Shown piece after piece: positions 1 through 64,000 of a DNA stretch of 64,000 nucleotides; the first letter of the stretch is position 1, and each line of letters starts with the position of its first letter. The stretch is from NCBI RefSeq assembly GCF_000816145.1, contig NZ_CP007141.1, positions 1,674,001-1,738,000 on the forward strand. Direction: 5' to 3'. The notes beneath the pieces were generated by a model. The model worked only from the letters and a program-made list of their open reading frames with translations. It was not told the origin of the DNA and made no database searches. The DNA is from Pseudothermotoga hypogea DSM 11164 = NBRC 106472 (GTDB lineage: Bacteria; Thermotogota; Thermotogae; Thermotogales; DSM-5069). The position numbers and the translations under genes are program-made.

Positions 1-224
1 GCCTTCAGAGGAAGATCGGGATCCGCAGCCTTGCCGACTCCTCTCGGGGCCGGAACGCACAGTAGGAGTGGCTTCGCACCAACGCGAACAATCTCGCTGG
101 CCACAGTTTCTACAACTGCAAGATGTGAAAGTGTGTCGTAGGTGATCGCGACTTCTTCATTGGGTTTGACCTTGAAAATGTCACAGACTAATTTCATCGC
201 AACTTTGGAGAGATCGAACCTCAT
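1..224 (-). CDS. M29/NicX-like aminopeptidase, N-terminal fragment cut by window edge
   Basis: This is the first 74 residues of a protein that runs out of the window on the left. The ATG at 224-222 overlaps the stop codon of the DUF917 gene (ATGA), so the two are translationally coupled. The fragment starts MRFDLSKVAMKLV and contains KPNEEVAITYDT followed by a Rossmann-like stretch ending GAKPLLLCVPAPRGVG. This resembles the N-terminal domain of thermophilic M29 metallo-aminopeptidases and the related NicX-type proteins. The catalytic C-terminal domain is not in view, so the family assignment is by resemblance only. It is the last visible gene of the peptide-transporter operon, which fits a role in breaking down an imported peptide or N-containing compound. 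Confidence 0.6.
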   Translation of the reverse strand, partial: MRFDLSKVAMKLVCDIFKVKPNEEVAITYDTLSHLAVVETVASEIVRVGAKPLLLCVPAPRGVGKAADPDLPLK

Positions 225-1315
225 TTTGTGTTCCTCCCATTCAAGAGTACCTCGTCGAAATCGAACCCAAAGTGTCTCGGTCCAAAGATTTCGATCGCCT
301 TTGGACTCCTCCAAAGTTCGTTCGCAGCAACACCGAGGACCACGACGCGTTCATTTTCTTTCAGATGTGGGTTCAGCACGGGCGTTCCATCCTTGGCTCT
401 GAGAACGATGATCAGGTCTGGGCAAGTCAGGCACACCTCCTCATCGATCCAAGCTACGAGGTTTTCGTTCTTGAACCAGATTCTGAATTTCCTACCTTTG
501 AACGGTCCAACTCCAGCAAAGTGCATCTCACCGTAGGTGAAACCATCCCTGTCCTCCCACATGGCATCAGACTCAGCGACCCCTTCGAACAAAATCGTCG
601 CATTCAGAACATCCACGATCGCTTCCACTGGATTTTTTCCTTCGACGAGTGCATCTTCTCTGGCCTTTCCAACCTTCCACGCGAGGCTCACCGTACCCTT
701 CACAAGGCTCTTTTTCAGCACGAAGCCTTTCAGTGGGTGCGAGGTGACACCGACCTTTCCTTCACTCGCAACCGCCACAGCACGCGTGATCTGCTCGGCT
801 TGCTCGTCGCTACTGACCTCTTCGACTATCATTTTGTCACCGAAATGGTTGCAGACTGTGAATGGGGTCATAGGGACATTCAGCAAGTAGAAACTTGTGT
901 GTTGAACTTCCGGAACAGCTCTTCCGACGGGATCTCCATCCAGAACGACTACGCCTGTCTGCGCTGCAACTTCGAACGCGACAGCCGTGTTCCCACCACC
1001 AAGTTCGGTCGGAAAGACTGCGCTGAACTTCTTTCCCACGTAACGTTCGAGGAGTTTGAAGGATTCGTATACAGGTGATTCGATCCTTCTTTCAAGATTT
1101 TTCGTTTTCGTCGTTGGTGAAACAGACCCAACGAAGTACGGGCAGGCCGCCAGTTCATCGTCAGCGAACTCATCAACATCCATGAGTACAACCTTTTCCT
1201 TCACAGTCCTTCTGACCGTTTCCAAACCCTTCTGCAAATCTCCTCCTCCGCCTGTTCCGAGAACTGCACAGCCAAAAAGGATCTGCTCGATGTCCCTCAA
1301 ACTCAGCTCGACCAT
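221..1315 (-). CDS. DUF917 family protein (S-methylthiohydantoin desulfurase-like)
   Basis: A 364-residue protein matching the DUF917 family over its full length. An N-terminal glycine-rich motif LGTGGGGD lies near residue 20. A central GGGNTAVAFEVAA is followed by LDGDPVGRAVPEVQ, and a C-terminal beta-rich part carries the CPDLIIVLRAKDGTPV segment. I chose the ATG at 1315 because GGAGGAGGT lies just upstream; a longer reading from 1342 would bury that site inside the coding region. It overlaps the end of the upstream ATPase gene by 13 bp. Family members have been linked to ring-containing nitrogen compounds such as hydantoins. Co-transcription with a peptide-type ABC transporter and an aminopeptidase-like gene suggests catabolism of an imported substrate, but the substrate cannot be read from the sequence. 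Confidence 0.85.
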   Translation of the reverse strand: MVELSLRDIEQILFGCAVLGTGGGGDLQKGLETVRRTVKEKVVLMDVDEFADDELAACPYFVGSVSPTTKTKNLERRIESPVYESFKLLERYVGKKFSAVFPTELGGGNTAVAFEVAAQTGVVVLDGDPVGRAVPEVQHTSFYLLNVPMTPFTVCNHFGDKMIVEEVSSDEQAEQITRAVAVASEGKVGVTSHPLKGFVLKKSLVKGTVSLAWKVGKAREDALVEGKNPVEAIVDVLNATILFEGVAESDAMWEDRDGFTYGEMHFAGVGPFKGRKFRIWFKNENLVAWIDEEVCLTCPDLIIVLRAKDGTPVLNPHLKENERVVVLGVAANELWRSPKAIEIFGPRHFGFDFDEVLLNGRNTK

Positions 1316-2277
1316 TTTCCTACCTCCTCCCATTTGATGCACGACACTGATCTATCTCTTGATGCTTCGAGTGGCTTCATGTCGTAAATCTCACACTCTT
1401 TTGTAGAAAACGGGCACCTACTTTTGAATCTGCATCCGGCGTTCATTGTCGCTCCTACCTCGTCAACGATCGCTGGTTTCTTCATTTCAACATTTGGATC
1501 TGGATAAAAAATGGACTCGATAAGAAGTTTCGTGTAAGGATGCAAAGGTTGATCTATGACCTTTTCTGTGGGACCGACTTCTACAATCTTTCCAAGATAC
1601 ATCACGAAGACCCTTTCTGCGACGTTCCTCACCACTCCCAGATCGTGGCTCACGAAGATGTAAGTCAAATGGAAAGTTTGGCGTAACTCGTTGAGTAGTT
1701 TCAAAACCTGCGCCTGAACTGACACGTCCAACGAAGAGGTGGGTTCGTCCAAGAGAAGGACCTTTGGTCTCACGGAGAGCGCTCTCGCTATCGCTACCCT
1801 CTGGCATTGGCCACCGCTTAGCTCGCCAGGATATCTGTCTGAAAGCTTAGGATCGAGTCCCACCTTTCGTAGTAAGTCGTTCACAAGATCAACGAGTTCA
1901 GACTTGATAACCCTTCGCTGGGCGAGGACAGGCTCCACGATGATGTCGAAAACTTTGAGCCTTGGGTTCAAAGACGTTGTGGGATCCTGAAAGACCATCT
2001 GGGCCTTCTTTGCGACCTTTTCTTTGTATTCATTTCCCTTGAGCCCTACAACAGGCTCGCCATCCAAGAACACTTGTCCACTCGTGGGCTTGACCAAACC
2101 GTTGATGCAGCGGACCAGTGTGCTCTTTCCGCTACCCGACTCTCCAACGATTGCAATGCTTTCACCTTCTTTGACGAAGAAGCTCACGTCATCGACCGCT
2201 TTGACGAGATATTTCTTTCCCCACAGTCCCTTACCCCTGAGGACGAAATACTTTTTGAGGTTCTTGACCTCAACCAC
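1303..2277 (-). CDS. oppF: Peptide ABC transporter ATP-binding protein, OppF/DppF type
   Basis: A 324-residue cytoplasmic ATPase that powers peptide or related uptake with its partner at 2270-3229. Visible motifs are Walker A GESGSGKST, the Q-loop region MVFQDPTTSLNPRL, signature LSGGQCQRVAIARAL, Walker B VLLLDEPTSSLDVS and switch His in FVSHDLG. The C-terminal oligopeptide-transporter extension contains the cysteine cluster CRFKSRCPFSTKEC and a final SCIKW. The start is GTG at 2277 with GGAGGG upstream. It overlaps both neighbours by a few bases. The last gene pair of the operon (DUF917, aminopeptidase-like) follows directly. Confidence 0.93.
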   Translation of the reverse strand: MVEVKNLKKYFVLRGKGLWGKKYLVKAVDDVSFFVKEGESIAIVGESGSGKSTLVRCINGLVKPTSGQVFLDGEPVVGLKGNEYKEKVAKKAQMVFQDPTTSLNPRLKVFDIIVEPVLAQRRVIKSELVDLVNDLLRKVGLDPKLSDRYPGELSGGQCQRVAIARALSVRPKVLLLDEPTSSLDVSVQAQVLKLLNELRQTFHLTYIFVSHDLGVVRNVAERVFVMYLGKIVEVGPTEKVIDQPLHPYTKLLIESIFYPDPNVEMKKPAIVDEVGATMNAGCRFKSRCPFSTKECEIYDMKPLEASRDRSVSCIKWEEVGKWSS

Positions 2278-3229
2278 GGTGTTCCCTCCAAAGATGGCAA
2301 GCGACGAAATGGCTTGGCCGTACCTCTGCCAGTTCAGGTGTTAAGATGCCACAATCGTTCTGGACTCGCCGGCATCTTTCTCTGAAGATACAACCGCTTG
2401 GGGGCTCAGTGAGAGACGGTAGAGAACCAGGGATCGGTTCTGGCAATTTCTTCTTACGTGGATCAAGCGCGCAGTTCAGGAGTCCGGACGTGTAAGGATG
2501 TAGCGGGTTTGAAAATAACTCTTTCTTTGGTGCCATCTCCACGATGTTTCCTGCGTACATGACCACAACCCTGTCGGCGAGTTGTGCGACAATACCAAGA
2601 TCGTGTGTGATGAAGAGTACCGAGAATTTCTTTGTCCTTTGCAACTCCCAGATTAAATAGAGTATTTGCCTTTGCACGGTCACATCCAGGGCCGTCGTAG
2701 GTTCATCAGCAATGAACAAACTTGGCTCGCAAGCAAGGGCCATGGCGATCATAACACGTTGTCTCATACCCCCGGAAAGTTCGTGTGGGTAGGCTCGTCG
2801 GACTCTATCAACATCGAACAGCTGAACCTGTCTGAGAAGCCCATCTACTTTTTCTCTCGCTTTGTTTACAGAGATGTCCCACCTACTCATCAGTACGTCC
2901 ACAAGCTGTCGCTCAACAGTGTAGAGCGGGTTCAACGAGGAAGTAGGGTCTTGAAAAACGATTGCAACTTCTTTGCCACGTATTCTCTTGACGTTTTCGT
3001 GGTTCACCTCAATCCCTTTGAAAAAGATCTTACCGGTCTGCGAGGCGTTCTCTGGAAGAAGGCCTATGATCGAAAGTGCAGTCACAGTCTTGCCACAACC
3101 TGTCTCTCCAACCAACGCCACGATTTCGCCGCTGTTAATTGTAAAGGACAGATTTCTCAGCGCTCTCACATCACCGTGCAGAGTCTTGAAAGTCAAGGAA
3201 TAGTTCTCGAATTTCACAAGTTCACTCAA
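2270..3229 (-). CDS. oppD: Peptide ABC transporter ATP-binding protein, OppD/DppD type
   Basis: A 319-residue ATPase, partner of the OppF-type subunit. Walker A is GETGCGKT, signature [15 protein letters not shown], Walker [15 protein letters not shown], switch FITHDLG. The C-terminal domain has the usual cysteines in [16 protein letters not shown]. The open frame extends back to 3346, but that extension lies inside the permease gene. The best start is TTG at 3229, which overlaps the permease stop (TTGA) and has AGGAGGAG about eight bases upstream. With this start the length matches the family. Confidence 0.92.
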
Positions 3230-4080
3230 ATCAACATTCTCCTCCTCAGTCTTGGATCTATAAGTTCTCTGAAAACGTCGCCAAGCAAATTGAAAGACAT
3301 GACCAAAAGTAGCATGAACAAACCAGGGAACGTTGGTACCCACCAATAATTCAAAAAGTAAGCCTTACCTTCGCTTATCATCAAACCCCAGTCGGGCATT
3401 GGAGGCTGAACTCCCAAGCCAAGAAAAGACAAAGCTGCGGCCTCCAAGATGGCGCTGCCCATATCCATCGTACATTGAACGGCGAGCGGCGCGACGCAAC
3501 CTGGAAGAATGTGTTTGAACATGATGACGAAGTGTGAAACACCCGCTGCTCTCGCTGCCTCAACGTACGCAAGTGACTTCATCGACAAGGCTTGGGATCG
3601 TACCAACCGTGCGTACCATGGCCACCAGGTTATCACGAGCGCCAGAATGGCATTGAACAACCCCTTACCGAGGGTCGACGCGATCAAGAGTGCGAGCAAG
3701 AGCGGGGGGAAAGACAAAAAGACATCTGTGAAACGCATCAGAACGTTGTCTAAGAATCCTCCGGAGTAACCTGCTACGATACCGATCGGAACACCTATCA
3801 GAGCAGAGAGGAAGACAACTGAGATCGCTGTAAAGAGCGAAGTTCTCGCACCGTAAATCATGCGACTGAGGATGTCGCGACCCATGTGATCGGTGCCAAA
3901 GGGGTGTCTCAAGCTCGGGGGTAACAAGCGTTCCGCCACGTTCGGCTCACCCAGAGCTTGTTCCCTGTAAGGTACTATCCATGGAGCAATCAACGCAAGC
4001 AAGACAAAGATCGAGACTATCGTGAGGCTGAATTTCGCGAGTCGGTTCTTGAGAGCGAGTCTAACCAGTTTTGCAGTCAG
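3226..4080 (-). CDS. oppC: Peptide ABC transporter permease, OppC/DppC type
   Basis: An inner-membrane permease with the EAA loop EAARAAGVSHFVIMFKHILPG typical of the OppC family, here cut to its core AARAAGVSHFVIMFKHILPG, and about six membrane segments. The ATG/GTG/TTG-initiated reading begins only at 4002, in the middle of the first membrane helix (LLALIAPWIV). The frame stays open upstream to the stop of the OppB gene at 4095. A strong GAGGGGGA lies at about 4087-4094 and the in-frame codons after it include CTG at 4080. That start would give 284 residues, a cytoplasmic N-terminus LTAKLVRLALKNRLAKFS and an intact first helix. I therefore infer initiation at CTG 4080 (or ATC 4086); the start needs experimental proof. 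Confidence 0.88.
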   Translation of the reverse strand: MTAKLVRLALKNRLAKFSLTIVSIFVLLALIAPWIVPYREQALGEPNVAERLLPPSLRHPFGTDHMGRDILSRMIYGARTSLFTAISVVFLSALIGVPIGIVAGYSGGFLDNVLMRFTDVFLSFPPLLLALLIASTLGKGLFNAILALVITWWPWYARLVRSQALSMKSLAYVEAARAAGVSHFVIMFKHILPGCVAPLAVQCTMDMGSAILEAAALSFLGLGVQPPMPDWGLMISEGKAYFLNYWWVPTFPGLFMLLLVMSFNLLGDVFRELIDPRLRRRMLI

Positions 4081-4092
4081 AAGGATTCCCCC

Positions 4093-5112
4093 TCAAAACC
4101 TTATCCTCGGATCTATCTTCGCTTGAATCAGGTCAACCGCGAAATTGATGAGCACGTAACACACCGACGCCACTATCGTTACCCCCACGATTGCTGGATA
4201 GTCCATGCTCAGTATCGCGTTTGCGGCGTACCTACCTAATCCCGGCCAGTTGAAGATCAATTCGACAAGGAACGCCCCCACGAGTGTGTAGGCGAAAGAA
4301 AGAGCAACCGTCACCATCGCGGGCGCTATGGCGTTTTTGAGGGCGTAGCCGTAGTAAATTTTCCGCTCGGGAATAGCGTACGCAAAGGCCGTTCTGATGT
4401 AGTTCTCCTGCAGTACTTCAACCATCATGGAACGCACCTGTCGGGTGATCAAACCTATGGGATATGCGGCGAGTGTTATGGCTGGAAGTATCAAATGTTT
4501 TATCACATCGAAAAAGGCAACGTAGTTTCGCGCGAGTAGGGTATCGATAAGATAAAAACCTGTCTTTTCCTCGAACGGGTAAACGAGAGAAACAAACGTA
4601 TCTATCCTGTCTGACAGGGGTAGCAAACCGAGCCATTTGAAGAACAGAAGCTGCAGGATCATACCGTACCAGAAGCTCGGCAGTGATACACCGGCGACCG
4701 CAAAGATCCTGCTTAGGTTGTCAAACCATCTGTTTCTCCTTACCGCGGCGAGAACTCCGAGCGGAATACCCAACCCTATTGCGATACATTCTGCAACCAA
4801 CAAAAGTTCGAACGTCGCCGTCAAGGCTTTCCTTATGTCCTCGATCACAGGCCTGTGCGTTCTTATCGATGTACCCAGATCGAATCGAAGCAGGTCCTTC
4901 AGGAAGTAACCAAACCTCACGAGTATCGGTCTGTCGAGCTTCAATTTCTCTCTCGCCGCTTGAATAGCACTGTGGGTGGCTTTGGGACCCACCCACAGCG
5001 CAGCTGGATCAGAGGGTACAACGTTCGAAACCAAAAAGACCACGAACACGACTCCAAGGACGACGAAAATCGACCAGAACAGTCTTGAAACGGTGTACCT
5101 CAGAAAATTCAC
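4093..5112 (-). CDS. oppB: Peptide ABC transporter permease, OppB/DppB type
   Basis: A 339-residue inner-membrane permease. The N-terminus MNFLRYTVSRLFWSIFVVLG holds the first membrane helix. It is followed by the periplasmic segment SNVVPSDPAALWVGP and the typical EAA loop VLQENYIRTAFAYAIPERKI. The start is GTG at 5112 preceded by TGAGGT. It forms the membrane channel with the OppC-type protein encoded 12 bp downstream. Confidence 0.92.
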   Translation of the reverse strand: MNFLRYTVSRLFWSIFVVLGVVFVVFLVSNVVPSDPAALWVGPKATHSAIQAAREKLKLDRPILVRFGYFLKDLLRFDLGTSIRTHRPVIEDIRKALTATFELLLVAECIAIGLGIPLGVLAAVRRNRWFDNLSRIFAVAGVSLPSFWYGMILQLLFFKWLGLLPLSDRIDTFVSLVYPFEEKTGFYLIDTLLARNYVAFFDVIKHLILPAITLAAYPIGLITRQVRSMMVEVLQENYIRTAFAYAIPERKIYYGYALKNAIAPAMVTVALSFAYTLVGAFLVELIFNWPGLGRYAANAILSMDYPAIVGVTIVASVCYVLINFAVDLIQAKIDPRIRF

Positions 5113-5124
5113 GCGCGATCAACC

Positions 5125-6666
5125 TCAGGATCCACTTTCAAGTTCGCAGAAGAAAACCACATTTGGATAAGCGGGATTCGGTGTGAATCCTTTGATCGAT
5201 TTGTGAACCACATAAATATCGCTGATCTGGTACAGTGGGACTGCAGGCAGATCTCTGCGCAAGATCGTCTCGACCATCTTGTAGAGTTGCTCGGCACGCT
5301 TCGGATTCGTCCCTTCGAGTTGCACGGCCTCGTCCATGAGCTTGTCCGCTTCTTCGTTGTAGTAGTAGGAAAGGTTGAACAGCACTTCCTCTTCCGTGTG
5401 GAACATACTGAAGAGAAAGTCGTACGGCGTCATCACCGTGGGCCACCAGTACATGATGAACATGTCTTGCGCCTTCGTTGGCTCGCTCCTCGCCCATGCC
5501 CACTGTTGTTCCCAGTTCATGGGTCTCAGTTCAACCTCTATGCCGAGTTTCTTCAAACTTGACCAGATGAGCTCCGATGCTTTTTTCTCGCTCTCGTTGG
5601 ATTGCAGGTACGTCAGCACCAGTTTCACGTTCTTTGGATCAACATTTGATTTTGCAAGTAGCTCCTTAGCTTTCTCCAGATCCTGAGAGAGGGGTGGTAA
5701 ATGATCTGCATAACCGAACATGCCCTTGGGTATGATCCCTGAAGGTTGCAGACCGTAACCGAGCAGAACGTGATCGATGATCTCTTTGTATGGTATCGCG
5801 TAAGCCACAGCGGCTCTGAAGTCTGGATTGCTGAGAGGGAACTTTTTCGTGTTGAAGAACAGATACAGCACCTGAAAGCTGGGTTTCTGAGAGATGTAAA
5901 CGTTTGGGTTGTTCTCCAGTTTTTTCAGATCGTCGTAAATTAATTCCCTCGTGACGTGGATTTTGCCGGAGGTGACCATCTGCATCCTCAAAGAAGGATC
6001 TGGCACGATCTGAATGACGGCGATATCGAACTTCCCTTCAGTCCAACCCTGCCAGTAACCGTCGAACTTTCTCAGGACTACTTGTGTCTTGGGATCGTAC
6101 TTGGTGATGGTGTAGGGACCTGTGCCTGCATCGTTGCCAGCATTGAACCAGTCCGCAATTGCCTCGTCGTCTCCGATCTGAGCCACCTTCGGACTGAATA
6201 TGAAGGCCCCATAGCCGGCCGAGGCAATGAGCGGAATGTTCGCAGGATACTTGAGTTTGAAGACGACGGTGTAGGGGTCTGGTGTTTCGATTTCCTGAAC
6301 GCTGTCCCAAATGTAAGCAGGTCCACCTGCGAGCCTGATTGTTCTCTCGATGGAAAACTTCACAGCTTCGGATGTGAGCTCAGTACCGTCATGAAACTTG
6401 ACGTTCTTTCTTAACTTGAAGGTCCACACTGTGCCATCTTCGTTCGCCGACCATTCTGTAGCGAGGAGCGGTTCGAGTTTCCCATCCACATAGCGTGTCA
6501 GAGTTTCGTAAACGTTGTTCAGCACAATGATGGAGTTGGAGAATTCCGTGCTGGGATCAAGCGTTATCATCTCAGAACCGTAGGCGTAGACGACCATGGT
6601 CTGTTTCTGACTGAATGCCACCATAAGTGCCAGTACGAGTAAGGAAACAACCAAGAATCTTCTCAT
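5125..6666 (-). CDS. ABC transporter substrate-binding protein, family 5 (peptide type)
   Basis: A 513-residue secreted binding protein and first gene of the transporter operon. Residues 1-19 form a signal peptide (MRRFLVVSLLVLALMVAFS) without a lipobox cysteine, so it is probably a soluble or peripherally held protein. The mature part has the SBP-family-5 pattern: LDPSTEFSNSIIVLNNVYETL, EWSANEDGTVWTFKLRKNVKFHD (core FKLRKNVKFHDGTELTS) and GTGPYTITKYDP. Family 5 covers peptides, nickel, cellobiose-type oligosaccharides and others in Thermotogota, so the substrate is open. A near-consensus promoter lies directly upstream. Confidence 0.92.
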   Translation of the reverse strand: MRRFLVVSLLVLALMVAFSQKQTMVVYAYGSEMITLDPSTEFSNSIIVLNNVYETLTRYVDGKLEPLLATEWSANEDGTVWTFKLRKNVKFHDGTELTSEAVKFSIERTIRLAGGPAYIWDSVQEIETPDPYTVVFKLKYPANIPLIASAGYGAFIFSPKVAQIGDDEAIADWFNAGNDAGTGPYTITKYDPKTQVVLRKFDGYWQGWTEGKFDIAVIQIVPDPSLRMQMVTSGKIHVTRELIYDDLKKLENNPNVYISQKPSFQVLYLFFNTKKFPLSNPDFRAAVAYAIPYKEIIDHVLLGYGLQPSGIIPKGMFGYADHLPPLSQDLEKAKELLAKSNVDPKNVKLVLTYLQSNESEKKASELIWSSLKKLGIEVELRPMNWEQQWAWARSEPTKAQDMFIMYWWPTVMTPYDFLFSMFHTEEEVLFNLSYYYNEEADKLMDEAVQLEGTNPKRAEQLYKMVETILRRDLPAVPLYQISDIYVVHKSIKGFTPNPAYPNVVFFCELESGS

Positions 6667-6696
6667 GCGATCGCCCCCTAAACCAAGTTTACTCTA

Positions 6697-6725
6697 ATTA
6701 TACTGCCGCTGCGCCATGATTTCAA
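6697..6725 (-). promoter_or_regulatory. Sigma-70-type promoter of the peptide transporter operon
   Basis: On the minus strand TTGAAA (6725-6720) and a perfect TATAAT (6702-6697) are separated by exactly 17 bases. The -35 box overlaps the stop codon of the endonuclease III gene. Transcription would begin near 6690 and run into the binding-protein gene starting at 6666. Confidence 0.8.
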
Positions 6726-7342
6726 CGTCTTTTCTGCAAAAAATAGTTGCATTCCTGGTTCAGAGGACAGTTTTCACATCTTGGTCTCACCGGCAGGCAA
6801 ATTCTTCTTCCGAACTCCACCATGGAACCGTTCATAGGTCCCCACAGGCGCTTCGGGATCACTTTTTTGAGTTGTTCTTCAGTTTCATCAGGTCGCTTCG
6901 TTTTTACGAGACCCAGTCTGTTTGAGATCCTGTGCACGTGTGTGTCCACGGCGATCGCCGGTCGACCAAAGCCCTGGTACAACACTATGTTCGCTGTTTT
7001 TCTACCTACACCGGGTAGTCTCAGAAGTTCTTCCAGTTTGTCCGGGACCTTTCCGCCGTACTTTTCGACAAGAATTTTCGCCACCTCAACGATTCTCTGA
7101 GCCTTCTGCCTGTACATACCGCTCTTTTTGATGAGTTCGTAGAGATCGATTGGCGATGCTTTCGCAAGATCGAAGACGTCTTTGTACCGGGCAAAAAGCT
7201 TTTCGCATGCGCTTTCTGTGTTTTCATCCCTGGTTCGTTGACTGAGTATGGTGCAGATGAGAATCTTGAAAGGATCGGATGAAAACCTTTCTTGTGGGAA
7301 CAGTTTCACTATCTTCTCGACAATTCTGCCAGGCTCATTCAC
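6722..7342 (-). CDS. nth: Endonuclease III (DNA glycosylase/AP lyase)
   Basis: A 206-residue base-excision-repair enzyme that removes oxidised pyrimidines and nicks the AP site. The helix-hairpin-helix with the catalytic lysine is LPGVGRKTANIVL. The catalytic aspartate lies in VDTHVHRISNRLGL. The [4Fe-4S] cluster ligands follow the C-x6-C-x2-C-x5-C spacing in CLPVRPRCENCPLNQEC. I prefer GTG at 7342 because GAGGTG sits about nine bases upstream; the GTG at 7354 lies inside that ribosome site. The gene is divergent from the peptidase gene at 7399. Confidence 0.95.
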   Translation of the reverse strand: MNEPGRIVEKIVKLFPQERFSSDPFKILICTILSQRTRDENTESACEKLFARYKDVFDLAKASPIDLYELIKKSGMYRQKAQRIVEVAKILVEKYGGKVPDKLEELLRLPGVGRKTANIVLYQGFGRPAIAVDTHVHRISNRLGLVKTKRPDETEEQLKKVIPKRLWGPMNGSMVEFGRRICLPVRPRCENCPLNQECNYFLQKRR

Positions 7343-7398
7343 TGAATCGTCCACCTCATGAAATATTGTACAATCGAAACGATGGAGGTGATCGAAGC

Positions 7399-8475
7399 AT
7401 GGAGAGAGTCAAGAAGTTCGTCGAAGCATTGGAGAAGGAAAACGTCGACGCTGCACTCATATGCAACGTGGAGTACTCCTCTCGACCAACGACGATGTAT
7501 CTTTCGGGGTTCACCGGTTCGTTCAGTTTCCTCGTCATCACGAAGGACTCTCAGTTCATAGTCACAGACTCGAGGTACTTCGAGCAGGCCAAGCAGCAGA
7601 CCAAGTTCACGCTGGTTGAACATCGCGGATCGAACATTTATGACACCGTCGTTGGTGTACTTGAAACGATCAAACCCAAGGTAGTTGGACTGGAATTTTC
7701 TCGAATAAGCCACGACATGTATCTGAAGCTCTCTGAAAAGTACCAGGCTCTTTACAAGCCCATCGATCACATCATTGAACAGATGCGCATGATCAAAGAG
7801 CCTCAGGAGGTAGAGTTCATCAGGAAGGCGATTCAGATAAGCGAAGAAGCACTCCTGAAAGTTCTTCCGCTCGTCAAAGAGGGGGTGGCAGAGAAGGACA
7901 TTGCGGCCGAGCTTGAGTATCAAATGAAGCTTCTCGGCGCTGACGGGATCGCGTTTGAAACGATCGTCATAACAGGACCGAGAACGGCGCTGCCACACGG
8001 AAGAGCTTCGGAACGAAGACTGAGGATGAACGAGCCGGTGCTCTTCGACTTTGGCGCAAAGTTCAACGGTTACTGTGCGGACATAACCAGGACTTTCTAT
8101 TTTGGCAAGCCAGACGAAGAATTCGTGAAGGTGTACAACACGGTCTTTGAAGCTCAATCTCTGGCACTCGAGAAAGGTTCTGGCCGGATGACTGGTAAGG
8201 AGTTGGACTCCGTGGCGCGCACGCACATATCCAGCTGTGGTCTTGGTGAATACTTTGGCCACGGTCTTGGTCACGGTCTGGGGCTGGAGGTTCACGAGGC
8301 ACCGAGGGTGAACCAGAGCAACGAGTCGATCCTACCAGTCGGAGCGGTCGTGACGATCGAGCCGGGAATCTACATCGAAGGTAAATTCGGTGTTAGAATA
8401 GAAGAGGATGTCGTGGTACATGAAGACCACCTGGAAAGACTCACCCATCTGGAAAGGAAGCTTCAGATGTTTTGA
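7399..8475 (+). CDS. Xaa-Pro peptidase, M24B family
   Basis: A 358-residue metallopeptidase that cleaves N-terminal residues before proline. An N-terminal creatinase-like domain (about residues 1-125) is followed by the pita-bread domain. Metal ligands are visible in order: Asp in FDFGAKFNGYCADITRTF, His in GHGLGHGLGLEVHEAP, Glu in TIEPGIYIEG and Glu in GVRIEEDVVV. The ATG at 7399 is preceded by GGAGGTG; the frame is open further upstream but no ribosome site supports that. It leads a plus-strand run whose second gene, efp, starts 15 bp after its stop. This pepQ/pepP-efp order is common in bacteria and suits the recycling of proline-rich peptides. Confidence 0.93.
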   Translation: MERVKKFVEALEKENVDAALICNVEYSSRPTTMYLSGFTGSFSFLVITKDSQFIVTDSRYFEQAKQQTKFTLVEHRGSNIYDTVVGVLETIKPKVVGLEFSRISHDMYLKLSEKYQALYKPIDHIIEQMRMIKEPQEVEFIRKAIQISEEALLKVLPLVKEGVAEKDIAAELEYQMKLLGADGIAFETIVITGPRTALPHGRASERRLRMNEPVLFDFGAKFNGYCADITRTFYFGKPDEEFVKVYNTVFEAQSLALEKGSGRMTGKELDSVARTHISSCGLGEYFGHGLGHGLGLEVHEAPRVNQSNESILPVGAVVTIEPGIYIEGKFGVRIEEDVVVHEDHLERLTHLERKLQMF

Positions 8476-8490
8476 ACGGAGGTGGAAGCT

Positions 8491-9048
8491 TTGATAGAAG
8501 TCTCTGACCTGAGAAAAGGTATGGTGATCATGTACGAAGGAGAACCCTACAGGGTGATCGACGTGAACAAGCACCACATGGCAATGGGTCGAGGTCTTGT
8601 CAGAACAAAGTTGAAGAACGTCAAAACAGGCCTCGTGAGAGATGTCACGTTCAGCAGCGGCGACAGAGTGGCTGAGGCCGAACTGTCGTTCAGGAAGGCT
8701 CAGTACCTTTACAACGACGGAGATCATTACCACTTCATGTGTCTGGATGATTACGAACAGCTCACTTTCAGTGAAGAAGAGATCGGAGATGCGAAGTGGT
8801 ATCTGACAGAAAACCTTGAGGTGGACATCCTGATGCTCGAAGAGAGTCCAATAGGGATACAGCTTCCCAACGTTGTGGTGCTCAGGGTCGTTGAGACGGA
8901 ACCAAGCTTCAAAGGTGACACCGTCGCTGGTGGAGGAAAGCCGGCCGTTCTCGAGACCGGTTTGCGTATTACCGTACCGTTCTTCGTCGAGAAGGATGAG
9001 CTGATCAAGGTTGACACGAGGACAGGTGAGTACGTAGAGAGAGCTTGA
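8491..9048 (+). CDS. efp: Translation elongation factor P
   Basis: A 185-residue ribosome-binding factor that relieves stalling at polyproline. The N-terminal KOW-like domain begins [20 protein letters not shown]. The modification-loop region reads [18 protein letters not shown], with no lysine at the loop tip position used by E. coli EF-P. The last segment [16 protein letters not shown] leads into [13 protein letters not shown], the standard C-terminal OB-fold signature. The start is TTG at 8491 with CGGAGGTGG upstream. The longer GTG reading at 8482 would overlap that ribosome site. Confidence 0.96.
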
Positions 9049-9060
9049 GGAGGTGATCGT

Positions 9061-9405
9061 ATGGAAAAAGGTTTCGGAACGATCGACATATCCGACAACG
9101 CGATAAGGGAGATCGCTTTCAGGAGTGCCTGCTCCGTGCTGGAAATCACCGATGAGAAGAAACAGAAGAAACTCAAGAAGTCGATCGATATCGAGCGAAC
9201 ACCGGAAGACAACATCATAGTTTCGATGAAGATCGCAGTGCCCTTCGGCAAGTCTTTCGTCGAAACAGGGCGGAAATTGATGGAGCAGGTGAAACTCGAC
9301 ATTGAAAGAATGACGGGTCAACAGGTGGTTTCCGTGAACGTAACGATCGAGGACGTTGAGGAATTGGGTGTAACAGAACAGGGGGAGGAAGAGACGAAGG
9401 AGTGA
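9061..9405 (+). CDS. Asp23/Gls24 family envelope-stress protein
   Basis: A 114-residue protein of the Asp23/Gls24 family, which in Firmicutes forms abundant membrane-associated assemblies linked to cell-envelope stress. The N-terminal ISDNAIREIAFRSACSVLEI and the later FVETGRKLMEQVKLDIERMT plus VVSVNVTIEDVE are the family pattern. A family Gly-rich loop is replaced by a lysine-rich stretch (KKQKKLKKS). It is encoded between efp and nusB, with AGGAGGTGATCGT before ATG 9061, an arrangement seen in many thermophiles. Its precise role in Thermotogota is unknown. Confidence 0.85.
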   Translation: MEKGFGTIDISDNAIREIAFRSACSVLEITDEKKQKKLKKSIDIERTPEDNIIVSMKIAVPFGKSFVETGRKLMEQVKLDIERMTGQQVVSVNVTIEDVEELGVTEQGEEETKE

Positions 9406-9412
9406 ACTCAAG

Positions 9413-9835
9413 ATGGCGCGCCGCAGCAAGATGAGGGATTTAGTCTTCAAGATCATATTCCAGAATGAGTTTCGAAAAGATGTCGTTGATGCGGTTCTTC
9501 AGGAAGTTCTCAGCAAAGAAAAGTCAGACTCAATTCGCAAAGATGTTGAGAGATACGTGAGGGGCATATACAGTCATATCGATTCCATAGATCAAAAGAT
9601 ATCTTCATGCCTGGAGAACTGGACTTTGGAAAGATTGTCGTCCGTGGATAGGTGCGTTCTGCGATTGGGAACTTACGAGTTGCTTTACGAACCAGATGTC
9701 CCCGTGCAGGTGACACTCGACGAAGCGATAGAACTCGCCAAGAGGTACGGAACGGACAACAGTGGGAAGTTCGTCAACGGTGTGCTTGACAGGCTGGCCA
9801 AACAGTACGTTCCTGAGGAAAAATGGCGCCTGTGA
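9413..9835 (+). CDS. nusB: Transcription antitermination factor NusB
   Basis: A 140-residue all-helical RNA-binding factor that works with NusE (S10) in rRNA antitermination. The N-terminus is ARRSKMRDLVFKIIFQNEF. The C-terminal half holds the family hallmark VDRCVLRLGTYELLY and TLDEAIELAKRYGTDNSGKF followed by VNGVLDRLA. It starts eight bases after the Asp23-like gene. Confidence 0.95.
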   Translation: MARRSKMRDLVFKIIFQNEFRKDVVDAVLQEVLSKEKSDSIRKDVERYVRGIYSHIDSIDQKISSCLENWTLERLSSVDRCVLRLGTYELLYEPDVPVQVTLDEAIELAKRYGTDNSGKFVNGVLDRLAKQYVPEEKWRL

Positions 9836-9850
9836 AGGGAGGAGCCATTG

Positions 9851-11497
9851 ATGACAGGTTCTAACCAGGTTCGGTTGTTGCCCATCGAAGAGGTGGCTAA
9901 GAAACTCTCTATTCCGAGAAAGCATCTCAAGCCCTACGGCGATTACATAGCCAAAGTCTCGCACAAATTGCTTTCGGAGCTGAAGCCCAAAGGCAAGCTG
10001 GTCATCGTCACTGCGATAACTCCGACACCTGCCGGGGAGGGTAAAACGACCACGAGCATAGGCCTGTCGATGGCACTCAACAAACTCGGTTACAGTTCGA
10101 TCGTGACCCTCAGAGAGCCATCCTTGGGTCCGGTTTTCGGCATAAAGGGGGGCGCGACGGGTGGTGGCAAGTCTCAGGTTTTACCGATGGAGGACATCAA
10201 CCTTCACTTCACCGGAGACATACACGCTGTGGCGAGTGCGCACAACTTGATCTCCGCCATGATTGACGCACACGTGAGATTCGGCAACGAGCTCGACATA
10301 GATGTGACCAAGATCAACTGGCCCAGAACGATGGATATGAACGATCGTGCGTTGAGACAGATCGTTGTGGCTCTGGGTGGGCATGCGAACGGTTATCCCA
10401 GGCAGGATAGTTTCGTGATCACTGCGGCGTCCGAAATTATGGCCATACTCTGTTTGGCCAAAGACTTGCACGATTTGAAGAAGCGCGTTGGCGATGTGGT
10501 TGTTGCTTGGACAAGGACGAACAAGCCGGTCAGAGTTTCAGACCTCCAGGTTCAAGGTTCTGTTGCGGTCCTCTTGAAGGATGCCATCAACCCGAACCTG
10601 GTTCAAACGAGCGAGAACACCCCTGCTTTCGTTCACGGAGGACCCTTTGCCAACATTGCACATGGGACGAATTCCATAATCGCCACGAAGATGGCGCTTG
10701 GCTTGAGCGATTTCGTGGTAACGGAGACGGGCTTTGGCTCAGATCTCGGTGCTGAGAAATTTCTGGACTTCGTTGCGCCGGTAGCTGACGTCAGGCCTTC
10801 GGCAGTCGTAATCGTGGCAACTGTGAGGGCGTTGAAATATCATGGAGGAATGAATTTGAAGGAACTGGCCAAACCGAACCTTGAGGCGTTGAAGAAGGGT
10901 GTAGAGAATCTCAAGGTTCACGTCGAAAACATGAGAAAGTACCGTGTCCCCGTTGTCGTCGCAATCAACAGGTTCGAAACCGATTCCGATGAGGAACTTC
11001 AACTCCTGAAGAAGTGTGTTGAAGACATGGACGTTCCCGTTGCGTTGAACGAAGCTTTCGCAAAGGGTTCCGAAGGTGCGATCGAGTTGGCAGAGAAAGT
11101 CGTCCGAGTGGCGGACGATTCCAGGTACGAACCTCTGTTGAAGGGATCAGAATCTGTGCGCGAAAAGATCCAAATACTCGCTCGAGAGATCTATCGAGCC
11201 AGGGGGGTTGTTTTCACCAAGGAAGCAGAAACTTCCCTCGAAAGGCTCGAGAAGAACGGTTACGGCAACTTGCCCGTGATAGTCGCAAAGACGCAGTACT
11301 CGATCTCTGACGATCCTGACAAGCTCGGTGCACCCAAAGACTACACTTTCACCGTGAGGGATTTTCTCTTGTCCGCTGGCGCAGGTTTCGTGGTCGCTGT
11401 GTCGGGAGACATCATGTTGATGCCAGGGCTTGGCAAAAAGCCGAACGCGGTGAACATCGATATCGATGGGAACGGTAACATCGTTGGACTCTTCTGA
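9851..11497 (+). CDS. fhs: Formate-tetrahydrofolate ligase
   Basis: A 548-residue enzyme that makes 10-formyl-THF from formate, THF and ATP. The P-loop is [15 protein letters not shown]. Other family blocks are [35 protein letters not shown] and the C-terminal [20 protein letters not shown] (with [10 protein letters not shown]). GGGAGGAG precedes ATG 9851; a TTG one codon earlier is also in frame. Next comes FolD, so the pair supplies formyl and methylene carriers, including the 10-formyl-THF used by PurN and PurH encoded at 42652-44797. Confidence 0.97.
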
Positions 11498-11508
11498 GGT
11501 GATGTCAC

Positions 11509-12324
11509 TTGTTCATCGATTGTAAGAGCATCGCTAAGTCCATAGATGAGGAAACGATAGCCCTCACAAGGCTAACCAAGCCGAAGCTGGTCAGTTTAGC
11601 GGTGAATCCAGATGAAGGAACGATCTCGTATTTGAAGAGCCAGCAGAAGAAGGCCAAGAGTTTGAACGTCGAGCATGAAATTTTCGTGTTGGACAACGTT
11701 GAAATTCTGTCGGAAAAACTTTTGGAGTTCTCCAAGGACGAGACAGTGCATGGGATCTTCGTGGCACATCCTTTACCGAAGGGTGCCGACGAGCTACAGG
11801 TCGCTTCGCTCATCGATCCAGAGAAAGACGTTGAAGGGAGAAACCCTGTCAACCTCGGACGGCTCATGTACGGTGAGGAGGGTTTTGCACCGTGCACCGC
11901 TGCTGCCATCGTTGAGATACTCACTCGGACCACACAGCTGATGGGAAAGAACGTCGTGATAGTCGGCCGAAGCAACACGGTTGGTTTACCGTTGAGCGTC
12001 ATGCTCCTCAGACGTGACAGGAGCGCAACGGTGACGGTGTGCCACACAAAGACGCAGAATCTGGAAGAAAAAACGCTTCAGGCTGATATCGTCGTTGTAG
12101 CGGTGGGGCATGCAGGGTTTTTGAAACCTGAGATGGTGAGAGAGAATGCCCTGGTCATAGATGTGGGCATCAACGTGGTGGGTGACAGGGTTGTTGGGGA
12201 TGTGGATCCAGAGGTCGAAAAAAAGTGTTCGCTCACACCTGTGCCGGGAGGTGTGGGTGTTGTGACCACAGCCATACTGATGAACCGTGTCGCGCGAATC
12301 GCATCGAGGGGTGGTAAGGTTTGA
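11509..12324 (+). CDS. folD: Bifunctional methylene-THF dehydrogenase / methenyl-THF cyclohydrolase
   Basis: A 271-residue protein interconverting 5,10-methylene-, methenyl- and 10-formyl-THF. The catalytic domain includes YLKSQQKKAKSLNVEHEIF, where the first lysine (YxxxxxK) matches the cyclohydrolase catalytic Lys, and HPLPKGADELQVASLIDPEKD (core PLPKGADELQ). The NADP-binding domain has VVIVGRSNTVGLPLSVMLL and the C-terminal DVGINVVGDRVVGDVD followed by TPVPGGVGVVTTAILM. The start is TTG at 11509 after GAGGTGATG. Its stop overlaps the TTG start of trpS. Confidence 0.95.
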   Translation: MFIDCKSIAKSIDEETIALTRLTKPKLVSLAVNPDEGTISYLKSQQKKAKSLNVEHEIFVLDNVEILSEKLLEFSKDETVHGIFVAHPLPKGADELQVASLIDPEKDVEGRNPVNLGRLMYGEEGFAPCTAAAIVEILTRTTQLMGKNVVIVGRSNTVGLPLSVMLLRRDRSATVTVCHTKTQNLEEKTLQADIVVVAVGHAGFLKPEMVRENALVIDVGINVVGDRVVGDVDPEVEKKCSLTPVPGGVGVVTTAILMNRVARIASRGGKV

Positions 12325-13301
12325 GGCTTCTCAGCGGTGTGAGACCCACGGGTAAACCGCACATCGGAAATTACGTTGGGGCGCTCAGGAACTGGAAGTT
12401 ACTCCAGGACGAAGGTCACGAGTGTTTCTTCTTCGTTGCAGACTGGCATGCTTTGACGACCGCTTACGACGATACGAAGCAACTTCAGGATCACACGGTG
12501 GAAGTGATGCGCGCCTTTCTTGCCTGCGGTCTGGACCCCGAAAAGTCTGTTCTGTTCGTTCAATCTGGCGTCAAGGAACACGCTGAGCTGGCGCTGTTGT
12601 TCTCGATGATAGTGCCCCTCCCTTGGCTGGAGAGGGTACCCACGTACAAGGAAATGAAACAGCAACTCTCTGAAAAAGACCTGTCCAACGCGGGTTTTCT
12701 CCTCTATCCGGTGCTTCAAGCGGCGGACATACTGATCTATCTCGCAGAGGGCGTTCCCGTTGGAGAGGATCAGGTGTATCATGTCGAGCTGACAAGAGAG
12801 ATCGCACGGAGGTTCAATTACCTTTATGGACCAACCTTCCCTGAGCCACAGGCTGTACTGTCGGTTGTTCCCAAGCTTCCCGGAACCGATGGACGAAAGA
12901 TGAGCAAGAGCTATGGAAACATAATACCCCTGGAGTGCAGCGCTCAAGAACTGGAAAAGAGTATACTCCCGATGGTGACGGATCCCGCACGAAAGCGCAG
13001 GAGCGATCCGGGTGATCCAAACAAGTGTCCTGTGTGGGATTACCATAAAGCTTTCGGAATAAGTGAAGAGGAATCACAGTGGGTTTTCGATGGTTGTACG
13101 ACCGCGAAGATTGGTTGTATCGATTGCAAGAAACTGTTGCTCAAGAACATGTTGAGGGAGCTGGAACCAATCTGGCAGAGATATTCAAGGATAAACGCAC
13201 GATTCGCAATGGAAGTCATCGCGGAGGGGAATCGCAGGGCCAAGCGTACGGCCGAGGAAACGATGGCGTTGGTCAGGAGCAGAATGAATCTGCTCTTTTG
13301 A
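12321..13301 (+). CDS. trpS: Tryptophanyl-tRNA synthetase
   Basis: A 326-residue class I synthetase. The HIGH-like motif lies in RPTGKPHIGNYVGAL and the KMSKS motif in GTDGRKMSKSYGNIIPL. The Trp-pocket region is VGEDQVYHVELTREIARRFN. An unusual C-rich insert GCTTAKIGCIDCKKLL lies in the anticodon-side domain; two CxxC-like pairs could bind metal or an iron-sulfur cluster, as known for T. maritima TrpRS. The start is TTG 12321, overlapping the folD stop. Confidence 0.95.
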   Translation: MRLLSGVRPTGKPHIGNYVGALRNWKLLQDEGHECFFFVADWHALTTAYDDTKQLQDHTVEVMRAFLACGLDPEKSVLFVQSGVKEHAELALLFSMIVPLPWLERVPTYKEMKQQLSEKDLSNAGFLLYPVLQAADILIYLAEGVPVGEDQVYHVELTREIARRFNYLYGPTFPEPQAVLSVVPKLPGTDGRKMSKSYGNIIPLECSAQELEKSILPMVTDPARKRRSDPGDPNKCPVWDYHKAFGISEEESQWVFDGCTTAKIGCIDCKKLLLKNMLRELEPIWQRYSRINARFAMEVIAEGNRRAKRTAEETMALVRSRMNLLF

Positions 13302-13310
13302 GGTGATGGC

Positions 13311-14012
13311 TTGGAGCTCGTTTTCAGGCTACCTCAGTTTGAAGGACCGCTGGATTTACTTTTACATCTCGCGAAGAAGCGCAAAATAAATGTGCGACAG
13401 ATTCCCATATCACAGCTCGCCGACGAGTTCATAGAATACGTGGAAAGGATGAAGAAACTCGATTTGCAGATAGCTTCCGACTTTTTCGTGATGGCTTCAC
13501 AATTGATGGAACTCAAGTCCAAATACCTGTTGCCGTCGCTCTCGGACAGGGAGAGACAGCAACTGAAGAAGTTGGAAGAAGACATCTACAGACGCATCGA
13601 GCTCTACGAGCAGGTGAAACAGCTCGCAAATCGGCTCGAAAAGGACATTACAAATTTCCTGTCACGGCGAAAGGTGCGTGTCACACCTGTTCCTTATGTG
13701 CAACAGGAGAAGTTGACGAAGATTCTCAAAGCACTTCTGGAAGAAATGAACATAAGGAACTCCGCGCTGAAACTGAAGAGACTTCCCATAACCGTGGATC
13801 AGGTGATGAACGAAATCTTGACGGAGCTGACCAACGGAAGCGAGCTTGAAGTATACGAGATCTTGAAGAAGTCCAGCAGCAAGTATGAGCTGATTGTTCG
13901 TTTTCTTGCGATACTGGAACTGATACACTTCAGAAAAGTTGAACTGGTAAGTCGAGACGGCACTCTTCTGGTGAGGGGGTACGAGGCATTTGAACCTCAG
14001 GGCAATGGTTGA
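13311..14012 (+). CDS. scpA: Chromosome segregation/condensation protein ScpA
   Basis: A 233-residue kleisin that bridges SMC heads together with ScpB. The N-terminal helical domain opens FRLPQFEGPLDLLLHLAKKR, the family signature. The charged middle linker contains LKSKYLLPSLSDRERQQLK. The C-terminal winged helix ends VVSRDG-type LVSRDGTLLVRGYEAF. The start is TTG 13311 with GAGGTGATGG upstream. The 3' end overlaps scpB by 23 bp. Confidence 0.93.
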   Translation: MELVFRLPQFEGPLDLLLHLAKKRKINVRQIPISQLADEFIEYVERMKKLDLQIASDFFVMASQLMELKSKYLLPSLSDRERQQLKKLEEDIYRRIELYEQVKQLANRLEKDITNFLSRRKVRVTPVPYVQQEKLTKILKALLEEMNIRNSALKLKRLPITVDQVMNEILTELTNGSELEVYEILKKSSSKYELIVRFLAILELIHFRKVELVSRDGTLLVRGYEAFEPQGNG

Positions 14013-14487
14013 GGCACTGATCTTTGCGAGCCGTGGGATGACTCTGAAAAGGCTTTCGCACTTGTTGAAGGTCAAGGAGGAGGAACTCTCGCAAGTCATC
14101 GACCAGATCGAGAAAGATTATCTCGGGGAGGAACACGGTGTCGAGCTCCGAAAGCTGGGTGACGTGTACAAGTTCTACACCAAACCCGAGTACGCACAGT
14201 TCGTCGTAAACGCCACGAGCCTACGCACTGTGAAGCTCACTTCCAACCAGTTGGAGATTGTGGCTGCGATAGTTTTGAACGGACCTTTGACGATCGCCGC
14301 GATCAACGAGATCAGGGGGAAAGAGTCTTCTCATTTGGTCAGATCTTTACACAAAGCGGGAGTCCTCACGAGAAGGAGAAAAGCAGGAAAATACCTCTAC
14401 GATCTGAGCAGATCTTTCAGAGACATGATCGCAATAGAAAACGTGCTCGGCCACGAGGCCGAGCACACAATCACACCTTCGTCTTGA
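13990..14487 (+). CDS. scpB: Chromosome segregation/condensation protein ScpB
   Basis: A 165-residue partner of ScpA made of two winged helices. The first reads MVEALIFASRGMTLKRLSHL. The second includes LTSNQLEIVAAIVLNGPLT and the family motif IRGKESSHLVRSLHKAG, which replaces the common IRGVDS. The protein is somewhat shorter than many ScpB (about 180-200). The start is TTG 13990, coupled inside scpA with GAGGGGG upstream. Its final codons lie inside a perfect hairpin that probably serves as terminator for the opposite-strand operon. Confidence 0.9.
   Translation: MNLRAMVEALIFASRGMTLKRLSHLLKVKEEELSQVIDQIEKDYLGEEHGVELRKLGDVYKFYTKPEYAQFVVNATSLRTVKLTSNQLEIVAAIVLNGPLTIAAINEIRGKESSHLVRSLHKAGVLTRRRKAGKYLYDLSRSFRDMIAIENVLGHEAEHTITPSS
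14436..14466 (-). terminator. Probable intrinsic terminator of the hnd-like operon, inside scpB
   Basis: A perfect 10-bp stem (14443-14452 with 14457-14466, loop of four) starts five bases after the minus-strand stop at 14471. Read on the minus strand it is followed by GTTTTCTATT, a short T-rich tail. On the plus strand no T-run follows. It therefore looks like a terminator for the NuoE/NuoF operon placed inside the coding end of scpB. Confidence 0.6.
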
Positions 14488-16099
14488 CTTTCATTGGTTT
14501 TTCGAACCTGCACACACCTTTCGGACAGGCCGTGGTACCGATGTGGGCAAGAAAGTCTTCTCTGAAGTTATCCAGTATTGAGAGCAAAGGAACGTTTATA
14601 CTCTGACCAAGACCACACAGCGAGGCTTCCTGCGTGGTAATCGCGATCTGTTTCAAAGTGTCGAGATCTTCTCTTTTCCCCTGGCCTTTGCTCATCCTGC
14701 GCAGAATCTCAACTGCGAGCCTCGTACCTTCACGACACGGTGTGCACTTACCACACGATTCATGTTCAAAGAACTCCATCGTGTTCAGGGCAACGTCGAC
14801 AGGACAGACGTCCTCGTCCATGGCGAGTATCACACCCGAGCCGATCGACACACCGTGATCTCTGAAAGATTCGTAGTGAAGTGGCACGTCAAGTTTATCA
14901 ACACCTATGAATGTTCCTGCAGTCCCACCAGTTTGTACCATGTACAGCTGCTTTCCTCCCACCAGGCCCCCACCAAACTTGTAGATCAGCTCCCTGACGG
15001 TTACACCCATGGGTACCTCGACGATACCCCTTCTGACGACGTTGCCTACCAGAGAGAAGACCTTGGTCCCGGGCGAGCCCTGCGTACCAAACTGTTTGAA
15101 CCAGTTCGCACCGTTGAGAATTATCTGTGGAACGTTGGCGAATGTTTCGACGTTGTTTATCACTGTTGGCTTGCCGAATAGTCCATTCGTGGGTGGATAC
15201 GGTGGCTTGAGCCTGGGCCTGCCAGACTTTCCCTCGATCGATTCCAGCAGCGCGGTTTCTTCGCCGCAAACATACGCACCGGCCCCAAGTCTGACCGTGA
15301 GATCGAAAGAGAAACCACTTCCGAGGATGTTCTCACCCAAGAAGCCATACTCGTACGCATCCTTGATCGCTTTCTGTATGTTTTCGACCGAACCGTAGTA
15401 CTCACCCCTGATGTATATGTAACCTTTCGTTGCTCCCACGGCATAGCCACAGATGATCATCGCTTCTATGACTGAGTGGGGGTCTCCTTCCATGATCAAC
15501 CTGTCTTTGAAGGTCCCGGGTTCACCCTCGTCCGCATTGCACACCACGTACTTCTGATCAGCCTGAGCCTTCGCTGTGAACTGCCACTTCAAACCCGTTG
15601 GAAAACCAGCGCCACCTCTTCCTCTCAAGCCAGATTCCTTGATTGTCTCAATGACCTGCTCGGGTTTCATCTCGAACAGCGCTTTGTGGAGTGCGAAGTA
15701 ACCATCCCTTGCGATGTACTGATCTATGCTTCTTGGATCTATCATTCCAATGTTCCTCAGCACGATCCGTACTTCTTCCGTGACCTTCTCTCTCTCGACA
15801 ACGAGCTTGAGGCGTTCTCTGGGTATCTCGAGGGACAGCACGGGCCTGCCTTTCAAGAGGTGCTCTGAAACGATCTTTTCAACGTCTGCCACTGATCGTA
15901 CGGAGTAATACACATCGTCTGGGAAGACCGCCATCACGACCCCTTGAGTGTAAACACCCATGCTACCGGTCTCGAGCACATCGACCGAGTCTTTCAGGTT
16001 GTATTTTTCCAGAGTCTCTCTGAGATAGTTGACGAACTGCTTTGCCCCCAGAAGAATGCTGTTTGAATCAACAGAGACCAGAACGAGTATGGGTTTCAT
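14471..16099 (-). CDS. NuoF/HndC-like flavoprotein subunit with a cysteine-free N-terminal domain
   Basis: A 542-residue NADH-binding flavoprotein. FMN and NADH sites are visible in [16 protein letters not shown] and [16 protein letters not shown] plus [19 protein letters not shown]. The N3-type [4Fe-4S] ligands are in [14 protein letters not shown] and the later SLCGLGQS. The N-terminal 85 residues align with the thioredoxin-like [2Fe-2S] domain of the 599-residue paralogue encoded at 16600-18399. All four cluster cysteines are replaced: the region VSVDSNS and ETGSMGVY have none. It also lacks the C-terminal two-cluster ferredoxin domain of the paralogue and stops after TTACPKGVCRFEKP. Start overlaps the NuoE-like gene (ATGA). 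It probably acts as a soluble electron-transfer complex with that NuoE. Confidence 0.9.
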   Translation of the reverse strand: MKPILVLVSVDSNSILLGAKQFVNYLRETLEKYNLKDSVDVLETGSMGVYTQGVVMAVFPDDVYYSVRSVADVEKIVSEHLLKGRPVLSLEIPRERLKLVVEREKVTEEVRIVLRNIGMIDPRSIDQYIARDGYFALHKALFEMKPEQVIETIKESGLRGRGGAGFPTGLKWQFTAKAQADQKYVVCNADEGEPGTFKDRLIMEGDPHSVIEAMIICGYAVGATKGYIYIRGEYYGSVENIQKAIKDAYEYGFLGENILGSGFSFDLTVRLGAGAYVCGEETALLESIEGKSGRPRLKPPYPPTNGLFGKPTVINNVETFANVPQIILNGANWFKQFGTQGSPGTKVFSLVGNVVRRGIVEVPMGVTVRELIYKFGGGLVGGKQLYMVQTGGTAGTFIGVDKLDVPLHYESFRDHGVSIGSGVILAMDEDVCPVDVALNTMEFFEHESCGKCTPCREGTRLAVEILRRMSKGQGKREDLDTLKQIAITTQEASLCGLGQSINVPLLSILDNFREDFLAHIGTTACPKGVCRFEKPMKVKTKV

Positions 16100-16584
16100 C
16101 TCGCATCACCCCTCGCTCTCAGATTTTCGATGATTTCCTTTACCTTCTTCGGTGTCAAGTCACCGTAGTATTCGTCGTTCACCATTATGACGGGGGCGAC
16201 GCCACAAAGGCCCAGACAGCTCGTTCGCTCGAGCGTGAACAGACCATCCTTCGTGGTCTGGTCGAAATCAATACCGAGTGTCTCTTTCAGCGTTTCGACG
16301 ATTTGTCTGCCTCCCGTTACGTGGCACGGTAGATTCACACAGACCCTTATGATGTATTTGCCCCTCGGTTTGGTAGAGAACATCGTGTAGAAGGTGAGAA
16401 CTTCGTAAACTTTGGACTCGGGTACGTTCAGTTCTTCAGCGACGACTTTCGCTGCTTCAACAGGTATGTAGTTGCCGAAACGATCCTGAATCTGGTGCAG
16501 GGCGTTGATGAGCATGTCCCTCTCTTCAAGTGCCTGTTTCTTGATATTTCTCACCAATTCCGCAACGGCTTCACGGTCGACCAC
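16096..16584 (-). CDS. NuoE/HndA-like [2Fe-2S] subunit (second copy)
   Basis: A 162-residue thioredoxin-like [2Fe-2S] protein. The N-terminal helical part LHQIQDRFGNYIPVEAAKVV is followed by the cluster domain, with four ligands in VCVNLPCHVTGG and TSCLGLCGVAPV. The start is GTG 16584, with GAGAGGGGGA upstream. It lies between the two NuoF-like genes and overlaps the downstream one, so it is most likely the partner of the 542-residue NuoF paralogue. Confidence 0.92.
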   Translation of the reverse strand: MVDREAVAELVRNIKKQALEERDMLINALHQIQDRFGNYIPVEAAKVVAEELNVPESKVYEVLTFYTMFSTKPRGKYIIRVCVNLPCHVTGGRQIVETLKETLGIDFDQTTKDGLFTLERTSCLGLCGVAPVIMVNDEYYGDLTPKKVKEIIENLRARGDAR

Positions 16585-16599
16585 CAGCGATTCCCCCTC

Positions 16600-18399
16600 T
16601 CACGGTGAGACTTTGCTTATGGCTCCGAACCTGCAGACCTCAATGCAGCTGCCACACCTGATGCACACGTTGTTGTCGATGGAATGAACCTTTCTGAGCT
16701 CGCCACTGATGGCGTTCACGGGACACACGCGTGCACACGCGGTGCACCCGACACACTTTGAAGAGTCTATGACGTACCTCACGAGTGCTTTACAGCGTAG
16801 CGCGGGACATCTTTTCTCCTTCACGTGTGCTTCGTACTCGTGACGGTAGTATTTCAACGTGCTCAAAACAGGATTTGGTGCGGTCTGACCCAATCCGCAC
16901 AGGGAAGTATCCTTTATTATGTTGCCAAGCCTTTCAAGTTCTTCCAGATCTTCCTCTGTGCCTTCACCTGAAGTTATCTTCTCCAGGATTTTCAACATTT
17001 GACGCGTTCCTTCCCTGCAAGGAGTACACTTACCACAGGACTCGTCAACTGTGAATTCCAAAAAGAACTTGGCAACGTCCACCATACAGTCGTCTTCGTC
17101 CATCACGATCATACCGCCAGAACCCATGATGGCTCCAAGCTTTTGCAGCGATTCGTAGTCCACGGGTGTGTCGAAATACTCAGCTGGGATACATCCGCCG
17201 CTGGGTCCACCAGTCTGCACGGCCTTGATCTTTTTCCCCGTGGAGGAGCCTCCCCCGATCTCGTACAGCAACTCTCTCAGCGTGATGCCCATCGGCACTT
17301 CCACAAGACCTGTGTTCGTGATCTTGCCGGCGAGTGCAAAGACCTTGGTGCCAGGTGATGTTGGAGTTCCGATACTCCTGAACCAGTCCGCACCCTTGAT
17401 GATTATGGGTGGCACGCAGGCGAGCGTTTCAACGTTGTTTATAACCGTGGGACAACCCCACACACCACTCTGGGCGGGATACGGTGGCTTCACCCTCGGC
17501 TGACCCCGTCTACCCTCTATGGATGCGATGAGCGCAGTTTCCTCGCCACACACGAACGCACCTGCACCTATTCGAATCTCGATGTCGAAACTGAAGTCGC
17601 TACCAAGAATGTTTTGCCCAAGAAAACCGTATTCCTTCGCCTGAGCTATCGCGATCTGAAGTCTCTCTATCGCGAGGGGATACTCCGCGCGCACGTATAT
17701 GTAACCTTGCTGAGCACCTACGGCGTAACCTGCTATCGCCATCGCTTCGAGCACTGTGTGTGGATCGCCTTCGAGCACCGATCTGTCCATGAAGGCTCCA
17801 GGATCGCCTTCGTCAGCGTTGCAGACGACGTATTTTCTGTCACCTTTGGCCTTTCTCGTGAGCTCCCACTTCAGGCCCGTTGGAAAGCCAGCTCCACCTC
17901 TTCCTCTCAAACCGCTGCGTTTGATCTCTTCAACCACCTGATCCGGTGTCATCTCCCTGAGCGCCTTGGTCAGAGCGAAGTAGCCATCCCTGGCAATGTA
18001 CTCTTCTATGTTTCCTGGATCTATGTATCCAACATTTCGTGTCGCGATTTTCACCTGTTTGGCGAAGAACGGGAGCTTGTCCATCGCTTCAGGTATGACT
18101 TCACCTGTGGGCATCTTGTACAAATGTTCTTGCACGATTCTACCCTTGAGCAGATGTTCCTGAACTATTTTGACGGCAGCTTGAGGCGTGAGCTTTTGGT
18201 AGAAAACGCCTTCAGGATATATGACCATTATTGGTCCAAGGCTGCATGCACCCATGCAACCAGTTTCGACTATCCTCACAACCTCATCGAGGCCGTATTT
18301 CTTTATTTCTCTCTGAAGTGTTTCCTTGACGCTGGTTTCTCCGGACGAAATGCATGCACCTCCGGCGCATATCAGGATGGTACTCGTGGTGAGTGGCAC
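16600..18399 (-). CDS. hndC: NuoF/HndC-like NADH-binding flavoprotein with ferredoxin domains
   Basis: A 599-residue subunit with four parts. Residues 1-85 form a [2Fe-2S] thioredoxin-like domain with Cys11, Cys16, Cys48 and Cys52. Next is the FMN/NADH core ([51 protein letters not shown]). The [4Fe-4S] site follows ([23 protein letters not shown]). A C-terminal bacterial ferredoxin carries two [4Fe-4S] motifs, [12 protein letters not shown] and [12 protein letters not shown]. This is the HndC/HydB layout found in NAD(P)-reducing and bifurcating FeFe hydrogenases. The start is GTG 18399. The gene for a hydrogenase catalytic subunit (HndD/HydA) is not in this window. Confidence 0.92.
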
Positions 18400-18400
18400 A

Positions 18401-18778
18401 TCACATCTCTCCCTTTCTCACTAACAAATCGGAAACGATCTGATTTTCGAGTATGTGAAGTTTCACGATTCGCTTCGCGTTCTCCGGAGTCACGTGCCCA
18501 TACACCACAGGTTCTTGCCCTTCGAGACGGACTTCGATCGTGGGTTCCACTTCGCACAGCCCCATGCAACCAGATTGCACCACCGCAATGTCGTTGATGT
18601 TGTTCTCAGTGAGAGCTTCAACGACTGCTCTCAGCGTTTCCTTCGCTCCAGCGGCGATACCGCACGTACCCATCGCCACGGTGATCTTGCCTCTCTTACC
18701 CGTGTCCCTGAGCTGCAATTCCTTCAACGCTTTCTCCTTGATTTTCATGAGATCCTCGATAGATTTAACTTTACTCAT
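18401..18778 (-). CDS. hndB: HndB-like thioredoxin-fold [2Fe-2S] ferredoxin
   Basis: A 125-residue protein with a short N-terminal coiled region ([19 protein letters not shown]) and one [2Fe-2S] thioredoxin-like domain. Three likely ligands are clear, in [10 protein letters not shown] and [12 protein letters not shown]. The first cysteine of a usual quartet is replaced in VAMGTCG, so either another residue completes the site or the spacing differs. The ATG at 18778 overlaps the stop of the upstream NuoE-like gene. It matches the second gene of hndABC clusters, where it is thought to relay electrons between the NuoE- and NuoF-like subunits. Confidence 0.85.
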
Positions 18779-19269
18779 GACTTCACCTCCCTGTACTTGG
18801 CTATGATTCTCGGCACCATGTCCGGTTTCATCCTGCCGTAGAAATCCTTCTCGCCGACCAGTACAACAGGTGCCATACTGCACGCACCTAAGCATCTAAC
18901 CGCGTGCACGGAGAACTGACCATCTTTCGTTGGTTTTTCCGGCTCTACACCGAGTTCCTCTAAGAAGCGTTCAAAAACTCTGTCGGCTCCTTTTACATAA
19001 CACGCCGTTCCGAGGCATACCTTTATCTGTACCTTGCCCTTCGGCGTTGTAGAGAAGAAGTTGTAGAACGTGACAACTCCGTAGACTTGTGACACCGGGA
19101 TGTTGAGCGCATCGGCTATGTACTGCTGAACCTGCGGTGAGAGATAACCAAAGATCTCCTGAGCCTTTTGGAGGACGGAGATGAGTTTGTCGGGTGTTGC
19201 GTTGATGGACTTGATGTACTCGTCGAGCTCTTTGAAGAGTCTTTCTCCCGTCGTGCAGACGTCCTGCAA
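18775..19269 (-). CDS. hndA: NuoE/HndA-like [2Fe-2S] subunit (first copy)
   Basis: A 164-residue subunit and first gene of the operon. An N-terminal helical bundle (LQKAQEIFGYLSPQVQQYIA) precedes the [2Fe-2S] domain, whose ligands lie in VCLGTACYVKG and VRCLGACSMAPV. AGGAGGTG is seven bases before TTG 19269, which I take as the start; the GTG at 19278 lies within the ribosome site. Order hndA-hndB-hndC followed by a second hndA/hndC-like pair suggests two related electron-transfer modules made together. Confidence 0.92.
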   Translation of the reverse strand: MQDVCTTGERLFKELDEYIKSINATPDKLISVLQKAQEIFGYLSPQVQQYIADALNIPVSQVYGVVTFYNFFSTTPKGKVQIKVCLGTACYVKGADRVFERFLEELGVEPEKPTKDGQFSVHAVRCLGACSMAPVVLVGEKDFYGRMKPDMVPRIIAKYREVKS

Positions 19270-19281
19270 CTGCTTCACCTC

Positions 19282-19299
19282 CTGTTAAGAAATTCACAA
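19282..19299. promoter_or_regulatory. Rex-like operator in the leader of the hnd-like operon
   Basis: The 18-bp sequence CTGTTAAGAAATTCACAA is an imperfect inverted repeat of two 7-bp arms around four bases. It matches published Rex operators of the forms TTGTTAA-N4-TTAACAA and TTGTGAA-N4-TTCACAA at all but the first position. It lies just downstream of the extended -10 element, between the transcription start and the ribosome site, where bound Rex would block transcription. Rex senses the NADH/NAD ratio, which suits NADH-oxidising subunits. The Rex assignment is an inference from the motif. Confidence 0.6.
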
Positions 19300-19310
19300 G
19301 GTCTGAGAAG

Positions 19311-19319
19311 ATTATATCA
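19311..19319 (-). promoter_or_regulatory. Extended -10 promoter of the hnd-like operon
   Basis: On the minus strand TGATATAAT forms an extended -10 element (TGN plus a perfect TATAAT at 19316-19311). No good -35 hexamer is found at 17-18 bases, which is usual for extended -10 promoters. The start of transcription would be near 19304, directly before the Rex-like operator. Confidence 0.65.
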
Positions 19320-19426
19320 CTGACACCGCCCTGGAGTTCATCTCAGTTGCGATGAACTTTGCCATTGAACTGAGTGGCACGCCGTATCAGGACTCGAGTC
19401 GATCGGAGAGAACTCGTTTGCACTCC

Positions 19427-19475
19427 AACTTATAGGTATTCATAAGTTGACATTTAATCATAAGTATACTATAAT
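19427..19475 (+). promoter_or_regulatory. Consensus promoter of dinB with overlapping palindromic operator
   Basis: TTGACA (19447-19452) and TATAAT (19470-19475) are both perfect and exactly 17 bases apart. A palindrome AACTTAT-N8-ATAAGTT (19427-19433 and 19442-19448) overlaps the -35 box. The half site CATAAGT is repeated directly at 19441 and 19459, 18 bases apart, the second in the spacer. The arrangement suggests a repressor site on an intrinsically very strong promoter. It is not a Gram-positive LexA box (GAAC-N4-GTTC); the regulator is unknown. Confidence 0.8.
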
Positions 19476-19492
19476 TGTGTGGGGTGTATCCG

Positions 19493-20608
19493 ATGGTGGC
19501 GTTGTTGGACATGGATGCTTTCTTTGCCTCCGTTGAGTGTGTGAGAAATCCTTTTCTGGGCGGTAAACCCGTTGCAGTGATAGGGTGGGGGAAGAGGACA
19601 GCGATATCCTCCGTGAACTACATTGCGAAAAAGTTCGGTATAAAGACTGGCATGGCACCGCAGATGGCCAAAAAGTTGTGTCCAAATTTGGTCCTGGTGA
19701 AGGCTGACTTCGCCGAGTATGAGTCCATTTCTCTGGACATAGAATCGCTCGTGTGCAGATTTTTCCCCATTTACGTCAGAAGTAGCATAGACGAGTTTTA
19801 CATAGATCTCAACATCACCAACCCGATCGAGAGGCTGAGGAGATTGAAACAGGAAATTTTCCAAAAACACCGTCTGACCTGTTCCATCGGAGTCGCGCCA
19901 AATCCTGTCTTGAGTAAGATCGCTTCCGAGATGTGTAAACCGGATGGTTTTAAAGTGGTGGACAAAGAACAGATCCTTCCTTTTGTACAACATCTACCGA
20001 TCTCCGTCATTCCCGGTGTTGGGCAGAAGACGGAAGAGTACTTGAAGCGAATGAAGGTCGAAACCGTGAAGGATTTGATAGAATTTTCAAAAACGTCTTT
20101 CGCACCGGATAGTGTAAAAGATCTCGTTTCTTCTCTCTTGAGTGAAGACTTCGACAGAAAAGAATTCTTCAGGAGAAAACCTCCGAAGAGTTTCTCCCAC
20201 ATGAAGACTTTTGATCTCGACGTGTCAGAAAGTTACACCTTGAAACAGGTGGCGATATACCTTCTTTACAGAGCCTATCTAAGAATGGTCAGGGAAGGTT
20301 ACGGTGCGAGGACCGTTTCTCTGATCGTCAAAAGCGCGAAATCTGGTACAGTTTCCTGTTCGAAGAGTTTGAGCGATTGGTCAAACGATTTTTTGAAATT
20401 CACCGAACTCTTGGATTCGATCCTCTCACGAGTCATTGGAGATGCTCCGGTTAGGATGCTCGGAGTATCACTCAGCGATGTCAAACCCATGGATGCAGTC
20501 CAGCTTCATCTCTTCAGAGACAGTGAGAAAATCATGAGAGCCTTTCAACTCAGCGGTGTTGAGATATCTTCGAAACTCTTCATGAAAAAGGTGAGCCGTT
20601 GTGTTTGA
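19493..20608 (+). CDS. dinB: DNA polymerase IV (Y-family translesion polymerase)
   Basis: A 371-residue error-prone polymerase. Catalytic carboxylates are in LLDMDAFFASVECVRNP and RSSIDEFYIDLNI, where Phe replaces the usual Ala of SIDEAY. The helix-hairpin-helix region is LPISVIPGVGQKTEEYLKRM. The C-terminal little-finger domain is present. GGGGTG precedes ATG 19493; the frame is open to 19475, but that start would lie on the -10 box. The promoter is strong and carries a palindrome, so the gene is probably regulated. Confidence 0.93.
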   Translation: MVALLDMDAFFASVECVRNPFLGGKPVAVIGWGKRTAISSVNYIAKKFGIKTGMAPQMAKKLCPNLVLVKADFAEYESISLDIESLVCRFFPIYVRSSIDEFYIDLNITNPIERLRRLKQEIFQKHRLTCSIGVAPNPVLSKIASEMCKPDGFKVVDKEQILPFVQHLPISVIPGVGQKTEEYLKRMKVETVKDLIEFSKTSFAPDSVKDLVSSLLSEDFDRKEFFRRKPPKSFSHMKTFDLDVSESYTLKQVAIYLLYRAYLRMVREGYGARTVSLIVKSAKSGTVSCSKSLSDWSNDFLKFTELLDSILSRVIGDAPVRMLGVSLSDVKPMDAVQLHLFRDSEKIMRAFQLSGVEISSKLFMKKVSRCV

Positions 20609-20653
20609 TCTTCGAAAAGCGATCTGTGGTACAAAAGAATGGGAGGTGTCACG

Positions 20654-21010
20654 ATGGTCTTCAAACCCGAAGGCATGAGAAGAGAAATCGTTCAAAACAT
20701 GAGGGGCGGAAAGGGGCAAGTGGAAATAGTTCATCTGGTCGAAAAGGACCTGCTCGCCAACGAAGCGAGGTTGTTCGCAAAACTCACGCTGAAGCCCGGT
20801 GCGTCCATAGGTCCACACACGCACGAGAACGAATTCGAAATCTTTTTCGTCCTTTCTGGGAAAGGTATCTTCTACGACAATGGCAAACCTGTGGAGATAG
20901 AAGCAAACGATATTTGTCTCACCATGTCAGGTGAGACGCACTCTGTGGAGAACAACTCAAATGAAGACCTTGTACTTCTGGCGGTCATAATACTATTGCC
21001 GAAAAATTGA
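20654..21010 (+). CDS. Cupin-domain protein
   Basis: A 118-residue single-domain cupin. The two metal-binding motifs are GASIGPHTHENEFEIFFVLSG (core HTHENEFE) and GETHSVENNSNEDL, giving His, His, Glu and a second-motif His. Such small cupins often bind a metal and a small ligand or act as isomerases. No specific function can be read. GGGAGGTG precedes ATG 20654. It follows dinB by 45 bp with no clear promoter, so it may be co-transcribed. Its end faces gltX. Confidence 0.85.
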   Translation: MVFKPEGMRREIVQNMRGGKGQVEIVHLVEKDLLANEARLFAKLTLKPGASIGPHTHENEFEIFFVLSGKGIFYDNGKPVEIEANDICLTMSGETHSVENNSNEDLVLLAVIILLPKN

Positions 21011-21066
21011 TCCTGATTCAAAGCTCAGATTTGATTAAACAAAGGCGCTGTTCGCAGAAGCCACCT

Positions 21067-23013
<1,947 letters not shown>

Positions 23014-23017
<4 letters not shown>

Positions 23018-23724
23018 GTACCCAGATAGACCTCCTTGACCACAGGATCGTTCAGAACCACCTGAGGCTCACCGTGCGCGATGATCTTTCCCTTGTGTAT
23101 GATGTACAGTCTGTCCACGACGGGCACGAGTGCATCCACGCTGTGGTCGGTCACAATTATACCTATGTTTCTGGCACTGAGTGAGCGAATCATCTGCTGT
23201 ATGTCCTTGACCGTCTTTGGATCGATACCGACGAAAGGTTCATCAAGGAGCAAAAAGAGTGGTTTCAAAGCCATCATCCTTGCAAGCTCCAGCCTTCTTT
23301 TTTCGCCACCGGAAAGATCCGAAGCGTACTGATCCCTCAATTCCCAGATGCCAAACTCTCGCAAGAGTTCTTCTACCAGCTTTCGACGCTCGAGCTTGTC
23401 CTTCACTCTGAAACGGAGCACAAAATCGATGTTTTCCCAGACCTTCATTCCTGTAAAGACCGATGTTTCCTGCTGCAGGTATGTAACACCAAGCCTCGCA
23501 CGACGGCTAACAGGCATGTTGGTAATCTTCTTGTCTCCCAGATACACCTCGCCCTTTGTGGGTGTCACCAAGCCGAGGATCATGTTGAACAGAGTCGTTT
23601 TACCTGCACCGTTTGGTCCGAGTAGTCCCACAACTTCGCCCTGGCGCACGTGCAGATCGACGTTGTTCACAACAGTTTTTCTTCCAAACTTCTTGACCAA
23701 CCCTTGGCAAACCATTTCCGTCAT
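23014..23724 (-). CDS. lptB: LptB-like ABC transporter ATPase
   Basis: A 236-residue cytoplasmic ATPase. Walker A is LLGPNGAGKTTLFNMILGL, signature LSGGEKRRLELARMMAL, Walker B FLLLDEPFVGIDPKTV, switch IIVTDHSV. The YLQQETSVF and EPFVGIDP blocks are characteristic of LptB, which drives LPS export with LptF/G/C. Those partners are not in this window. Its place next to an OmpH/Skp-like gene supports an outer-envelope role, presumably for the toga. ATG 23724 overlaps the OmpH-like stop; a second in-frame ATG follows three codons later. Confidence 0.85.
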
Positions 23725-24197
23725 TGGTTCTTGAGATAGTTGACCAGTTGTTCCGTCACATCGTACGCGTCGTCCGCGTAAAGCAACGCTTCTTTCTTAA
23801 GAACGAAATCGTAGCCCATCGCTTTCGCAAAGGCCTCTATTTTCTCAGCAAGTTCGTTGAGCACCGTCTGCATCTTCGGCTGATACTCACTCTGCAAGAG
23901 TTGTTCGTACTGTTGTTTCCTCGAAGCTATCTCTGCCTGTTTCTTTTCAATCTCGCTCTGTGGAGCCCCGGCTTTCTGTAGCTTGTCGAGCTCGGCCAGC
24001 AACTCGTTCAATTTTTGCTGGTAGAACTGTGCATCCTGCGCATATTTCTGGTTCAGCTCTATCCACTTCGGATACTCCTGCACCACTCGGTTCACGTCCG
24101 CAAAAACGATGCGAGGGTTGCCAGCACTCGAACCATAGAGGAAAACAAGCACAAGTGCGAGAACTACTCCAACGATCACGATGCGTTTCACTCTCAC
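23721..24197 (-). CDS. OmpH/Skp-like periplasmic chaperone
   Basis: A 158-residue protein with an uncleaved or signal helix at residues 5-22 (VIVGVVLALVLVFLYGSS). After RIVFADVNRVVQEYPKWIEL comes a long coiled coil (about residues 45-115) rich in Q, K and E, then the returning beta strand YDFVLKKEALLYADDAYDVT. This is the Skp/OmpH tentacle architecture, expected to hold unfolded outer-membrane proteins in the periplasm. GTG 24197 is preceded by AGGAGGTG. Confidence 0.85.
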   Translation of the reverse strand: MRVKRIVIVGVVLALVLVFLYGSSAGNPRIVFADVNRVVQEYPKWIELNQKYAQDAQFYQQKLNELLAELDKLQKAGAPQSEIEKKQAEIASRKQQYEQLLQSEYQPKMQTVLNELAEKIEAFAKAMGYDFVLKKEALLYADDAYDVTEQLVNYLKNQ

Positions 24198-24205
24198 AGC
24201 ACCTC

Positions 24206-24745
24206 CTAAAATGTTATGAAATCTTTGATCTTCTCCAACGTCTTGGGACCTATGCCTGGTACCTTCAAAAGATCCTCTGGGCTTGAGAAACGTGTTTGTT
24301 GCCTCATCTTGATGATCTCGCTCGCCTTGACTTCACCTATGCCAGGTAGACTCATCAATTCTTCCAGGCTCGCCGTGTTCACGTTGATCTTTCGCTGAGC
24401 CGCGGCGACGTCGGCCACTGTAAGGTTCACGTAAGGTGCCAACATCTCCACCGTCTTCTTTCCGATTCCCGGTACACGTTCAAGATCGGCAAGGCTTCCG
24501 AATGGACCGTTCTTCTCTCTGTATTCTACGATCAACCTCGCCTTCGTTTCGCCTATGCCGGGCAAAGCCATCAAATCTTTCTCGCTCGCCGTGTTCACAT
24601 CTATGGGAAATTCAACCGTTTTGCGAGTCTCTACAATGGCTTGTTCACTGCTTCTTGTCTTCAACTCCACGATAGCTCCACTCAGTAGAAGCACCCCGAC
24701 GAACAGTAACAGCATCAGTCTCTTTTCCGAGGTGGAAAACTTCAA
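24206..24745 (-). CDS. ComEA-like protein with two helix-hairpin-helix domains
   Basis: A 179-residue protein with one N-terminal membrane anchor (residues 9-26) and two tandem ComEA-type domains. The first is DVNTASEKDLMALPGIGETK and VPGIGKKTVEMLAPY. The second is NVNTASLEELMSLPGIGEVK and VPGIGPKTLEKIKDF. ComEA binds incoming DNA in natural transformation with one such domain. The tandem layout makes a DNA-binding or structural envelope role equally possible. TTG 24745 overlaps the upstream stop, with GGGAGGATC before it. No other com genes are nearby. Confidence 0.85.
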   Translation of the reverse strand: MKFSTSEKRLMLLLFVGVLLLSGAIVELKTRSSEQAIVETRKTVEFPIDVNTASEKDLMALPGIGETKARLIVEYREKNGPFGSLADLERVPGIGKKTVEMLAPYVNLTVADVAAAQRKINVNTASLEELMSLPGIGEVKASEIIKMRQQTRFSSPEDLLKVPGIGPKTLEKIKDFITF

Positions 24746-25449
24746 GGACTGATCCTCCCAGCGTAACCGACTTTACTGGTGCCGGATATTCTCATCACCT
24801 CATTCCAGTTCAGATTCTTGTTGAATTCTTCTGCCAGTTCGATCGTTGGGAAGGCGCCAACAACGACAGTGAACCAATCCCTGCCATCCCTGGTAAATTT
24901 CATCATGTACGACGGATAACCTGCGCTCCTCAGTGCGAGCATCTTTTCCAACGTTGAGTCCTTGTTCGTACTGGATAACACGAACACACCGTACAGCGCT
25001 GTGTATTCGCGTTTGTCTTGCAGCTTGTGACCCCCAACGATGCTTATGCAACACGTCTCGCTGGAAATCTCCGTTATCAAGAACGGTTTGTCTGCTGCTC
25101 GGATCACTCCCAGTGCCTCATTTGGTTCCAAGACATACGTTGAAACCGTGACGCCTTTTTCAACCATTTCTGTGGCTTCGAGCAACAGCTTTTTGTAGTC
25201 GTAAGTTTCCTGTTGATACACCCCGGTGAGTTGCTCTGGAACGATTGGTTCCTCAAACTCTTGCTCTGTTTGTGGCACCTCGATCTTCGCTGGAGGAAGT
25301 TCCACAATTTCGATTCTCACTCTTTCGCGACTTTTCACCAAGAGAAAAGTTGCGAGACTGAATCCCACGAATCCCACACTGAAGATCACTATCAACAGAG
25401 CCAGTATGCGCGCCTGCGTATCGGTCAGTTTGATCTCTCTGCGCGGCAT
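24742..25449 (-). CDS. Membrane-anchored SPOR-like protein
   Basis: A 235-residue single-pass protein. After MPRREIKLTDTQ there is a membrane helix (about residues 14-38) and a low-complexity acidic and proline-rich linker (ELPPAKIEVPQTEQEFEEP). The C-terminal 75 residues have the SPOR-like pattern GVFVLSSTNKDSTLEKMLAL followed by VVVGAFPTIELAEEFNKNL. SPOR domains bind denuded peptidoglycan, often at the septum. The assignment rests on pattern, not on invariant residues. ATG 25449 has GGAGTG upstream and lies two bases after the peptidase stop. Confidence 0.65.
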   Translation of the reverse strand: MPRREIKLTDTQARILALLIVIFSVGFVGFSLATFLLVKSRERVRIEIVELPPAKIEVPQTEQEFEEPIVPEQLTGVYQQETYDYKKLLLEATEMVEKGVTVSTYVLEPNEALGVIRAADKPFLITEISSETCCISIVGGHKLQDKREYTALYGVFVLSSTNKDSTLEKMLALRSAGYPSYMMKFTRDGRDWFTVVVGAFPTIELAEEFNKNLNWNEVMRISGTSKVGYAGRISP

Positions 25450-25451
25450 TA

Positions 25452-26456
25452 TCACACTCCTTTCATAGCGTACTCGATCAACAGTTGTACAGTGTTTTCC
25501 ACATCGGATTTGCACACCATTTCACTGGGACTGTGCACGTACCGGGTTGGTATCGAAACTGTTGCGGAGGCAATACCAGCCCTGGTTCTTTGCAAAGCTG
25601 CAGCGTTGGTACCTCCAAAGGTGAGAACTTCCATTTGGTAAGGGATTCCACCGGCTTCAGCGAGTTCAACGAGCTTTTCAACGACCATTCTGTTGCTGAT
25701 CGAAGCTTTGTCCTTGACCTTTATCGCCGGACCTTTTCCAAGCACCATGGAATGCCTCTTGAAAGCCTTTGGATAGTCAGCTGAATCCGTTACATCGATC
25801 GCTATACACACGTCTGGCGAAAGAGTGTAAGCTGCAACGGAGGCTCCCACCAAACCGACTTCCTCCTGAACGGAGAAAGAACCTATAATCGTGTTCGGAC
25901 AAGAGTTCAACCTCTTAAACAGTTCAACGATCACCGCACAGCCTATCCTGTCATCCATCGCCTTGCTCACCAGATAGTCTCCCATCTCATAAAAGTGGCT
26001 GTCATAGACACCGAAAGAGCCAATGGGAACCTTGTTTTTCGCTTCTTCGTAACTCCTGGCACCTATGTCGACGAACATGTTGTCCAAACTGAGATTATTC
26101 CAGTTCTTCTTCCTCTCTTCCTCCGTTTCACCCTCAACGTACGCGACCCCTACCACATCTCCAAATCTCACGCGATGCCCGACAAAGGTGTGAGGCAACA
26201 CTCCCCCAACGGCGTCAACCCTCAAGAAACCTTTCTCGGTGACGTTCGTCACCACCAGTCCGATCTCATCGCTGTGGGCGTCGAACAAAATTTTCTTTCC
26301 ACTGCTTCCATATTTCCACACGAGCAGATTTCCAACTGCGTCGAATTTGTAACCGTCTATGTGGTCTGACAGCTCTTCAAGTATCAACTGATGCACCTCA
26401 GATTCCCTGCCACTTGGACCATACGCTTCTGTCAGTTTCTTGACGAGTTCTGTCAT
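25452..26456 (-). CDS. M42 family aminopeptidase/glucanase-like peptidase (third of three)
   Basis: A 334-residue dinuclear metallopeptidase of the tetrahedral TET type. Ligand regions are FDAHSDEIGLVV, KAMDDRIGC, SVQEEVGLVGAS, IDVTDSADYP and RYVHSPSEM. The gene overlaps the preceding M42 gene by four bases. T. maritima also has three neighbouring M42 peptidases, so the trio is a known lineage feature. The three copies probably differ in side-chain preference and digest short peptides after endopeptidases. Confidence 0.94.
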   Translation of the reverse strand: MTELVKKLTEAYGPSGRESEVHQLILEELSDHIDGYKFDAVGNLLVWKYGSSGKKILFDAHSDEIGLVVTNVTEKGFLRVDAVGGVLPHTFVGHRVRFGDVVGVAYVEGETEEERKKNWNNLSLDNMFVDIGARSYEEAKNKVPIGSFGVYDSHFYEMGDYLVSKAMDDRIGCAVIVELFKRLNSCPNTIIGSFSVQEEVGLVGASVAAYTLSPDVCIAIDVTDSADYPKAFKRHSMVLGKGPAIKVKDKASISNRMVVEKLVELAEAGGIPYQMEVLTFGGTNAAALQRTRAGIASATVSIPTRYVHSPSEMVCKSDVENTVQLLIEYAMKGV

Positions 26457-27472
26457 CTTGCGAATACCTCCCCTTCTTCGAGGATCTTCTCTATCAAACG
26501 AACCGTGTTCGCGTAATCTTCAAGATCGATCATGCAAACGGGACTGTGAATGTATCGGGTTGGAACTGAGATCACACCTGACGCTGTTCCGGGGCCCGTT
26601 CTGACCAGTCTGCCAGCATCTGTGGAACCCTGTGTCCTTCTCCTGAACTGGTAAGGTATTCCGTATTTCTCAGCGACCGACAAGATGGCTTGGAAAACCT
26701 TTTGGTTGACCACGTAACCGCTGTGCATGAAGGTCACGGCAGGACCCTCACCCAAGTGGGTTGACCAGCGATCCTTCTCCAGTCCCGGATCATCCCCAGC
26801 GATGGTGCCTTCGATGACGATGGCAACGTCTGGCTTCACCTGTTCCACCACGACCGCGCTGCCACGCAGTCCGACTTCTTCCTGAACAACGAAAGCAAAG
26901 TAAACGTCGTTCTCATAGCGCTTCTGCTTGTCTATGACATCCATCAACACCGAACAGCCCACGCGATCGTCGAACGCCTTGCCACTCGCCCTGCGACCGT
27001 TTTCTCTGTACTCGGTAACGAAGTTCACGTAGTCACCTATTTTGACGATTTTCAGGGCTTCTTCTTTGCTTTTCGCTCCTATGTAGATTCTCAGCTCTTC
27101 GAACTTCGGTGGTCTAAGCAACTGATCTTTCTCTTGAAGATGTATCGGTTTGAATCCGATCACACCCGGGATCGAATCGTTGACCTTCACCTGCTTGCCT
27201 ATCACCACCTGAGTTTCCACAGATCCGACCGGAGCGAAGCAGAGCGTACCATCTTCATCGATGTTCGTCACCATGAACCCTACTTCGTCCATGTGCGCGG
27301 CCAAGAGAATCTTTCGATTAGCTTTCGTACCTTTCTTCAAAGCGATGAGATTGCCGAGCCTGTCTTCCCAGACCTCATCGACTTTACCTTGGATCTGCTG
27401 TTTTATGAAACTACGCACCCTGCTCTCGTCACCGGAAGTCCCATTGATCACAGACAAGTCTCTCAGATACAA
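26453..27472 (-). CDS. M42 family aminopeptidase (second of three)
   Basis: A 339-residue paralogue of the neighbours. Ligand blocks are LAAHMDEVGFMV, KAFDDRVGC, VVQEEVGLRGS, IEGTIAGDDPG and RYIHSPVCM. The fourth ligand is Glu (IEGT) where the other two copies have Asp (IDVT), a difference that separates M42 specificity groups. I place the start at TTG 27472, eight bases after AGGAGG; the GTG at 27481 sits inside that ribosome site. Confidence 0.93.
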   Translation of the reverse strand: MYLRDLSVINGTSGDESRVRSFIKQQIQGKVDEVWEDRLGNLIALKKGTKANRKILLAAHMDEVGFMVTNIDEDGTLCFAPVGSVETQVVIGKQVKVNDSIPGVIGFKPIHLQEKDQLLRPPKFEELRIYIGAKSKEEALKIVKIGDYVNFVTEYRENGRRASGKAFDDRVGCSVLMDVIDKQKRYENDVYFAFVVQEEVGLRGSAVVVEQVKPDVAIVIEGTIAGDDPGLEKDRWSTHLGEGPAVTFMHSGYVVNQKVFQAILSVAEKYGIPYQFRRRTQGSTDAGRLVRTGPGTASGVISVPTRYIHSPVCMIDLEDYANTVRLIEKILEEGEVFAR

Positions 27473-27485
27473 AACGAACACCTCC

Positions 27486-28487
27486 TCACTCGGCCACGAT
27501 CAATGCCAAGAGCCTTGCCGTTTCTTCGACATCCCTCGGATCGACCACCTCGACGGGCGTGTGCATGTACATGAGTGGTATCGACACGAGCAAGGTTTTA
27601 ACACCGATGCGTGTAATCTGTACCTGGTCTGTGTCCGTACCGGAACGGCCCGGTATCGGTTCAATCTGTGTTTTCACTCCGTTTCTCTGCGCAGTTTCAA
27701 CCGCACGTTTATAGAATTCCGAGTCGATCGCCGGTCCAACTGACAGCACGGGACCCTCACCGAGTTTGATCGTCGGAAATGCACTCTGTTTCACGTTCGC
27801 GTGGGTCACATCGATAACGATCGCTTCGTCAAGTTCAAGTTCATAAGCAATTGAACCAGCTCCCGGGCCACCGATCTCTTCTTGACTCGAAAAGATGAAA
27901 TACACGTCTGATTCGTGCCTCAGCCTTTGAAGTGACTCTACTGCAAGCAAGAGTGAAGCACACCCAGCCCTGTTGTCCAAGGCCTTACCGCAGATTTTAC
28001 CGTTTATCTCCATCGCCTTGACATCAAATACACAGACGTCACCGACACGCACATCGTCTGCAGCAGTGTCGCACGAGACATCAACAAAGATCTTGTCGTA
28101 ATCCGGGAAACGCGCTCTGTGTTCTTCTTTTTGAAGGTGAGGAGGAAGCGTGCCCACGATACCGCTGACGGTTCCTTTCTTCGTGTACACCTTGACCCTC
28201 TGCGCGAGTAAGACTTTCGGATCGACACCGCCGACAGTTTCAAGCCTGAGAAAGTTTCCTTCTTCCACCTTTGCCACGACAAGACCAATCTCATCAACGT
28301 GCGCGAAGATTCCAACCTTCTTTCTGCCTGAACCTTTCACCTCGCCCACGAGTGTGCCGACCTTGTTGCGCCAAGTTCTGTCGCACACCTTTGCCAGCAT
28401 GGGCTCTATCGCATCGAGCACGATTGTTTCGAAACCAGATGGTCCGTCCAAATTCGACAACTGCATGAGCAACTCCTTCGTGTTCAA
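27486..28487 (-). CDS. M42 family aminopeptidase (first of three)
   Basis: A 333-residue paralogue and first gene of the long minus operon. Ligand blocks are FAHVDEIGLVV, KALDNRAGC (Asn after the bridging Asp), SSQEEIGGPGAG, IDVTHANVKQ and MYMHTPVEV. The start is TTG 28487 with GGAGTGATG upstream. The 120 bp upstream contain a small palindrome, CTTGA-TAC-TCAAG at 28513-28525, which may be an operator. No convincing -35/-10 pair was found. Confidence 0.93.
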   Translation of the reverse strand: MNTKELLMQLSNLDGPSGFETIVLDAIEPMLAKVCDRTWRNKVGTLVGEVKGSGRKKVGIFAHVDEIGLVVAKVEEGNFLRLETVGGVDPKVLLAQRVKVYTKKGTVSGIVGTLPPHLQKEEHRARFPDYDKIFVDVSCDTAADDVRVGDVCVFDVKAMEINGKICGKALDNRAGCASLLLAVESLQRLRHESDVYFIFSSQEEIGGPGAGSIAYELELDEAIVIDVTHANVKQSAFPTIKLGEGPVLSVGPAIDSEFYKRAVETAQRNGVKTQIEPIPGRSGTDTDQVQITRIGVKTLLVSIPLMYMHTPVEVVDPRDVEETARLLALIVAE

Positions 28488-28608
28488 CGCACATCACTCC
28501 TTTGTCTCAGAACTTGATACTCAAGGTGTTCTTGACATCTTGCTTTTTGTTGGATCTAATCTTTTATGGAAAATCAGAACATGCTCGTGTTATGAAGAAC
28601 GCAAATCC

Positions 28609-28621
28609 TTTTGAGTAAAGA
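28609..28621 (+). repeat. 13-bp direct repeat, left copy
   Basis: TTTTGAGTAAAGA occurs here and identically at 29293-29305. The two copies flank the nucleoside deaminase gene and 48 bp of its upstream region. They may mark the ends of an inserted segment; chance is not excluded for a 13-bp AT-rich repeat. Confidence 0.6.
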
Positions 28622-28626
28622 TCGAT

Positions 28627-29244
28627 TCACCCACGAGTAGATCTTTCAACGATATCAATGAATTGAGCTGCGCCGAGTTCGTTAGCCATGATTTTATCGT
28701 AGACACCACTTTCTCTTAATTGTTCGGCTATGGAATATTCAGCTGGATACATCGAAATATAAGTCTGCCAAAATCCCGCGCGTTGCACATAGCTTTTATC
28801 GCACAGAAAACCCACCAGAACCGCCTGGATCTTTTCGAGTTTCTTGTTTTGACAAATGTTTATCTTCTTTCTGCTGTAGTACTGGGTCAAACCGTACAGA
28901 TTCAATCCACCACCCACACCATCTTTCATTCCATAGACCACGTTCTTTATTCCCGACATGTAGATCGCTCCAAAACACATGACACACGGTTCCATAGAAG
29001 TATAAATAACGTAATCAGAGACGTCTAAATCGTCTGGGATTCTTTTCATAGAAACCAGTGCATTCAATTCAGCATGAGCAATGCTGTTACCAAAGACTGG
29101 ATAACCTTTAGGCTCTGATTCGTGAATGGTGTTTCTACCCTTTGAGATTATCTGTCCTTCAGCATTTGTAATTACCGAACCGACTGGAAAACAACCTGAC
29201 CTCAATGACTCAAGACAAAGCTCAACTACTTCGATCTCCATCAT
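28627..29244 (-). CDS. Nucleoside/nucleotide deaminase, CDA/TadA superfamily
   Basis: A 205-residue zinc-dependent deaminase. The zinc site is visible as HAELNALVSM (His and the proton-shuttling Glu) and TSMEPCVMCFGAIYMSG (two Cys). This is the TadA/guanine-deaminase layout, though TadA is usually about 150 residues. The roughly 60-residue C-terminal extension (GVYDKIMANELGAAQFIDIV) is not one I recognise. GGAGGTACC precedes ATG 29244; a second ATG follows directly. The gene is visibly richer in A and T than its neighbours and is flanked by 13-bp direct repeats, so it may have been acquired. The substrate is open. Confidence 0.85.
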   Translation of the reverse strand: MMEIEVVELCLESLRSGCFPVGSVITNAEGQIISKGRNTIHESEPKGYPVFGNSIAHAELNALVSMKRIPDDLDVSDYVIYTSMEPCVMCFGAIYMSGIKNVVYGMKDGVGGGLNLYGLTQYYSRKKINICQNKKLEKIQAVLVGFLCDKSYVQRAGFWQTYISMYPAEYSIAEQLRESGVYDKIMANELGAAQFIDIVERSTRG

Positions 29245-29292
29245 GGTACCTCCAAAAACCAGTTGATTCAAGTTAGTCACCAACAAACAACG

Positions 29293-29305
29293 TTTTGAGT
29301 AAAGA
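29293..29305 (+). repeat. 13-bp direct repeat, right copy
   Basis: Second copy of TTTTGAGTAAAGA, identical to 28609-28621. The remaining part of the gap 29245-29450 is AT-rich, and apart from this repeat I see no gene or clear signal in it. Confidence 0.6.
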
Positions 29306-29450
29306 AGAAGTCATACCAACCAAACACGACAGGGGTTTCGACCCATACCGTCAGTATTCTATGACCATCCTTGGTTTTGATAAACGTTCACCTCTGCCGC
29401 TCCTAAGACTTCTCCAACGATAGCTTGTGATGACGAGACCGGTACACTTA

Positions 29451-30077
29451 TCAAGCTTTGGCTTTTTCCACAACGATCTTACCATTTTTCACCTGAACTA
29501 TGACCGGTTCTTCGTAGTTTGACACTTCTCTCAGGATGTATCCGGAAATCTGGAGCAACGTCGGTTGCATGCTCAAAGCGGCGATGATCGCGCTGTCTCC
29601 TTCGTTCAGACCGGCTCGAAGCGTACCCTTGACGTTGCCGAAAACAACAATGGAACCACCTGCAAGCAGTTCTGCACCCGCATGAACATTACCCAAAACC
29701 ACGATGTCTCCCGAATGAACCACGGCCTGACCCGATCTGACATGCTTCTTCACAACTTTGGTGCCAGATCTCGTTTCGCGCTCCTCGAGCAACTTCATCC
29801 TGCTCAAGGAACTCAAATCGTTCTGAAAAGACTCACCTATAAGAATTTGCGCAACATCTATCCCGTGCTGTCTCAACAGTGAAACGATTCTGGGTATGTC
29901 GTGTGAGTGCATTTCGTGCCTTTCCATCATGAGCATGATCTTGTCACCCGCGGCAAAGAATCCCTTCATCTGAGAAAGCTTCGACACGATTTGATCAAGT
30001 ATCACCTGGATGCTCTCGTAATCCTTTATCACCAGCACGAGCCCATCTTTAGTCATCTTGAAGTCCACCAAGTCCAT
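29451..30077 (-). CDS. minC: Septum site-determining protein MinC
   Basis: A 208-residue inhibitor of FtsZ ring assembly. The N-terminal domain (about residues 1-95) ends at FQNDLSSLSRMK. The C-terminal right-handed beta helix shows the family blocks VRSGQAVVHSGDIVVLGNVH (core GDIVVLGNVHAGAELLAGGS), IVVFGNVKGTLRAGLNEG and LQISGYILRE. The length equals that of Thermotoga MinC. GGAGGTGCGACG precedes ATG 30077. MinD and MinE are not in the window. Confidence 0.94.
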   Translation of the reverse strand: MDLVDFKMTKDGLVLVIKDYESIQVILDQIVSKLSQMKGFFAAGDKIMLMMERHEMHSHDIPRIVSLLRQHGIDVAQILIGESFQNDLSSLSRMKLLEERETRSGTKVVKKHVRSGQAVVHSGDIVVLGNVHAGAELLAGGSIVVFGNVKGTLRAGLNEGDSAIIAALSMQPTLLQISGYILREVSNYEEPVIVQVKNGKIVVEKAKA

Positions 30078-30095
30078 CGTCGCACCTCCACAGCC

Positions 30096-30124
30096 GTTCT
30101 GAAAATCATTGTATCACTTATAAT
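30096..30124. promoter_or_regulatory. Overlapping divergent promoters of minC and the fliJ-like operon
   Basis: On the minus strand TGATACAAT is an extended -10 element (30116-30108) for minC. On the plus strand TATAAT (30119-30124) with a weak TTCTGA 16 bases upstream (30097-30102) precedes the FliJ-like gene by 16 bases. The two -10 regions overlap, so the promoters probably compete. Confidence 0.5.
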
Positions 30125-30140
30125 ATTCTTGGGTGTTGGT

Positions 30141-30584
30141 ATGTTCAGATTCAGACTGTCAAGACTTCTATCGCTGAAAATGTCGCAGGAAGAACAGCTC
30201 AAAATACAGCTGAGCGCGCTAAGGACTGAGATGAGACGCATTGAAGACAGTCTGAGAAAATGTGAGGAACAGTTGAAGGGCCTCCAGCTGAAAACCTTGA
30301 CCCTGTCGTCACGAGGAATAAGTGGCTTAGAACTGTCGCAGCTTTTGACCTACAAAGATTCGATTCAAGCTGAACTCAGTCTTCTAATGGAGAAGTTAAC
30401 TCAGCTCAGACAACAGGAAGACATCCTGAGGAATCAGTACCTCGAAGCGAGGAAGGAAAGAAAAATACTTCAGAACCTGAGGGAAAGAAGGTTCAGAACG
30501 TATGTGTTCGAGCAGGATCGAGCACACAGACTCTACCTTGACGAACTGGCTGTTAGAAAATTTGCCGTCTCAAAGCAAGATTGA
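30141..30584 (+). CDS. FliJ-like coiled-coil protein
   Basis: A 147-residue protein that is helical throughout. It opens FRFRLSRLLSLKMSQEEQLK, close to the FliJ N-terminal pattern (FRF-L--vL--k). The C-terminal part ARKERKILQNLRERRFRTYV followed by YLDELAVRKF matches the FliJ ending in which a conserved EK-R region precedes DE-a-rr. FliJ is the soluble stalk of the flagellar export ATPase complex, about 147 residues long. No other flagellar genes are nearby, so this is a structural and pattern-based proposal. The ATG at 30141 has only a weak ribosome site (GGTGTTGGT). Confidence 0.55.
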   Translation: MFRFRLSRLLSLKMSQEEQLKIQLSALRTEMRRIEDSLRKCEEQLKGLQLKTLTLSSRGISGLELSQLLTYKDSIQAELSLLMEKLTQLRQQEDILRNQYLEARKERKILQNLRERRFRTYVFEQDRAHRLYLDELAVRKFAVSKQD

Positions 30585-30957
30585 TTTGAGTTCCTTACCC
30601 ATCGCAACGCTTGCCTATTTGGGAGACGCCGTACATTCTTTCTTCGCCAAGGTCAGATCGTTGAACAACCTGAGCGTTGGACGGATACACAAAAAAGTTA
30701 CCAGTTTGGTTTCGAGGGAGTTCCAAGCTAAATGTCTCGAACAACTCTTTCCTCGACTCAGCGAACAGGAGCTCAGTGTAGTAAAACGTGCCATGAACAG
30801 CAAATGTGCAAAAAGATATGGCAACGATGAGAACTACCGTAAAAGTACAGCGCTGGAAGCACTCATAGGTTATCTCTACCTTGCAGGTGATCGCGATCGT
30901 CTGCTCGAGATTCTGAATTTCAGTTTGATGGAGCGCAACGATGATCGTCTACGGTAG
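30502..30957 (+). CDS. mrnC: Mini-ribonuclease III
   Basis: A RNase III-like endonuclease without the dsRNA-binding domain, used in 23S rRNA maturation. Family blocks are LPIATLAYLGDAVHSFFAKV, SREFQAKCLEQLFP, RAMNSKCAKRYGNDENYRKS and TALEALIGYLYLAG; Asp in YLGDAV and Glu in TALEAL are catalytic-site residues. The ATG at 30502 gives 151 residues and an 83-bp overlap with the FliJ-like gene. TTG at 30562 or 30586 would fit the family length better, so the start is uncertain. It overlaps rlmB by 17 bp, and both act on 23S rRNA. Confidence 0.9.
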   Translation: MCSSRIEHTDSTLTNWLLENLPSQSKIDLSSLPIATLAYLGDAVHSFFAKVRSLNNLSVGRIHKKVTSLVSREFQAKCLEQLFPRLSEQELSVVKRAMNSKCAKRYGNDENYRKSTALEALIGYLYLAGDRDRLLEILNFSLMERNDDRLR

Positions 30958-31642
30958 AAACGTCCTTGAGGAAGTTCTAAAATCGCATCATTTGGTGAGG
31001 AAAGTCTATCTGAGGGCGGATGAAAGGAATAAGCCTTCTTCGCTCGTTGAGAAGCTCAAGAAAGCGAACTTTCCGTTCACGTTTGTCTCGAGCAGAAAAC
31101 TTGCCGAACTCTGTGGCGAAGAGAAAAACCAAGGTGTCGTAATCGATCTGGAGTTCAAGTACGCCGATGAATCCGAGATCAAAGGTGATCTCGTAGTTTT
31201 GCTCGATCACATAAACGATCCTCATAACCTTGGTGCGATCGCCCGCACTGCTGTGGCAGCGGGAGCAGGTGCAATCGTGATACCCAAGGATCGCTCCGTG
31301 GATGTCACACCATCGGCCGTAAAGGTGTCGGCGGGTGCTCTTTTGAGAATCCCTGTGGTGAAGGTAACGAATCTTCCCAGAACCATAGACAATCTGAAGG
31401 AAAAGGGCTACTGGATCTACGGTGCCGACATGGAGGGAACGAGCATCTACGAAGAGGATTTTCAACCACCCGTTGGGTTGGTCTTTGGAAATGAAGGTGA
31501 GGGCTTGAGCAGACTCGTCAAACAAAAATGCGATCAGCTGATCGCGATACCCATGTATTCAGACATAGACTCACTGAACGTGTCGGTCAGCGCAGGTATC
31601 ATAATGTTTGAAATAGCGAGAAAGATCAGAAGGGTGGAATGA
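30941..31642 (+). CDS. rlmB: 23S rRNA 2'-O-methyltransferase, TrmH/RlmB type
   Basis: A 233-residue SPOUT methyltransferase. The N-terminal substrate-binding domain starts MIVYGRNVLEEVLKSHHLVR. Knot motifs are DHINDPHNLGAIARTAVAAG (motif 1, with the catalytic Arg), VFGNEGEGLS (motif 2) and IPMYSDIDSLNVSVSAGI (motif 3). The neighbouring Mini-III gene supports 23S rRNA as the target, and G2251 is the known RlmB site. Confidence 0.9.
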   Translation: MIVYGRNVLEEVLKSHHLVRKVYLRADERNKPSSLVEKLKKANFPFTFVSSRKLAELCGEEKNQGVVIDLEFKYADESEIKGDLVVLLDHINDPHNLGAIARTAVAAGAGAIVIPKDRSVDVTPSAVKVSAGALLRIPVVKVTNLPRTIDNLKEKGYWIYGADMEGTSIYEEDFQPPVGLVFGNEGEGLSRLVKQKCDQLIAIPMYSDIDSLNVSVSAGIIMFEIARKIRRVE

Positions 31643-32610
31643 TGAACATGTTGACTGCGAAAGACGTGGAGCAAGCATATGAAAGGATTCACAGTTACGT
31701 TCACAGAACACCTCTACTCACATCGAGAACGCTCAACGAAATCTCCAACTTTCAGGTCTTCATGAAGGCGGAGAACTTCCAAAAAAGTGGGTCCTTCAAA
31801 ATTCGTGGTGCGATGAACTTCCTCTTGTCAATGGACAGGCAATCGCGTGACAGAGGTGTGGTGACTGGTTCTTCTGGAAACCATGGCCAGGCCCTGGCAC
31901 TCGCCGGAAAAATGCTTGGAATCGACGTGAAAGTTGTGGTTCCGCAAGATGCCTCACCCGCCAAAGTCATAGCGATACAGGGTTACGGCGCGAAACTCGA
32001 GAGATTCGGAACGTCGTCGACTGAGAGGTTGCGCCGGGCCCAGGAGATCTCCGAGCAGGAACGAAGAGTCTTTGTTCCTCCGTTTGATCATTATTGGATC
32101 ATGGCCGGCCAGGGGACCGTCGGACTGGAGATACTTGAGCAACTCGACGAAGTCGATGCCATCTTGGTCCCCTGCGGTGGGTGCGGTTTGATAGCTGGTA
32201 TCTCGACGTACGTGAAAGAAAGACGTCCTTCCGTGAGGATCTACGGAGTGGAACCTGAACAGAGCAACAGTACTTATCTGTCTTTCAAGGCTGGGCAGAG
32301 AGTGGAGCTTCACAACATTCACACGATCGCTGATGGTTTGAGAACAGCCAGCCCGGGCGAATTGACCTTTCCCATCGTCCAGAGGTACGTTGACGACATC
32401 CTACTTGTTTCAGAGAAAGAGATTGCTCAGGCCGTAGTGTTTTTGCTCGAGCGCTGCAAAGTGTTGGTTGAACCTTCCGGAGCCGTAACTGTTGCCGCAG
32501 CCATGTTTAGAAAGCTGCCCTCGGGAAACGGGAAAATAGTGGCGGTGCTCTCTGGAGGAAACGTCGACAGACAAAAGCTGTGCGAAATTTTCGCGATGGC
32601 CGAGTCGTGA
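31639..32610 (+). CDS. tdcB: Threonine dehydratase, catabolic (single-domain) type
   Basis: A 323-residue PLP enzyme converting threonine (and serine) to 2-oxobutyrate and ammonia. The PLP lysine is in KSGSFKIRGAMN. The phosphate-binding loop is VPCGGCGLIAG, and SSGNHGQALAL is the Asn loop. There is no ACT regulatory domain, unlike biosynthetic IlvA; the short form is usually catabolic, but in Thermotogota it may also serve isoleucine synthesis. ATG 31639 overlaps the rlmB stop; in-frame ATGs at 31642 and 31648 are alternatives. Confidence 0.92.
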   Translation: MMNMLTAKDVEQAYERIHSYVHRTPLLTSRTLNEISNFQVFMKAENFQKSGSFKIRGAMNFLLSMDRQSRDRGVVTGSSGNHGQALALAGKMLGIDVKVVVPQDASPAKVIAIQGYGAKLERFGTSSTERLRRAQEISEQERRVFVPPFDHYWIMAGQGTVGLEILEQLDEVDAILVPCGGCGLIAGISTYVKERRPSVRIYGVEPEQSNSTYLSFKAGQRVELHNIHTIADGLRTASPGELTFPIVQRYVDDILLVSEKEIAQAVVFLLERCKVLVEPSGAVTVAAAMFRKLPSGNGKIVAVLSGGNVDRQKLCEIFAMAES

Positions 32611-32611
32611 T

Positions 32612-33055
32612 TCATTTCGTGTGCCTGTGGGCAACCTTTGTGGCCGCAAAAGCCCATGGTTTCAGCCTGTAACTGTAACCCATACCCTTGACGTAACCTA
32701 CTATCGAGGGTATGACCTGCTTGCTGGGACCATCATAACCTGCGTCTATGTGGATCTCAGCACTGTCCAAGTGTAAGTTTTGTTTCACGAAGTTTGCCAT
32801 CTCCAAGCTCAGGTGAGTTTCCTCAAAGATCCTCGAATATATGTCGTAGTACCGGCGCTCACGCTTCACAGTATAAAAATAGATGGCCCCCACACCGAGT
32901 TTGTAAACCACAAAAACTGTGGCGAATGTCACTACACCGTCTCTTTCGTCGCTGTCGGAACCTATGAACAGCTTGAAGGAACCATTGTTCAGAAACCTGT
33001 CGACGCAGGACTTCACCTCGTCGATCTCCAATTCTCCGTGAGTTGGACTTTTCAG
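32612..33055 (-). CDS. DUF458/YkuK family RNase H-like protein
   Basis: A protein of the YkuK family with an RNase H-like fold. Conserved parts are FIGSDSDERDG (acidic GSDS motif), EIHIDAGYDGPSKQVIPSIV and the final RLKPWAFAATKVAHRHTK. Reading from the first standard start (TTG 33031) omits the family N-terminus. The frame upstream encodes KSPTHGELEIDEV, where SPTHGEL is highly characteristic. The likely start is therefore CTG 33055 (147 residues), preceded by AGGAGGTGATAAG. The biochemical role is not known. Confidence 0.85.
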   Translation of the reverse strand: MKSPTHGELEIDEVKSCVDRFLNNGSFKLFIGSDSDERDGVVTFATVFVVYKLGVGAIYFYTVKRERRYYDIYSRIFEETHLSLEMANFVKQNLHLDSAEIHIDAGYDGPSKQVIPSIVGYVKGMGYSYRLKPWAFAATKVAHRHTK

Positions 33056-33065
33056 TAAGAACTTA

Positions 33066-34253
33066 TCACCTCCTGAAGACCATCAAAGGAACTAACAGTT
33101 CTTCCAATGTGAGGCTCCCGTGTTTGGATTTCAAACTCTCTTCTTTCCCCGTGTACTTGAAGTAGAAAGAATAATTTTCTTTTGCGATGAGCACTACGTC
33201 TCCGATTCTCTCAATGCTTGCAGCAGCTATCGAACCGGTATCGCCGAACAGTCCCTGGTTTATTGCTTGTTCCTTCGTCAGTACGAGAGCCCTATCTCTG
33301 TATTTCTCATTTAGATATTCTATCACTGCTTTTGAACAATTGGTGTAGATGTGCATCATCCTCATCTCTCCGCCGGGTGGAACAGAAAAGAACGTTGAAA
33401 CCTCATCCTTCCACGACCACCAAGTTTCTCTCTCCCAGGGCGTGAAGATCTGGCCGTGGTCTCCGAGCACTATCAAGAGGGTGTTTCGTGGCAGGACCGG
33501 CAGTATTTCTCTCGACAGCATTCTCAGCAACCAGTAAAGCTCACTCTCGAATGCTTCGGAATTAACGCCAAGCTTGTGACCGATCGAATCCAGGAGCCCC
33601 CAGTAGACGAAGCTGAAGGATGGTCCACTCTCCTGCAGGATATCACGAAATTTGGCGAACATGTCCCCAAAGCTCTGGTAAGATCTGATCGACGCCCCAA
33701 CGTTGATGAGATTCGAAAGGCCTGAACCTCTGATCGTCTTCGATGTCAGAACGAAACTCCTCACACCTACTTCCAAAAGTTTCTCGAACACGGTCTTTTC
33801 GAACATGAGTTCCCTGTTACTCAACGTGGAAGTGACCCTACCCATGATCGGTGATGAGAGTTCGATCATGTTCAGTAGTGTTCCAAGCTGTCTTATGTAG
33901 AGGATGTAACCGAGAACGCCGTGTTCGATGGGTGCGGAGGCTGTCAAAAGAGAAGTTATCGCAGCAGACGTCGTGGTAGGAAAGACCGAAGTGGCTTCTA
34001 ACACAACGTACTCGTGAAAGACGCGATCCTTGTTCAAGATCCTTTCCAAACTTGACATGCCCAGAGCGTCTATGAGGAAGAACACAATTTTTTCGACGCC
34101 CTCGGACACCCCGGAGATGAAACGCTCGAGAGGATACGGTGCATGGTTGATTTGAGCGTTGAAATGCTTGAGAACGAAGTTTGACAGGTTCACCAGTGAA
34201 AAGTTTTCGTAATCCGGCTTGAACAAACCTTCGTCAATCTTTTCGAGCAGCAT
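33066..34253 (-). CDS. Alkaline phosphatase superfamily phosphodiesterase
   Basis: A 395-residue protein of the type I phosphodiesterase/nucleotide pyrophosphatase fold. Metal and catalytic residues appear in order: FFLIDALG (Asp), FPTTTSAAITSLLT (Thr nucleophile), YWGLLDSIGHKLG (Asp, His), VLGDHGQIFTP (Asp, His) and SKHGSLT (His). There is no signal peptide or membrane helix, so it probably acts in the cytoplasm. The natural substrate is unknown. It is followed by the YkuK-like gene with a 10-bp gap. Confidence 0.88.
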   Translation of the reverse strand: MLLEKIDEGLFKPDYENFSLVNLSNFVLKHFNAQINHAPYPLERFISGVSEGVEKIVFFLIDALGMSSLERILNKDRVFHEYVVLEATSVFPTTTSAAITSLLTASAPIEHGVLGYILYIRQLGTLLNMIELSSPIMGRVTSTLSNRELMFEKTVFEKLLEVGVRSFVLTSKTIRGSGLSNLINVGASIRSYQSFGDMFAKFRDILQESGPSFSFVYWGLLDSIGHKLGVNSEAFESELYWLLRMLSREILPVLPRNTLLIVLGDHGQIFTPWERETWWSWKDEVSTFFSVPPGGEMRMMHIYTNCSKAVIEYLNEKYRDRALVLTKEQAINQGLFGDTGSIAAASIERIGDVVLIAKENYSFYFKYTGKEESLKSKHGSLTLEELLVPLMVFRR

Positions 34254-34346
34254 TCTGTATCACCAAGATGAGTATAATTCATCTTCCGCATGATAGAATA
34301 TTTGAAGACAAACAGAGACATGAGAGAGGTCAAAACCTGAGATGAC

Positions 34347-34371
34347 AGAAAACACTTCGAGGAGGTTTTCT
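34347..34371 (+). promoter_or_regulatory. Hairpin enclosing the rubredoxin ribosome-binding site
   Basis: AGAAAAC (34347-34353) pairs with GTTTTCT (34365-34371), and inner CTTC/GAGG pairs are possible. The ribosome site AGGAGG (34360-34365) lies in the loop side and its last base in the stem, two bases before the ATG. The fold could limit initiation at low temperature, a suggestion only. Confidence 0.35.
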
Positions 34372-34372
34372 C

Positions 34373-34537
34373 ATGCAGAAGTACAGATGCATCATCTGCG
34401 GTTATGTTTACGATCCAGCCGAAGGTGATCCAGACAACGACATCGCACCCGGTACACCGTTCGATGACGTCCCCGAGGACTGGGTTTGCCCCGTATGTGG
34501 AGCACCCAAGGAAGATTTTGAGCCTATCGAGGAGTGA
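34373..34537 (+). CDS. Rubredoxin
   Basis: A 54-residue one-iron electron carrier. The two Fe ligand pairs are [18 protein letters not shown] and [16 protein letters not shown], giving the C-x2-C ... C-x2-C pattern. Length and spacing are exactly those of the family. AGGAGG precedes ATG 34373 and a strong terminator follows, so it forms a single-gene unit. In anaerobic thermophiles rubredoxin passes electrons to oxygen- or superoxide-reducing enzymes; none is adjacent. Confidence 0.97.
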
Positions 34538-34563
34538 ACCCCCAGGCGGGGTTCACTCTTTTT
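34532..34563 (+). terminator. Intrinsic terminator of the rubredoxin gene
   Basis: A perfect 11-bp stem (34532-34542 with 34548-34558, loop of five) is followed by TTTTT at 34559-34563. It overlaps the rubredoxin stop codon and also covers the last codons of bioY on the other strand. Confidence 0.9.
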
Positions 34564-35104
34564 GAAGCGTCTTCACAGCGATCGAGGAAGCCAAGAAGAT
34601 TTTGACCAAGTCTCCCGGTACGAATGGAAGAAGAGACATCGAAAGCAGTTTCCAGAGATCTGGGTTAGAGCCCTTCGCATAGAACCAGAGCGCCATCTGT
34701 GTTAAACCCAGACCGTGTATCATCAGGAAATTGGCAAAGAGCATCGAGACAACTGTTCCAAGATAAGACCTGGTCCTGTGCTTCGAAAGGAAAAGTGAAG
34801 CAACGATGAAGCCAACCAGATAACCACCCGTGGGTCCGAGCAGAACGCTCAAACCTGCCTTCCAACCGCTGAACCATGGAAGACCAGCGACACCTAAAGC
34901 GACGTACATCGTTTGACTCAGCACCGACCAAGATCCTATGAGAAACGGTGTCAGAAGAACCACGAAGGTTTGTCCCGTGATCGGAACAGGCGTGAAGAAA
35001 AGAGGTATCCTGATCTGTGCTGCCACACCCGTCAAAACTGAGAATCCGAGCGCAACCAAAAGGTTTGTGACCAAGCTCCTTCGTTCCAGAACCCTTTCGA
35101 GCAT
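34553..35104 (-). CDS. bioY: Biotin transporter substrate-specificity subunit BioY
   Basis: A 183-residue membrane protein with about six helices, the S-component of an ECF-type biotin importer. Signature regions are VAAQIRIPLFFTPVPITGQT and LLGPTGGYLVGFIVAS, with FVPGDLVKIFLA near the end. The energising EcfT/EcfA genes are not adjacent, so BioY either shares a group II module or works alone. GGAGGTGCTGG precedes ATG 35104. Confidence 0.94.
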   Translation of the reverse strand: MLERVLERRSLVTNLLVALGFSVLTGVAAQIRIPLFFTPVPITGQTFVVLLTPFLIGSWSVLSQTMYVALGVAGLPWFSGWKAGLSVLLGPTGGYLVGFIVASLFLSKHRTRSYLGTVVSMLFANFLMIHGLGLTQMALWFYAKGSNPDLWKLLSMSLLPFVPGDLVKIFLASSIAVKTLQKE

Positions 35105-35739
35105 TCCAGCACCTCCAAAGACGATCTTAGAGCAAGATTGTGCACCACGACTTAAAGGGTGAGTTAAAACTTTTCATCTCCGCTTCATCTGTTTGATGGG
35201 GAGCACCCCTCGGAAAATGCCAATGTGCCAACCGTGACAAACAAGTAGCCCCGCAAGTCCTTCTCCTTAAGGGAGATGAAGGGGCTTGAGGACGATTAAA
35301 CTTTGTGGTACAAGTACATAGAACGTGGAAAGGTACCAAGTGTTAGTGAGATTGTCCCGTCAGAGTGTGAGGTTTAATCCACATCTTTTTGGTTATGGAG
35401 TATTCAACGCTCTGCGGAAAACAGCCTAACGAACTCAAGAATCCTATCCGCTTTAGGGAGTTGGGAATGTCAAATCGTAACTGGAACTGATCTAAGGTGT
35501 TGCTTTATGGGCTGAGCAGAGAATGGTTTTTCGCGCTCCTTAAGACGTGAAATGGAGGTTTGAGAAATCCTTCACTCGAGATTGGCGGTGTTCGGTTGAG
35601 CCAAAACGGAGAGATTCTTACAGAGACGAACGAAAATGTGGAAAACCCAGTCGATGCCCAGCAAAGGCGCTTTTTGCTCTTTCGAGCGCGTGCTATCTGC
35701 GATTCAACTCTTTGTAACGTGTTCTCAAAACGTCTCGCC
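35105..35739. other. 635-bp region without a recognisable gene
   Basis: No open frame here looks protein-coding; the ones present have poor composition and no ribosome sites. Two parts are structured. At about 35230-35283 an imperfect hairpin joins GCCCC/GGGGC ends around CTTCTCC-TTAA-GGGAGATGAAG. At about 35437-35475 the sequence GAATCCTATCCGCTTTAGGG followed by AGTTGGGAATGTCAA recalls the right-end/guide-RNA hairpin and TGTCAA end of IS200/IS605 elements, in degenerate form. The region may be a decayed mobile-element remnant; this is weak. The bioY promoter should also lie near 35105-35150, but I could not fix it. Confidence 0.3.
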
Positions 35740-35767
35740 TTCACACTGCCACCTGCCGTGGTAAAAT
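35740..35767 (+). promoter_or_regulatory. Promoter of the purine operon
   Basis: TTCACA (35740-35745, one mismatch to consensus) and TAAAAT (35762-35767) are 16 bases apart. Transcription would start near 35774, about 30 bases before the riboswitch aptamer. Confidence 0.65.
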
Positions 35768-35804
35768 AAAAGTGTAAAGTGAATATTCCCTCCCACAGGG
35801 AAAG

Positions 35805-35878
35805 GCCCTTGTATAACCCCGGGAATAAGGCTCGGGGGTCTCTACCGGACAGCCGTAAACTGTCCTGGCTACAAGGGC
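35805..35878 (+). promoter_or_regulatory. Purine riboswitch aptamer, guanine type
   Basis: P1 pairs 35805-35813 with 35870-35878 (nine perfect pairs). P2 is CCCCG/CGGGG with loop GGAATAAGGCT. J2/3 is TCTCTACC. P3 is GGACAG/CTGTCC (35847-35852, 35860-35865) with the invariant loop CCGTAAA. The base just before the 3' strand of P1 is C (35869), equivalent to C74 of the xpt aptamer, which specifies guanine or hypoxanthine rather than adenine. It precedes the IMP-synthesis operon, the expected target. Confidence 0.93.
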
Positions 35879-35889
35879 TCATTTCTTTA

Positions 35890-35925
35890 CCGGTAGAGAC
35901 CAAGGCCTACCGGATTTTTGTTTTT
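35890..35925 (+). terminator. Riboswitch-controlled terminator before purE
   Basis: CCGGTAG (35890-35896) pairs with CTACCGG (35907-35913), followed by ATTTTTGTTTTT. The segment CCGGTAGAGACC (35890-35901) is perfectly complementary over 12 bases to GGTCTCTACCGG (35837-35848) in J2/3-P3 of the aptamer. Without ligand this antiterminator forms. With guanine bound the aptamer holds J2/3 and the terminator forms, so the operon should be switched off by purine. Confidence 0.92.
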
Positions 35926-35941
35926 ATGGAGGTGAAATTGC

Positions 35942-36406
35942 TTGAAAGTGGCAATCTTGGTGGGCAGTGAAACGGATCTGAACCATGCCAGAGCGGCAGC
36001 AGAGGTCCTTGCCCAGTTCGAAGTTCCCTGCGAAGTTTACGTTCTTTCGGCCCACAGAACCCCCATTGAAACGATTCAGTTCGCCAGAGACGCAGAAAGG
36101 AACGGCTTCTCCTTGATCATAGCCATGGCGGGCAAAGCTGCACATCTTCCTGGAGTAGTCGCAGCGAACACGATCCTCCCAGTCATAGGAGTTCCCCTGA
36201 GCGCCTCTTTGAATGGTTTTGATGCGCTGCTCTCCGTTGCCCAGATGCCGACAGGTGTTCCTGTTGCCTGCATGGCGATAGATGGTGCCAAAAACGCTGC
36301 GTTGTTCGCAGTGTCCATCCTGGCGTTGAACAATGCTGATCTGAAGCAGAAACTTCTCTTGTACCGTGAGTCGCTAAAAAAAGGTTCAGGCAAGAAAGAT
36401 CTTTGA
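35942..36406 (+). CDS. purE: N5-carboxyaminoimidazole ribonucleotide mutase (PurE)
   Basis: A 154-residue enzyme of step 6 of IMP synthesis. Active-site blocks are VGSETDLNHARAAAEVL, LSAHRTPIETI and MAGKAAHLPGVVAANT. The last is class I-like, though Lys replaces Gly in the usual AGGAAHLPG. The start is TTG 35942 seven bases after GGAGGTG. PurK, the usual partner of class I PurE, is not encoded in this operon, so it is either elsewhere or the enzyme uses bicarbonate/CO2 directly. Confidence 0.95.
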   Translation: MKVAILVGSETDLNHARAAAEVLAQFEVPCEVYVLSAHRTPIETIQFARDAERNGFSLIIAMAGKAAHLPGVVAANTILPVIGVPLSASLNGFDALLSVAQMPTGVPVACMAIDGAKNAALFAVSILALNNADLKQKLLLYRESLKKGSGKKDL

Positions 36407-36421
36407 GAGGAGGACAACCGC

Positions 36422-37126
36422 ATGGAAAAGCTCGAAATGATTTATGAAGGGAAGGCCAAAAGGGTTTACAGGACCGACAGCGAGGACTATCTGGTGATCG
36501 AGTACAAGGACGATGCAACCGCTTTCGATGGCAAGAAGCGTGGTGTGATACAGAACAAGGGCGTCTTGAACAACAAGATCTCGGCCAGGTTTTTTCAATT
36601 GCTGGAGCAAAACGATATTGAAACTCATTTCGTCAAGCTTTTGAGTGACAGAGAGATGCTCGTGAAGGCGGTGAAAATAATACCGATCGAGGTCATCGTT
36701 CGAAACATAGCCGCAGGTAGCCTGTCGAAAAGATTGGGACTGCAAGAGGGTACTATTCTGAAAAGAACCGTTCTGGAATTCAGTTACAAGAACGACGAAC
36801 TCGGCGATCCGATGATCAACCATTACCACGCGTTAGCAATGGAGCTGGCGAGCGAAGACGAGCTGAAACAGATCGAACAGATAGCCCTTAAAGTGAACGA
36901 AGTTCTCAAGAAGTTTCTCGCAGAAAAGAACATCGTCTTAGTGGATTTCAAGCTGGAGTTTGGTAGACATCACGATCGAATCCTTTTGGCCGACGAAATT
37001 TCCCCGGACACCTGTCGTTTCTGGGATGCTTCCACTAAGGAGAAGCTCGACAAGGACAGGTTCAGAAGGGATCTTGGAAACGTTGAAGAGGCCTACTGGG
37101 AAATTTACAGGCGCGTTTGCGGGTGA
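36422..37126 (+). CDS. purC: SAICAR synthetase (PurC)
   Basis: A 234-residue ATP-dependent ligase joining CAIR and aspartate. Family blocks are [60 protein letters not shown] and [27 protein letters not shown] precedes ATG 36422. Confidence 0.97.
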
Positions 37127-37131
37127 GGAAG

Positions 37132-37386
37132 ATGTACAGAGTGAAAGTGCAGATACTACCAAAAGACGGTGTGTTCGATCCGCAGGGTCATACGGTCAAG
37201 GGAGCCCTGGAGAAACTCGGTTTCAACGGGGTGAAAGAGGTCCGGCTCGGAAAATTGATCGAGATCCTCATCGACGTAGAGGACGAATCGCAACTGATGG
37301 TACAAACAAAAGCAATGTGTGAAAAATTACTCGCAAATCCAATCATTGAATCCTACCAACTGCTCGATGTGGAGGAAGTCCCATGA
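37132..37386 (+). CDS. purS: FGAM synthase subunit PurS
   Basis: An 84-residue small subunit that bridges PurL and PurQ. It has the family pattern [20 protein letters not shown] and [18 protein letters not shown] 37132 has GAGGA upstream; an earlier in-frame start at 37117 lies in purC. Its stop overlaps the purQ ATG. Confidence 0.95.
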
Positions 37387-38087
37387 AGTGTGCTGTCGTG
37401 GTTTTTCCGGGGTCGAATTGCGATAGAGATGCATTTCATGTTCTGAAGAATGTCTTCGGCCTCGACTGTCACTACATCTTTCACGAAGATCGTTTTCCAC
37501 CTGACGAGTTCGATCTGATAGTCCTTCCCGGGGGCTTTTCCTTCGGAGACTACCTTCGCGCCGGTGCCATCGCACGTTTCTCTCCAGTTATGGAGAGCGT
37601 TCGAGAGGCAGCGAGCCGAGGAAGGTTCGTCCTGGGTATATGCAACGGCTTTCAGATACTCACTGAGAGCAGACTTCTACCCGGGGCTCTCCTGAGAAAC
37701 GATGGGCTGAAGTTCGTGTGCAGGGACGTCCACATAAAGGTTGTGAACAACAGAACACCGTTCACCTGTTTGCTTGAAGACGGTCAGGTACTGCGCATAC
37801 CCATTGCGCACGGTGAGGGTCGATACTTCATTCCTGATGACCAGCTAAGAGAGGATCAGATAGTTTTTCAGTACTGCGATGAACACGGCAACGTGACAGA
37901 GGATTCCAATCCGAACGGTTCTTGCTTTAACATAGCCGGTGTGATCAACGAAAAAGGCAACGTTCTTGGTCTGATGCCTCATCCTGAGAGATGCTGCGAG
38001 GAAATCCTTGGGAACACGGACGGTAGGAAAATCTTCGAATCTTTACTCAGTTACTTCACTCGGAGGCACGATCATGAGGCGAATTGA
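37383..38087 (+). CDS. purQ: FGAM synthase glutaminase subunit PurQ
   Basis: A 234-residue class I amidotransferase that supplies ammonia to PurL. The nucleophile Cys is in [11 protein letters not shown], and the His/Glu of the triad are in [26 protein letters not shown] is the N-terminal family block. It overlaps purS by four bases and purL by 14. Confidence 0.97.
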
Positions 38088-40254
38088 AGATTACGGTCTC
38101 AGTCACAAGGAGTATCAGCACATCCTGGAAAAACTCGCGAGAGAACCGAACGACGTCGAGATCGCGATGATTGCCGTAATGTGGTCTGAACATTGCAGTT
38201 ACAAGCACTCGAGGTCTTCCCTGCGCAGGTTGCCAACGAAAGGTCCAAGGGTGATCCAGGGACCTGGAGAGAACGCCGGTGTTGTGGATATAGGTGACGG
38301 TCTGGCGGTCGTGTTCAAAATGGAGAGTCACAACCATCCGTCGGCTGTTGAACCCTTTCACGGTGCAGCGACAGGCGTTGGTGGTATCGTGAGAGACGTG
38401 CTCGCAATGGGAGCACGTCCGATAGCTTTGCTCGACTCTTTACGCTTTGGTGATCTGTCTGAACCGCGCGTCAAGTATCTGTTCGGTGGGGTCGTCTCGG
38501 GTATTTCGTTCTATGGGAACTGCATAGGCGTTCCGACGGTCGCCGGTGAGATCTATTTCCATCCATGCTACGCACAAAATCCACTCGTGAACGTCATGTG
38601 TGTCGGTCTGGCTGAGCAGAGACATCTGAAGTTCTCCAAAGCTGTCAAATCCGGCGCCTCTTTGTTGCTCGTTGGATCGCTCACTGGTCGAGACGGAATA
38701 GGTGGTGCCAGTTTCGCCTCTGAGACTCTATCAGAGGAGAGCGAAAACAAGAGGCCCTGCGTTCAGATAGCTGATCCTTTCATGGAGAAACTCCTCATAG
38801 AAGCCTGCGTTGAAGCAGCAAAGCTCGATACAGTTCTCACAATACAAGATCTGGGTGCGGCTGGTTTGACCTCCGCCTGTTCGGAGATCGCGGCAAAGGC
38901 CCACAAGGGCGTTCGGATAGATCTCTCGTGTGTCCCGGTTCGGGAGAAAGGTATGTCACCGGGTGAGATACTCCTATCCGAGTCGCAGGAGAGGATGCTC
39001 CTGGTGGTTGAAAAAGGAAAAGAGGAAAGGGTCAAATCCATCTTTAAAAAGTGGGGTCTGAGGGCCACAAGGATAGGCGAGGTCACGGACGATGGTTTCT
39101 TCACAGCCCTGTACGATGGAAAGATCGTTGCCCAAATTCCTGCAGCGCTTCTCACAGAGGCTCCTCTGGTCCAGCTCGATCCTGTCGCTTTGAAGCCTGT
39201 GAATTCTTCACACGTTGAGATACCGATGCCGAACAACCTTGAAGAAATCTTCCTGGAAATACTTGCAAGTCCCAACATTTGTAGCAAGCGTTATGTCTTC
39301 GAGCAGTACGACCACATGGTTGGAACAGATACCGTGCTCAGACCCGGCCACGATGCAGCGGTCCTCAGGATAAAAGGAACGAGTAAGGCTTTGGCAGTGA
39401 CAGCAGATTGCAATCCGTTCTACTGCTCTGTAGATCCTTACGTCGGTGCGCAGATAGCCGTGTGCGAGGCTGCGAGGAATCTGATTGTTACGGGTGCCGA
39501 ACCATTGGCTTTGACAGACTGCTTGAATTTCGGCGATCCTGACAAACCAGAGGTTGCTTACCAGTTCGAAATGACGATCGATGGGCTGAGAGATGCGGCC
39601 ACAGCACTCAACACTCCTGTGGTGAGTGGCAACGTGAGTTTCTACAACGAGACAGAAACGAGCAGGGTCCATCCCACACCGATCGTCGGCATGGTGGGAC
39701 TCATAGAGGATGCATCGAGAATCTGCTCCGCAAGTTTCAAAAACCCAGGCGACGTCATAGTCCTTCTCGGGCCTATGTCTGCCGATCAGCGTTTGTGTGA
39801 GTACACGAGGCTGATACACAAGATCGAGAACATACTCCCCCCAACGATCGATCTCGAGCTCGAAAAGAGAGTTCAACGGTGTTGCTTGAACGCAATCAAA
39901 GATGGGTTGCTGAATTCTGCACACGATCTTTCTGAAGGTGGCCTGGTAGTCGCTCTTGCCGAGTCGTGCATCATAGGAAACATCGGGGCATTATGCGATT
40001 TATGGAGCGATTCTCGAGCCGATTTTCTATTGTTTGGTGAAGAACAGTCCCGGATACTCGTCAGCTTGGCCGAGGAGAATCTCCAACGATTGATCCAGCT
40101 CGCCAAAAACGAAAACGTACCCATAGCGGTCCTCGGAAGGGTCATGGGCGACAGACTCGTCGTAAAACTGAACGGAAGAAAGCTCATCGACCAACCGGTG
40201 AGGAAGATCAAAGAGGTCTACGAGTCTTCCTTGCAAAGGCTGGTGAACCAATGA
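38074..40254 (+). CDS. purL: FGAM synthase large subunit PurL (small form)
   Basis: A 726-residue ATP-dependent amidating subunit. Blocks include [59 protein letters not shown] and [16 protein letters not shown]. The size is that of the PurS/PurQ-dependent form, not the fused 1300-residue enzyme. CGGAGG precedes ATG 38074; a longer reading from 38008 lies in purQ. Confidence 0.97.
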
Positions 40255-41636
40255 AGGAATCATGTGGACTGTTTGGAATCTTTTCTCCAAAACCTGATCC
40301 GAAGATTTCCAGAACTGTCTATTATGGTCTAATCGCTCTTCAGCACAGAGGTCAAGAGAGTGCAGGCATCGCGGTTGGTGATGGAGAGAAGATCAAGTAT
40401 CATAAGGGTTTGGGACTGGTCAACGACGTCTTCAACGAGGAAGTGCTCGGTGAGCTTTCCGGACACGTTGCGATCGGCCATGTGAGGTATTCGACGACGG
40501 GCTCGAACGTGTTCGAGAACGCCCAACCCATAGTCGTTGCAGGTCAACAAGGCAGCTTGGCGGTGGCACACAATGGAAACATAATCAACACGCGCGAGCT
40601 CAGGAGTCAACTTGAAAAGAAAGGATTACCTTTTCGTTCGACCACTGACAGTGAGATCATTGCGTTACTCTTGATCGAGCAAGGCCCGGACATGTTACAT
40701 GCTTGCCTCGATGTGACACGTACCCTGCAGGGTGCTTACTGCTTGCTCCTCATGAACCAAAATAGTTTGATCGCCATCAGGGATCCACTCGGTTTTCGTC
40801 CACTCTGCATGGGCAGACTGGATGACTGCGTGGTGTTCGCCTCGGAAACGGTCGCATTGGATGCCGTGGGAGCCGAATTCGTCAGAGACATCGAACCTGG
40901 AGAGGTCGTTTTGGTGAATGAAAATGGTGTGGAGTCTCACAAGACGGCTTTTTCAAGGAGTGCGTTCTGCATTTTCGAGTTCGTCTACTTCGCCAGGCCC
41001 GACAGTGTGCTGGAGAACGTGAGCGTTTATGCTGCACGAGAGCGAGCCGGCAGAATACTGGCGATCGAACAACCTGCCGATGCAGACCTTGTCGTAGGCG
41101 TGCCAGACTCTGGCACCGTCGCCGCCATTGGTTATTCCAATCAGAGTGGTATCCCGTACGGAATGGGTCTGATCAAAAACAAATACATCGGTAGGACTTT
41201 CATACAACCATCTCAGAAGCTCAGGAACCTGGGGGTCAGACTCAAGTTGAACGCTTTGAGAGAGCTCGTGAAAGGAAAAAGCATAGTCTTGGTTGACGAT
41301 TCCATCGTGAGGGGCACGACGATGGGTCAAATTGTGAAGATGTTGAGAACTGCCGGGGCAAGGTCGATTCACGTTCGCATCGCTTCACCCCCTATACGGT
41401 ACGGTTGTTACTTCGGAGTCGACACATCCGACAGGAGGGAACTCATCGCGGCAGTTCTCGAAGAAAAGAAGATCGAGCAACTCATAGGGGCTGATTCGCT
41501 CGGCTATTTGAGCCTCGAAGGGCTGGTAAAGGCTGTTGGGCTGCCTTCGGATCGTCTCTGTCTCGCATGCTTCAACGGTATTTATCCTTTGCAGGTTCCG
41601 AGTTTTTGCACGAAGTACCTTTTTGAAAAGGAGTGA
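40251..41636 (+). CDS. purF: Amidophosphoribosyltransferase (PurF)
   Basis: A 461-residue enzyme of the first committed step (PRPP plus glutamine to phosphoribosylamine). The N-terminal nucleophile would be Cys5 after removal of the short leader MKES, in [25 protein letters not shown] is the glutaminase block. The PRPP loop is [20 protein letters not shown]. The C-terminus holds [10 protein letters not shown], typical of Fe-S-containing PurF with other cysteines. ATG 40251 overlaps the purL stop. Confidence 0.97.
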
Positions 41637-41644
41637 GAACCTTG

Positions 41645-42655
41645 ATGAGATCTTACAAGGAGGCGGGTGTGGATCGGGACGCAGCCGATGAAAGCGTAGA
41701 AAGGATCAAACGCTTGGCGCGGCTCACGTACGTACCGCAAGTGCTCGGAGGGATAGGCTCTTTCGGTGGTTTCTTCGAATTGCCTTCGAATTACCGTCAA
41801 CCGGTGCTCGTGTCCGGCACGGATGGTGTGGGAACGAAACTGAAGATCGCTTTCATGATGGACAAGCATGATACTGTGGGTATAGATTGTGTGGCGATGT
41901 GTGTCAACGACGTTTTGGTGCACGGCGCAAAACCGCTCTTCTTTCTTGATTACCTCGCGGTGGGGAAGTTGAACGTTGAGCGTGTGGAACAGATCGTCAC
42001 GGGGATCGTGAAGGGTTGCGTGGAAGCCGAATGCGCACTCATAGGGGGAGAAACGGCACAGATGCCAGATTTTTATGGCGAGGACGAGTACGACCTGGCT
42101 GGCTTTGCGGTTGGTATCGTTGAGAAAGATCAGCTCCTGGACGGCTCAAGGGTCAGCGAAGGTGATCTCGTACTTGGGCTCGCTTCGAGCGGGCTTCACA
42201 GCAATGGTTTTTCTTTGGCGAGGAAAATCCTCTTGAGTCATTACAGAGTAGATTCTTACGTTGACGAACTCGGCAAAACACTCGGTGAGGAAATGCTCAC
42301 GCCGACCAAGATCTACGTGAAGAGCGTGCTGAAAGTTCTGGATAGTTCTATCCATGCGATGGCGCACATTACGGGTGGGGGTATCCCTGGAAACCTTCCC
42401 AGAGTGATACCTGTTGGTCTGGAGGCTCGAATCGACAAAAGTTCCTGGCCAGTACCGACCATATTCAGCCTGATCCAGCGACTCGGGATGATCAACGAGT
42501 CGGAGATGTTCAGAACCTTCAACATGGGAATAGGTTTCATGTTGATCGTTGAAAGAGACTCTGCGGACAGAATCGCCAGAGCACTCAAGAATCTCGGTGA
42601 AGAGGTGTGGGTTGTCGGTGAGATCAAAAGGGGTGAAAGGAGGATCGTTCTTTGA
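41645..42655 (+). CDS. purM: AIR synthetase (PurM)
   Basis: A 336-residue enzyme making AIR from FGAM. Blocks include [60 protein letters not shown] and [19 protein letters not shown] ends at 41633. I prefer ATG 41645, with TTG 41642 and GTG 41633 as in-frame alternatives; the last lies in the ribosome site. Confidence 0.96.
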
Positions 42656-43290
42656 GGAAAGCTTCCTTAGGTATTCTCGTGTCGGGGACCGGTACGAACA
42701 TGTATTCGATTGCGAAGAAATGTTTGAGCGGGGAATTACCTGCAGTTGTTTCGGTCGTCATAAGCAGCAGAGAGAATGCTCCAGCCTTGGAGAAAGCGAG
42801 ATCCTTGGGCATACCCTCGTACGTCGTCAGGAAGAAGGACTTTCAAAGCCAAACCGAATACGAGGACAAAATGATAGCCATTCTCAAGGCGCACAACGTT
42901 GATCTGGTCGTTCTGGCTGGTTTTTTGAACATACTCTCTCCGTATTTCATCGACGCCTTCAGATGGAAAATCATCAACGTGCATCCGTCTTTGATTCCTG
43001 CCTTTTGTGGTCCAGGCTATTACGGAATGAAAGTGCACGAGGCCGTGATCCAGTACGGGGTGAAGATCACGGGTGTCACGGTCCATTTCGTTGACGAAAG
43101 CGTCGATGGAGGTCCGATCATACTGCAGAGACCCGTCGAGGTTGACGATGACGACACGCCTGAGACTCTCGCCGAAAAAGTGAAACAAGTTGAGCACGAG
43201 GTGTTGCCAGAAGCGATCAAGTTGATCGTGGAAAACGAATTGCGCATAGTCGGTAGGAAAGTTCTCATCAGGAGGGAAGACGATGCCTAA
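42652..43290 (+). CDS. purN: GAR formyltransferase (PurN)
   Basis: A 212-residue 10-formyl-THF-dependent transferase. The catalytic region is [20 protein letters not shown] and [18 protein letters not shown], giving His and Asp, with Asn in the preceding IINVH segment. [15 protein letters not shown] is the phosphate-binding N-terminus. The start is TTG 42652, overlapping the purM stop (TTTGA). Confidence 0.96.
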
Positions 43291-44797
43291 AGCGTTGATT
43301 TCAGTTTGGGACAAAACAAAGATAGTGGAGATTGCGCGCGAACTTGCAACGCTTGGATTCACAATTATGAGTACAGGTGGAACGGCCGAATTTCTTTCCA
43401 AAAACGGCGTGAACGTCGTTCCCACTTCTAACATCACATCCTTCAACCAGCTACTGGGAGGCAGGGTGAAGAGTTTGCATCCCTACATCCACGCGGCGAT
43501 CCTCGCGAACCGTGACGATCCTTCTCAGATGAAAGAACTTGAACAGCTTGGGATAGAACCAATCGATGTAGTAATCGTGAACTTCTATCCTTTCTCGCGC
43601 GCGGTACATGAAAAGAAAGAACTCAACGAGCTTGTTGATTTCATAGACATCGGAGGACCCGCTGTGCTTCGGGCCGCAGCCAAGAACTTCAAACACGTTG
43701 CTGTGCTGTGCGATGTGTCCGATTACGAATGGTTTGTTGAAAAGGTGAAGGTCAATTCCTTAATCTTGAACGACAGATTGAGACTCGCCTTGAAGGCTTT
43801 TCAGTACAGCGCCTGGTACGATGCTATGATTGCTCAGTACTTCTCTCGCGTTGCGGGTGATCTCTTCCCAAGATACCTCACGTTATCTTACGAGAAGGTG
43901 TGCGAACTTTGCTACGGTGAAAATCCACACCAGCGAGCGGCCCTGTACAAAGATGTGCTTGTTCCGTCTGGAATCGTCAATGCAAAACAGCTTCATGGAA
44001 AAGAACTTTCCTTCAACAACTACCTCGATGCCGACGCTGCCTTGTCGGTTGTGAAAGATTTCGAGGACACCACCTGCGTCGTTGTCAAACACACCAACCC
44101 CTGCGCTGTCGCCTGTGCAAATTCAACTCTCGAGGCTTTCGAGAAGGCAAAGGCTGCTGACCCAGTTTCGATTTTTGGAGGAATCGTGGCATTCAATCGA
44201 GGTGTCGATGCTGAGACTGCTAAGAAGCTTTCTGAGATATTTCTCGAAGTGATACTGGCACCAAGTTTCGACGCTGAAGCACTCAAGATCTTGAAAAAGA
44301 AAAAGAACCTGAGGCTCCTTCAGATCGATTTGAACCAAAAGGGTGAGATCTACGATCTGCGAAGAATTTCCGGGGGAGTGCTCTTTCAAACACCCGACCT
44401 TACCGACTACGCACAGTTGAAAGTAGTCACTGAGCGTGCACCACACGAGGAAGAGCTGAAAGATCTGCTCTTCGCCTGGAAAGTTGTCAAGCATGTGAAA
44501 TCCAACGCGATCGTGCTGGCCAAGGATCGCACCACGCTCGCCATCGGTGCAGGACAGCCTAACAGAGTCTGGCCTACAGAACATTGCGTCAGACAGGCTG
44601 GAGAGAAGGCAAAAGGTTCCGTGCTGGCCTCCGATGCGTTCTTCCCATTCCCGGACGCTGTCGAGATCGCGGCGAAAGCAGGGGTTTCAGCCATCATACA
44701 ACCAGGTGGGTCGGTGAGGGACCAAGAGGTCATCGAGATGGCGAACAGATACAACGTGGCGATGATTTTCACAGGTACACGACACTTCAAGCACTGA
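43283..44797 (+). CDS. purH: Bifunctional AICAR transformylase / IMP cyclohydrolase (PurH)
   Basis: A 504-residue enzyme of the last two steps. The N-terminal cyclohydrolase part shows LISVWDKTKIVEIARELATL and MSTGGTAEFL. The transformylase part has YGENPHQRAALY, the Lys-His pair in CVVVKHTNPCAVA and ASDAFFPFPDAVEIAAKAG. It overlaps purN by eight bases. Confidence 0.97.
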   Translation: MPKALISVWDKTKIVEIARELATLGFTIMSTGGTAEFLSKNGVNVVPTSNITSFNQLLGGRVKSLHPYIHAAILANRDDPSQMKELEQLGIEPIDVVIVNFYPFSRAVHEKKELNELVDFIDIGGPAVLRAAAKNFKHVAVLCDVSDYEWFVEKVKVNSLILNDRLRLALKAFQYSAWYDAMIAQYFSRVAGDLFPRYLTLSYEKVCELCYGENPHQRAALYKDVLVPSGIVNAKQLHGKELSFNNYLDADAALSVVKDFEDTTCVVVKHTNPCAVACANSTLEAFEKAKAADPVSIFGGIVAFNRGVDAETAKKLSEIFLEVILAPSFDAEALKILKKKKNLRLLQIDLNQKGEIYDLRRISGGVLFQTPDLTDYAQLKVVTERAPHEEELKDLLFAWKVVKHVKSNAIVLAKDRTTLAIGAGQPNRVWPTEHCVRQAGEKAKGSVLASDAFFPFPDAVEIAAKAGVSAIIQPGGSVRDQEVIEMANRYNVAMIFTGTRHFKH

Positions 44798-44806
44798 GGT
44801 GGTACC

Positions 44807-46051
44807 ATGAAGGCGCTCGTCATAGGTTCGGGTGGTCGCGAACACGCGTTGGTATGGAAACTCCACCAGGAAGGATACGAAGTCTTCTGCGCTCCAGGTA
44901 ACGGTGGTATCTGCCAGGATGCGACGTGCTACGAAGCAAAAAGTGTGGATGAACTGTTACAGCTCGCTTTGAAAGAGAAGATAGATCTGACTGTCGTGGG
45001 TCCGGAGGCGTATCTGGCACAAGGTGTGGTCGACGTTTTCGAATCGCACGGTCTCAAAATCTTTGGACCAAACAGAAAAGCGTCTCAGCTCGAGTGCAGT
45101 AAGGTTTACGCAAAACTGCTCATGGACGAGTGTGGGATACCAACGGCGCGGTTCAGGTTGTTCGACGACCCTGTTCAGGCAGAAAAGTATGTTGAACGCT
45201 GCGAATTTCCAATCGTTATAAAGGCGGATGGTTTGGCGCAAGGTAAAGGAAGTTACGTGGTGATGAGTCGTGAAGAAGCGTTCAACGTGATCGATTCGTT
45301 GATGAGGAAAAAGATCTTTGGAGAGTCGGGTGAGAGGATCGTTGTCGAAGAGTTTTTGCGAGGCAAAGAAATGAGCATGATGGTTCTCACCGATGGTAAA
45401 ACTTACGTTCCCATGATGAGTGCGATGGATTACAAGAAAATCTACGATGGCGACAGGGGGCCCAACACGGGTGGAATGGGTTCAATCGCACCGGCACCGC
45501 ACTACAGCGAGAACCTGTGGCGAAGTGTGAGAGAGGAAATCTTGGACAAGCTTTTCCCAGCACTCGAGAAGCGGAACGTGATCTACAAAGGCGTCCTTTA
45601 TCTGGGTCTGATGATCACTCAAGATGGTCCCAAAGTGCTCGAATTCAACTGCAGGTTCGGTGATCCAGAAACTCAGTCCATTCTGCTGCTCTTGGAAAGT
45701 GATCTTTTGGAAATGCTCCAGGCCGTGGTCGAGGGAGAATTGGAGAGACGCAAAATATTATGGTCAAAAGAAAAGGCAGTTTGCGTGGTTCTGGTGAGCG
45801 GAGGTTATCCCGAGTCTTACAAAACGGGTTTTGAGATCTTCGGTTTGAACAAGGTGAAAGATGCGATCGTTTTCCATGCAGGTACCAAGAAGGTCGATGG
45901 AAAGATCGTCACCAGCGGTGGTAGGGTTTTAAACGTTTGTGCAAAGGCTGATACTTACGCAAAGGCCAGAAGACGGGTTTACGAGGAGATTGAGAAAATC
46001 CACTTCGAGAACATGTATTATCGCAAGGACATCGGTCTGTTCATCTCTTGA
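44807..46051 (+). CDS. purD: GAR synthetase (PurD)
   Basis: A 414-residue ATP-grasp ligase joining phosphoribosylamine and glycine. It starts MKALVIGSGGREHALVWKL. Other blocks are IVIKADGLAQGKGSYVVMS, RGPNTGGMGSIAPAP and FNCRFGDPETQSILLLL. GAGGTGGTACC precedes ATG 44807. It ends the operon, and the -35 box of the next promoter overlaps its stop codon. Confidence 0.97.
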   Translation: MKALVIGSGGREHALVWKLHQEGYEVFCAPGNGGICQDATCYEAKSVDELLQLALKEKIDLTVVGPEAYLAQGVVDVFESHGLKIFGPNRKASQLECSKVYAKLLMDECGIPTARFRLFDDPVQAEKYVERCEFPIVIKADGLAQGKGSYVVMSREEAFNVIDSLMRKKIFGESGERIVVEEFLRGKEMSMMVLTDGKTYVPMMSAMDYKKIYDGDRGPNTGGMGSIAPAPHYSENLWRSVREEILDKLFPALEKRNVIYKGVLYLGLMITQDGPKVLEFNCRFGDPETQSILLLLESDLLEMLQAVVEGELERRKILWSKEKAVCVVLVSGGYPESYKTGFEIFGLNKVKDAIVFHAGTKKVDGKIVTSGGRVLNVCAKADTYAKARRRVYEEIEKIHFENMYYRKDIGLFIS

Positions 46052-46077
46052 CATCTTACATGATGGTTATGTATAAT
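46048..46077 (+). promoter_or_regulatory. Promoter of the dapAB leader
   Basis: TTGACA (46048-46053) and TATAAT (46072-46077) are both perfect, 18 bases apart. Transcription would start near 46084, giving a leader of about 235 bases before dapA. Confidence 0.9.
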
Positions 46078-46109
46078 ACCAAAAAACAAAGCATAGGAGT
46101 GCCATCGTG

Positions 46110-46232
46110 ATGGCCATATTTCTTCGATTTGTCAGGCAATTTGCCTTGAACTCTATTGAGAATAAGAAGGCTAAGCGCAGCCACCCGCTCGTTGATGGTT
46201 GGCCTGCGCTTAGCTCGTTTTGTACAAGCTGA
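46110..46232 (+). CDS. Putative lysine-sensing leader peptide of dapAB
   Basis: A 40-codon frame, too short to stand out alone. AGGAG (46095-46099) lies seven bases before an in-frame GTG (46107) and ten before ATG 46110. Codons 19, 20 and 22 are AAG, in the order Lys-Lys-Ala-Lys-Arg (46164-46178), immediately at the first arm of the attenuator. The stop TGA (46230-46232) falls inside the third arm. A ribosome waiting for Lys-tRNA at these codons would cover 46170-46180. The position of the control codons and stop relative to the arms is the main support; protein-level function is not implied. Confidence 0.75.
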   Translation: MAIFLRFVRQFALNSIENKKAKRSHPLVDGWPALSSFCTS

Positions 46233-46297
46233 GCGCAAGCCAATGTAGAAAGAAGATCATCAACGAGCGGGCTACAAAACATGTAGCCCGCTTTTTT
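46170..46297 (+). promoter_or_regulatory. Attenuator with mutually exclusive hairpins before dapA
   Basis: Arm A1 (46170-46180) pairs perfectly over 11 bases with A2 (46204-46214). A2 can instead pair with A3: 46199-46203 and 46205-46215 with 46239-46243 and 46227-46237, 16 pairs with one G-U and one mismatch. Segment B1 (46184-46197) is perfectly complementary over 14 bases to B2 (46258-46271). B1:B2 can form around A2:A3, but it is trapped in the loop when A1:A2 forms. B2 overlaps the terminator stem 46267-46276/46282-46291, which ends in TTTTTT (46292-46297). So A2:A3 plus B1:B2 is the antiterminator, and A1:A2 permits termination. Confidence 0.85.
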
Positions 46298-46319
46298 ATT
46301 CATAAGGAGGGGTTGAGAA

Positions 46320-47216
46320 ATGGAGGAAAGTGGCATGTTCGTGGGAGTTGGAACTGCTATCGTGACGCCGTTCAAGGGCGGAGAGGTGGATCACGAGAGC
46401 TACAAAAAGCTCGTTGAGTGGCAACTCGACAGTGGCGTCAAAGCAATTGTGGTTGCAGGAACGACGGGAGAGGGAGCGACACTGAGAATTGACGAAAGGG
46501 AACGTTTGGTCTCCGTCACCAAGGAAATCTGTGAAAAAAGAGCTCAGGTGATAGTTGGGACCGGTACCAACGACACGCGCAAAACTCTCGAGCTTTCCCT
46601 GAGTGCTGTTAAGAATGGCGCGGATGCTGTACTCGTAGTGACACCTTATTACAACAAACCCACCCAAGAAGGTTTGTACGCTCATTACAGGTACCTTTCG
46701 GAGAGAATTGACATACCCATAATTATCTACAACGTTCCATCGCGTACCAGTGTAAATATAGCCCCAGAGACCGTGGCTAGACTTGCGAACGACTGCAAAA
46801 ACATACGCGCCATAAAAGAGGCCAATCAAGACATTTCTCAATCCGATGAGATCTTGAAACTGACGCGTAATATGGATTTCTACGTATACTCCGGAAACGA
46901 TGACAGAACCTTTCACATGCTTTGTGCCGGTGCGAAGGGTGTTATATCCGTGGCGTCGAACGTGATCCCACACCGTATGGTCGAGATGGTTAACGCGATT
47001 TTTGAGGGAAACCTGAGGAAAGCAAGGGAACTGCATTTCAAATACCTTGAGTTGTTCAAGTCCTTGTTCGTCGAGACTAACCCCATGCCGGTGAAGGCTG
47101 CACTTCACCTGATGGGTCGCATCGAGAACGAATTTCGTCTGCCTTTGGTACCACCCAAACAATCCACAGTGGACCAATTAAGAAGAACGTTGTTTGAACT
47201 GGAGGTGGTCAAATGA
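46320..47216 (+). CDS. dapA: 4-hydroxy-tetrahydrodipicolinate synthase (DapA)
   Basis: A 298-residue TIM-barrel aldolase condensing pyruvate and aspartate semialdehyde, the first step specific to diaminopimelate and lysine. Blocks are VAGTTGEGATLRIDERERL, VTPYYNKPTQEGLYAHYRYL, IIYNVPSRTSVNI (with Tyr) and IRAIKEANQD, where Lys forms the Schiff base. AAGGAGGGG precedes ATG 46320. It is expressed behind the leader-peptide attenuator. Confidence 0.96.
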   Translation: MEESGMFVGVGTAIVTPFKGGEVDHESYKKLVEWQLDSGVKAIVVAGTTGEGATLRIDERERLVSVTKEICEKRAQVIVGTGTNDTRKTLELSLSAVKNGADAVLVVTPYYNKPTQEGLYAHYRYLSERIDIPIIIYNVPSRTSVNIAPETVARLANDCKNIRAIKEANQDISQSDEILKLTRNMDFYVYSGNDDRTFHMLCAGAKGVISVASNVIPHRMVEMVNAIFEGNLRKARELHFKYLELFKSLFVETNPMPVKAALHLMGRIENEFRLPLVPPKQSTVDQLRRTLFELEVVK

Positions 47217-47911
47217 GTGGTTTGAAGTACGGAATCGTTGGGTCCAAAGGTAAGATGGGCAGAGAGATCATGGAATATTTCTCGTCATTTGGCGACGAAT
47301 GCGTCGTTGAAAAGGATGTTGACCATTTCGTAGAACGGGATGTCCCACAGTTGATCATTGATTTTTCCTCACCGCAAGGCTTGAAAGAGAGTGTCGAGCT
47401 GTGCAGAAAGTACAACTGTGGCCTGATCGTCGGAACAACAGGTTTAACCGATGAATCTTTCAGGTTGTTGGGGGAACTTTCGAAAACGTTGCCAGTGGTT
47501 CAGAGTTACAATTTTTCGAGTGGTATGAGCATCATGAAGGAGATCTTGAAGGCCTTCCGCGAACAATTCAAGGATTGGGATTGTGCAATGATAGAAATAC
47601 ACCACAGTCAAAAAAAGGACGCACCTTCTGGCACCGCTAAGATGCTCAAGGAGGTTATTCAAAGAGATTTATCGATCAGTTCCATCAGGGTTGGTGGAAT
47701 CTTCGGTGAACATACGGTGATCTTTTCAAATGCCGGCGAGGTGGTTGAGATAAGCCACAGGGCACTTTCCAGAAGGGCGTTTTCAATCGGGGTTCGGCGA
47801 GCGGCGCTCTTTCTTTTAACAAAAGAAAAAGGTTTCTTCACTTACGAAGATGTTTTGAAGGGGGTCGATAAAGCCGCAGAAGAATTACGTGGAATTTCCG
47901 AGTTGCTATGA
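47213..47911 (+). CDS. dapB: 4-hydroxy-tetrahydrodipicolinate reductase (DapB)
   Basis: A 232-residue NAD(P)H-dependent reductase for the step after DapA. The nucleotide loop is GIVGSKGKMGREIMEYF. The substrate site is EIHHSQKKDAPSGTAK, with the catalytic His and Lys. VGTTGLTDESF and YNFSSGMSI are further family blocks. ATG 47213 overlaps the dapA stop. No lysA or other dap genes follow; the next 137 bp hold no clear feature apart from the convergent end of the permease gene. Confidence 0.95.
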   Translation: MSGLKYGIVGSKGKMGREIMEYFSSFGDECVVEKDVDHFVERDVPQLIIDFSSPQGLKESVELCRKYNCGLIVGTTGLTDESFRLLGELSKTLPVVQSYNFSSGMSIMKEILKAFREQFKDWDCAMIEIHHSQKKDAPSGTAKMLKEVIQRDLSISSIRVGGIFGEHTVIFSNAGEVVEISHRALSRRAFSIGVRRAALFLLTKEKGFFTYEDVLKGVDKAAEELRGISELL

Positions 47912-48048
47912 AAGAGGATGATGTACCAGGCGTTTACCTTACAATCTTTTCAAGCTCTTCGACTTCCATATTAGAAGACTTTTCATTGCGATCTCATCGA
48001 CCATTTATACAATTTGAAGCATGTATTTTCGCGGGACATGGGCTTGGT

Positions 48049-48882
48049 CTAAGCCTTGAGTCCCGTCAATGTGATTCCTTTTATGAGAAATCTCTGTCCG
48101 ATCAAGAACGCCACTATCGATGGGAGGACGCCTATCACGGCTGCCGCCATGAGCAAGTTCCATGTCGTACCATACATTCCTTGAAAACTCGCAAGCCCTA
48201 TGGTTACCGTCTTCATCGAGTCCTTGCTCACAACGACTAACGGCCAGAGCAAGTTGTTCCACTGAAAGACAAATGTGAAAACCGCCAGTGTGGAGAGAGC
48301 GGGAACAGACAAAGGCAGAATTATCCTCGAGTAGATGTAGAATCTCGAAGCTCCGTCTATGCGTGCTGCGTCTTCATAATCTTTGGGTATCGTCATGAAG
48401 AACTGTCTGAGCAGAAAGACTCCGAAGGCTGTGAACACATTAGGGAGGATCAAACCCGTGTAGGTATCAGTGAGACGGAGTAGTTTGATCAATATGAAAT
48501 TTGGTATCATCGTGACTTGACCCGGGACCATGAGCGTAGCCAAGTACAGCAAGAACAGTTTGTCCCTACCAGGAAAGTTCAATCTGGCAAATGCGAATGC
48601 GCTCAGCGAAGCAACCAGCAAATGTAACAACGTGATGGACCCGGAAACTATGACACTGTTCAGCAGATACCTGCCAAAGGGTACCACAGACCAGATGCGT
48701 GCGTAGTTCTCCCAGTGAGGTTGTCTTGGAATCCACTTTGGTGGATACTCGAACACCTCTCCCAAACTCTTCAGCGATGTTGAGAACATCCAGAAGAAGG
48801 GCACGAGCATGACGACAGCTACTATCACCATCAAACAGAACAAAGACCAGTTCAAAACCTTTTCTTTGACCTTCATCCTCAT
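48049..48882 (-). CDS. Sugar ABC transporter permease, MalG type
   Basis: A 277-residue six-helix permease. The EAA loop is EDAARIDGASRFYIYSRIIL, and the C-terminus GQRFLIKGITLTGLKA is the MalG-type ending. ATG 48882 overlaps the stop of the partner permease. The open frame continues to 49299 but within that partner gene. It forms the channel of a carbohydrate importer whose binding protein has been lost here. Confidence 0.92.
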   Translation of the reverse strand: MRMKVKEKVLNWSLFCLMVIVAVVMLVPFFWMFSTSLKSLGEVFEYPPKWIPRQPHWENYARIWSVVPFGRYLLNSVIVSGSITLLHLLVASLSAFAFARLNFPGRDKLFLLYLATLMVPGQVTMIPNFILIKLLRLTDTYTGLILPNVFTAFGVFLLRQFFMTIPKDYEDAARIDGASRFYIYSRIILPLSVPALSTLAVFTFVFQWNNLLWPLVVVSKDSMKTVTIGLASFQGMYGTTWNLLMAAAVIGVLPSIVAFLIGQRFLIKGITLTGLKA

Positions 48883-49760
48883 TCGTAGTACACCCACTTT
48901 CTTTGGTACCTGAACTGAACGAACGTCGCGATGAATATTATGCCGAACAGCACCCAAGCTATCGCAGCTGCGTAGCCCATCCTGAACCACTGAAAGGCAT
49001 TGTTGTATATGTAGTACACGATGGTATTGGTAGCGTTCCCAGGCCCTCCCCCAGTTAAGACATAGGCTTGATCGAACACTTGGAACGAAGAGATCACGTT
49101 TATGACGATAACAAAGAAAGTCGTTGGTGAAAGCAGTGGCATCGTTATGTGAACGAAGGTTTTCCAAGCGTTTGCGCCGTCGAGTCTTGCGGCTTCGTAC
49201 ACGGTCGTCGGTATACTTTGTAGGCCCGCCATGAACATGACAGTTGAGAATCCCACGTCCTTCCAAACACTGAGAATCACGATCGCAACGAGCGCCCACT
49301 TGGGATCAGAAAGCCATCTGGGCAAGTTTGAAACACCGATTTGGTAGAGAAAATCGTTCAGCAAACCAAAGTCAGCGTTGAAGATCCATCTCCAAACCAT
49401 CGCTGCTGCCACCGTTGGAATTATCACTGGAAGGAAGATCGCGGCTCTGAAGAACGTACGACCTGGGATGTTACGAACCAAGATGAGTGCGAAGATCAAA
49501 CCGAGCAAGACTCGTGTGGGGACGGTGCCAAGCACGAACCAGAGAGTGTTTCTGAAAACCAGATGGAAGGTTTTGTCCTCGAGGAACAATTTAGTGAAAT
49601 TCCTCAGGCCAAGGAACGTTGGTTTGGTCAGCATGTCCCACTCGAAGAAACTCAGAACGGAAGAGAACACGACTGCACCGAAGACGAATATCGCAAAGCC
49701 CACGAATCCAGGAAGTAAGAACAACCACGCGGCCAAGGTTTCTTTTCTTCTCAAAGTCAT
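48879..49760 (-). CDS. Sugar ABC transporter permease, MalF type
   Basis: A 293-residue six-helix permease. The EAA loop is YEAARLDGANAWKTFVHITM, and FQVFDQAYVLTGGGPGNATN is the family block before the last helices. GGAATG precedes ATG 49760. No MalK-type ATPase is encoded nearby, which is common in Thermotogota, where one ATPase can serve several importers. Confidence 0.92.
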   Translation of the reverse strand: MTLRRKETLAAWLFLLPGFVGFAIFVFGAVVFSSVLSFFEWDMLTKPTFLGLRNFTKLFLEDKTFHLVFRNTLWFVLGTVPTRVLLGLIFALILVRNIPGRTFFRAAIFLPVIIPTVAAAMVWRWIFNADFGLLNDFLYQIGVSNLPRWLSDPKWALVAIVILSVWKDVGFSTVMFMAGLQSIPTTVYEAARLDGANAWKTFVHITMPLLSPTTFFVIVINVISSFQVFDQAYVLTGGGPGNATNTIVYYIYNNAFQWFRMGYAAAIAWVLFGIIFIATFVQFRYQRKWVYYE

Positions 49761-49766
49761 TGTTTT

Positions 49767-50588
49767 TCATTCCTCCAAACCAAAGACATTTGCAGCGTTG
49801 CCGTACATGATCGAGTCTATCTCCTCGTGTGTCAGACCCATTCCCCTCAGCGCATCGTACCAGCATATGATTTCTCTCGGCATTTTTTCAACGCTGCTAT
49901 CAGTTCCAAAGAGCACTTTTTTCACTGAGATTTCCCTCTTTATGTACTTCCCTTCAATGATGTGCCTTCTGACCACCTCACCACCGGAGATGTCGAAGTA
50001 CACATTTCGGCGCCATCGTGCAACTGCGCAAGACACAAGGTACTCCGGCCAACCGAGATGAGCTCCTATGATCTTCAACTTTGGGAAGGTGTTAGCGATG
50101 GTGTCGAGGAACAACGATCTCATTCTCGCAGATGACTTACCTCTCAACATCTTCGAGGAGGCATCTTCTCTGCCAGGAAATGCGCTCGATTCGTTCAGTA
50201 AATAATCCACGGGTCCACCTATCACACCCGTGTGAAACAGAACAACCATGTTGTTTTCCTCTGCTCTTTCGTAGAAAGGAAAGTACGAAGGATCGTCGTA
50301 GTCTTTCCGTGTCAATATCACCTTCAGACCAGCGAAGCCTCTCTTATTGTACTCGTCAACCACTTCAGGTTCATCGGCATCGAGATCGACTCTGGCCAAA
50401 CCCACAAACACGTCGGGATATTCCCTGAACGCCTTTTCAACCAAGTGGTTAGCCCCGAGATTGCCAATGAGTGCGATCTTTCGTACGTTGAATTCCTCAG
50501 CGTAGCGTAGTAACTGTTCCACTCTGTCAGAGTAAAGCCTCTCGTCCTCAACGAAGTGCACGTGCACATCGAAAACGCGTGGAATCAC
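49767..50588 (-). CDS. Amidohydrolase family (PF04909-type) metal-dependent hydrolase
   Basis: A 273-residue TIM-barrel protein. Metal ligands are the DVHVH motif at residues 8-12, His in VVLFHTGVIGG, His in IIGAHLGWPE and Asp in VLFGTDSS. Family members include decarboxylases and lactonases. Its place between sugar transporter genes suggests a role on an imported sugar acid or lactone, unproven. The start is GTG 50588 with AAAGGAG upstream. Confidence 0.88.
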   Translation of the reverse strand: MIPRVFDVHVHFVEDERLYSDRVEQLLRYAEEFNVRKIALIGNLGANHLVEKAFREYPDVFVGLARVDLDADEPEVVDEYNKRGFAGLKVILTRKDYDDPSYFPFYERAEENNMVVLFHTGVIGGPVDYLLNESSAFPGREDASSKMLRGKSSARMRSLFLDTIANTFPKLKIIGAHLGWPEYLVSCAVARWRRNVYFDISGGEVVRRHIIEGKYIKREISVKKVLFGTDSSVEKMPREIICWYDALRGMGLTHEEIDSIMYGNAANVFGLEE

Positions 50589-50600
50589 AGCATCATCTCC

Positions 50601-50628
50601 TTTAAAAGCGCGGCGCTGAGCGCCGCGC
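50601..50628 (-). terminator. Intercistronic hairpin after the binding-protein remnant
   Basis: GCGCGGCGC (50608-50616) pairs with GCGCCGCGC (50620-50628) around TGA. On the minus strand it is followed by TTTTAAA. Hairpins here usually stabilise the abundant binding-protein mRNA or cause partial termination before the next genes. With the upstream gene destroyed it is a relic. Confidence 0.6.
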
Positions 50629-50633
50629 CAAGC

Positions 50634-50732
50634 TCACCAAGTTCCAAATTTCTTTATCATCTTGTTGACTTCCTCGGTCACGTACTCCAGCACTTCCACA
50701 GCCGACTTTTGTCCCGTCCAGACGTAGTCAAT
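50634..50732 (-). pseudogene. 3' remnant of a sugar-binding protein gene
   Basis: The minus strand encodes about 32 residues, ending VTEEVNKMIKKFGTW, with the preceding IDYVWTGQKSAVEVLEYV. This is the C-terminal pattern of family 1 solute-binding proteins (xGQKS-ex-l---xxe-n). It ends 45 bp before the amidohydrolase gene, exactly where the binding-protein gene of a MalF/MalG operon is expected. Upstream the frame runs into sequence from a different gene on the other strand, so the first roughly 90 percent of the gene is missing. Confidence 0.75.
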
Positions 50733-50912
50733 TTTGTTGTGGGTGGGACAGCCTTCGATATCAACGAGAGATTACTCTCGAAAGTGGAGGCTGAAGTTAA
50801 ACAGCACTTCTATGGCTTCGATGTCGAAGTCAGAAAGTCCAAGAAGGATCCTGACGCCATGTTAACGGGCGCCATGGAGTACCTGATAGAGACCGTTCTC
50901 ACGAACCTGTGA
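50733..50912 (+). pseudogene. 3' remnant of a ROK family regulator/kinase gene
   Basis: The plus strand encodes about 59 residues ending at TGA 50910-50912. They match the end of ROK proteins: FVVGGTAFDINERLLSKVEA (the IVLGGG block and following helix), a middle VEVRKSKKDPDAM, and LTGAMEYLIETVL (the GAAxxA block). An open frame extends upstream to 50556, but by chance, through the antisense of the binding-protein remnant and hairpin. ROK repressors are often divergently transcribed next to sugar ABC operons, as the geometry here suggests. Confidence 0.7.
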
Positions 50913-51635
50913 TCAATCGACGTCGAGGAACTTTTTGAAAACGGCCACAACCTCGTGGAACTTTTCGTCTCTCAACCACTCTGTCCAGCCGTTTTTACGG
51001 TAGATGTCTTCGACGAGCCACGGATAGTTTAACCTGTCCACAAAGATCCTTCCAACGTGCTTCGATAACAGTCTTGCCAGTCTTTCTGGGTTCATGGGCA
51101 GCACGGGTCCGACAAAGGCAGATACATCAACGTTGGATTCTCGAAGCTTTCTTATTGTTTCGATGCGTTCGTCTATGGGTGCAGCGTTTGGTTCCAAAAT
51201 TCTTCTCACCAGCTCGTCATCCGTAGTGATGGTTATGGTGACACTCACGTCTTTGTTTTGAAGTATGTCAAGATCTCTCAGAATCAGGCTCGACTTTGTG
51301 AGAATATGCACACTTCTGAATCGGCCCAGAGCGATTTTCAGCAGTGTCCTCGTCAGCTGATACTTCTTCTCAATCGGCTGATACGGATCGCAAATGCTCG
51401 AAAACAGTATGCTCCCCTTCAGCTTGTACAATTCACGCTCGAATATTTCAGGCGCATTCGTTTTGACGAAGACATCCCTTCCCCAAACACCGGCCGTGTT
51501 CTTGAAAGGACCTATGAACTGCGCATAACAGTACCTGCAACCGTGTCCACAACCGATGTAGGGGTTGACAACGTATCTGGCTATGGGAATTTTCGTTTTT
51601 GTTACCAGTTTCTGGACCAACACTTCGCGCACCAT
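50913..51635 (-). CDS. Radical SAM protein, spore photoproduct lyase-like family
   Basis: A 240-residue radical SAM enzyme. The [4Fe-4S] motif is NPYIGCGHGCRYCYAQFIGP (C-x3-C-x2-C). Downstream are FSSICDPYQPIEKKYQLTR and ILTKSSLILRDLDIL, typical of the SPL-like/Rv2578c group. The substrate is unknown; these proteins are not proven photoproduct lyases. ATG 51635 has only a weak ribosome site (CGGA). The stop abuts the ROK remnant stop. Confidence 0.88.
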   Translation of the reverse strand: MVREVLVQKLVTKTKIPIARYVVNPYIGCGHGCRYCYAQFIGPFKNTAGVWGRDVFVKTNAPEIFERELYKLKGSILFSSICDPYQPIEKKYQLTRTLLKIALGRFRSVHILTKSSLILRDLDILQNKDVSVTITITTDDELVRRILEPNAAPIDERIETIRKLRESNVDVSAFVGPVLPMNPERLARLLSKHVGRIFVDRLNYPWLVEDIYRKNGWTEWLRDEKFHEVVAVFKKFLDVD

Positions 51636-51691
51636 ATCCGATACAATTAAACTACAGAAAGACGGGAAAGAGTTTGTGAAGGGGGAATTGC

Positions 51692-52600
51692 ATGATCGCA
51701 GTCGTTGGGAGCAACAACGTCGATCTCGTTCTCACGGTGGATCATTTCACACAACCTGGGGAAACCCAGAGGTGTCTTTCGTACGAACGTTTTCCGGGTG
51801 GTAAAGGGGCAAACCAGGCTGTAGCTTGTAAGAAGCTCACCGCCGAGGTTTATTTTCTCACGTGTGTTGGCAACGATGGAAACGGTGAATTCTCGTTCGA
51901 AACGCTGACGCGAGCAGGGCTCAGGGATGGCCTGGTACATGTGGAACTTCCAAACGGCTTTGCAATGATTGAGGTGACACGCGATGGTCAAAACAGAATC
52001 ATCATATTCCCAGGTGCCAACGCAGCGATGAATGTGAAACTCGTTCAAAAACATCTGAACGAGCTTCTGAAAGCCGACATTCTCCTGCTTCAAAACGAAA
52101 TACCGTTCGAGGTGAACTTGGAAGTCGCAAGGCGGTTCAAAGAGAAAGGAAAGCTCGTGATCTTCGATCCGGCGCCTGCTACGGGTGTTCAGGATGAGAT
52201 CTACAGCTACGTGGACATAATCACACCGAACGAGTCCGAGGCACACCAACTCACAGGCAAATTCGGCGAATCCGCTGCGCAGGAGTTACTCAAAAGAGGT
52301 TGTGCAAACGTGCTGCTCAAGATGGGTGACAAGGGTTGTTATTTCACAGGAAAACTCGGAACATTCAGAGTAGATGCTTTCAAGGTTAACGCTGTCGACA
52401 GCACCGCAGCGGGTGACGTGTTCAACGCGGCGTTCGCTGTTTGGTTTGAAAGAAGTAAGGACGTGCAGAAATCCTTGATGTTCGCAGCAGCTGCGGCAGC
52501 CATAAGTGTGACGAGATTTGGTGCTCAGAGTTCAATACCAACATTCGAAGAAGTTCTGAACTTCTTGAAGGAAAGAAGGATCGAGGGATTCGATAGATGA
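51692..52600 (+). CDS. rbsK: Ribokinase-like PfkB family sugar kinase
   Basis: A 302-residue cytoplasmic kinase. Motifs are VVGSNNVDLVLTVDHF, FPGGKGANQAVACKKL (PfkB signature 1) and the ATP/anion-hole region NAVDSTAAGDVFNAAFAVWF, with the catalytic Asp in AAGD. These fit ribokinase best. Ribose could come from the nucleoside hydrolase encoded at 55039, which supports this. AGGGGGAATTGC precedes ATG 51692. Confidence 0.85.
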   Translation: MIAVVGSNNVDLVLTVDHFTQPGETQRCLSYERFPGGKGANQAVACKKLTAEVYFLTCVGNDGNGEFSFETLTRAGLRDGLVHVELPNGFAMIEVTRDGQNRIIIFPGANAAMNVKLVQKHLNELLKADILLLQNEIPFEVNLEVARRFKEKGKLVIFDPAPATGVQDEIYSYVDIITPNESEAHQLTGKFGESAAQELLKRGCANVLLKMGDKGCYFTGKLGTFRVDAFKVNAVDSTAAGDVFNAAFAVWFERSKDVQKSLMFAAAAAAISVTRFGAQSSIPTFEEVLNFLKERRIEGFDR

Positions 52601-53292
52601 AGTATGAAATGGTTTATTTCGACCTCGACGGCACATTGTTGGATTTCGCCAAGGCGGAGAGAGAATCCATAGGGGCTGTTCTCGAAGAGTTCGGCATCCC
52701 TTTGAGCAACGATCAGATACAGACCTACGTTGAAATCAACAAGAAGTGGTGGCGATTTTTCTCAGAGGGGAAGGCTTCGAAAGAGAGAATCGTGGTCGCA
52801 AGGTTCGAGGAATTCTTGTCTTGGTTGGGACATCCTGAAATTTCTCCACTCGATGTCTCACGGCGATACTTGGAAAAGTTGTCCAACTGCGCCTACTTTT
52901 TGCCTGGGGCTGAGGAGTTCTTGATGAAGATGAAAGCTCTGAACGTCAGGATGGCCGCACTCACGAATGGTGTTCAGTCAGTGCAGGAAAGAAGGGTGAA
53001 ACTCTTGGGACTCGAACGTTTTTTCGAGTTCATGATAACATCGGAACTTGCCGGAAAACCGAAACCAGACCCGGCGATGTTCCTGCTTGCCGCAAGCAAG
53101 AGCAATGTTCCTCTGACGCGGTCAGTTTACGTTGGCGACGATCCCGTGGTCGACTATCTTGCAGCCAGGAACGCTGGAACGGACTTCGTTCTTCTGGATC
53201 TTGACTCGGTTCACTCCGACTTCGATGGGCGTAGGGTGAGTTCCTACGAGGAACTCTTCAATCTGTTGATCTGTGAATCGATCATTTCGTAG
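52597..53292 (+). CDS. HAD family phosphatase, YjjG/YfnB type
   Basis: A 231-residue HAD hydrolase. Motif I is YFDLDGTLLDF, motif II MAALTNGVQS, the Lys region AGKPKPDPAMF and motif IV YVGDDPVVDYLAARNAG. The cap domain (about residues 15-90) is C1 type. YjjG-like enzymes dephosphorylate nucleotides. ATG 52597 overlaps the kinase stop, and the gene end overlaps the opposite-strand peptidase by 49 bp. Confidence 0.9.
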   Translation: MKYEMVYFDLDGTLLDFAKAERESIGAVLEEFGIPLSNDQIQTYVEINKKWWRFFSEGKASKERIVVARFEEFLSWLGHPEISPLDVSRRYLEKLSNCAYFLPGAEEFLMKMKALNVRMAALTNGVQSVQERRVKLLGLERFFEFMITSELAGKPKPDPAMFLLAASKSNVPLTRSVYVGDDPVVDYLAARNAGTDFVLLDLDSVHSDFDGRRVSSYEELFNLLICESIIS

Positions 53293-54947
53293 AGCCATTT
53301 ACCCAGAGATTCGACCACGGTTTCGCTGAACGGCGAGTCGATGTTTGCGACTTTCAACAACTGTTGGAAAGACAGACTACCACCGAGATCGCAGAGTTTT
53401 GTATAGTCTCGGAGCGTGGAAACTCTGTCTTCAAAGCTGCGTTTGAGCAACTGAAAGGCACAGAACTGGGCGATCACATAGTCTATGTAGTAGAAGGGAC
53501 TTTCATAGATGTGCATCTGTTGTTGCCACAAGCCCCCATTTTCTAAGTAACGGTTTCCATCGTAGTCAATCTCTGGCATGTATTTGGCCTCGATCTGTCT
53601 CCACAGTTTTCTCCTTTCCTCTGGTGTTAGGTTTGGATTCTGGTAAACCACGTGCTGAAACTCGTCGACACAGACACCGTACGCAACAAAGTTCAGAGCT
53701 TTCCATGCGTGCACGAGTTTCGCTTGCTCCGCGCGATCTTTGTAGAAGAGCTCCATCCAGGGCCAGGCGAGGAACTCCATGCCCATGGAATGGACCTCGC
53801 AGGCCTCAGTGGTGGGCCAATAGTACTCGGGGACCTCGAAGTTCCGACTCCTGTATACTTGGAAGGCGTGACCCGCCTCGTGGGTCAACACCTCTACATC
53901 GTGAGAAGTCCCATTGAAGTTCGCAAATATAAACGGAGATTTGTAATCGGGTATGAAGTCGCAGAATCCCCCAGGATATTTGCCCTCCCTACTGTCCAGA
54001 TCCATCAGTTCGTTTGTCAGCATGAAGTTGAAAAACTCCCCCGTTGCATCTGACATCTGCTCGTACATCATTTTCGCTGCCTCGACAAGTTCCGTTCGCG
54101 TACCCGCCGGCCGCGGATCGCCTTCTTTCAAAAGTATAGGCATGTCGTAATACTTGAGTTTTTCTATCTTCAGCATCTCTCTTTGTTTTTCCCTGAGTTT
54201 TTGGAGCAGTGGCACGATTTTCATCTGAACGCCATTTCTGAGCTTCGCCACGTCTTCAACCGTGTAGTCTGACCTTTTCAGTCTCAGATATGCGAGCGGT
54301 ACGAACGATTCAAAGCCAAGTTTTCTTGCCATTTCGTGCCTGATCTTGACTAAGTGATCGTAGATCTCGTCCAGCTGGTCTTGGTTCCTCGCGAAAAACT
54401 CATACCTTGCTTCGCAAGCGCGCCTTCTGGTGTCCCTGTCTGGTGAGAGCTCGTAGGCTCTCAGCTGTGAGAGGGTGAGTTTTCGTCCATCGAACTCGAC
54501 CTGTGCCGAGGAGACAAGGTTGGCGTAACTCGTGCTCAATTTGTTTTCTCTTTCCAGATCTTCGATGATTGTCGGCCTGAACGTCTTGACAGTCATCTCG
54601 GCAACGTTGAAGAGCTGACTTTTGAAAATTTTCTCGAGTTCCTCCTTGAACCGTGATTCCAGCAAAGTCTTGTAGAAATTGAACAGTAGTGCCTCTACAT
54701 GGGGCAGGGCTTCATCGTAGAAGTCTTTCTCCTTCGCGTAGAACTCGTCTCGGGTGTTCATGCAGTAGCGAATGAACGCTAAGCTAAGCGCCGAATGGAA
54801 ATTGTTTCTCAACCTGTTGACAGTTTTCACAGCTTCAACAGCTTGTGAGGGCTTCTGCGCGTCCCTCAGATTCGCTATAGCCTTTTCGAATTCGACCTTC
54901 ATCTTGTCTAAGTTTGGCCTTTCGTAAGGCATCTCAGAGAACTTCAT
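53244..54947 (-). CDS. Oligoendopeptidase, M3B (PepF-like) family
   Basis: A 567-residue zinc oligopeptidase. The zinc motif is LTHEAGHAFQVYRS, with the third ligand Glu in TTEACEVHSMGMEF. The C-terminal YIDYVIAQFCAFQLLKR matches the M3B peptide-binding block. It probably digests oligopeptides in the cytoplasm, feeding the M42 aminopeptidases. GAGGGGTGAGC precedes ATG 54947; GTG 54953 lies in the ribosome site. Confidence 0.94.
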   Translation of the reverse strand: MKFSEMPYERPNLDKMKVEFEKAIANLRDAQKPSQAVEAVKTVNRLRNNFHSALSLAFIRYCMNTRDEFYAKEKDFYDEALPHVEALLFNFYKTLLESRFKEELEKIFKSQLFNVAEMTVKTFRPTIIEDLERENKLSTSYANLVSSAQVEFDGRKLTLSQLRAYELSPDRDTRRRACEARYEFFARNQDQLDEIYDHLVKIRHEMARKLGFESFVPLAYLRLKRSDYTVEDVAKLRNGVQMKIVPLLQKLREKQREMLKIEKLKYYDMPILLKEGDPRPAGTRTELVEAAKMMYEQMSDATGEFFNFMLTNELMDLDSREGKYPGGFCDFIPDYKSPFIFANFNGTSHDVEVLTHEAGHAFQVYRSRNFEVPEYYWPTTEACEVHSMGMEFLAWPWMELFYKDRAEQAKLVHAWKALNFVAYGVCVDEFQHVVYQNPNLTPEERRKLWRQIEAKYMPEIDYDGNRYLENGGLWQQQMHIYESPFYYIDYVIAQFCAFQLLKRSFEDRVSTLRDYTKLCDLGGSLSFQQLLKVANIDSPFSETVVESLGKWLYEMIDSQINRLKSSS

Positions 54948-55038
54948 GCTCACCCCTCCACAGAGTTATCCGTTGTCTTGTACACATTATTATGGTAGCA
55001 TTATGATAGTATTTTTTCAGAAAGCGGAGGTGGAAGCT

Positions 55039-55962
55039 TTGCGAATAGTACTCGACTGCGACCCTGGTCATGACGATGCGTTCGCGATATTGCTCGCGGC
55101 AGCCTCGCGGGAGATAGAACTGCTCGGTGTGACCACGGTCGTTGGTAATTCCTATCTCGAGAACACCACTATCAACGCGAGAAAGATTTTGGATCTCTTT
55201 GATCTGGACGTACCGGTCTTTCCCGGCTGTGCCAAACCGTTGCTGAGAAACATCGTCGTGGCGCCTCAGATACACGGTCAGTCTGGCCTTGATGGCGCAA
55301 CCATGCCTCCACCAAAGCGGAGTATAGAAAAAATCCACGCCGTAGATTTCATCGCCCAGATGGCACAGAAATACTACGATCTCATCTTGGTCCCCACAGG
55401 TCCACTGACGAACATTGCTCTGTTCATACTGAAATACCCTAAGCTCGTGAAAAGAATTTCCACGATAGTCTTGATGGGTGGTGGGATCGCGTTTGGAAAC
55501 GTGACACCCGTTGCAGAATTCAACATATTCGCCGATGCTGAGGCTGCAAAGATCGTTTTCAAATCGGGTATACCCATAGTCATGGCACCGCTCGATCTCA
55601 CACACCAAGTTGTGGCGACTGAGAGAGAAGCTGAGAAACTCAGAAGCATGGGTGAAAGGTTCCAGATCATGGCCGATCTTTTGATGTTCTTCAAATCCAC
55701 TTACAAGAACGTTTTCAATATCGATGGTGCGATCCTACACGATCCCTGCACCGTGATGTATTTGCTACATCCTGAGATCTTCGAGTCGCAAGACTATTTC
55801 GTTGATGTGGAAACGAAGGGTGAGCTCACCTACGGACAAACAGTCGTCGATGTCTGGCGAACCACGGGTAACACACCGAACGCAAAAGTGCTTTTGAAGG
55901 TCAACAGGGAGAAGTTCTTCGATATATTGTTCGAGAAATTCGGTTCACTTTCAAGGAGGTAG
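55039..55962 (+). CDS. Inosine/uridine-preferring nucleoside hydrolase
   Basis: A 307-residue calcium-dependent N-ribohydrolase. The N-terminal DCDPGHDDAFAILLAAASRE is the family signature. TGPLTNIALFILKYP, VLMGGGIAFGNVTPVAEFNI and FADAEAAKIVF are further blocks; ILHDPCTVMYL carries the C-terminal Asp ligand. The start is TTG 55039 with CGGAGGTGG upstream. It opens the nucleoside operon. Upstream, TTGTAC and TATGAT spaced by 18 bases form a plausible promoter at about 54975-55005. Confidence 0.94.
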   Translation: MRIVLDCDPGHDDAFAILLAAASREIELLGVTTVVGNSYLENTTINARKILDLFDLDVPVFPGCAKPLLRNIVVAPQIHGQSGLDGATMPPPKRSIEKIHAVDFIAQMAQKYYDLILVPTGPLTNIALFILKYPKLVKRISTIVLMGGGIAFGNVTPVAEFNIFADAEAAKIVFKSGIPIVMAPLDLTHQVVATEREAEKLRSMGERFQIMADLLMFFKSTYKNVFNIDGAILHDPCTVMYLLHPEIFESQDYFVDVETKGELTYGQTVVDVWRTTGNTPNAKVLLKVNREKFFDILFEKFGSLSRR

Positions 55963-55968
55963 ATGGCT

Positions 55969-56718
55969 TTGGTGGATCCAAGGTATCACATAAGGGTGAA
56001 TCCGGAAGATGTGGGTGAATTCGTTATCGTTGTCGGTGACAGGGGAAGGGTTGAACGTGTCGCGAAGTACTTCTCGGATGCGAAGAAAGTTGGCGACAAC
56101 AGAGAGTATCTGACCTACACAGGTTATGTCAAGGGCAAGAAGGTCAGCGTGATGTCCACGGGTATGGGTGCACCCGCTATGGCGATAGGAATCGAGGAAC
56201 TCGCAACGACCAACGCCAAGGTGGTCATCAGAGTGGGAACGACGGGTGCGTTCCAGAAAGAGCTCAAACTCGGTGACAGCATCATCGTGACGGGAGCCGT
56301 TCGTCTGGATGGAACAACATCGCAGTACATCATGCCTGAGTATCCCGCAATCGCTGATTTTCGTGTTGTCAGTGCCTTGGTACGTGCTGCTGAGCTTGTG
56401 AAGAACCGTTACCACGTTGGCATCGTCGCCTCCACAGACTCTTACTATGGCAGAAATTTTGACCCTGAGAGACATTCGCATATGGAGAAGCTACTCGTTA
56501 AAGCAGGTGTCTTGGCCGTAGAGATGGAGATCGGAGCGCTCTATGTGGTCGGGGGAATCAAAGGTTTGAAGACGGGAGCAGTGCTCACTGTGAGGGAAGA
56601 ACTCTCAGAGGATGGATACATCCAGGCCGGTCCAAAATTTGAGGAAGGCTTGGAAAAGTCGATCCAGATAGCCGTGAAAGCCATTGAGATTCTCATAGAA
56701 GGAGGTGTTGGTTCATGA
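55969..56718 (+). CDS. Nucleoside phosphorylase, NP-I family (uridine/purine type)
   Basis: A 249-residue enzyme cleaving nucleosides with phosphate. Blocks are IVVGDRGRVERVAKYF (phosphate Gly/Arg), VMSTGMGAPAMAIGIEEL, VIRVGTTGAFQKELKLGD (phosphate Arg), VEMEIGALYVVGGIKG (ribose Glu-Met-Glu). The VEMEIG and RVGTTGAFQ forms suit uridine phosphorylase, but purine specificity is possible. GGAGG ends at 55959. TTG 55969 is better spaced than ATG 55963, which would begin three bases after it. Confidence 0.9.
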   Translation: MVDPRYHIRVNPEDVGEFVIVVGDRGRVERVAKYFSDAKKVGDNREYLTYTGYVKGKKVSVMSTGMGAPAMAIGIEELATTNAKVVIRVGTTGAFQKELKLGDSIIVTGAVRLDGTTSQYIMPEYPAIADFRVVSALVRAAELVKNRYHVGIVASTDSYYGRNFDPERHSHMEKLLVKAGVLAVEMEIGALYVVGGIKGLKTGAVLTVREELSEDGYIQAGPKFEEGLEKSIQIAVKAIEILIEGGVGS

Positions 56719-57779
56719 GGAAGTTCTTGGTGATACTGTTGGCAACGCTCTTCGTGCTCAGTTTCGCAAAAACGCTCAAGGTTGCACTCTTGCTGAACGG
56801 AACACTCGGTGACAAGTCTTTCTTCGACTCTGCGGGTAGAGGTATCCAGATGGCGATCAAAGAACTGGGAATCCAGGCCAAAATCATCGAAGCAGGTTAC
56901 CAGCAGGAAAGGTGGAGACCATACCTGGAAGACCTCTCAGACCAAGACTACGACATCATCATCGTGGGAACCTGGCAGATGCAGGAGATCCTCGAAGAGA
57001 TTGCACCAATGTATCCAGAGAAGAAGTACTTCATTTTCGATACCTCCGTTGACTACAGCAAACCTGGTCTGGACAACGTTTACTCGATACTCTACAAGCA
57101 GAACGAAGGTTCCTTCCTCGTTGGTGCGTTGGCAGCGTTGATAACAACTTCCGGCATGCCGAAGACCAACCCAGAGCCAATCATAGGCTTCCTTGGTGGA
57201 ATGGACATACCCGTGATCAACGACTTCTTGGTTGGTTACATCGAAGGTGCGAAGTACGTCAACCCGAACATCAAGGTCTTGATTTCCTACGTGGGAAGCT
57301 TCAACGATCCTGCGAAGGGTAAAGAGCTGAGTCTTGCGATGTACAGACAAGGTGCAGACATCATCTTCAACGTGGCGGGCAACACGGGCGTCGGTTTGCT
57401 CGAAGCCGCGAAGGAAGCTGACAGATGGGCAATAGGTGTTGATTCCGACCAGGCGTTGATCTATGAGGATATAGACATCGAAATCGCCAAGAGAATAGTC
57501 ACCTCCATGATGAAGAACGTGGATCTCTCGATCTTCCGTGGTTTGAAACTGCACCTTGAAGGAAAGCTGAAGTACGGCCAGGCTGAAGCGTTGGGTATCG
57601 CCGAAGGTGGCGTCGGTGTGGCGGACAACAAATACTACAGAGAGCTTGTGCCCGAACAGATACGAGCGAAGATAAAAGAGATCGAACAAAAGATCCTCAG
57701 AGGAGAAATCAAAGTCAGCACTGCTTACGGAATGTCAACCGACGAGCTCAACAAACTCAGAGCGAGCGTCCGTCCGTGA
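56715..57779 (+). CDS. BMP/PnrA-type nucleoside-binding protein
   Basis: A 354-residue periplasmic binding protein with a cleavable signal peptide (residues 1-19, FVLSFAK) and no lipobox Cys. The first strand KVALLLNGTLGDKSFFDSAG and the later GFLGGMDIPVINDFLVGYIE and GADIIFNVAGNTGVGLLEAA are typical of BmpA/PnrA proteins, which bind purine nucleosides. The phosphorylase and hydrolase genes upstream support nucleosides as ligands. It overlaps the preceding gene by four bases. Confidence 0.93.
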   Translation: MRKFLVILLATLFVLSFAKTLKVALLLNGTLGDKSFFDSAGRGIQMAIKELGIQAKIIEAGYQQERWRPYLEDLSDQDYDIIIVGTWQMQEILEEIAPMYPEKKYFIFDTSVDYSKPGLDNVYSILYKQNEGSFLVGALAALITTSGMPKTNPEPIIGFLGGMDIPVINDFLVGYIEGAKYVNPNIKVLISYVGSFNDPAKGKELSLAMYRQGADIIFNVAGNTGVGLLEAAKEADRWAIGVDSDQALIYEDIDIEIAKRIVTSMMKNVDLSIFRGLKLHLEGKLKYGQAEALGIAEGGVGVADNKYYRELVPEQIRAKIKEIEQKILRGEIKVSTAYGMSTDELNKLRASVRP

Positions 57780-57784
57780 TGAGG

Positions 57785-57811
57785 GTGGGAGCCTTCGCGG
57801 CTCCCACTTTC
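57785..57811 (+). terminator. Intercistronic hairpin between binding-protein and ATPase genes
   Basis: GTGGGAGCC (57785-57793) pairs perfectly with GGCTCCCAC (57799-57807) around TTCGC, followed by only TTTCT. It is more likely an mRNA stabiliser or partial terminator that raises binding-protein output than a full stop, since the ATPase gene follows 18 bp later. Confidence 0.7.
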
Positions 57812-57824
57812 TGGAGGCGTCGAT

Positions 57825-59372
57825 ATGAAGGCGATAGAAGCGATCAACGTGACAAAGGTTTATCCAAACGGTGTTGTCGCGAACAGGAACGTGAATTTTT
57901 CTGCGACTGTCGGTGAGATCCACGCCGTCGTTGGTGAAAACGGTGCCGGCAAGACGACACTGATGAAGATCCTCTTCGGAATGGAGAAACCAACGAGCGG
58001 TGAAATAAGAATCTTCGAGGAGCCCGTGCAACTGAATTCGCCTCACGATGCCATCGCAATGGGTGTAGGTATGGTTCATCAGCATTTCATGCTCGTTCCT
58101 TCTTTTACTGTGGCAGAGAACATCATGCTCGGGATCGAACCGAAGAAGAATCTGTTCTCACTCGACTTCAAACGCATGGAACAGATCATAAGCGAGTATG
58201 CGAAAAAAATGAATTTCGAACTTCCCATTTGGGAGAAAGTCATGGATCTGCCGGTCGGTGTCAAGCAGAGAGTTGAGATCATGAAAGCTCTCATACGTGG
58301 TGCCAAGGTGCTCATATTGGATGAGCCCTCTTCGGTTTTGACACCTCAGGAAGTGAACGAGTTGTTCGTGGTGTTGAAGAACTTGTCACAACAGGGCATC
58401 ACGATCATCTTCATCACGCACAAACTGAACGAAGTCAAACAGATCGCCGACAGAATAACGATCATGCGAGAGGGACGTGTCGTTGGTACTTACAGGAACG
58501 AAGAGCTCAGTGAGTCACAGATCGTGGAACTGATGATCGGAAGAAAGTTCGAGTACGACATAAGCAGAGTGAAAGCGATCCCTGGTAAACCATTGCTCGT
58601 CGTGAAAAACCTGAACTACTTCAGGGAAGATGGGGCGCACATCTTGAAGAACTTGTCATTCTATCTGAGGTCCGGTGAGATCTTGGCAATCGCTGGGTTA
58701 GAGGGAAATGGGCAAAAAGAGCTGGTTGAGATTCTCACAGGGCTTCGTGAAAAGGCGTCCGGAGAAATGCTGGTTGACGGCAAAAACGTTTTGGGTGCCA
58801 AACCTTGGGAGCTGAGACAGCTTGGAATTTCACACATCCCCGATGACAGAATTGAAGTGGGAAGTGCCTTAGATATGAGCGTGGCCGAGAATATGATATC
58901 CGATAGATACGATCAACGGCCTTTCAGTGGGCGGATCGTCTACAGAAAAAGACCCGTTATCGAGTTCGCCAGGAGGTTGATCAGGGAATTTTCCGTAAGG
59001 GTGAAATCTCCCACAACTTTGGTGAGAATGCTCTCTGGTGGTAACATGCAGAAAGTCGTCGTAGCGAGGGAGTTGACGAACGAACCGAAGATCGTGATCG
59101 CGAACCAACCAACGCACGGCATCGATGTTGCGTCGAGCGAGTTCATTCGTAAGAAGTTATTGCAAATGAGGGACGAGGGCAAAGGTGTGCTTCTCATTTC
59201 GACAGATCTGCAAGAAGTTTTGCAAATAGCAGACAGGATCTTGGTTCTGTACAAAGGTGAGATCGTGGCGCACCTTCAGAATGAAAACCTCACCGAGACC
59301 GACCTTGGTTTCTATATGCTTGGTACAAAACGTCAAAGTCAGGAGGAACTCAAGGAGTTGTTGACTCTATGA
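57825..59372 (+). CDS. Nucleoside ABC transporter, double ATP-binding protein
   Basis: A 515-residue protein with two ATPase domains. The first has Walker A VVGENGAGKTTLMKIL and Walker B VLILDEPSSVLTPQE; its signature is degenerate (LPVGVKQRVEIMKAL), as usual for the family. The second has GLEGNGQKELVEILTG in place of Walker A, signature MLSGGNMQKVVVARE and NQPTHGIDV in place of Walker B. This matches NupO/YufO-type partners of BMP binding proteins. Confidence 0.94.
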   Translation: MKAIEAINVTKVYPNGVVANRNVNFSATVGEIHAVVGENGAGKTTLMKILFGMEKPTSGEIRIFEEPVQLNSPHDAIAMGVGMVHQHFMLVPSFTVAENIMLGIEPKKNLFSLDFKRMEQIISEYAKKMNFELPIWEKVMDLPVGVKQRVEIMKALIRGAKVLILDEPSSVLTPQEVNELFVVLKNLSQQGITIIFITHKLNEVKQIADRITIMREGRVVGTYRNEELSESQIVELMIGRKFEYDISRVKAIPGKPLLVVKNLNYFREDGAHILKNLSFYLRSGEILAIAGLEGNGQKELVEILTGLREKASGEMLVDGKNVLGAKPWELRQLGISHIPDDRIEVGSALDMSVAENMISDRYDQRPFSGRIVYRKRPVIEFARRLIREFSVRVKSPTTLVRMLSGGNMQKVVVARELTNEPKIVIANQPTHGIDVASSEFIRKKLLQMRDEGKGVLLISTDLQEVLQIADRILVLYKGEIVAHLQNENLTETDLGFYMLGTKRQSQEELKELLTL

Positions 59373-60418
59373 AGAGATCGCTCGCACTGCTGGAGTTAGT
59401 GAGGATGGCACTGACGATCCTCATCGCACTGCTCATAGGCTACATCTTCCTGCTCTTCAGTACCGAGGATGTTGGTGAGGCGTTCAAGTGGTTCTTGTAC
59501 GGGCCATTGTCAACTCAGAGAAGGTTCGTAGAATTCCTGAACACCTCAGTCCCACTGATAATGACAGGTTTGGCACTTTCACTGGTTTTTCAGGCCAGAG
59601 TGTTCAACATTGGAGCTGAAGGCTGTCTGTTCTTTGGTGGCTTCGGTGCCATGCTGGCAGCTCTGGAGTTTCCACAACTGTCTGTGCTTCATTTGATAGT
59701 TACCCTGCTCACGGCAGCACTGTTCGGAGCCATCTGGGCCTTCGTACCGGCGATCTTGAAGGCGAAATGGAAAGCGAGTGAACTGGTGTCGTCCTTGATG
59801 ATGAACTACATCGCTTACCTTTTGGTTCTTTTCCTGGTGAACAACTACTTCAGGGACAAGGCAGCGGGCGCACTCGTTTCCTATCGCTTTCCTCAGACAG
59901 CCTGGCTTGCGACACTCACACGCTACAGACTGAACAGCGGATTCTTCATTGCCGTTTCTATAGCGATCTTGATCGGATTTCTTCTCTACTTCACGAAGTA
60001 CGGGTATGAAATACGCGTGGTCGGTGCCAACAAAAAGTTCGGTTTCTACACGGGCATCAACGTCGTTCTGACGACGTTCTGGGTGCAGTTGCTCTCTGGG
60101 GCTCTCGCTGGATTGGCTGGCGGAATCGAACTGACGGCGATGTATCGAAGGTTCGTCTGGCAATCTCTGCCCGGATTCGGTTTCGATGGAATCATCGTGG
60201 CGATCTTGGCAAGGAACAATCCCTTCTTGGTCATACCGAGCGCGCTCTTCATAGCGTACTTGAGGGTCGGAGCCAACATCATGAGCAGGATGACGGGTCT
60301 GGCACCGGAGGTCGTGATTGTCATACAGAGTGTTATGATTCTGCTCGTGACGGCAGAGGCCTTGCTGGAAAGGTTCAAGAAGAGAATCGTCGAGAGAGAG
60401 GCGATGAAAGGTGAGTAA
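59369..60418 (+). CDS. Nucleoside ABC transporter permease 1 (BPD_transp_2)
   Basis: A 349-residue permease with about nine to ten membrane helices. Family pattern includes VFNIGAEGCLFFGGFGAMLA and SELVSSLMMNYIAYLLV, then YEIRVVGANKKFGFYTGINV and GLAGGIELTAMYRRFV. It pairs with the next gene as NupP/YufP-like. ATG 59369 overlaps the ATPase stop. Confidence 0.93.
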   Translation: MKRSLALLELVRMALTILIALLIGYIFLLFSTEDVGEAFKWFLYGPLSTQRRFVEFLNTSVPLIMTGLALSLVFQARVFNIGAEGCLFFGGFGAMLAALEFPQLSVLHLIVTLLTAALFGAIWAFVPAILKAKWKASELVSSLMMNYIAYLLVLFLVNNYFRDKAAGALVSYRFPQTAWLATLTRYRLNSGFFIAVSIAILIGFLLYFTKYGYEIRVVGANKKFGFYTGINVVLTTFWVQLLSGALAGLAGGIELTAMYRRFVWQSLPGFGFDGIIVAILARNNPFLVIPSALFIAYLRVGANIMSRMTGLAPEVVIVIQSVMILLVTAEALLERFKKRIVEREAMKGE

Positions 60419-61337
60419 TTTCTTTCAGAATTTCATAGATCCCGCCTTCTGGTACAGCGTGCTCAGAGTCTCAACTCCTCTTTTGTTCGCTGTCATGGCG
60501 GCGTTAGTCAGCTCCATCGCAGGTTCGATAAACATAGGCATCGAGGGCATGATGCTCATGGCCGCATTCTGGGGTAATGTAGTCGGCGCCTTTGCGAAGA
60601 ACCCCTGGATCGGACTTCTTGCTGGAATTGCGAGCGCCATAGCGATGTCTCTACTTCTGGCATTCTCGCATTTGAAACTTAGAGTCAACTTAGTGATCGC
60701 TGGTGTGGCTTTGAACTTATTTGCATCTGGCTTCACCGTGTTCATGCTCTTCGCACTCACTGGGGAGAAGGGAACGTCTGCTTCGTTGGGTAGTCAACCA
60801 ATTCCGAGGCTCGATATACCGTTGCTGAGGGACATACCCTTTTTGGGAAAGGTCTTGAACAACCACAACGCTCTGACGTACTTTGCTCTGATCTCGATCT
60901 TTCTCGTGGATTATCTCATCAGAAAGACGCCTCTGGGTATGCGAATGAGAGCAGTCGGTGAAAATCCAGACGCCGCCACATCTGTCGGTGTTTCGGTCTT
61001 GCGCGTGAAGTACGTGTCGTTGTTGCTCAGCGGCGTCTTTGCAGGCTTCGCCGGTGCGTTCCTTTCAATGGGTTATGTTTCTTGGTTCGCCCGTGACATG
61101 ACCAGTGGAAGAGGGTTTATCGCTCTGGCGGCACAAGCACTGGGAGGAAATTCTGCCATTCTGGGAGCGCTTGGTGCTTTGCTCTTTGGAGTCGCAGAAG
61201 CGACAGGTTTCACCTTGCAGTCTTTGAGAATACCATCCGAAATAACGAACATGATACCGTTCATTCTCACGTTGATAGTACTGATAATCTACGCAAGAAC
61301 ACGCGTCAGGTCGCATTCACGGATCCAGGAGATATAA
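60411..61337 (+). CDS. Nucleoside ABC transporter permease 2 (BPD_transp_2)
   Basis: A 308-residue permease, partner of the upstream one (NupQ/YufQ-like). Blocks are SIAGSINIGIEGMMLMAAFW, RVNLVIAGVALNLFASGFTV, MRMRAVGENPDAATSVGVSV and GFAGAFLSMGYVSWFARDM. The start is GTG 60411, overlapping the end of permease 1. Its last 32 bp overlap galK tail to tail. Confidence 0.93.
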   Translation: MSNFFQNFIDPAFWYSVLRVSTPLLFAVMAALVSSIAGSINIGIEGMMLMAAFWGNVVGAFAKNPWIGLLAGIASAIAMSLLLAFSHLKLRVNLVIAGVALNLFASGFTVFMLFALTGEKGTSASLGSQPIPRLDIPLLRDIPFLGKVLNNHNALTYFALISIFLVDYLIRKTPLGMRMRAVGENPDAATSVGVSVLRVKYVSLLLSGVFAGFAGAFLSMGYVSWFARDMTSGRGFIALAAQALGGNSAILGALGALLFGVAEATGFTLQSLRIPSEITNMIPFILTLIVLIIYARTRVRSHSRIQEI

Positions 61338-62397
61338 AGTGAGAGAAAAGAACCCCATCGCTGCTGTTCACATGTAAGACTTTTATGCTCTTACCGAAGA
61401 GCTTTCTGTACTCCATATCGAGCTCTTCAAAGCTGAATTCCGTGTAGCCTTTTCTCAGCAAGGCCAGAACGCTTCCTCCAAAGCCTCCACCGACGATCCT
61501 CGCACCGAGGACGCCCGCCCTGCCTTTCAAAAAGCCCACGATGAAATCAACCTCGTCGCACGAAACTTCGTAGAAGTCCCTCAGGCTCGCGTGCGACTCG
61601 TAAAGATAACATCCCGCCAGAAACGGACGGTTATCCTTGAGAGCCTTGACCATCTTCAGAACGCGCTCGTTCTCGCTCAAAACGTGTTTGGCACGTTTTC
61701 GCAGCGTCGATTCCAGTGCGGCGAGATCTTTCTCTGCGATTTCTCTGAAAGAACGCTTGTTCAGTGCCTTGAGAATCGCCTCACACTCTGCCCTTCTTTT
61801 GTTGTACTCTGAAGAAGCAAGCTCGTGTTTCACATTCGAATCTATCAACACAAATTCGTAGTTGTTCAAGTTCAGCGGAACGTATTCATAATCCATCGTC
61901 ATCGTATCGAGCAAGATGGCGTGATCTTTCTTGGCAAACACCGCGGTGAATTGATCCATGACACCACAGCGTACACCAACGAACTCTCTCTCTGCTTTCA
62001 CACAGATTTGAACCAGATCCTTTGGCTCAATCCTGTGGTCCATCAACTTGACGATCGCAACGGCCGTCGCAACTTCCAAAGCTGCGGAACTCGACAGTCC
62101 TGCGCCTGTCGGCAGTGTTGAGTCTATTTGCATCTCGAAAGCTTCCACACGATAGCCTGCCTGCTCGAGCGCCCAAACAACCCCCATGACGTAGTCGGTC
62201 CAGCTCCCACGTTTTTCGTTCTTCTCGACCTCTACTGTTTCGTTGTAGAGTTTCGATGTGAGGACGAATTTATTAGACAGACTCGCTTCAACTTCGACGT
62301 ACCTGTCGATTGCAAAAGGCAAGACGAAACCGTCGTTGTAATCCGTGTGCTCACCTATGATGTTCACACGCCCTGGAGCTTTGATCTTAATCGTCAC
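61306..62397 (-). CDS. galK: Galactokinase
   Basis: A 363-residue GHMP kinase phosphorylating galactose at C1. The galactokinase signature is GRVNIIGEHTDYNDGFVLPF. The ATP loop is LPTGAGLSSSAALEVA. The base is in GVRCGVMDQFTAVFA (Asp), and the third motif is ARIVGGGFGGSVLALL. GTG 62397 overlaps the galT stop, with GAGGTG upstream; the frame extends back to 62496 inside galT. Confidence 0.96.
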   Translation of the reverse strand: MTIKIKAPGRVNIIGEHTDYNDGFVLPFAIDRYVEVEASLSNKFVLTSKLYNETVEVEKNEKRGSWTDYVMGVVWALEQAGYRVEAFEMQIDSTLPTGAGLSSSAALEVATAVAIVKLMDHRIEPKDLVQICVKAEREFVGVRCGVMDQFTAVFAKKDHAILLDTMTMDYEYVPLNLNNYEFVLIDSNVKHELASSEYNKRRAECEAILKALNKRSFREIAEKDLAALESTLRKRAKHVLSENERVLKMVKALKDNRPFLAGCYLYESHASLRDFYEVSCDEVDFIVGFLKGRAGVLGARIVGGGFGGSVLALLRKGYTEFSFEELDMEYRKLFGKSIKVLHVNSSDGVLFSHFISPGSVNAT

Positions 62398-63353
62398 AGC
62401 TCGTTCACCTCGACCTTCCTGAGCATCTCCGCCGCTTGTTCTGGAACCATCGGGTTTATGAATGCCCAGGTGCCCGTTTCCACACTCGCCATCCATTTGA
62501 TCTTGTCCTTATCCCTCTTCGGTGGATTGAACTCAACGTGCAGATGAAACAGTTCTGCGTCCAACCTCTTCATCGGCGCCTGGAAAAACATCATCATGTA
62601 GGGGAACTCTTGGCCATAAAGCCCATCATATTTCAAAGTGATGATCTTGAGATGCTTAGCCAGCTCGGATCTCTCTTGAATCGTGAGCTCAGGCAAACTC
62701 ATTACGTGCCTCTTTGGATAAATGTGAACCTCGAAGGGAAAGCGAGCATAGAAAGGTACGAGCGAGACGAACGAATCGGTCTCGAAAACGATTCTCTTCT
62801 TGAGTTTGACTTCTTCAACAACGACATCACACACAGGGCACGAGCCTTTCTGATTTCGCCATCTTGAAAAAGCTTCGACCTTGGCGAAGATTCGCTTGGG
62901 TAAGAAAGGAAAGGCATAGATCTGACCATGGGGATGTGTGAGGCTCGCTCCCACTTCTTTACCCCTGTTCTCGAAGATGAACACGTACTCGACGAAGTCG
63001 TGAGAGAAGAGTTCCACCGTTCTGTCGACCCACATTTCCACGAGCTTCTCTATCTGTCTCAAAGGCATCCCCGGCAAAGCCACATCGTGCCTGGAAGTGT
63101 AAACCACGACCTCACAGATACCGAAGGAACGTTTTTTCAGGAAGATGTCCGATTCAGATGAGACCTGTGGAGGATTCCGCTTCAACGCGGGAAATCTGTT
63201 TTCGAAACTGACCAGATCGTATTCTTCAGGTAGCTCGACACCACCGACACATATGGGACAGCTCTGCTGCGAAGGCTGCACCGGCCTTCTTTGCGTTTCG
63301 GCAGAAACGATGATCCATTCGTCCGTGAGCGGATTGTACCTGAGCTCGAGCAT
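62394..63353 (-). CDS. galT: Galactose-1-phosphate uridylyltransferase
   Basis: A 319-residue Leloir-pathway enzyme. The nucleophilic His lies in ASLTHPHGQIYAFP. Zinc-binding pairs are CPIC near residue 33 and CPVC near residue 183. NRFPALKRNP and FYARFPFEVHIYPKRHV are family blocks. Together with galK it converts galactose to glucose-1-phosphate. The ATG overlaps the preceding stop by one base (TAATG). Confidence 0.95.
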   Translation of the reverse strand: MLELRYNPLTDEWIIVSAETQRRPVQPSQQSCPICVGGVELPEEYDLVSFENRFPALKRNPPQVSSESDIFLKKRSFGICEVVVYTSRHDVALPGMPLRQIEKLVEMWVDRTVELFSHDFVEYVFIFENRGKEVGASLTHPHGQIYAFPFLPKRIFAKVEAFSRWRNQKGSCPVCDVVVEEVKLKKRIVFETDSFVSLVPFYARFPFEVHIYPKRHVMSLPELTIQERSELAKHLKIITLKYDGLYGQEFPYMMMFFQAPMKRLDAELFHLHVEFNPPKRDKDKIKWMASVETGTWAFINPMVPEQAAEMLRKVEVNEL

Positions 63354-64000
63354 TACGATGCCCCTTCCCGGTAAAAATGAAAGTATCTTCCATCTTCTCT
63401 CTCCAACGTTTGTTTTTTCAAGCTGGTCTTGCTTTGCTCGAAGAACCGTTCCACAGAATTTTTCGAAACGTCGATTCGTACACGTCCAGGGACGTTGAAC
63501 TCACTCACGTAAGAGATTTCATATATACTTTCTCGTTCCTGTTCGATTCTTGTGAAGATGGGATTTGTACACCTCCGCCAACCAATTGCACCGAAACCCA
63601 GCACATCCAACAGCTTCGAATCTACACCTTCCGCAGACACGTACAGAGGCAACAAGCGATTCACCAGGCCTGCAAGGACGAGCTCCTCCAGCGAGAATTC
63701 TTTGATATCGACGATCAGTCCGTCGACCTTCCCGATAGCTGAAGCAACGTTACCTTTCTGCAAGATGAAAAAACAGTCAGCGTATCTCTCGCGATACTCA
63801 TCTTTGAAGTCGTTCAGAAGAAAACACCGAACCCCTACGTTGTAGAACCTTTGAAGTTCTCCCTCACTCTCCAGCTTTACAGCGACTCTGACACCCTTCT
63901 CCAAGTACCTTCTCACCTCGTTGTCTTCGTCCGAAGAAAGCAGCAAAAAAGCACTTCGCTGATCGAACTTTTCGTCAAAGGAACCCTTCATCAGCAAAGT
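63353..64000 (-). CDS. Unrecognised protein, C-terminal 215 residues (runs off the window)
   Basis: The frame is open to the right edge, so the start is probably outside; TTG 63997 and ATG 63991 are in-frame but have no visible ribosome site. I do not recognise the family. The sequence suggests alternating beta strands and helices: GVRVAVKLESEGELQRFYNV, KVDGLIVDIKEFSLEELVLA, LVNRLLPLYVSAEGVDSKL and VLGFGAIGWRR, which resembles a barrel or Rossmann layout. The C-terminal 60 residues are charged. It is directly coupled to galT, so a role in galactoside use or its regulation is possible. Confidence 0.5.
   Translation of the reverse strand, partial: TLLMKGSFDEKFDQRSAFLLLSSDEDNEVRRYLEKGVRVAVKLESEGELQRFYNVGVRCFLLNDFKDEYRERYADCFFILQKGNVASAIGKVDGLIVDIKEFSLEELVLAGLVNRLLPLYVSAEGVDSKLLDVLGFGAIGWRRCTNPIFTRIEQERESIYEISYVSEFNVPGRVRIDVSKNSVERFFEQSKTSLKKQTLEREDGRYFHFYREGAS

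Follow-up and report, generated by a model that had tools for sequence, protein, structure and literature searches.

The region upstream of dapA-dapB in the analyzed window (64,000 nucleotides of the Pseudothermotoga hypogea DSM 11164 genome) very probably carries a ribosome-mediated transcription attenuator that is specific for lysyl-tRNA and would control these two genes. Support for this prediction comes from the sequence and from comparison with relatives, and comprises a leader frame, Lys codons at the first pairing arm (A1), mutually exclusive folds, co-varying helices, and the absence of the lysine riboswitch (L-box, RF00168). The first-pass annotation, made from the window alone, had proposed lysine attenuation by a translating ribosome, and as a prediction this proposal gained support from homologues, co-variation, and codon switching. 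Beyond the view of that annotation, the leader proved to be common in relatives and to exclude the L-box, and a second Lys leader was found in the same genome.

Leader elements upstream of dapA

A promoter, Shine-Dalgarno sequence, Lys-containing frame, pairing arms, and terminator were located upstream of dapA by sequence check, at the coordinates given by the first-pass annotation:

46048-46077 (+): sigma-70-type promoter, TTGACA-18 nt-TATAAT, with 12/12 consensus bases
46095-46099 (+): Shine-Dalgarno sequence AGGAG of the leader peptide, identified from sequence
46107-46232 (+): leader peptide frame (V)MAIFLRFVRQFALNSIENKKAKRSHPLVDGWPALSSFCTS, the frame that is longest of three in 23/23 leaders
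46164-46175 (+): control codons AAG AAG GCT AAG (Lys-Lys-Ala-Lys), kept in relatives
46170-46180 (+): arm A1, a perfect 11-bp complement of A2, co-varying
46184-46197 (+): arm B1 of the antiterminator clamp, the exact 14-bp reverse complement of B2, co-varying
46204-46214 (+): arm A2, which pairs with A1 or A3
46227-46241 (+): arm A3, which pairs with A2 and holds the leader stop codon
46258-46271 (+): arm B2, the 14-bp complement of B1, overlapping the 5' arm of the terminator
46266-46297 (+): intrinsic terminator, AGCGGGCTAC-loop-GTAGCCCGCT and T run, from sequence and a terminator scan
46320-47216 (+): dapA, 4-hydroxy-tetrahydrodipicolinate synthase (TIGR00674, 346.6 bits; cut-off, 206)
47213-47911 (+): dapB, 4-hydroxy-tetrahydrodipicolinate reductase (TIGR00036, 164.6 bits; cut-off, 122)

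The leader frame starts at GTG 46107 (41 codons) or ATG 46110 (40 codons) and stops at TGA 46230-46232. Counted from the ATG, its Lys AAG codons (46164-46169 and 46173-46175) are codons 19, 20, and 22, as had been described together with the ribosome site. The promoter boxes called perfect are so at every consensus position, and the sequence likewise bears out the pairing of A2 with either A1 or A3, the Lys codons adjoining A1, the stop codon within A3, and the overlap of B2 with a 10-bp terminator stem and T tail. The terminator arms lie at 46266-46275 and 46283-46292 with the T run next to them, and form 12 pairs when flanks are included. Terminator-like sites numbered 3, versus 0.5 expected, and the folding energy of the window leader corresponded to z = -7.1, with 0/200 shuffles equally good. 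The identities of dapA and dapB, which the first-pass annotation had placed downstream, rest on NCBIfam equivalog models, both above cut-off. A Shine-Dalgarno-like sequence also precedes the leader start in most relatives.

Homologous leaders and their control codons

Besides the window's own genome, 11 genomes of the order proved to have a homologous leader, in a DNA search with the window leader and on inspection of the sequence upstream of dapA in relatives. These and the window leader make up 12 asd/dapA leaders with a Shine-Dalgarno sequence, start codon, and Lys cluster. In nine genomes, from genera g5 and g6, the leader precedes asd, with which the lysine operon begins; in G000 (the window's own genome), G002, and G007, it directly precedes dapA. 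A covariance model of the asd/dapA leaders, searched against 103 Thermotogota genomes, found a second group of Lys leaders in 9 genomes, including G000, before an operon of dapD (tetrahydrodipicolinate N-acetyltransferase, TIGR03532), an aminotransferase gene, and an M20 deacetylase gene. The dapD leader of the window's genome (L190, G000:C1:635175-635298, -) contains Lys-Lys-Glu-Lys-Lys, and its peptide ends in KVEKKEKKCNRPVICGGVHSL before the stop codon. In G046, which belongs to another order, a leader with Lys-Lys-Ala-Lys precedes asd-dapF-dapA-dapB. A leader of the same shape was found in G002 (L189, G002:C1:390989-391116) before hom-thrC-thrB, with the peptide segment GTTTTSNCPP and four consecutive Thr codons. 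Weak model matches in G029, G064, G065, G066, and G085 and at G014:C1:175610 were dropped as apparently ordinary terminators that lack a suitable leader. A further leader of the same layout, before dapF-dapD in G007 (L235, G007:C1:2060270-2060368), has one Lys codon and possibly represents decayed or altered control.

The control site was defined as the five codons before the model start. Across 23 leaders (22 of the lysine pathway and the Thr leader before hom-thrC-thrB), the pathway residue occupied 71/115 codons of the control site, compared to 24/712 elsewhere in the leader peptides; the P value of this enrichment is only indicative because the leader sequences are related. Every one of the 22 Lys-pathway leaders has Lys at this site, and no other residue is so constant there. 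The median open length upstream of the site was 30 codons for the Lys frame and 5 and 2 codons for the two alternatives, and in every leader the Lys frame was the longest. A second model (R2), built from sequence 3' of the control codons, recovered the leaders again, its member leaders having been originally found with a model (R1) that included those codons. The low number of Lys codons, three at the window site and two at the site of the G002 dapA leader, was counted against lysine attenuation, as was the lone Lys codon of the dapF-dapD leader in G007. The features expected of a leader-peptide attenuator were present, namely, a translatable short leader frame with a ribosome-binding site, codons for the pathway product adjoining the first arm (Lys in 22 leaders and Thr before hom-thrC-thrB), and a mutually exclusive antiterminator and intrinsic terminator. 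Lys codons and frame were thus retained in related leaders, a check that the first-pass annotation had named. The strongest single argument for the ribosome as sensor is that the layout stays constant and the codons change with the pathway, from Lys to Thr at hom-thrC-thrB.

Alternative folds and helix co-variation

For each of A1:A2, A2:A3, and B1:B2, a leader's own arms out-paired arms swapped between leaders (0/20,000 permutations each, with all 23 leaders and also with 15 representatives, phylogeny being ignored). Co-variation was plainest in B1:B2, which reads CCCGCTCGTTGATG/CATCAACGAGCGGG in the window, CCCGGTGATC/GATCACCGGG before dapD, and CCTGGTAATTTTTAAGG/CCTTAAAAATTACCGGG in G046. 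Compensatory change in the arms, proposed earlier as a check, was therefore found. The leader stop codon lies between A2 and A3 or inside A3. The 14-bp perfect pairing of B1 with B2 stood as first described; the claim that it is incompatible with A1:A2 was refined. B1 sits in the A1-A2 loop, so that B1:B2 plus A1:A2 is formally a pseudoknot, which is disfavored rather than impossible: sterically, a 3-nt loop would face a 14-bp stem, and B1 is also engaged in pairing within the extended A1:A2 hairpin.

Two states were compared by folding energy, a comparison also called for by the first-pass annotation: state I (A1:A2 plus the terminator) and state II (A2:A3 nested in B1:B2). Both were strong in 12/12 asd/dapA leaders. 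State I was lower in 11 of them, and in the window leader state II was lower by about 4 kcal/mol. The full-length ground state was A1:A2 plus the terminator in 10/12, the exceptions being G000 and G002. When the 3' arm of the terminator was left off, as in the nascent chain, the antiterminator was the minimum in 12/12, even without a ribosome. In equilibrium folding of the full-length leader, masking by a ribosome failed to separate the states, since the finished terminator prevailed in most genomes regardless of the mask; in masked leaders ending before the 3' arm of the terminator, the antiterminator won in nearly every masked state. Thermodynamics alone therefore does not demonstrate the switch.

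Proposed mechanism

When charged tRNA-Lys is scarce, a ribosome would stall on AAG AAG (46164-46169) and cover A1. A2:A3 and B1:B2 would then form, with B1 holding the 5' arm of the terminator, and this sequestration would let RNA polymerase read into dapAB. With abundant lysine, the ribosome would proceed to the stop codon in A3, A1:A2 would form during transcription and take up B1, and the terminator would form and stop transcription. A ribosome that has reached the stop codon would, in the window leader, occupy A3 and leave A2 nearly free; in asd-type leaders it would cover part of A2 as well, so that the terminating state would need ribosome release. Since the nascent chain favors state II without a ribosome, termination would depend on A1:A2 forming first, which is a kinetic assumption; other attenuators likewise rely on early pairing of the A1:A2 type for termination.

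Probable exchange with the lysine riboswitch

As the first-pass annotation had maintained, no L-box was present at the locus: RF00168 had no match in the window or in the whole genome (2,165,416 bases), and control genomes matched. In searches of the window, genome, order, and phylum, the L-box was absent wherever a Lys leader was found. Among the 45 genomes of the order, 23 had only the L-box, 19 had only a Lys leader, none had both, and 3 had neither; these three are incomplete (60 to 81%). The L-box of sister genera lies roughly 2 kb upstream of dapA, which is the leader's operon position. At the window leader, the T-box had no match at the gathering score or with E values up to 1, and no other Rfam family reached its gathering score; a likeness to L20_leader (26 bits; cut-off, 58.7) was taken as a chance resemblance to a hairpin and terminator. 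Elsewhere in the window, a purine riboswitch aptamer was matched at 35789-35891 (+) (RF00167, 74.9 bits).

In the DapA tree, the order's leader-bearing sequences grouped in a single supported clade (99/97), separate from those that go with an L-box. The window DapA grouped with genera of another family, away from its own, and four genomes of the window's own genus were without a close DapA. This placement and these missing genes suggest that dapA was transferred, perhaps together with its leader. The DapA of G046 fell with the L-box clade, yet G046 has the leader, and it is therefore likely that leader and L-box were exchanged more than once.

Alternative explanations

An unrecognized riboswitch, in which the RNA would bind lysine itself and the open frame would be incidental, could account for the strong sequence conservation of the A1-A2 hairpin and GCGGGC terminator among asd-type leaders and for the occupation of the L-box position of sister genera. 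This explanation is highly unlikely, given that the same architecture carries Thr codons before hom-thrC-thrB, that Trp or Tyr/Trp/Phe codons appear in related leaders upstream of aromatic genes, that the frame is retained in 23/23 leaders, and that neither the L-box nor any Rfam family matched. The switching of control codons in sister leaders (Thr, Trp) argues for a translating ribosome rather than a ligand aptamer.

A ribosome-mediated attenuator might instead sense another signal, such as arginine or cysteine shortage or a translation inhibitor, as most asd/dapA leaders have an Arg codon (CGC) after their Lys cluster and many have Cys. However, G007 and G046 have His in place of Arg, the window leader has His in place of Cys, the G002 dapA leader lacks Cys at that position, and dapD leaders mostly have Cys-Asn-Arg instead. 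With Lys the sole residue kept at the site in 22/22 Lys-pathway leaders and with all the regulated genes belonging to the lysine pathway, we consider such a signal very improbable. A strong intrinsic terminator does stand between purD and dapA, and it could simply end purD transcription behind a small frame that arose by chance; a consensus promoter, though, follows purD and precedes the leader, the leader's homologues in other genomes are located elsewhere and always upstream of lysine genes, and helices and Lys codons are conserved, which together leave this explanation with almost no probability. The favored reading remains attenuation by a ribosome that responds to lysyl-tRNA.

Comparison with known regulatory systems

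The predicted attenuator resembles the proteobacterial trp, his, thr, leu, ilv, and phe attenuators in its pathway codons at the first arm, its alternative helices, its intrinsic terminator, and its control of the cognate operon. It differs from them in its Lys codons, as the six specificities listed for those attenuators (His, Leu, Thr, Trp, Ile/Val, and Phe) do not include lysine (PMC3766115), and in its nested clamp, in which A2:A3 lies inside B1:B2 and B2, not A3, overlaps the terminator. In sister genera of the order, it is the lysine riboswitch that controls this asd-dap operon; in contrast to that riboswitch, the window leader has no L-box match and has a translated frame, and no genome of the order contains both. 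The L-box has been described in Thermotogales (PMC5584792 and PMC3766115), and the operons under its control have been listed (PMC5584792). T-box leaders are alike in sensing tRNA charging and in switching between terminator and antiterminator, but here a T-box match is missing and a translated leader frame is present. The trp, ilv, leu, and cys leaders of Actinobacteria are similar as leader-peptide control outside the proteobacteria; no RNA structure was reported upstream of actinobacterial lysine operons, and the L-box was named as the lysine RNA control elsewhere (PMC1262725).

In these surveys, RNA control by lysine means the L-box, and leader-peptide specificities do not include lysine. 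A search of mainly open-access literature found no lysine leader-peptide attenuator, and overlap with other work is possible (e.g., with a 2010 attenuation survey). It is well supported that the predicted element joins a known mechanism, classical ribosome-mediated attenuation, to a lysine specificity and a nested antiterminator layout that are absent from the surveyed literature. Two unrelated sensors, one of free lysine and one of tRNA-Lys charging, would precede the same operon in sister genera, which opens regulator exchange to direct study. Attenuation of this kind would also imply a coupling of transcription and translation tight enough to support it in Thermotogota, which are thermophilic.

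A wider set of leaders in Thermotogota

Thermotogota probably reuse a common attenuator layout with varied control codons, and within a single order the lysine attenuator and riboswitch have probably taken each other's place at the same operon. The codons and operons on which this reading draws are Lys before asd/dapA and dapD, Thr before hom-thrC-thrB, Trp before trpB-like genes, Tyr/Trp/Phe before a TrpX-type transporter and 3-deoxy-D-arabino-heptulosonate 7-phosphate (DAHP) synthase, Met before aspartokinase-HcyBio, Phe before a related transporter, and His/Lys before a basic amino-acid transporter. The aromatic, Met, and His/Lys leaders were weaker model matches recognized by inspection. 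The set of predicted attenuators is larger than the lysine leaders and merits systematic description.

In the window's genome, the leader MDVKKDLRFGEFAYAYWWFRGKPSSGIPPKPLGT (L236, G000:C1:285068-285172, -), ending at its stop codon, carries Tyr/Trp/Phe codons before a TrpX-type ABC transporter. Nine related loci preserve the Tyr-Ala-Tyr-Trp-Trp-Phe run of this leader almost intact, a conservation beyond the apparent need of a simple attenuator. A leader with Phe-Phe-Tyr-Ala-Tyr-Trp-Phe precedes DAHP synthase. In several genera, the leader of a TrpB-like gene contains a Trp run (WWW, WWWW; L245, L248, L249, L250, and L252). Leaders with Met-Met-Ile-Met precede an aspartokinase-like gene and an HcyBio gene (L180 in G030 and L186 in G024) and possibly represent a methionine attenuator. 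His/Lys leaders (KHHAK, KHHTR) of a generally similar layout precede a basic amino-acid ABC transporter (L198, L199, L200, and L253), and Phe leaders from other families of the class (FVFAF in L184 of G050 and FSFF in L181 of G090) precede genes for TrpX-like substrate-binding proteins.
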